Shown here one piece after another: positions 1 to 22,528 of a DNA stretch of 22,528 nucleotides. Every line of letters starts with the position of its first letter. Position 1 is the stretch's first letter. The stretch is from a virus. The DNA is taken from IMG/VR virus record IMGVR_UViG_3300046733_000229, positions 1 through 22,528 of that record, one strand, 5' to 3'. Under the pieces are notes generated by a model, which was given only the letters and a program-made list of their open reading frames with translations, was not told the origin of the DNA and searched no databases. Made by a program: the position numbers and the translations under genes.

Positions 1-3000
1 TGTGCCTTAAGATCCGCAAAGTCTCCCCAAAAAGCACGATCCGAAAGTATATGTATTGTAGGTTTCTCTCCTGTTTCCGAAACAATAGCAGTATCATATG
101 ATGCGTTTTCTCCTGGTATAGATATTGCCTTTACTCTTCCTGGCATTTCAATAACCGCATATGCGTGATTAGAGGGAACTGTTGTGTATGGGTTTTTAGT
201 CTTAGATGTTTCCTTAGCTAGCTGTGGATCATATCCCCTAAGTAGAGGCTCTGAGAACATATACTCATACGCTGACTGTATTTGCAAAGCACTAAAGTCA
301 GTAGGTAATTTCCCTTTATTTCTTTTGCCTCTTGCACTTTCTTCTAAATATTTACTAGCATTTAAAAAAGTTGGCAATGCATCGTATATTGCTTGAGAAT
401 ATGGGCTTCTTTTACCTCCTTCTTTTTTCTGTAGTAAAGTAAACTGTCTAAAAAAATCTTTTACAAATGCAGTTCTTTGTCTGAAAAACTCTCCTGCAAT
501 AACTTGAGTATCCATTGCTTCAAAAATTTCTGCCATAGAAGCATTGTCAAAATCAATATCTAAATCTAAAGATTTATTATTTTTAGGATTTTTGGCTTTA
601 TTGGCTTTCTTTAATATACTTCTAAAGTCTTTTTCAAAACGCTTTTTATACTCTTGCTCTAATGCTTTCTCTACCCCCTTATATGTTATCTTTGCAGAAC
701 CTTTTAAGAAATCTGAATTACCTTGAACTTTATTTAAATTAGCAGATGTTAAAAGTAATCTAACTTTTCCATCGCTTCCCTCTGTTACCTTATCGGATGT
801 CCTGTTAAGTAATTTAACCATTTCATTTGCTCCATCCTTTGTAGAAGCCCAAAAATAATCTGTGTTAGCAGGGAAGAAGATTCCTCCACCGCCTTCCATA
901 ACAACTTCTCCATCTAGAGATATTTCACCCGTAAACATATTGTCTGGTCGGTGTACCAAAAATGGTTTCATGAAATCTTTTAGCTTGTGACCAAATGTTA
1001 CCCTACCATCGTTAACCATTTGATTCATAGCCTCAGAGTTTTGGAAATAACTCATAGATATATTACTTACTGGATCTATGTAATCTCTATCAAATCTAAT
1101 CTGATGAGCATTCTTTATAGAGCCATTACCAGTTTCTTTAAGTATTTGGAAATCTGTGTCCCCAATTTTTTCACCCCTAGCTACACCTTGTGCCATTGAG
1201 TTTAATGCATTGACTATTTCAACATCCGTAGATGCTTCAGAAAATACACCATTTACGCCTAATGCTTTAGCTACATTCGCAAACCATGCCTTTATTTTTG
1301 TTTTTGCTGAAATGTCTAATGATGTATAGTTAGATGAAATTACTCCAAACATTTGAGCTAATGATTCTTCGTTTTGTACATTAGCATCATAATTAGCAGA
1401 AAATTCAACCATATAGGACTTTAAGTCTTCATTGGTTGTTGATCTTAATACTGTGTTTATTAACTCTTGTGAACTAGTTCTCGCTACTTGGTCGTCTCCA
1501 GTGTTCTTTAAAAACAATGCGTGAAACACTTCGTGTGCAACAGTTGTATTATCAGCAAGCTCTGAGTTGATATAAATTTTTCCATTCACAAAAGCACCTC
1601 TTACATCTTCTTGTATCCCTGTAGCATCTTTAAATTGTTGATTAGTTCTATATAAACTAACCTGTACATCTGGCAAAATATCTTTCATAGCTACTTTAGC
1701 TTTAGCTACTGTGTCTTTTACCAAATTAAATTTTTTATTGATAAGCCCTGGATCTATACCTTGATCTACCTCTTCTTGGGTAAGACCTCTTCTTTTTATT
1801 TCAGTCTTAACTCCATTTTGTATAAATGTTTCTGTTGTTTCAGTTCCTACTGGTAATGAATTATCAACTTCTGCTACATCATTGTCTGCAACTTCATTTG
1901 GATCTTCTTTCCTAACTACTTCCGTTTCAGTTGTCTTGTTAAGTATAGATGCATTTGCTAAAGCATCAGCTAGTGCTTCGTAGTCCTCTGGGCTTTTCTT
2001 TTTTAAGTTTTGTAAGTCAGCTATAAACGGACTCATTAACTGTTCTGCTCTGCCTTGCTGTACTGAATTTTCTCTTTCAAATTGACGAAATGCGTTTTGT
2101 AGTTCTTTACCTGCACCTGCTTTTCCTATCTTACTAGATAATGGAACAAGTACATCATTGATAAATCCCTTAAAGCTTTCTGGGCTATGCATTTTTTTAG
2201 CCTCTTCGGTATCTATATGTGGCACACCATTGTTTTCCATAGCTTTAGACATAAGCTGTCTACCTAAATCATCATTCATTTCTTCTGGATTGATCTCGCC
2301 ATTTTGAATACCAGAACTTAGTCTATCGTGTTGAGATAATAATTGTGAAGGAACTGTATATGTACCAGAAGCAATACCACCTAGTAACATTGATTCAATA
2401 ATACCTTCATCTAGCTCACGATCTGGATCGTATCCTTGTAGTTCCTTAGCTATAAAGTTTTGCGAGAATGTTTGTAACCCCTCAGTTACAGCCTCAGATG
2501 CAGGTGCTTTTGCAAGTTGAGCTATTCTTGATAATGCCTTTTTTGCAGTAACAGTTTTAGCTCCTTGAAATACAACATCAGCTATTTGTTTGCCACCAAA
2601 TCTTTCTAGTAACATAATAGCTGGCATAGTTACTGCACCAACTTGTCTAGATTGCTGAAACTCCTCTTCTGTAAGTTCTCTAGTTGGATCACCTGTACTA
2701 GCTATAAAGTCATCAGCACCTTGTTGGAATGCATTTGCACCTAGTCCTAACCAGCTTGGCCCTTTAACAGCTAACGACCTACCTCTAGTTCCGATAGCTA
2801 ATAAAACATATCCTGGTAGTCTACTAATAGCATCTGGTATCTTATATCCAAAGTTAGATTTTATTTCATCTGGTATATCCCCAGTAAATGCATCCTGTAA
2901 ATTATCACGAGTTCTAGATATAGAATTAGCTAGTTTTCTATTACCTGCCATTGAAGCTAGACCTTCAACAGTTTGTGCAGGCATATCTACCAATCCGCCA

Positions 3001-3188
3001 AAAAAGCTTTTTACATAGTCACTAGCTAATGTACTACTGCGATCACCTTCCACAAAAGGCAAACCAGCGGGTTCACTATCTTTCTGCTCTTCTTTAGGAG
3101 CGAATATATCTGATTCTATTGCACTAAGTCTTTGTTGCAACTCATCTATTGATGGGATCTTTGATTCAAGTTCTTCTAAACCTGCCAT
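1..3188 (-). CDS. Giant polyvalent-type ejected protein with HExxH metallopeptidase domain (C-terminus beyond window)
   Basis: An open frame runs from ATG at 3188 to the left edge without a stop, giving at least 1062 residues. Residues 1-300 hold Ala/Gly-rich hydrophobic stretches and an E-A-V-T-E-G-L-Q motif of a kind I recall from phage internal virion proteins. Residues 540-560 read T-T-V-A-H-E-V-F-H-A-L, a zincin active site with H552, E553 and H556; N-E-E-S-L-A-Q-M-F-G at 606-615 could supply the third zinc ligand (E607 or E608). This arrangement matches the metallopeptidase domains of 'polyvalent' proteins that phages and conjugative elements deliver into the host. Residues after 680 form a further, unassigned region with a Gly-rich turn (E-G-G-G-G-I-F-F-P). 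The gene starts 2 bases after the preceding stop and has no visible Shine-Dalgarno. Ejection with the DNA is inferred from size, position and domain type. Substrate unknown. Confidence 0.75.
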   Translation of the reverse strand, partial: MAGLEELESKIPSIDELQQRLSAIESDIFAPKEEQKDSEPAGLPFVEGDRSSTLASDYVKSFFGGLVDMPAQTVEGLASMAGNRKLANSISRTRDNLQDAFTGDIPDEIKSNFGYKIPDAISRLPGYVLLAIGTRGRSLAVKGPSWLGLGANAFQQGADDFIASTGDPTRELTEEEFQQSRQVGAVTMPAIMLLERFGGKQIADVVFQGAKTVTAKKALSRIAQLAKAPASEAVTEGLQTFSQNFIAKELQGYDPDRELDEGIIESMLLGGIASGTYTVPSQLLSQHDRLSSGIQNGEINPEEMNDDLGRQLMSKAMENNGVPHIDTEEAKKMHSPESFKGFINDVLVPLSSKIGKAGAGKELQNAFRQFERENSVQQGRAEQLMSPFIADLQNLKKKSPEDYEALADALANASILNKTTETEVVRKEDPNEVADNDVAEVDNSLPVGTETTETFIQNGVKTEIKRRGLTQEEVDQGIDPGLINKKFNLVKDTVAKAKVAMKDILPDVQVSLYRTNQQFKDATGIQEDVRGAFVNGKIYINSELADNTTVAHEVFHALFLKNTGDDQVARTSSQELINTVLRSTTNEDLKSYMVEFSANYDANVQNEESLAQMFGVISSNYTSLDISAKTKIKAWFANVAKALGVNGVFSEASTDVEIVNALNSMAQGVARGEKIGDTDFQILKETGNGSIKNAHQIRFDRDYIDPVSNISMSYFQNSEAMNQMVNDGRVTFGHKLKDFMKPFLVHRPDNMFTGEISLDGEVVMEGGGGIFFPANTDYFWASTKDGANEMVKLLNRTSDKVTEGSDGKVRLLLTSANLNKVQGNSDFLKGSAKITYKGVEKALEQEYKKRFEKDFRSILKKANKAKNPKNNKSLDLDIDFDNASMAEIFEAMDTQVIAGEFFRQRTAFVKDFFRQFTLLQKKEGGKRSPYSQAIYDALPTFLNASKYLEESARGKRNKGKLPTDFSALQIQSAYEYMFSEPLLRGYDPQLAKETSKTKNPYTTVPSNHAYAVIEMPGRVKAISIPGENASYDTAIVSETGEKPTIHILSDRAFWGDFADLKA

Positions 3189-3190
3189 AA

Positions 3191-5155
3191 CTATTTAGAT
3201 TTTTTTTGTTCTTCTATAAACTTTAATGCTTTTCCGACTTTAGTTTGCAAAAGCATTGGTTCTAGTACTTCTCTAAATGTTTTTTCATCAATAATTCTTC
3301 CTCCGAATGCATCTTCCTTATATTGTCCTGTTTCAAAATCATACTCATATCCTAGTTTCTTTGAAATTGCAAGGTAATCTTTGAAATCCTTGTCCGTTGG
3401 ACTAAATCCAAGCTCTTCTTTATTTTCTGGATTTTTAGATTCTTCTAGTTCTAATATTAATTTATCTACTTGTGCTCTTGTTTTCAACTCATTTAGTTCA
3501 TTTATAGGAATATCTCTTTCAATGCCTTCTTCGTATCGTCTTTTACTTTCATCAAATTTTTCACGACCAAATTGCTTACTTTCTTCATATCTTTCAAGAT
3601 CAAATTGCTTACCTTCTTCGTACCTTCTTAGGGATTCTACATCACCTTGTTGTCGCATTCTAAGACTTTCTTTTTGATAAGGTGTCATTTCTTGTTCACC
3701 TTCAATCTGTTTTTTAACAGCAGATAATCCACCCATACCTTTTCCTTGAGTAGAGTTAGCCCAGCTAGCTAATCTTCTGTTTTCTTTGTCAGTTCTTTGA
3801 CCAGCTGGTTTTAACATTAATTCAGTAATGCGTTGTGGAATCATTGCATCTGTATATGATCCATCTTCTGACTGTATAATTTCACGCGTTCCTCCTATTT
3901 CTGACTTTGTAGTTCTCTTTACTCCATTAACAAACTCTGATTTAGCTTCTTTTGAACTTGTTTTTCCTGGCTCAAATTGTGGTATTACATCAGTAAAACC
4001 TTCTGGGGCATCTTCGCCACGCAAGAATTGACCAATAGTTTGTCCTTTATACATTTGTCCAAAGAACTCAGCTTTTGAATAACCCTCTTTAGGATCAAAT
4101 ACCATACCTCGTTTAAGTGCAAATTGTTGTGCACCTTGAAATTCTCTATCCGTAATAGGTTCTTCTTCTTGTATTCTTTTCAAGAAGTCAGATTGGTAAC
4201 CAGGAATATCTTGTCTTATTGTTCCTAAACTATCTTTATCTTGAAGCATATTTTGCCTTTGACCTAGTACTTCTGACGGATCAACCATTTGTGGTTCATT
4301 AAAAGTATTTGTACCCTTTAACAATGATACACCTGCTTTGCTATTAGATAAAATTCGTTTTTCCACATCACTTCTGTCGGAATATGGAATCGTATTTGCC
4401 ACATTGGGTACAAATGTATTTTTCTCTTTCTCTTGTTGCAACTCTAAGAAAAGATCACTTTGGGATTTATTTCCAGATAATACAGAATTAAATTGTTCTG
4501 TAGTCATTTCTGGATATGTATTTCTTAAACTATTTAAATCACCCACAAGATTATCCATATACGGATCACCCAATTCTGTGTCTGGAATAATTAATGGGGA
4601 TAATTTAATTACTTTATCTGCAACATTTCCTATGCCACTAAGAGTTGATCCAGCTATATTTTTTAAAACATTACCTTTTGGTGACCTTAATGGGTTTCCT
4701 TTAGCGTCTAATGTTGGTGAACCTTGTGGTGTTATTGGTATTTTCTTAGTAGGTGTAGGTTTTGCGTCTCCTGCTCCTGGTCTATAATCTGGTCTTGGCC
4801 CTGCCGTAAACTTAGGTGGGTTCATAGTAGCGTCTATAACATTTTTTCTTACGCTTTTCTTAAATTCACTAGGACTATTAACCTTAATACTTTTAGATGT
4901 ATCTAGCTGATTTAAATTAACATTTGATCTATATTGCTGTGTTTGTTTATTTAATTTAACTTGATTAGCTTTAGACTGTGCTTCATTAGCTTGAATTGTT
5001 AAATTAGTAGGCTTTGAGGGGTTAATATTAGACCCACCTGTTTGACTAGCTACATAGCCACTTAAACCAAGACCAGCAGTAGCTAACTCTTCTTTATTTC
5101 TTTCAGCTTCTTCAGCTAATTTACGGATGTCTTTGGTTACATTTAATAGTGACAT
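3191..5155 (-). CDS. Probable internal virion / ejected structural protein (654 aa)
   Basis: Unrecognised by family. The 654-residue protein is hydrophilic, rich in Lys, Glu, Gln, Asn and Ser, without a signal peptide or clear membrane segment. Residues 80-170 are basic with many Pro and Gly (for example K-P-T-P-T-K-K-I-P), suggesting a disordered or nucleic-acid-facing stretch. Residues 510-547 carry an 11-residue repeat built on R-Y-E-E-G/S-K-Q-F, likely a long helix or coiled coil. It lies between tail-type genes and the giant HEVFH protein, the usual place for core/ejection proteins of short-tailed phages, which is the basis of the call. ATG at 5155 follows a 45-base gap; no Shine-Dalgarno is seen. 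An alternative is a tail-tip or fibre-associated protein. Confidence 0.7.
   Translation of the reverse strand: MSLLNVTKDIRKLAEEAERNKEELATAGLGLSGYVASQTGGSNINPSKPTNLTIQANEAQSKANQVKLNKQTQQYRSNVNLNQLDTSKSIKVNSPSEFKKSVRKNVIDATMNPPKFTAGPRPDYRPGAGDAKPTPTKKIPITPQGSPTLDAKGNPLRSPKGNVLKNIAGSTLSGIGNVADKVIKLSPLIIPDTELGDPYMDNLVGDLNSLRNTYPEMTTEQFNSVLSGNKSQSDLFLELQQEKEKNTFVPNVANTIPYSDRSDVEKRILSNSKAGVSLLKGTNTFNEPQMVDPSEVLGQRQNMLQDKDSLGTIRQDIPGYQSDFLKRIQEEEPITDREFQGAQQFALKRGMVFDPKEGYSKAEFFGQMYKGQTIGQFLRGEDAPEGFTDVIPQFEPGKTSSKEAKSEFVNGVKRTTKSEIGGTREIIQSEDGSYTDAMIPQRITELMLKPAGQRTDKENRRLASWANSTQGKGMGGLSAVKKQIEGEQEMTPYQKESLRMRQQGDVESLRRYEEGKQFDLERYEESKQFGREKFDESKRRYEEGIERDIPINELNELKTRAQVDKLILELEESKNPENKEELGFSPTDKDFKDYLAISKKLGYEYDFETGQYKEDAFGGRIIDEKTFREVLEPMLLQTKVGKALKFIEEQKKSK
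3515..3628 (-). repeat. Tandem 33-bp / 11-residue repeat inside the 654-aa protein
   Basis: Residues 510-547 of the host gene contain R-Y-E-E-G-K-Q-F-D-L-E, R-Y-E-E-S-K-Q-F-G-R-E, a shortened K-F-D-E-S-K-R and a final R-Y-E-E-G-I-E-R. The first two copies are 11 residues each, a hendecad spacing suited to a right-handed or straight coiled coil. The DNA copies also resemble each other, pointing to recent duplication. Confidence 0.8.
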
Positions 5156-5187
5156 AGCTTATTTTATCAGTTGTGTTTTATTTAAAT

Positions 5188-5219
5188 TCCTTTGTAATCA
5201 TCATCCTTTGTAATCATCA
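5188..5219. repeat. Perfect 16-bp tandem duplication at a stop codon
   Basis: The plus-strand 16-mer TCCTTTGTAATCATCA occurs twice head to tail (5188-5203 and 5204-5219). On the coding strand the second copy creates the TGA that ends the 345-aa gene after D-D-Y-K-G. Without the duplication the frame would read D-D-Y-K-G-I and stop at TAA, so the protein changes by about one residue only. Confidence 0.95.
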
Positions 5220-6238
5220 AAGTCAAAGAACTCTGGATCAAAATCATTAGAAACTGGTTCGTATTTAAAATCATCCATTTGCTCAGCTAAATTACTTGAT
5301 ATAGTAGTGTTTGAGTTATTTGAAGAAATATAAGTATCCCAAAAACTAAAATCAGTCTGGTTTTGTATTTTCATCTTCAAGCTAAGATTTCCTATGTTTA
5401 TTGATTTTATATCTTCAACTTCCCAACCGCTTCCATATGTAGAAGTTTCGTGAACCCAAGAACTAATTTCAACGATTTTGCCTGTTGCAAAGTGTTCCCT
5501 GTTGCTATAACCTGAAGCTGCATCCTGATGTGTATTTTCAGTCTGATAAAAAACTTCAAATCCGTATACTATAGGTTTACTAAAGTAGTATCCAGTAGGT
5601 TGGTTATTGTTGTTTATTCCCATAGCGAGTGTATTCATAGGATGATATATTCTATTATAACTATTACCCAAATAACTTCCAACGGGTTTTATTAATAATC
5701 TTTCCGCAAATTGCTGAGTTCCAGAAAAATAACTTGTAATTGCATCTTTATTAGGAACTCCAGCTGGGCCTACAGTTGTGTCATCAAATATTGTATTCCA
5801 AGGTGAAGTAGAATTATTTAAAAATCCATATCCAAAAAGGTAGCTTGATTGTCTATACAAATCATTATAAGTAGGAAAATCATCACCAGATGGATGTATA
5901 TTCCATCCATCGTATACCTTGTTTCGTATTTTTAAATCTAAATTAGTAGTACCAGAACTAGCACCAGCATTAGGTGTTAATGTTTTATTTATAGTGAATA
6001 AACCACCCTCTTCTAATCCATAATCATTTAATCTCCAATAAAAAGATGATACATCATAAAATGAATTTAAATTAATTTCATTTCGTACATAACCAGCCCA
6101 AACTGAGTTATCTATTAAATGTCCGCTTGATAACCTATATGAATCATAGTTATCCTCAAAAGTAATAGAACTTGATTGACTATTTACCCAATTATTAAAT
6201 TGAGAAAATCCATTTCCGTTTCCGAATACAACAGCCAT
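5201..6238 (-). CDS. Hypothetical tail/virion protein (345 aa)
   Basis: Not recognised. The protein is rich in Asn, Ser, Tyr, Phe, Trp and Gly and poor in Lys, the composition of beta-structured phage tail or fibre proteins; there is no signal peptide or membrane helix. The C-terminus is acidic (residues about 325-345, with F-D-P-E-F-F-D-F-D-D). ATG at 6238 is supported by a good purine-rich site (AAGGGAGAG about 8 bases upstream), one of the few strong Shine-Dalgarno sequences in this block. It starts 2 bases after the stop of the 129-aa gene, so both are probably in one transcript. The stop codon sits within a 16-bp tandem duplication. A structural role is inferred from context and composition only. 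Confidence 0.65.
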   Translation of the reverse strand: MAVVFGNGNGFSQFNNWVNSQSSSITFEDNYDSYRLSSGHLIDNSVWAGYVRNEINLNSFYDVSSFYWRLNDYGLEEGGLFTINKTLTPNAGASSGTTNLDLKIRNKVYDGWNIHPSGDDFPTYNDLYRQSSYLFGYGFLNNSTSPWNTIFDDTTVGPAGVPNKDAITSYFSGTQQFAERLLIKPVGSYLGNSYNRIYHPMNTLAMGINNNNQPTGYYFSKPIVYGFEVFYQTENTHQDAASGYSNREHFATGKIVEISSWVHETSTYGSGWEVEDIKSINIGNLSLKMKIQNQTDFSFWDTYISSNNSNTTISSNLAEQMDDFKYEPVSNDFDPEFFDFDDYKG

Positions 6239-6240
6239 AT

Positions 6241-6630
6241 TTAAAACTCTCCCTTAATAGAAGCTACTCTAGGAAATCCATTTACTACTATATATACAGA
6301 AAAAGTTCCAGAATTTTCTTCAATTTTGCTTTCTTCTATTCCAAGATTTGATTCTGAAATTGATGTATCTTTTATAATGTTTTCATCAAATTTGTAAAAA
6401 GAATCTTCTTTCCTTTCACTAATACCTTTGTCCATTTCACTTTGAGTAAACCTACCTGTGAGACTACCTCCATCAAATCTTTGATACATTTGATCTCCAC
6501 CTGCATCTTTGTATGCCTCAAATCTAACATCTTCAAATTTTTTATTTCTGGTAGATTCTTTTTGAACAATTTTATTTGCATCAGAAACTGTGTTTTTTTC
6601 TATTTCTAATTCTGTTTTTTTTTCTGGCAT
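6241..6630 (-). CDS. Small hypothetical virion-associated protein (129 aa)
   Basis: Not recognised. Residues 1-100 are highly charged and probably disordered or helical (many Lys, Glu, Asp, Ser). The last 23 residues change character to a beta-like segment, S-V-Y-I-V-V-N-G-F-P-R-V-A-S, of a type seen at the end of small phage tail proteins. The ATG at 6630 shares a base with the stop of the 1255-aa gene (TAATG); AAGG lies about 7 bases upstream of the start. Tight coupling to the repeat protein suggests a partner such as a chaperone or a minor tail component, but nothing in the sequence proves that. Confidence 0.6.
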   Translation of the reverse strand: MPEKKTELEIEKNTVSDANKIVQKESTRNKKFEDVRFEAYKDAGGDQMYQRFDGGSLTGRFTQSEMDKGISERKEDSFYKFDENIIKDTSISESNLGIEESKIEENSGTFSVYIVVNGFPRVASIKGEF

Positions 6631-9600
6631 TAAGAATCCTTGCTAAATTTTATTACTTCATAGTATGTAGTTCCATCAAGAGTAGTCAATACTGGGCGAG
6701 CTTTTTGTTGAATTGTTCCAGTTGTTGTATAACTAGATGGAGGATCTCCACTGGTGTTTAGTGCAGTGCTTCCTTTTACATTTATAGCTGTATTATTATA
6801 AGAAAAACCAGTTTTAAAGCTTATAACATTATTATTAGAATAAGGTGTTGAGGAAGATTGATAATCATAACGAACATCCATACCAAACTCTCTTACAATT
6901 GTATCATCTTGAACTACATTTGCTACTGGAGTACCACTGTATGTAAAAACCTCACCAACAACTGCGGAAGCAGATGCTCCTAATGTTTCCCATTGTGCAT
7001 CAGTAAGATTTGCACCTTTATCTATAATTCTATAAAGTTTACCACCAATCATACCCGTAGTCGTATAACCTAATTCTCCATCTAATAAGTAAGATCCAGG
7101 AAAGTAAGAGTTGTTTGTACTCAATGATGCATTTTTCTGGAAGCCAGTGTCTGTAAGTATATTGTTAGCAGAGCTAACAGTACTTGCTGTAGGCCCTCTT
7201 CTGTTACTTAAAGATGTGTTTATTCTTGTTATTGCACATGAAATTCCATCTAGATTGTAAGCTAACTGGCTAATTGTAGGTATAACTGTAGATATTGATT
7301 CTGTAACAGTAGCCTTTATTTTAATAGTATTAGGCGGTACTGTTTCAATAAATGCTTGATATTTATTGTTATTAATAGCTGAACTAGCTAGATTTCCAGT
7401 AGCGGTATATCTTCTACATTTAACAGTTCCAGGAACTTGCACTGATAAGATATTTTCATATGAAACCTTATCTCCAGTTATTTGTCCTACTAGATAGGCA
7501 GTTACTCCCGAACCTAAGCTACTACCACTTGTAGCTTGAAAATAACCCCCAATGATTCCAGGATTAGGGCCTCCTACTGATGAATAATCACCATTACTAT
7601 TTACCTTATATGTTCTACCGCTTACATAATCTATGGTTGTAGATGTAGCATCTGTTCCTTTTATATACGATCTGCTAAATGCAGAAAATCCATTATTGTT
7701 TTGTTGCTGTTTATCTACTAACTTAATGTCATTTGTTTCTGTAAGAGCAACAGGCGTTGATCCAGAGCTAGTTATTGTTATTCTTTCAGTTCCTGGCATA
7801 CTTTGCGGGCCAGTTGATTCCGATCTAGCTGACTCTCCTGGTTCTGTAAATATAGCTTGTAATTTTACGAAAGTTCCCGAATCTCCTCGTTTATCAACCC
7901 TTAACTCAGACAAAACTAATGTTATGTTACCTGCATCACTAAATGTTATGCTAGTATTACCTATATCGTAAATTGCATTATAGTCATAATTAAATGCTTC
8001 ATATATAGTTCTTGATACTTGTAAGCGATTATTGGCTGTATATCTAACTACATCAGATGTATTTATTTCAAATGTGAATACAGTTGTTTTAATACCATCG
8101 TGGTTACTTTCTTTTTGTTCTATTAGTCTGTGATCATTTGTAAGTTCATCTAAATCAGATACGACCTCCGTAGATATTTTACTAAAAGCTTGTACTTGAA
8201 TAGTATTAATGTCTTCTACGAAATCTTGAGCTACAGATAATATACTAGGTTGCAGATAAGTGTATCGTTTAGTATCAATTCCATCTACATTGGATTCTTC
8301 TTCTCTAGCTAGAACATAATCAGTTCCAGCACCATAAGTATTAGCATCACTAGCTTCATTATTTCCATTAAACACCTCAAGCACTACAGCTTTCTGTGAA
8401 CCAACACTATCTCTACTTCTGGAAAGAACTACATCATCTCTTAAAAACCTAACCCTAACAGTTGTGATTCCATCATGATTACTTTCTGTTCTATCTGCTT
8501 CTGTATGCGTAGTTATAGTATTTCCATCTACATCTTTGCAAGGAATGCTGGCTTCATCAGTGGGGTTAAATATTTCATTTACTATTGCATTCTGTGATCC
8601 TACCTTTTCTTCACTTACAGATAAAAGTGCATTACTTTGTAAAAAAGTATAAGTAAATGTTTCTTTTCCTAAAGCCCCAGACTCTTCTTTTCTGGCTATA
8701 GAATAACCACTTTCTCCACTAAATAAACTTGCTTCAGCGGTCGTAGGCTCAGCTTGAAACTTAGATATTACTACAGATTTTTGCGATCCTACTAAATCAA
8801 ATGACTCAGATAATATAACTCCATTTCTGTTAAATGTATATCTTTCTGTAGGTATACCATCTACATTGGATTCTACCTTAGAAACTAATGTAAAATTAGA
8901 CTGAGTATCTCTGCTACTAGATGGTTTAAATACTTCTAATACTTCAGTTAATAAAGGTGACTTACTGTCCGTTGATTTAGATAAAACAGTATCATCTTTT
9001 AAGAAACGGACTCTAATAGTTTTTATACCTTCGTAGTTACTTTCAGTTCTATCTACTTCTGAATAACCAGATAGAGCAACATTGTCAGTATCTACCCCAG
9101 TAATAGATTCACTGGTTGGATTGAATATTTCGTTTACTATAGCATTTTGTGACCCAATCTTATCCTCCGTAACGGAAACTATTGAATTATCTTTAGCAAA
9201 AGTATACCTCATTGTTGGTACACCATCTAAATTAGATTGCTGTATTCCAATTAATGAATAGCCTCGTTTGTCATACCTATGCGATACAGCAAGACCTTGT
9301 AAGCTACTAGGCAATGTTTGATCAAATTCCCTAAAAGTAATATTAAATAGTTCATTATCTCCTGTTCCGTTCCATCCAGTTAATGGTGGATCGTCTACAT
9401 TATCTGAATTGGTATCAGTACTTGTTGAAAATATATTAGTAAATTGATTAATCTGCCATGAACTGCCACTGTAGGTTACACCCTTGGAGAACATATCTCC
9501 CTGTGATTGGTAGTATCTATTTTTGTTATTAGATTGAGTTGTATACAAAAAGTAATCTCCAGATATACTACTCCCTCCATCAATACTAAGGCCATCTATA

Positions 9601-10397
9601 GTAACCTTTGGATTAAATACTTCTATTACTTCTGTTTTTAAACTGTTTTGCCTATCTTGTGATTGAGACAAAATAGTGTTATCTAATAAAAATGTATATG
9701 TATATACATTTAATCCACCTTCTTGTGCGGTATCTTTTCTAGCTATTGACCAATCTGAACTTCCATCATAGGTAATATCGCTTTTTGCTGATGCTTCTGA
9801 AGTTGTAGGCTCACTACCTACTTTTGTAATAATAATAGCTTTTTGTGACCCAACAATATCTTCTCTAACATCAGTAATGCCAGAAGTAAGAAAAGATAAT
9901 GTTAATTCTGCGAATGAACCACTGTCTTTTAAATCAGATTTAGCTAGTATAAAGCTAGTATTAGATCCGCCAGCATTTGTTGTTCCCACATCACCAGAGT
10001 ATGTAGTGCCAGATTGAGCCCTCAGTACCCTTGTAAGCCTCTTTATTCCGTTTTCTAGCTCTTCTATCTGATCTTCATCTGTAACTTGCACAAACGAAGA
10101 TGTAAGCGTTTCATAGGTCTTCACTAATACAGCATTAGAATTGTTTGCAACAGCATTAAAACGACTGTCTATTTCAACTGAGATTAGTTGCAAATCAGTA
10201 TAGCCTTGATTGACTATCTGTTGACCTGCTGTATCTAAATCACCAAAATCTCCTAGTAGGCTACCATAACTAGCATTGTCTACATCTTCTCGTGTAAACT
10301 TTTTAAACCTGCGTACAACTCTCAGTCTACCATTAGGTAGCTTAGTGATTTCTGGTATCTCACTAATTTGGTGTATATTAGAATTTCCTATAGACAT
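6630..10397 (-). CDS. Very large repeat-containing tail/fibre protein (1255 aa)
   Basis: No signal peptide or membrane helix. Residues 1-145 form a helical/charged N-terminal part (P-N-G-R-L-R-V-V-R-R-F-K-K), probably the virion attachment end. Residues 155-803 hold about nine related beta-rich units, with signatures E-S-N-x-D-G-I-x-T, Y-T-F and G-S-Q-K-A-V-V. Residues from 900 contain a module reading G-R-T-Y-K-V-N-S-N-G-D-Y-S-S-V-G and later G-G-K-L-Y-R-I-I-D-K-G, reminiscent of the small 'Y-x-I-x-x-x-G' modules common in phage fibres. Composition is Ser/Thr/Asn/Gly rich. ATG at 10397 is 3 bases after the preceding stop and has no clear Shine-Dalgarno. Best reading: a long tail fibre or tail-associated structural protein, probably facing the outside; enzyme activity is not evident. 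Confidence 0.75.
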   Translation of the reverse strand: MSIGNSNIHQISEIPEITKLPNGRLRVVRRFKKFTREDVDNASYGSLLGDFGDLDTAGQQIVNQGYTDLQLISVEIDSRFNAVANNSNAVLVKTYETLTSSFVQVTDEDQIEELENGIKRLTRVLRAQSGTTYSGDVGTTNAGGSNTSFILAKSDLKDSGSFAELTLSFLTSGITDVREDIVGSQKAIIITKVGSEPTTSEASAKSDITYDGSSDWSIARKDTAQEGGLNVYTYTFLLDNTILSQSQDRQNSLKTEVIEVFNPKVTIDGLSIDGGSSISGDYFLYTTQSNNKNRYYQSQGDMFSKGVTYSGSSWQINQFTNIFSTSTDTNSDNVDDPPLTGWNGTGDNELFNITFREFDQTLPSSLQGLAVSHRYDKRGYSLIGIQQSNLDGVPTMRYTFAKDNSIVSVTEDKIGSQNAIVNEIFNPTSESITGVDTDNVALSGYSEVDRTESNYEGIKTIRVRFLKDDTVLSKSTDSKSPLLTEVLEVFKPSSSRDTQSNFTLVSKVESNVDGIPTERYTFNRNGVILSESFDLVGSQKSVVISKFQAEPTTAEASLFSGESGYSIARKEESGALGKETFTYTFLQSNALLSVSEEKVGSQNAIVNEIFNPTDEASIPCKDVDGNTITTHTEADRTESNHDGITTVRVRFLRDDVVLSRSRDSVGSQKAVVLEVFNGNNEASDANTYGAGTDYVLAREEESNVDGIDTKRYTYLQPSILSVAQDFVEDINTIQVQAFSKISTEVVSDLDELTNDHRLIEQKESNHDGIKTTVFTFEINTSDVVRYTANNRLQVSRTIYEAFNYDYNAIYDIGNTSITFSDAGNITLVLSELRVDKRGDSGTFVKLQAIFTEPGESARSESTGPQSMPGTERITITSSGSTPVALTETNDIKLVDKQQQNNNGFSAFSRSYIKGTDATSTTIDYVSGRTYKVNSNGDYSSVGGPNPGIIGGYFQATSGSSLGSGVTAYLVGQITGDKVSYENILSVQVPGTVKCRRYTATGNLASSAINNNKYQAFIETVPPNTIKIKATVTESISTVIPTISQLAYNLDGISCAITRINTSLSNRRGPTASTVSSANNILTDTGFQKNASLSTNNSYFPGSYLLDGELGYTTTGMIGGKLYRIIDKGANLTDAQWETLGASASAVVGEVFTYSGTPVANVVQDDTIVREFGMDVRYDYQSSSTPYSNNNVISFKTGFSYNNTAINVKGSTALNTSGDPPSSYTTTGTIQQKARPVLTTLDGTTYYEVIKFSKDS
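7989..9935 (-). repeat. About nine divergent protein repeats of 44-54 residues in the 1255-aa gene
   Basis: Units start near residues 155, 218, 382, 448, 504, 566, 634, 695 and 757. The full pattern is (I/V)xRxESNxDGIxTxxxxFxxxxxxLSxSxDxxGSQxAxVxExFNP. Some DNA is still nearly identical between copies: the plus-strand 19-mer CCATCTACATTGGATTCTx recurs near 8281 and 8858. Units 1 and 5 share E-P-T-T-x-E-A-S followed by S-I-A-R-K, and units 4 and 7 share R-T-E-S-N followed by R-V-R-F-L, suggesting duplication of blocks larger than one unit. Confidence 0.8.
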
Positions 10398-10400
10398 ATG

Positions 10401-10805
10401 TTACTTTACTGTTGATGATCCAAAATAAAACGATACAATTGTAATAATACTTGTTCGTATTTCTGGTAGTATAACATATCCGTATAAAGTTTCGTAGCTA
10501 ACACCTTTAATTAAACCAAACCACTTGCTATATTCTCTAGCTACAGTAACACCATCGCCACTATGAGCTAATAAAAATGGAGCTACGACAACACCAAATA
10601 ATACAGTTATTACAATAAATCTTCGTACCCAAGCACCACCAGGGCCTCCACGCTTGTCAGCACGATCAGCACTGTCATCTGATGCTTTTTGTTTTTTGAT
10701 AAGACCTTCCGTAAGGGCTTGTTGATTAGATACCATAGTACCTATTAATTTAAAGATGAAGCCACTAGCTCCACCACCTAACATAGCTAATAATTCAGTA
10801 GTCAT
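10401..10805 (-). CDS. Holin-like membrane protein with three hydrophobic segments (134 aa)
   Basis: Three hydrophobic stretches are visible: residues 4-22 (with G-G-G-A-S-G-F), 62-81 (I-V-I-T-V-L-F-G-V-V-V-A-P) and about 107-129. Between the first two lies a charged linker with I-K-K-Q-K-A-S-D-D-S-A-D-R-A and R-G-G. I recall similar proteins in marine phages, named variously as holin or structural protein; the size and topology fit a small holin, but no experiment is implied. I start at ATG 10805, which shares a base with the upstream TAA (TAATG), rather than an in-frame ATG five codons earlier at 10820. Adjacent to another single-helix membrane gene, so this may be the lysis cluster. An endolysin is not found in the window. 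Confidence 0.7.
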   Translation of the reverse strand: MTTELLAMLGGGASGFIFKLIGTMVSNQQALTEGLIKKQKASDDSADRADKRGGPGGAWVRRFIVITVLFGVVVAPFLLAHSGDGVTVAREYSKWFGLIKGVSYETLYGYVILPEIRTSIITIVSFYFGSSTVK

Positions 10806-11044
10806 TATCTGCACTTCCATCTACGGAGAGCTAACGCTTTGCGTGTAGGTCTTCCTTTTTTATCTTTCATTGGGCCTTTTACCCCCGACATTCTTGCACA
10901 AAAAGACTTCTTGCGTTTAGCCCTTTTTCCTTTTGGTTTAGATTCTGTTACAGGTGGTTTTAAGTTAGATCCAGATTTTCGCTTAAAGTAAGCACGACCT
11001 TTAGCTGTTAATCCACCTTTTTTACTTTTGTGTTCTTTTCTCAT
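10805..11044 (-). CDS. Small very basic protein with S-F-C-A-R-M motif (79 aa)
   Basis: A highly cationic protein with Lys/Arg clusters throughout. Recognisable segments are G-G-L-T-A-K-G-R-A-Y-F-K-R-K at 10-23, K-K-S-F-C-A-R-M-S-G at 45-54 and a C-terminal R-K-A-L-A-L-R-R-W-K-C. This set belongs to a small uncharacterised family I recall from many phages and environmental genomes (possibly DUF6321; not verified). Cys49 and Cys78 are its only cysteines; K-K-G-R-P at 62-66 resembles an AT-hook core. ATG 11044 overlaps the preceding stop (ATGA) and has a strong AAGGAG site about 5 bases upstream. DNA binding is plausible from charge but not shown. Confidence 0.75.
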   Translation of the reverse strand: MRKEHKSKKGGLTAKGRAYFKRKSGSNLKPPVTESKPKGKRAKRKKSFCARMSGVKGPMKDKKGRPTRKALALRRWKCR

Positions 11045-11199
11045 TTAAGCTCCTTCCAAAGTTTATAGATTGATAAAACTGTTAAAGTAATTAAAACAAA
11101 CTTAGACACTACCCCTAACATTAAGTCCACATTTTGTATTGTATCCGTGGCTATCCAGCCGAAGATACCAACGGATAATCTTTGTAGTGTCTCCTCCAT
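11041..11199 (-). CDS. Short single-helix membrane protein, holin/antiholin-like (52 aa)
   Basis: The 52-residue protein has an N-terminal amphipathic part (M-E-E-T-L-Q-R-L-S-V-G-I-F-G-W), then one strong transmembrane segment at about residues 27-46, and a charged end (K-L-W-K-E-L-K). I chose ATG 11199: it comes just after the upstream stop at 11201 and has AGAGG about 8 bases before it. An earlier in-frame start at 11256 would force 19 residues that lie over the upstream gene, and I see no support for that. Next to the three-helix holin-like gene, a role in lysis timing or membrane permeabilisation is a reasonable guess; a minor virion membrane protein is the alternative. Confidence 0.6.
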   Translation of the reverse strand: MEETLQRLSVGIFGWIATDTIQNVDLMLGVVSKFVLITLTVLSIYKLWKELK

Positions 11200-11200
11200 A

Positions 11201-11455
11201 CTAGATTTCCTCTGGTGATGGGAAGGTGACGCTAGTTGTAATAGCTGACTCTTCATCTTCTGTTAGTTCGTATCCGTCTACAACAAGGGCGTACTTGCTG
11301 TCAGCAGTCACTTGTGGGTAAGTTCTATAACGAGTACCAGAACCTACTCTGTGGTAAGCATAGCCTCGTCTAGCACCCTCTGTGTCTGCTCTTGCAATAG
11401 CATCAGCCTCTGTGTCGTATACTAAATAATTGATTGTAATTTCTTCTTCGCTCAT
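11201..11455 (-). CDS. Small acidic hypothetical protein (84 aa)
   Basis: Not recognised. It is acidic at both ends (M-S-E-E-E-I; T-F-P-S-P-E-E-I) with a central mixed part, D-T-E-A-D-A-I-A-R-A-D-T-E-G, then Y-R-T-Y-P-Q-V and Y-A-L-V-V-D-G-Y-E-L. The order helix then short strands suggests a small alpha/beta domain; there is no membrane segment, no signal peptide and no cysteine. ATG 11455 starts 2 bases after the stop of the 716-aa tail gene, so it is probably expressed with it. It could be a tail assembly helper or a minor structural protein. Confidence 0.65.
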   Translation of the reverse strand: MSEEEITINYLVYDTEADAIARADTEGARRGYAYHRVGSGTRYRTYPQVTADSKYALVVDGYELTEDEESAITTSVTFPSPEEI

Positions 11456-11457
11456 TG

Positions 11458-13608
11458 TTATAAAATATTAATTGGTTGTGCTAATTCTTTTTCTATTGTA
11501 TCAAAGTCCGCTGTTAAATCAGATTCGTAAAATACTAGAGATTCAATGTGTGCAAAACGAGCTCCAACATTTGGAAATCTACCTATTAGGCTTATTGAGT
11601 CCCCATCTTGTGTTCTACTAATATCTGTCTTGAGATTTGTTCCGTTAAATCTTAATATCCCATCAGCACCACCATTTACTCCACTAAATCCAGATACAAT
11701 ATTATCTGAAGTTGTAGTAGCAGATATATCACCAGATGAATCTGAGTCACTAGGAGCATAAGCTATATTATTATTGGCTTTTAATAAGACTGTTGGTGCA
11801 CTATTAGATTGCCCAAATAATCTAAAATAAGCATTACTTGCATTATTTACTGTAGTAGCAAAAAATGTATATGGCTCATTTGCTATTGGAGTACTAATTG
11901 AAAGACTATAAATATTAGATACTCTTTGAAATGCAATTGATGGCGTACCATTATCTAATGTCACTTGATTTCCATTACTAATAATAGATGGTTGGTTACT
12001 AGCTGTGTTTTTAGAAGCATTGTTACCATTACCACTTTGGTCGTACCAAGTTTCTACGAAACCATTACGAGCTATGCGAGATACTTTAAAGTCAGATATA
12101 GAATAAGTTAATTGATTATCAGCTTCAGATAGTACAACACCACTAGCACTACTATTATTAGATATTAGTGTAAATGAATTAAATCCATTTACTACATTTT
12201 CTTCATTTGACATTCCAATTCCACTTCCAAAGAAATCGGAATCAGTATTTCTTAGTACAATCTTAGGTGATGGGCTACCAGCATCAAAAGAACAATTAAA
12301 TGATACATATATAGAATCTCCAGATGCAACATCTTCATTTAACTTAATGCCAGCATATACAGTACTATACAATACAGCTAATGTAAATCCATCTTTACCA
12401 TTTGGGGTAAATGTTCCATCTGCTGTAGGACTAAATGTTTTATCAAAGTCTCCATTGGTTTCATTCGCATCATTGTACAAACCATAATAGTTATTGATGT
12501 TGGACTCAATCTTGAAGCGATTGTCTGATTCGTCTGAAGTGTAAAGAATTACCTCAGACATAGAACCTTGCATAAATATAGTGCCATTTCCACCACTTCC
12601 TAGTCTAGTCCAAGCATTAGCTGGGTCTCCAGAACCATATATTATACTAAGTAAAGAGTTTGTGTCCGATGGTATATCTCCATAAGTGCCAAGGTTTCCT
12701 CCAGCTGAAGATAATGTCTTTCCATTTGAAGCATATTGTCCACTATCGCTGACTGCACCATCTATTGATATTGCATAAGAATTAAATGCTGAGTTGTTGT
12801 TAGTTACAAATATATAGCTATCAGTGGCAGTTGTTCCAAGTAATGAACTAATGCCATCTTGACCATATCCAGTTACACCTCCAGCAGTTGTATCTATGTT
12901 TTGATTAGTTACTGCAAATATAGACCTACCAGATACACCATTAGTTATAGTAAAGTTATCACTATTTCCATTGAACTTTAATCCATCTGCAAGCAATGCT
13001 CCACTCTCTGCAATCTTTGGTTGGTTACCAGCAATATCTTGAACTGCATTGTTTGACCCAGCTTGGTCGTACCAAGTGTGGACGAAGGCATCTGTTCCAC
13101 TAATAAAATCTCCAAGGGTAGTAGCAGTTGTGCTTCCTAAATCTGCATCTGGGTCTGGTGTTAACTCTGTTCCACCATCTGTAATAGGAGAACTAGCACT
13201 TACCTTACCTTCTGAATCAAAAGCTACATCTACCTCTACATCATCTGAGCTTCTACGAATACGAACTGCATCATTTGCATAATTAGCTCTTACTTTACGA
13301 AGACTATAAGCAGATGTTGCTGGTGCTATATCGCATGGCAGTGTATTTTCTAGTTTACCATTTACCCAATCTTCTACATAGCCTGCTTGTACCTCTTGGC
13401 AAGCAAATTTCTTTTCATCATCTATTGCATTAGTAGAATCCTCTGGTTCTCTACGAACTCTTACGCAATCTAAGTTATTTCCAGTAAGATCACGCAAGCT
13501 ATATGCACAGCTAGCTCCAGAACCTACCTCTGTACTTAGTAGCTCAGAACGAACATCTAAGTTTTGCAGGTTACTAGGTAAGTTTAAGCCCTGGTTATTT
13601 ACATCCAT
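11458..13608 (-). CDS. Tail fibre/adhesin with duplicated W-Y-D-Q lectin-like (LamG/arabinofuranosidase-like) domains
   Basis: A 716-residue beta-rich protein. Residues 30-135 contain two copies of an A-Y-S-L-R ... V-R-(V/I)-R-R ... motif (36-53 and 100-119). Two larger modules follow, each opening with (V/E)-T-W-Y-D-Q-(S/A)-G and then N-N-A and N-Q-P: Trp at 179 and at 521. Each closes with a segment of the type S-E-V-I-L-Y-T-S-D (near 365) and E-S-L-V-F-Y-E-S-D (near 695), the last strand pattern of concanavalin A-like/LamG folds. W-Y-D-Q-S-G-x-G-N is also characteristic of arabinofuranosidase-B-like beta-sandwich domains. No catalytic residues can be asserted. ATG 13608 shares a base with the preceding stop (TAATG). 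Probable role: receptor or glycan binding on the particle. Confidence 0.75.
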   Translation of the reverse strand: MDVNNQGLNLPSNLQNLDVRSELLSTEVGSGASCAYSLRDLTGNNLDCVRVRREPEDSTNAIDDEKKFACQEVQAGYVEDWVNGKLENTLPCDIAPATSAYSLRKVRANYANDAVRIRRSSDDVEVDVAFDSEGKVSASSPITDGGTELTPDPDADLGSTTATTLGDFISGTDAFVHTWYDQAGSNNAVQDIAGNQPKIAESGALLADGLKFNGNSDNFTITNGVSGRSIFAVTNQNIDTTAGGVTGYGQDGISSLLGTTATDSYIFVTNNNSAFNSYAISIDGAVSDSGQYASNGKTLSSAGGNLGTYGDIPSDTNSLLSIIYGSGDPANAWTRLGSGGNGTIFMQGSMSEVILYTSDESDNRFKIESNINNYYGLYNDANETNGDFDKTFSPTADGTFTPNGKDGFTLAVLYSTVYAGIKLNEDVASGDSIYVSFNCSFDAGSPSPKIVLRNTDSDFFGSGIGMSNEENVVNGFNSFTLISNNSSASGVVLSEADNQLTYSISDFKVSRIARNGFVETWYDQSGNGNNASKNTASNQPSIISNGNQVTLDNGTPSIAFQRVSNIYSLSISTPIANEPYTFFATTVNNASNAYFRLFGQSNSAPTVLLKANNNIAYAPSDSDSSGDISATTTSDNIVSGFSGVNGGADGILRFNGTNLKTDISRTQDGDSISLIGRFPNVGARFAHIESLVFYESDLTADFDTIEKELAQPINIL

Positions 13609-13868
13609 TAGGAGTTATAAACTTCTACGATTCCAGATGATACTGTTACGGATGTAATATTTCCGTAAGTTGTGTAACCAGCAGGCAAGCTAATGCTAGC
13701 TAAACGAGATGCATTATCTTTATTACCTATTGTAATAGCTGATAATGTTGCACCCCCTGGTCCTACTACCAATGAGACAAATTTACCTGTAGTAGCTCCG
13801 TCTGATGAGTTGATTACTTTTGATCCTCTTTTACCGAGACTCTGTTCTGTATATGCAGGTGATCCCAT
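13608..13868 (-). CDS. Small beta-rich structural protein (86 aa)
   Basis: Unrecognised. A short protein rich in Gly, Ser, Thr, Val and Ile, without charge clusters or membrane segments. The middle reads G-K-F-V-S-L-V-V-G-P-G-G-A-T-L-S and the end has Y-G-N-I-T-S-V-T-V-S-S-G-I-V-E-V-Y, alternating hydrophobic residues as in a small beta barrel. Located between the connector and the lectin-like tail gene, it may be a head decoration, fibre-base or tail-completion protein. ATG 13868 begins 2 bases after the connector stop; the gene's own stop overlaps the next start (TAATG). Confidence 0.65.
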   Translation of the reverse strand: MGSPAYTEQSLGKRGSKVINSSDGATTGKFVSLVVGPGGATLSAITIGNKDNASRLASISLPAGYTTYGNITSVTVSSGIVEVYNS

Positions 13869-13870
13869 AA

Positions 13871-14791
13871 TTATATTAGTGTTGAAGTGTTTCTATAAGT
13901 TTTAAATTTTTTACCAATTGTATTGAAAACATTCTGGTCATCTATTTTAGCTAGTTCATTTTCAAGTACTTGATTTATTATCCCTAATGATAACGCAAAG
14001 TTATTTTCTGAAGCATTTTGTTCAACGCTTCTTTGCCAAGTATACGCTGTATAGTGAGCTATGTATGGCAGAAACTCAGCAGGTACTTCGTCCCCATCTG
14101 CTGTTGTAACACCAAAACCAGGAGTATATTCTTTCTTATATGTAACATATACTTCGTCTCCAGATCCAGCACTCATTACCTTATATCTATCTCCTTGGCT
14201 AAAAAACTCTAGTTCAGTAGCTGTTGACCCCGAATATGGCTCTTGTTTGTGTACTCTTAATACTGTATCTATATTAGATACATCAGTAGATAGTGGAGCA
14301 GGGCTAGTTCCCGCTGACTGAGTTACCCAACCTGCTTCTACAGGATGACTACCTGTTCCCGATTGTGTATACAATTGAGTTCCACTGGCTGTTACGATTT
14401 CCCAATTGTTATTAGAGTGATGCCTTAAATGATATAATTCAGTTGTTCCATCTGATTGAAATAGTGTATACTTAGCCTTGTTAGTATATGATCCATTGCG
14501 AACATATAATCCATTAGCTTCTGTTGTCCCAGCACCTCTTACATGAAATGAATCTTCTGACTCTTCAAATAAGTCACTAGTAAGTGTCCTTGGTTGTCCT
14601 GTTACAATATATCTTTCCCAATAGTTTGATGCTCTGTAAGCCTGTATAGCACCTTGGTTAAATAATGATACCAATCTAGCAAATTGAGATGAATCAAATG
14701 CATTATTGGTTACAGTAGTAAGATAGTTTCTCCCTATTAACGCAAATGTTAATTCATATAGTTCCTTAAATGTTCCTTGTTTTAAAGCCAT
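13871..14791 (-). CDS. Probable head-tail connector/adaptor protein with an inserted beta domain (306 aa)
   Basis: Residues 1-75 are helical (F-K-E-L-Y-E-L-T-F-A-L-I-G-R and S-L-F-N-Q-G-A-I-Q-A-Y), and residues 200-306 return to helical sequence with Y-T-A-Y-T-W-Q-R and an N-Q-V-L-E-N-E-L-A-K end, as in T7 gp11-like adaptors that bind below the portal. Between them, about 83-155, is a Gly/Tyr/Trp-rich segment (R-G-A-G-T-T-E-A-N-G-L-Y; E-L-Y-H-L-R-H-H; W-E-I-V) that looks like an independent beta module found in other proteins. Position directly after the capsid genes fits the adaptor role. ATG 14791 shares a base with the preceding stop (TAATG). An alternative is a gateway or stopper protein. 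Confidence 0.65.
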   Translation of the reverse strand: MALKQGTFKELYELTFALIGRNYLTTVTNNAFDSSQFARLVSLFNQGAIQAYRASNYWERYIVTGQPRTLTSDLFEESEDSFHVRGAGTTEANGLYVRNGSYTNKAKYTLFQSDGTTELYHLRHHSNNNWEIVTASGTQLYTQSGTGSHPVEAGWVTQSAGTSPAPLSTDVSNIDTVLRVHKQEPYSGSTATELEFFSQGDRYKVMSAGSGDEVYVTYKKEYTPGFGVTTADGDEVPAEFLPYIAHYTAYTWQRSVEQNASENNFALSLGIINQVLENELAKIDDQNVFNTIGKKFKTYRNTSTLI

Positions 14792-15099
14792 TATAATTTA
14801 TTAGAAGCCATCCCATTTGGCATTAGTACTTTGTTGTTTAAATATTTTAAGAAGTCCTTCTCATTGAAGCATTCGTTTCCGTATTTCTTACGAAGCATAT
14901 AAAATTCATGCATTGGAACTGATCCAATGTGTTGTCCTAATTGTTTATGTGTTCCACAATCCTTATATCTGCTAGCTGATTTTCTAGCTAGTGCTATACG
15001 CTGTCCCTCTGACTGAGCGTTAAATATCCGTTGATGTTTAGCTCGTAGCATTCTCTCTTGAGCTAATTCTATATCCTGTTGTGTTACTTCCCGTGACAT
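14791..15099 (-). CDS. Small hypothetical protein after the capsid terminator (102 aa)
   Basis: Not recognised. Basic, helical protein: Q-D-I-E-L-A-Q-E-R-M-L-R-A-K at 8-21 and A-L-A-R-K-S-A-S-R-Y-K near 35-45, then two cysteines (C-G-T-H and N-E-C-F). I start at ATG 15099. A longer in-frame opening from 15141 would read through the capsid terminator hairpin, and its extra 14 residues (M-D-G-G-E-S-P-L...) are simply the hairpin translated, so it is rejected. There is no Shine-Dalgarno; the start follows directly on the T-rich terminator tail, so expression must come from read-through or from an unseen promoter. Head completion or packaging-related function is possible. Confidence 0.6.
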   Translation of the reverse strand: MSREVTQQDIELAQERMLRAKHQRIFNAQSEGQRIALARKSASRYKDCGTHKQLGQHIGSVPMHEFYMLRKKYGNECFNEKDFLKYLNNKVLMPNGMASNKL

Positions 15100-15105
15100 A
15101 ATTTT

Positions 15106-15139
15106 AAAAAATAAAAGGAGGGGGCTTTCGCCCCCGTCC
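15106..15139 (-). terminator. Intrinsic terminator after the major capsid gene
   Basis: On the coding strand the stem GGGGGC pairs with GCCCCC around a GAAA tetraloop (15120-15135), extended by GGA/TCC with one bulged base, and is followed by TTTTATTTTTT (15106-15116). It begins 11 bases after the capsid stop codon. GC-rich stem, stable GNRA-type loop and a T-run are all present. Confidence 0.92.
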
Positions 15140-15150
15140 AAGAAATGAGA

Positions 15151-16215
15151 TTAAGCAATCTCGCTTATCTTACCTAGACCTTTAGGGCCTTTACAGATAA
15201 GAGTACCCATTGAATCAATGTAACCACGAGGGCCACCACCTTGGTCTTCTAACATTGTAGAACCAGTTGGTAGAGCCTCTGCCCATCCTAGTAATGATGG
15301 ATCAATTAAGTATCCACGATCATTAAGAGAACCAGGCATACATTTTGGATTAGCTGTTAAGATCTTAACAACTCCAAATGGGCCATTGAACATTTCAACA
15401 TTGTACTCAACTACTGCACCGCTATCTTGGTTGTATTGAACCTGTGAAGCTGAACCATTTGTACGAGTAAACTCGTCAACGATGTGGTTACGAAGAGCAG
15501 TGTCTGCAACTAAGTGCAAATCTTGCATTTCACCTGTTTCATTGAAGATAGAAGCAAGGATTCCTGCGAACTCACCTTCAGTAAGATCACCAGTTGAATT
15601 GCCGTTAACATCTGCGTCATTTGTATCAGTGTGAGATGCTCCGTGAATGCTTGTTAATGGAGTACGGAATGCACTCGGTACTTGAGTTGCACCATCAGCA
15701 CCACCAGCACCATCAGCACCACCACTATTAGAAATCCAGCGACCTAAGCCACGAAGTTTTCCAGCGGCCGAACCAGTTCCAGCAACAGCACCTTGATCAG
15801 AGCAGATAGCTTTTTCAATGTCACGAAGTAACTCTGAAGTAGCTTTTTCTTCTGCTTGCTGTAATTTTACAGGTGTAACAGAATCAAGAACTTCTTGTTT
15901 CTTAGTAACCATGAATGATTTACGGAAGTGCTGAAGACGATTGTCTAAACGAGCTAGAGCACCGAATTTGCGAGCTTCTGTATCAGCAGATGCAGTACCG
16001 AATGATAAGTCATTACCTTCAATTACTGCATTGTCTGATGGATCTGCTAAGTCATCAACTGTCCATTCTACTAGATCAGCAGTTGCCTTTGATTTTGGTA
16101 ACAAGCCATATATAGGGGCTTGGCGAGGGGATAACACAGTAGTAAGGTCAAGCAATTGCTCTCTGTTACCTGCGTTAGAGTTTGTGTTAAATGAGGAGTC
16201 AAATGTTCCTGCCAT
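15151..16215 (-). CDS. Major capsid protein, HK97-fold (SU10/DUF5309-like)
   Basis: 354 residues, the usual size for the family. It starts directly as mature-looking sequence with no obvious long delta domain. Residues 29-41 read S-P-R-Q-A-P-I-Y-G-L-L-P-K, followed by V-E-W-T-V-D-D-L (49-56) and E-L-L-R-D-I-E-K-A-I (128-137); this succession of motifs is what I recall for the capsid family that includes phage SU10 (DUF5309). A Gly-rich loop with two G-G-A-D-G-A copies lies at 165-176. Upstream neighbour is the scaffold, and a strong terminator follows, matching a high-copy product. ATG 16215 has only a weak purine stretch upstream (GAAAG). Forms the icosahedral shell. Confidence 0.87.
   Translation of the reverse strand: MAGTFDSSFNTNSNAGNREQLLDLTTVLSPRQAPIYGLLPKSKATADLVEWTVDDLADPSDNAVIEGNDLSFGTASADTEARKFGALARLDNRLQHFRKSFMVTKKQEVLDSVTPVKLQQAEEKATSELLRDIEKAICSDQGAVAGTGSAAGKLRGLGRWISNSGGADGAGGADGATQVPSAFRTPLTSIHGASHTDTNDADVNGNSTGDLTEGEFAGILASIFNETGEMQDLHLVADTALRNHIVDEFTRTNGSASQVQYNQDSGAVVEYNVEMFNGPFGVVKILTANPKCMPGSLNDRGYLIDPSLLGWAEALPTGSTMLEDQGGGPRGYIDSMGTLICKGPKGLGKISEIA
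15689..15724 (-). repeat. Perfect 18-bp tandem duplication in the capsid gene
   Basis: The plus-strand 18-mer GCACCATCAGCACCACCA occurs twice in a row (15689-15706, 15707-15724) and encodes G-G-A-D-G-A twice, residues 165-176 of the capsid protein. In frame, so the protein is lengthened by six residues per copy. Confidence 0.95.
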
Positions 16216-16244
16216 TGTATTTACTTTCTATTTTGAGATTAATT

Positions 16245-17339
16245 TTATTTACGATTTTTAATTTGCAAAGTCCTTAGTTTTCTAGCTGAATCCAAGTTGC
16301 CTTGCATGGCTTGTTCTCTCAATTTCTTAATTTGGATGCCTTCTCTCCCTTTTGGGTTGGCAGATCCTGTGGAATCAATGACTGAATTAGGTGATCTCCG
16401 TGGTAAACTTATTTTTTTACTAGGCTGTATGGTCATTCCTGCCATACTATTAGCTGTATGTAAAAGATTATATTTTAGCTTTGATCCTAATGATGGGGCT
16501 ATTTTTTCTATTACTGCCATATCTGGCGAAGATATTAGCTCTTCATATATTTTAGATGCTTTAGCTTCATCGTCAGCAATCCAAGAAAACTCTTTATCTG
16601 CCTTCTTCTGTAGGTCGTCTGCTTCTTGTCGTGACTTCTCAAGCGATTTAATGTATTCCTTTTGTTTAGGAACATCATCGTATTGATCTTGAAGTGACTC
16701 AACATACTTTACTATATCAGAACGACTAAATTCGTTTCCGTTACTTTGATAATAATCATCTTCTCCAGCTAGCCATCTTTGGTAGTACTTAATCTCTTCC
16801 CTTATCTTTTGTGAAGTTTCTGTTAGTTCGTCTTCTGTATTTACATTCGCAAAAGAGTTAGTCTGAGGTACAAGTGCTTCTAAGCCTTCCTTAAGAGCCT
16901 TATCCTTAGATTCAATCTGGTTTTTTAATTCTCTGATCTGCCCAGTCAACTCACCTATTCGCTTTCCAGAACCACTGCCCATCTTCTTAGCTAGCTCAGC
17001 TAGCTGTTCTGTTGGTAGGGTCTCAATAGCTTGTTCAGCTATTCCTGCTTTAGATTCGTCATCAAGAGCATCCCAATCAATCTGTGAAAGAACATTCTCT
17101 CCATCTTCTTCGGATTCTACTTCTTCAGTTAAGTCTTCGGTAGCTTGTGGCTCATCATCTTCAATGATCTCCTCTGCATCCTCAGTTTCTTCAACTGCCT
17201 CTGTGGCCTCCTCTGTCTCTGGAGACATCCTAGCTAATCTTTTTGAACGAATTTGTTCAAGCGTCATAGGCTCGGATTGATCTGTCGCTACTTCTTCTGT
17301 TAAGGCTGTCGCGTTGGCCTCTTGTGATTCATCTGTCAT
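16245..17339 (-). CDS. Head scaffolding protein (364 aa)
   Basis: Residues 40-85 are extremely acidic (runs of E and D), residues about 127-155 and 205-260 are long charged helices suited to coiled coils (G-K-R-I-G-E-L-T-G-Q-I-R-E-L-K), and residues 305-364 form a basic C-terminal tail (K-K-I-S-L-P-R-R-S-P; R-K-L-R-T-L). Acidic, helical, with a basic end and located just before the capsid gene: this is the usual architecture of phage scaffolds, whose C-terminus binds the capsid. No protease domain is visible. ATG 17339 has AAGG about 6 bases upstream and a short leader that begins at the promoter at 17377. It should act inside the procapsid and leave before DNA entry. Confidence 0.8.
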   Translation of the reverse strand: MTDESQEANATALTEEVATDQSEPMTLEQIRSKRLARMSPETEEATEAVEETEDAEEIIEDDEPQATEDLTEEVESEEDGENVLSQIDWDALDDESKAGIAEQAIETLPTEQLAELAKKMGSGSGKRIGELTGQIRELKNQIESKDKALKEGLEALVPQTNSFANVNTEDELTETSQKIREEIKYYQRWLAGEDDYYQSNGNEFSRSDIVKYVESLQDQYDDVPKQKEYIKSLEKSRQEADDLQKKADKEFSWIADDEAKASKIYEELISSPDMAVIEKIAPSLGSKLKYNLLHTANSMAGMTIQPSKKISLPRRSPNSVIDSTGSANPKGREGIQIKKLREQAMQGNLDSARKLRTLQIKNRK

Positions 17340-17376
17340 AACTACCTTTTACGCCTGTAGATTGGCGAATGTTAAT

Positions 17377-17385
17377 ATTATAGCA
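17377..17385 (-). promoter_or_regulatory. Extended -10 promoter driving the scaffold-capsid unit
   Basis: The coding strand reads TGCTATAAT, a perfect extended -10 (TGn + TATAAT), directly after the TAA of the upstream gene and in the only real gap (46 bases) before the scaffold. No good -35 hexamer exists at 16-19 bases; extended -10 promoters often lack one. The predicted transcript would start near 17370, with a weak hairpin (CGCC/GGCG, 17352-17367) in its leader. Confidence 0.55.
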
Positions 17386-17401
17386 TTACTTATTTAAGTA
17401 A
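17386..17401. promoter_or_regulatory. 16-bp palindrome in the promoter spacer, possible operator
   Basis: TTACTTA and TAAGTAA are exact inverted repeats around a 2-base centre. The element lies between the presumed -35 position and the extended -10 and overlaps the last codons and stop of the 84-aa gene. Its place is where a repressor or activator could act, but an AT-rich genome makes such palindromes moderately common. Confidence 0.4.
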
Positions 17402-17640
17402 TTTTTAAATGCCACATATGTAAACACAATTAAGCTAATTGTCAATCCTATAGTTGATGATTCGGGAACTGACGGATAAGGAGCATCAAACCTATAATCT
17501 AGTTCCTGCCAACTGTATTCAATTGAATCGTATTCTATCCCGTCCCATTCTTGTCTATCTAATAATGGAATATAATAATACCATTCTTCGGGATAAGGAT
17601 TTACTATTGGTAAAGGGCGAGTTGTTATTTCGTGGCTCAT
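17386..17640 (-). CDS. Small membrane protein with PEP-CTERM-like C-terminal tail (84 aa)
   Basis: Residues 1-57 are rich in Tyr, Trp, Pro, Asp and Glu (P-Y-P-E-E-W-Y-Y-Y; Y-D-S-I-E-Y-S-W) and lack a signal peptide. Residues 58-84 then read V-P-E-S-S-T, a hydrophobic stretch of about 15 residues (64-78) and a Lys-containing end. Motif, helix and short basic tail, 27 residues in all, is the plan of the PEP-CTERM exosortase sorting signal, in which V-P-E-P-S-T is typical and V-P-E-S-S-T a known style of variant. Without an N-terminal signal, exosortase processing is doubtful; a simple tail-anchored membrane protein is the alternative. ATG 17640 overlaps the stop of the 54-aa membrane gene (ATGA), so the two are coupled. 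Function unknown. Confidence 0.65.
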   Translation of the reverse strand: MSHEITTRPLPIVNPYPEEWYYYIPLLDRQEWDGIEYDSIEYSWQELDYRFDAPYPSVPESSTIGLTISLIVFTYVAFKNYLNK

Positions 17641-17801
17641 TTTTTAAATATTGATGTAAAGATTGAAGCAAACTCTCTAAAGATTTTACTAAGGATATTG
17701 TTTTTAGGCAAAAACATTAAAATAATTGATACAATACCAATATATGTAAATGTCATTGCTATTAAATCGTTTTTGTAGTTATTGAGTATATATTCAATCA
17801 T
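17637..17801 (-). CDS. 54-residue single-helix membrane protein
   Basis: Begins M-I-E-Y-I-L-N-N-Y-K-N-D and has one strong transmembrane segment at residues 14-32 (many Ile, Thr, Met, Leu, Phe), then a basic, amphipathic end (K-I-F-R-E-F; I-F-K-K). It overlaps both neighbours by four bases (ATGA at 17798-17801 and at 17637-17640), which makes a chance open frame unlikely. No Shine-Dalgarno is visible, so translation is probably coupled to the upstream gene. Small size and topology are holin-like, but its place among head genes equally suits a minor virion membrane component. Too short to assign to a family. Confidence 0.7.
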   Translation of the reverse strand: MIEYILNNYKNDLIAMTFTYIGIVSIILMFLPKNNILSKIFREFASIFTSIFKK

Positions 17802-18586
17802 AATATAGATGATACTTGTCTATGAGGGCTTATCTCCCCCTCTGTTGGTTCAAATGGTGTATCCACTATTGGTATATCTAACTTGACTTCATTGGAATCC
17901 TTATTAGTCTGGCTAGATGATTTTTCTTGAGCTTCTTTCAACTCTTCAGCTTTTTTTTGCTGGGGCTCTGCTTGCTTATCTGCTTTGCCTTTTGTTTCAC
18001 CTTCTTTAGATGATTTACTTTCTTTTGATTTGGATTCCGTTTCTTTTGATTCTTGGCTTTTTTCAGTGGAGGACTTCTGAGAAAGAGTATCGGAGGAATT
18101 ACCTTGCAAAGAAGCAGAGGATACAGGTTTGGTGTCCTCGCTCAAGGCAGATGATTGAGAAGTCGGTTGTAGTTCGGAAACCTCGGCAACCTTCTCAGCG
18201 ATAACTTGTTGTCCCCATACATCAAGGGATTGAAAGTCAACAAAGTTGTCAATAAATTGTGGTATTTCAAATCTCTCCTCTACAACATCGTTAGCTATTT
18301 CTGCTACAAAAACTGTTGTAAGATCAGTGGCTATACCTACCTGTGCAGTTCCAGCTGTAGCTACAGCTATAGTGCCAGCTGTTCCTAGTTCGCTTACTTT
18401 TTGAACTACTGGAATTTCTTTAATACGATCAACAAGCGATTTTTTAAGGTGCTTAGCACCCTCGTTACCTGTTTTACGAATTTTTTCAACCTCTGCTTTA
18501 ACATCTCCAAGACCTTCTGATTTGAGAAGAACTTGAAGTGCGTCTTTATGCTCAATAAGTATCCGCTTGGCTGTTTTCTTATCCAT
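17798..18586 (-). CDS. Ser/Lys/Glu-rich protein with a hydrophobic core segment (262 aa)
   Basis: Not recognised. Residues 1-60 are helical and charged (K-K-T-A-K-R-I-L-I-E-H-K). Residues 66-95 form a hydrophobic Gly/Ala/Thr/Val stretch (G-T-A-G-T-I-A-V-A-T-A-G-T) that could enter a membrane or pack in an oligomer. Residues 96-140 are a mixed domain with V-V-E-E-R-F-E-I-P-Q-F-I-D. Residues 141-233 are low complexity, dominated by Ser, Lys, Glu and Gln, and are surely disordered. The ATG at 18586 is the only start after an in-frame TAA 18 bases upstream. A second open frame on the same strand (18406-18633) overlaps it but has composition of a shadow. Position suggests a virion-assembly or accessory role. 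Confidence 0.65.
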   Translation of the reverse strand: MDKKTAKRILIEHKDALQVLLKSEGLGDVKAEVEKIRKTGNEGAKHLKKSLVDRIKEIPVVQKVSELGTAGTIAVATAGTAQVGIATDLTTVFVAEIANDVVEERFEIPQFIDNFVDFQSLDVWGQQVIAEKVAEVSELQPTSQSSALSEDTKPVSSASLQGNSSDTLSQKSSTEKSQESKETESKSKESKSSKEGETKGKADKQAEPQQKKAEELKEAQEKSSSQTNKDSNEVKLDIPIVDTPFEPTEGEISPHRQVSSIL

Positions 18587-18611
18587 TGGATAATTTTATA
18601 CACCTTGTCTA

Positions 18612-18827
18612 TTATTTTCTTTTTGATTTCCATGAGATTCTAGCTGGCCCTTTTTTCTTTTTCATTGATGAATTGCATTGAGATTTAGTAGGTCGGCAAG
18701 CAGGATAGGGTCTTTTACTTTTACCTTTAGCTGATTTACGACCACAGGGTTTACCTGTTTTGCAATCAATCCAACCTTTACCTTTGTTGCGACCAAACCA
18801 TTTACGCAATCCTTCTTTCTTAGCCAT
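18612..18827 (-). CDS. Small basic four-cysteine protein (71 aa)
   Basis: Very basic (Lys and Arg throughout) with a central G-W-I-D-C-K-T-G-K-P-C-G-R and P-Y-P-A-C-R-P-T-K-S-Q-C. Cysteines 22, 28, 44 and 51 could bind one zinc ion, giving a minimal zinc-ribbon-like knob. The W-x-D-C ... C-G-R ... Y-P-x-C-R-P pattern recurs in small proteins of marine phages as I remember them, with no established function. Start ATG 18827 shares a base with the previous TAA (TAATG). Third of three consecutive mini-genes that are all strongly cationic; nucleic-acid binding or DNA condensation is the natural hypothesis. Confidence 0.72.
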   Translation of the reverse strand: MAKKEGLRKWFGRNKGKGWIDCKTGKPCGRKSAKGKSKRPYPACRPTKSQCNSSMKKKKGPARISWKSKRK

Positions 18828-18973
18828 TATTTTTTGCGTTTAGATTTATTGCCCCAGCTTTTAGCTCCTACCTTTCGGCAACGAACTAATGCACCAGATG
18901 CGTAAGCACTAGGCCAAACCTTGTATCTTGATTTGACCTTCTTGTAACAGGCATCTTTCTTACCTTTTGCCAC
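18827..18973 (-). CDS. 48-residue basic protein with K-V-K-S-R-Y-K-V-W-P-S motif
   Basis: The protein reads, in parts, K-K-D-A-C-Y-K-K-V-K-S-R-Y-K-V-W-P-S and A-Y-A-S-G-A-L-V-R-C-R-K-V-G-A. This combination is a small conserved protein I recall from many marine phages and some large DNA viruses; no function is known to me. I place the start at GTG 18973: it is the first start codon in frame before the conserved D-A-C-Y segment and gives M-A-K-G-K-K-D. It overlaps the 28-aa gene by 14 bases and ends in TAATG with the next gene. Two cysteines (9 and 32). The conserved motif is the main evidence that it is real. Confidence 0.78.
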   Translation of the reverse strand: MAKGKKDACYKKVKSRYKVWPSAYASGALVRCRKVGAKSWGNKSKRKK

Positions 18974-19046
18974 AAGTACACTTACCCTTCTTTTTGTTTG
19001 GTGGGCGACCCACCTTTGTTCCGTATGTTCCTTTTCCTTTAGGCAT
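18960..19046 (-). CDS. 28-residue basic AT-hook-like mini-protein
   Basis: Only 28 codons: M-P-K-G-K-G-T-Y-G-T-K-V-G-R-P-P followed by K-K-K-G-K-C-T-C-G-K-R. It is preceded by AAAAGGAG about 9 bases before ATG, one of the best ribosome binding sites in the window, and starts right after the stop of the 73-aa gene. M-P-x-G-K-G-T-Y-G-x-K-x-G-R-P is a pattern I recall from tiny phage proteins. The G-R-P core with flanking basic residues resembles an AT-hook (minor groove DNA binding), here a little diverged. C-T-C near the end could bind metal. Confidence 0.72.
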   Translation of the reverse strand: MPKGKGTYGTKVGRPPNKKKGKCTCGKR

Positions 19047-19047
19047 A

Positions 19048-19269
19048 TTATTTATCTCCTTTTAGTGTTTTATAGATATAATCATCTTCAATCATAGCAC
19101 CTATCAATTTTGCATCAGCCCTTTCGTCTCCATCTAATTTGGATTCAAGTGCTTGGAACTTTGACTCTCTGCATTCTTTTAGGAATAATAAGACTACATC
19201 AAATTGATCATACTTTCTTAAAAACTTAAGTGATTCCTCAAGGTTATTTTCTCTTGTAACTTGGCTCAT
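19048..19269 (-). CDS. Small hypothetical protein downstream of portal (73 aa)
   Basis: Not recognised. An all-helical looking, charged protein (E-E-S-L-K-F-L-R-K-Y; V-V-L-L-F-L-K-E-C-R-E-S-K; E-S-K-L-D-G-D-E-R-A-D-A) without membrane segments or signal peptide. The ATG at 19269 shares a base with the portal stop (TAATG), and no Shine-Dalgarno is seen, so translation is presumably coupled to the portal. Its stop lies one base before the next start. It could be a portal-associated or packaging accessory protein. Confidence 0.65.
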   Translation of the reverse strand: MSQVTRENNLEESLKFLRKYDQFDVVLLFLKECRESKFQALESKLDGDERADAKLIGAMIEDDYIYKTLKGDK

Positions 19270-21350
19270 TATATTGATTCAGTATTCATATTACCCATTT
19301 GTGCAGGTTCTGCACCTAGTCTACCTATCTCAGCGTTTCTTTGTTGAGCAAGTTGTTGCTCATATTTAGCCGTATAGTTCTGTAAGTTCTGAGCAAATGC
19401 TGGATCGCTAGCTAGTTTTTCTTGAATATTTGGTTGCTGTATATATTCCTGTACAATCTGTAAGGCAATCTCACCACCATTTGGTTTAGCTCCTACAGGT
19501 ATACCAGCAAATATTTTAGCTAAGTCACTAGTTACATCATCCATCATTTGTTGTTGTGCTTGTGCTGATGGCTGTATAACTGAATCAGCTATGATCGGAT
19601 CAATCATTGATGCTACAACTTGTTCTACTTTACTTAAATCAAATGAGTTAGTAGGTGATGTTCTAGCTAATTGCAAGAATGCATCTACTCTAGCTTTAAC
19701 TGTATCTGGATCGTTATTCTGAGTATCAAAGGATACTGATACATCTAGCTCATCATCTGATGGACTACGCAAGAATTGTACTGGATCTGGCTGACCTGTT
19801 ACACGGAAGTATAGCTCATCTGGACCAAATACAACATATGCTTTGTATGCTAGTTTCAATACATCTGATATGTGATTTAAAAACTTATCTATAATGAATT
19901 GTTGTCGCTGTGCAGATAGAGGATTATTTGTATTTAATCCTACTAAATCAAGTGCTTCGTTTTGTACATACTCTTCTATCTCAATACCCTGTCTGCCAGT
20001 ATTTGGTACATCAAGAAACTTATATGTATCATTTTGTCTAACACCTATCCAAGCACCTGCTCCCATTTGTGTAGGTGCACGACCTACTGGATGCAAGAAC
20101 GGAGGTGCAATTGAAATAGCTTGGTTGTCACTCCATCCATCTCTAACTATTTTAGCTTGAGCTTGAGGCCCTCTTAGTAAATCAGAAAAATTAGTTACAT
20201 CGTGTAACTGTTTATTTGAGTTAAATAACTTAGTGCAAACAAATGGATACTGCTCATATCCAGCCATTAGCTCATGACTTAGATATCCTTCTGGGTATTG
20301 TGGACTCCATACAGTTAGATAGATACCTTCTGCTCCATCCTTTTGGTCAATAAGTCTACGATAAGTGTGTACGATTTCTACCAAATCATCATATTCTTTT
20401 CCGTTACTTGCACCAAAGCTAAATCCATTGTTGGTTGAGTTTCTTCTGTCTGCTACATCAAAAGATAAATTACTTACTGCATTTACCCCTCTTCTGTTTT
20501 CAATAAGATCTCTAGCTATTTCCTTATCCCATCCTTTTGTTTCAATACAATTTTCTACTTCAGATGGTGTCATCAAGCATCTCATATGAACTCTTGGTGA
20601 TCTTTGTATATCTGTTACATAAGCAGGGAACACAATGTCTGAATCGGCAAACTTCGTTTGTACAAAAGGTCTAGATATATCATTCTTAACTACTGGAACT
20701 TCTGCTTCGCCTATATCTCTAAGTTCAGCTAATGCTTTCTTAATAGATTTTTCATCTACCTTGTCAAAGATTCTACCAAATAATGAAATAGCTTCTTCTT
20801 CTCTTTCTTCGTCAGCTAAGATATTATAAAGTTCGGGTGAGATTTGCTCAATATCGTTTAAGTTAATTGGTTCTTTATGCTTTCGGATTTTCATTTCCCA
20901 ATCTACATAAGTAACCGCAATACCTTTTTCTAATAAGTTGTTAGCTACAATCTCTGATTGTCTCTTAAAATCTTTTATATAAGAATCACGCATCCATTTT
21001 AGGAACTGACTCTTTACCCTTGCTTCAGATATATCTGAACTTTCAATTGGGCTAGCTGTTATGTTACTGCGATTCAGTGCATTCATCATTAATGAAACAT
21101 ATGTACTGATACATTGTTCAATCAAACGAACTTCCTGGTCAGATGCACCTTCCCAAGGGAATGCTCCCTCTCCGTGTTTCTGTAAATCCTCAGTTTTACC
21201 TGGCCAGATAGCGTTGCGTTGGTCGTAGCTGTCTTGACATTGAGCCACGAAAGGTGACATATCCACAACATCAGAATCGTATTCGTTCTTTAGTTCGGTG
21301 ATGTCTGGTTTTGTAGTAGTATAAAAACTCTCTAAGACTTGTTCATCCAT
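19269..21350 (-). CDS. Portal protein (693 aa)
   Basis: A large 693-residue protein right after the terminase group and before scaffold and capsid, the canonical place of the portal. N-terminal region (residues 60-105) has F-P-W-E-G-A-S-D-Q-E-V-R-L-I, a pattern seen in portals of SU10-like and other short-tailed phages, then helical sequence with M-N-A-L-N-R-S-N. The central part carries P-V-G-R-A-P-T-Q-M-G-A-G-A-W-I-G-V and the C-terminal part is Gln-rich and helical (Q-A-Q-Q-Q-M-M-D-D; Y-E-Q-Q-L-A-Q-Q-R), matching the stem/barrel helices and disordered crown of such portals. Start ATG 21350 shares a base with the upstream stop. Role: dodecameric ring through which DNA passes. Family evidence is motif-level only. 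Confidence 0.83.
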   Translation of the reverse strand: MDEQVLESFYTTTKPDITELKNEYDSDVVDMSPFVAQCQDSYDQRNAIWPGKTEDLQKHGEGAFPWEGASDQEVRLIEQCISTYVSLMMNALNRSNITASPIESSDISEARVKSQFLKWMRDSYIKDFKRQSEIVANNLLEKGIAVTYVDWEMKIRKHKEPINLNDIEQISPELYNILADEEREEEAISLFGRIFDKVDEKSIKKALAELRDIGEAEVPVVKNDISRPFVQTKFADSDIVFPAYVTDIQRSPRVHMRCLMTPSEVENCIETKGWDKEIARDLIENRRGVNAVSNLSFDVADRRNSTNNGFSFGASNGKEYDDLVEIVHTYRRLIDQKDGAEGIYLTVWSPQYPEGYLSHELMAGYEQYPFVCTKLFNSNKQLHDVTNFSDLLRGPQAQAKIVRDGWSDNQAISIAPPFLHPVGRAPTQMGAGAWIGVRQNDTYKFLDVPNTGRQGIEIEEYVQNEALDLVGLNTNNPLSAQRQQFIIDKFLNHISDVLKLAYKAYVVFGPDELYFRVTGQPDPVQFLRSPSDDELDVSVSFDTQNNDPDTVKARVDAFLQLARTSPTNSFDLSKVEQVVASMIDPIIADSVIQPSAQAQQQMMDDVTSDLAKIFAGIPVGAKPNGGEIALQIVQEYIQQPNIQEKLASDPAFAQNLQNYTAKYEQQLAQQRNAEIGRLGAEPAQMGNMNTESI

Positions 21351-21589
21351 TATCGTGATTCTAACATATTCCTCTTTATTCTATTCTTAGCATTGTTGAT
21401 AACATTATGATACCATACAACATCTCTGCCTGCTAAATTAATTAATTCATCAACAGGTACTTCGTGTATTTGATCATAATATGATCTATAAAGTATTTCC
21501 CAAGCAACGAAAGCGTCACTATGTCGTTTTATGAACTCTAGGGTAATATCCGTCTCGTATTTTTTTGTGCCTGTAGTACTTTTCGCCAT
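21350..21589 (-). CDS. Small hypothetical protein between terminase and portal (79 aa)
   Basis: Not recognised. M-A-K-S-T-T-G-T-K-K-Y start, then a helical, aromatic region (F-I-K-R-H-S-D-A-F-V-A-W-E-I-L-Y-R-S-Y-Y) and a basic C-terminus (K-N-R-I-K-R-N). I favour ATG 21589; a TTG at 21598 has CAGG closer to it and would add three residues. The first 71 bases lie, in another frame, over the end of the HTH-like gene, and the stop overlaps the portal start (TAATG). No membrane segment. Possibly a packaging accessory protein. Confidence 0.55.
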   Translation of the reverse strand: MAKSTTGTKKYETDITLEFIKRHSDAFVAWEILYRSYYDQIHEVPVDELINLAGRDVVWYHNVINNAKNRIKRNMLESR

Positions 21590-21923
21590 TATATTCAATA
21601 ACCTGTGCCTTAAATCGTTTGCCAGGAGTTAGTTGGTTAGCCATGTTCATAGGTATACAGACTCTAACCTTCTTCCTTTTGCGATTTTCTACTATGTATC
21701 CGATTACAAATTTAGCGTTATTTGCGTTTTGTAATATAGTTACATCAACAAATTGGGGTTCAAGTGCTTTAAAATCATAATGATCTTTTATTTTTTGTAC
21801 TCCCGATTCGGTCAACTCCTTAGTCTTATCATTATAATCCTCTGAGTTGCATATTTTGTTTCTAGTTCTACCTATTTCCATAGGTGATCTATCTAATATT
21901 TTAGCTAATTCTCCTTGTTTCAC
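21519..21923 (-). CDS. Helix-turn-helix-like protein following terminase (134 aa)
   Basis: Residues 1-25 (Q-G-E-L-A-K-I-L-D-R-S-P-M-E-I-G-R-T-R) look like a short helix-turn-helix with an Arg-rich recognition helix. Residues 55-134 are more beta-like and basic (V-T-I-L-Q-N-A; R-K-R-K-K-V-R-V-C-I; K-A-Q-V-I-E-Y-N-G). The start is GTG 21923, sharing a base with the terminase stop (TAGTG) and preceded by a strong AGGAGG about 5 bases away, so the non-ATG start is well supported. A DNA-binding role in packaging (small-terminase-like) or late regulation is possible. Its end overlaps the next gene by about 71 bases. Confidence 0.65.
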   Translation of the reverse strand: MKQGELAKILDRSPMEIGRTRNKICNSEDYNDKTKELTESGVQKIKDHYDFKALEPQFVDVTILQNANNAKFVIGYIVENRKRKKVRVCIPMNMANQLTPGKRFKAQVIEYNGEKYYRHKKIRDGYYPRVHKTT

Positions 21924-22528
21924 TAATATCCTCCTGTTCCTTGAACTTGATCAAACGATGTTTCTCCATAATATATAGGGCCTTCTCCTCCGTTTGACAA
22001 CCTTAAATACCTCATTAAGTCAAAAAAGTCCTTTAGGGCTTCATCTGACTTACCTTGTGAGTTATAATTAATCAATGAATCAATAAGATTACCGCATGAT
22101 TCATGTATATAACATCTTGGTCTATTTTCTCCATCTATGCCTACATTAGGATTATAGAAGAACCATTCGTCTAACGCAGATGTACCTATTGCTTCTGTTC
22201 TTCCATCGGATGGAACAAAGTCCATACCTTGGTCGCTGTACTCAGAAAATAAATCAATATTGTTTTCATTCTCTTTTGCAAAATATCTTGAGTCACCTAT
22301 TCGTTCAAATACATTTAGCTTTAACTCATCTTCTATTTCTTCAAATAGATCAATGTACCCCTTAACATTGTATCCTAATTTTTTTGAAGCAGGCCCGTAT
22401 CTCCATTTCGGATCGCCAAATAACGCCCATTCACCAAATGTATCTCTATCTGGCCATTCTCTACGGATGTAGATGTCCCCGTTCTTATTGACTCCAGCCC
22501 ATATGGAAACATAGTTTCGTGCTCCTGC
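21923..22528 (-). CDS. terL: Terminase large subunit, C-terminal nuclease domain (N-terminus beyond window)
   Basis: The open frame continues past the right edge; 201 C-terminal residues are present. They begin A-R-N-Y-V-S-I-W-A-G and include F-G-D-P-K-W-R-Y-G-P, E-R-I-G-D-S-R-Y-F-A-K-E-N and, near the end, D-F-F-D-L-M-R-Y-L. This matches the RNase H-like headful/cos nuclease half of phage large terminases, the last motif being the common D-x-x-x-L-R-Y-type acidic position. The ATPase part (Walker A/B) must lie outside the window. It stands upstream of the portal as expected. The enzyme powers DNA entry into the procapsid and cuts the concatemer. TAG at 21923-21925 overlaps the next GTG start. 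Confidence 0.82.
   Translation of the reverse strand, partial: AGARNYVSIWAGVNKNGDIYIRREWPDRDTFGEWALFGDPKWRYGPASKKLGYNVKGYIDLFEEIEDELKLNVFERIGDSRYFAKENENNIDLFSEYSDQGMDFVPSDGRTEAIGTSALDEWFFYNPNVGIDGENRPRCYIHESCGNLIDSLINYNSQGKSDEALKDFFDLMRYLRLSNGGEGPIYYGETSFDQVQGTGGY

Follow-up and report, generated by a model that had tools for sequence, protein, structure and literature searches.

The DNA analysed here (the window) is a viral contig of 22,528 bases with a G+C content of 36%. On its minus strand, an ORF at 17386-17640 encodes an 84-aa protein, p84, with an acidic, Trp/Tyr-rich N-terminal part, a PEP-CTERM-like tail and 57 distinct homologues. As the preliminary description had read from the letters alone, residues 58-84 (VPESSTIGLTISLIVFTYVAFKNYLNK in the window translation) run from V-P-E-S-S-T through a hydrophobic helix to a Lys-containing end, and this order was confirmed by the ORF and by an AlphaFold2 model, in which helix 61-82 begins right after P59-E60 with a pLDDT of about 90. 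The codons of V58-P59-E60 lie at 17461-17469, those of this single predicted transmembrane helix at 17395-17460 and those of the last two residues, Asn-Lys, at 17389-17394 (all minus strand); Asn-Lys forms a short basic end together with K79 just inside the helix end. The ATG of p84 overlaps by 4 nt the stop codon of the gene ahead of it, p54 (17637-17801, minus strand), which encodes a 54-aa single-helix membrane protein recognised in scans of relatives as the constant partner of the tail-bearing gene, and p54 is preceded by p262 (17798-18586, minus strand), so that p262, p54 and p84 form a cassette joined by short overlaps. Alignment of relatives showed p262 to be conserved in its N-terminal half, which contains a hydrophobic stretch rich in Gly/Ala/Val/Thr; a long linker rich in Ser/Glu/Lys comes next and leads, in many members, to another conserved segment around RQVSP at the end, a layout resembling a docking peptide on a flexible arm. 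Matches of p54 to TIGR02848 and other weak matches, as well as low-complexity matches of p262, were treated as chance. We also rejected the idea that frameshifting at the overlap fuses p54 to p84, since p84 would then, to judge from the charges of p54, stay on the cytoplasmic side.

A first scan found seven relatives and an alignment scan 61 loci; 57 distinct p84 proteins were reached after a scan for the neighbouring 54-aa gene had been added. Searches for p84 gave nothing significant in 50,697 phage records and no relative in genome contigs. All 57 proteins have [VI]-P-E directly ahead of the helix with P-E invariant, and the next residue is Pro in 52 of them, Ser in three (the window included) and Phe or Gln in one each. 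Across the family the invariant Pro is encoded by all four of its codons and the Glu by both, and P-E is therefore conserved at the protein level. Within the body, residues G34, Y42, W44, E46, Y49 and R50 are likewise invariant in the homologue alignment. One check put forward in the preliminary description was whether relatives keep the helix and lose the P-E motif; the opposite was seen, since the helix diverges and is even swapped among homologues while [VI]-P-E stays constant. Bodies up to 99% identical bear tails that are only 24-30% identical and always retain VPEP, as for L081 and L090 (bodies 99%, tails 29%). The plan common to the family is [VI]PE(P/S), a helix of 16-19 residues and a short basic end, typical tails being VPEPAFVGLFMGLCLLTLTLIKRK and VPEPSFYGLVLGFSLLLLTMIKRRK. 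Past the helix, 53 of the 57 members have 2-9 residues and the other four 27-35, so that in these four distinct proteins (L007 10001-10357, L062 3564-3920, L082 4151-4519 and L086 2204-2551) the tail is not strictly terminal. Their p54 partners have a distinct form with an FPF.KIVAF...FKR end, which hints, at the level of sequence, that p54 and the tail evolve together.

We compared these tails with curated PEP-CTERM models. Scored alone, the window tail reached 15.6 bits with TIGR02595, just below the cut-off of 16 bits (E <= 0.0155 in a test of 51 tails), and full-length p84 of the window had no match in Pfam or NCBIfam; the PEP-CTERM call made from the window sequence alone is borderline. 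Taken together, the homologues make a PEP-CTERM-type call secure. The TIGR02595 cut-off was exceeded by 24 of 51 distinct tails, among them L048 and L053, and by none of the 51 when the same tails were shuffled; eight further NCBIfam families were matched, every one of them PEP-CTERM. At full length, the L104 homologue (tail VPEPSTYALLAGFAVLIFTMIKRRNK) passed both PF07589 (21.8 vs 20.7) and TIGR02595 (21.4 vs 16). A comparison from the bacterial side was made with a profile built from only 39 tails of one Opitutae-containing order, which was run against 2,312 distinct phage C-termini: ranks 1-37 were all p84 members, and no shuffled tail was reported. The window came last of the p84 members with 7.0 bits, the best unrelated phage C-terminus having 6.8. 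Thus the PEP-CTERM-like reading of the preliminary description is supported by the homologues, while its proposal to set the profile score against background gave a divided answer, with the window nearly at background and the family not. Because its own score falls short and a signal peptide is missing, we do not class the window p84 itself as a PEP-CTERM member, although on present evidence it appears to work like one; close homologues of it do pass PEP-CTERM models. That Val-Pro-Glu merely happens to stand ahead of an ordinary C-terminal helix would agree with the window's own score at the edge of background, but is highly improbable given the family-wide conservation, the 24 of 51 tails over the cut-off against none after shuffling, and the occurrence of the tail on two unrelated bodies as described below.

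The second body was found in the cassettes of relatives. Among 84 complete distinct cassettes (two further ones were cut off or ambiguous and stand outside this number), the third gene is p84 in 58 and a protein of 205-206 aa in 26, and all 84 end in [VI]PE, a helix and a basic end. The 205-206 aa protein has an unrelated body, an N-terminus that by eye resembles a signal peptide, and a tail such as IPELKDTGLWIALIIGFFVAFSYFKIRS; in a profile comparison with p84 only the last 34 residues align. Its third motif residue is Pro in only 8 of 27 cases, and neither of two members scored matches a PEP-CTERM model. The body is predicted to be a beta-sandwich (model pLDDT 55). A fold search with this model returned weak matches to beta-sandwiches of the carbohydrate-binding-module or lectin-like kind (best E 0.003), which at this pLDDT were not taken as evidence. 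A search of 177 genomes from the likely host order gave no homologue of the body, an empty answer that proves little. By their sequences, then, two unrelated phage proteins of an accessory membrane cassette carry a conserved PEP-CTERM-type tail, p84 being the variable tail-bearing third gene of this cassette in marine phages. From the tail swaps and the two unrelated bodies it follows that the tail plan is kept rather than a given body or helix. The similarity to the PEP-CTERM domain (TIGR02595/PF07589), which marks substrates of the exosortases EpsH/Xrt, comprises the C-terminal [VI]PE, in p84 mostly followed by Pro, the single helix, the short basic cluster, the occurrence on unrelated bodies and the L104 scores over both curated cut-offs; unlike that domain, the tails are encoded by phages, within a cassette of three genes that is itself conserved, a signal peptide is missing from the 84-aa type, the window copy is just under the cut-off and the 205-aa type often has no third Pro.

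The position of the cassette has to be considered together with a second possibility, namely that the tail does no more than fix a protein of a spanin- or antiholin-like module, acting in lysis or envelope disruption, in the membrane, P-E being kept as a contact site for p54 or p262 and not for an exosortase. The cassette of most relatives directly follows the gene for a 139-aa holin-like membrane protein (phrog_38283; 10401-10820, minus strand, in the window), p262 starting 0-100 nt downstream of it in 84 of 104 comparable loci, a number that includes some repeated fetches of one contig. Also in line with a lysis module, p54 always accompanies the tail, its more divergent forms pair with the p84 forms extended past the helix, and the 205-aa type combines an N-terminal hydrophobic segment with a C-terminal helix. 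By sequence the latter resembles a unimolecular spanin of the phage T1 gp11 type, with a putative N-terminal export signal, a predicted periplasmic beta body, a C-terminal helix and a holin-like gene nearby. Unlike such spanins, the phage proteins have the P-E motif, the 84-aa type is without an N-terminal anchor, and the N-terminal regions of the 205-aa proteins, when aligned, contained no lipobox Cys for lipidation. Moreover, many relatives with the holin-like gene are without the cassette, which is accessory, and in the window lineage the cassette lies upstream of the scaffold gene, over 8 kb from the holin-like gene. A plain anchor also gives no reason for the closest profiles being PEP-CTERM families without exception, for the blind selection of the p84 family by bacterial Opitutae tails or for the persistence of P-E through tail swaps. 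A lysis-type membrane module in which P-E serves another partner such as p54 is the best rival explanation, and we regard it as rather unlikely.

Across the p84 family the net charge averages -11.4 ahead of P-E and +3.2 past the helix, where it ranges from +1 to +9, and the positive-inside rule supports an N-out/C-in topology. In this orientation P-E would lie where the inner membrane faces outwards, as the published PEP-CTERM model has it for PEP (PMC1569441). About 97% of bacterial PEP-CTERM proteins have a signal peptide (PMC1569441), and none is present at the N-terminus of the 84-aa type, neither in the window sequence nor in the homologue alignment. The preliminary description was right to see a problem for export here, at least as regards the 84-aa type. 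The difficulty is smaller given a strongly acidic N-side and a basic C-side, both favourable to insertion N-out, and given that the alternative protein of about 205 aa has a signal-peptide-like N-terminus. The Pf3 coat protein is inserted N-out without a signal peptide, for which it needs N-terminal charges, YidC and the proton motive force (PMC8548208). Like p84, it has no signal peptide and combines a short acidic N-terminal segment with a single helix and a basic C-terminus; in p84, by contrast, the N-terminal part is longer (about 58-80 aa) and a conserved P-E stands at the outer helix border. By this analogy, the N-terminal 58-80 residues of p84 may also be translocated.

As exosortase was found in none of 25 of the phage records, a sorting model depends wholly on the host, whose identity we infer. 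A major capsid protein of the SU10 type (15151-16215, minus strand) served to find relatives and host clues. The best match from a cultured phage to the holin-like protein of the window (49.6% identity) comes from Verrucomicrobia phage P8625, whose host is Puniceicoccales sp. IMCC8625; another strong match was found in phage C75C1, with no recorded host, and distant ones in Roseobacter phages. Binning assigned one related capsid contig (39% identity) to an uncultured Opitutae MAG; this MAG has two exosortases, 16 PEP-CTERM matches above the cut-off, and tails such as VVPEPSTYALLGGLFALSFVAMRRRK, which are matched by p84 tails like that of L104. Another related capsid contig was assigned to a Rickettsiales MAG that yielded neither exosortase nor PEP-CTERM matches, and because of this conflict the binning of capsid contigs is only a weak host clue. 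Among the related contigs, the 8-kb L166, binned as Rickettsiales MAG MED657, breaks off just past the holin-like gene, at the place expected for the start of the cassette. No tRNAs that could serve as a host clue were found. Within the likely host order, PEP-CTERM matches occurred in 85 of 132 sampled genomes and exosortase in 93. Marine Puniceicoccales/Opitutae (Verrucomicrobia) are thus the likely hosts, judged from sequence, and the suggestion that the tail may point to the host lineage gained ground both from the L104-like tails and from the window gene being closest to a Puniceicoccales phage gene. PEP-CTERM proteins of Opitutae/Puniceicoccales, for example those of the MAG behind L165, share VPEPSTYALLAG-type tails with the phage proteins, and the signal-peptide-like N-terminus and predicted beta-sandwich of the 205-aa type are found in many secreted proteins; unlike the phage tails, the host tails have Arg runs at the end and smaller helix residues.

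Overall, the constant tail on the last cassette protein resembles the tag by which some bacteria direct proteins to their surface, and it suggests that the phage makes use of the sorting machinery of its host. We consider it reasonably probable that p84 and the 205-aa protein, with their PEP-CTERM-type tails, stand N-out in the host membrane as exosortase substrates or decoys. According to this model, the phages would infect Puniceicoccales/Opitutae or similar exosortase-bearing bacteria, and the protein would insert so that its acidic N-terminal part faces the periplasm while the basic end stays cytoplasmic, the 205-aa type by its signal peptide and the 84-aa type by YidC/Sec and the proton motive force, which would move the short acidic N-tail across without one. 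P-E, now on the outward side of the inner membrane, would be recognised by host exosortase, which would either cleave the phage protein and release or sort it to the cell surface, or be occupied by it. The likeliest benefit to the phage would be an altered surface or extracellular matrix of the infected cell, with superinfection exclusion and interference with host surface proteins as candidate forms. A decoy inhibitor is a sub-case of this model, in which the tail would mimic host tails and jam exosortase while the phage protein stays unsorted. Such a role would suit the small p84 body without signal peptide, a helix more hydrophobic than that of host tails and the absence of exosortase from the 25 phage records searched, but the secreted-type body of the 205-aa version with its predicted beta-sandwich would be superfluous for a mere decoy and the invariant residues of the p84 body likewise speak against it, so that we judge it unlikely. 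In a wider sense, the chances seem evenly balanced that phages of marine Verrucomicrobia-like hosts use the exosortase/PEP-CTERM route of the host to display accessory proteins on the infected cell, or block it, with interchangeable bodies of which one needs no signal peptide for the export of its N-terminal domain.

Among 5.39 million open-licence papers, none was found that describes phage proteins with PEP-CTERM-type tails. If the tails are exosortase substrates, they would open a first view on phage manipulation of the exosortase route of surface sorting; they would provide, at about 80 aa and without a large body, a small natural set of substrates on which recognition by exosortase can be studied; and their sequences would mark the hosts of uncultured marine phages. 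The type free of a signal peptide would in that case also test exosortase substrate delivery by N-tail translocation.

Two further genes on the minus strand lie beside the holin-like gene of the window. The first (10805-11044) encodes a small basic DUF6321-like protein (MRKEHKSKKGGLTAKGRAYFKRKSG...), one of several tiny Lys/Arg-rich genes grouped around the cassette in relatives. The second (6630-10397) encodes a protein of 1,255 aa with several near-repeats, for example ESN.DGI.T.R..F and SVGSQ.A.V.E.FN, which is probably a tail fibre or appendage.
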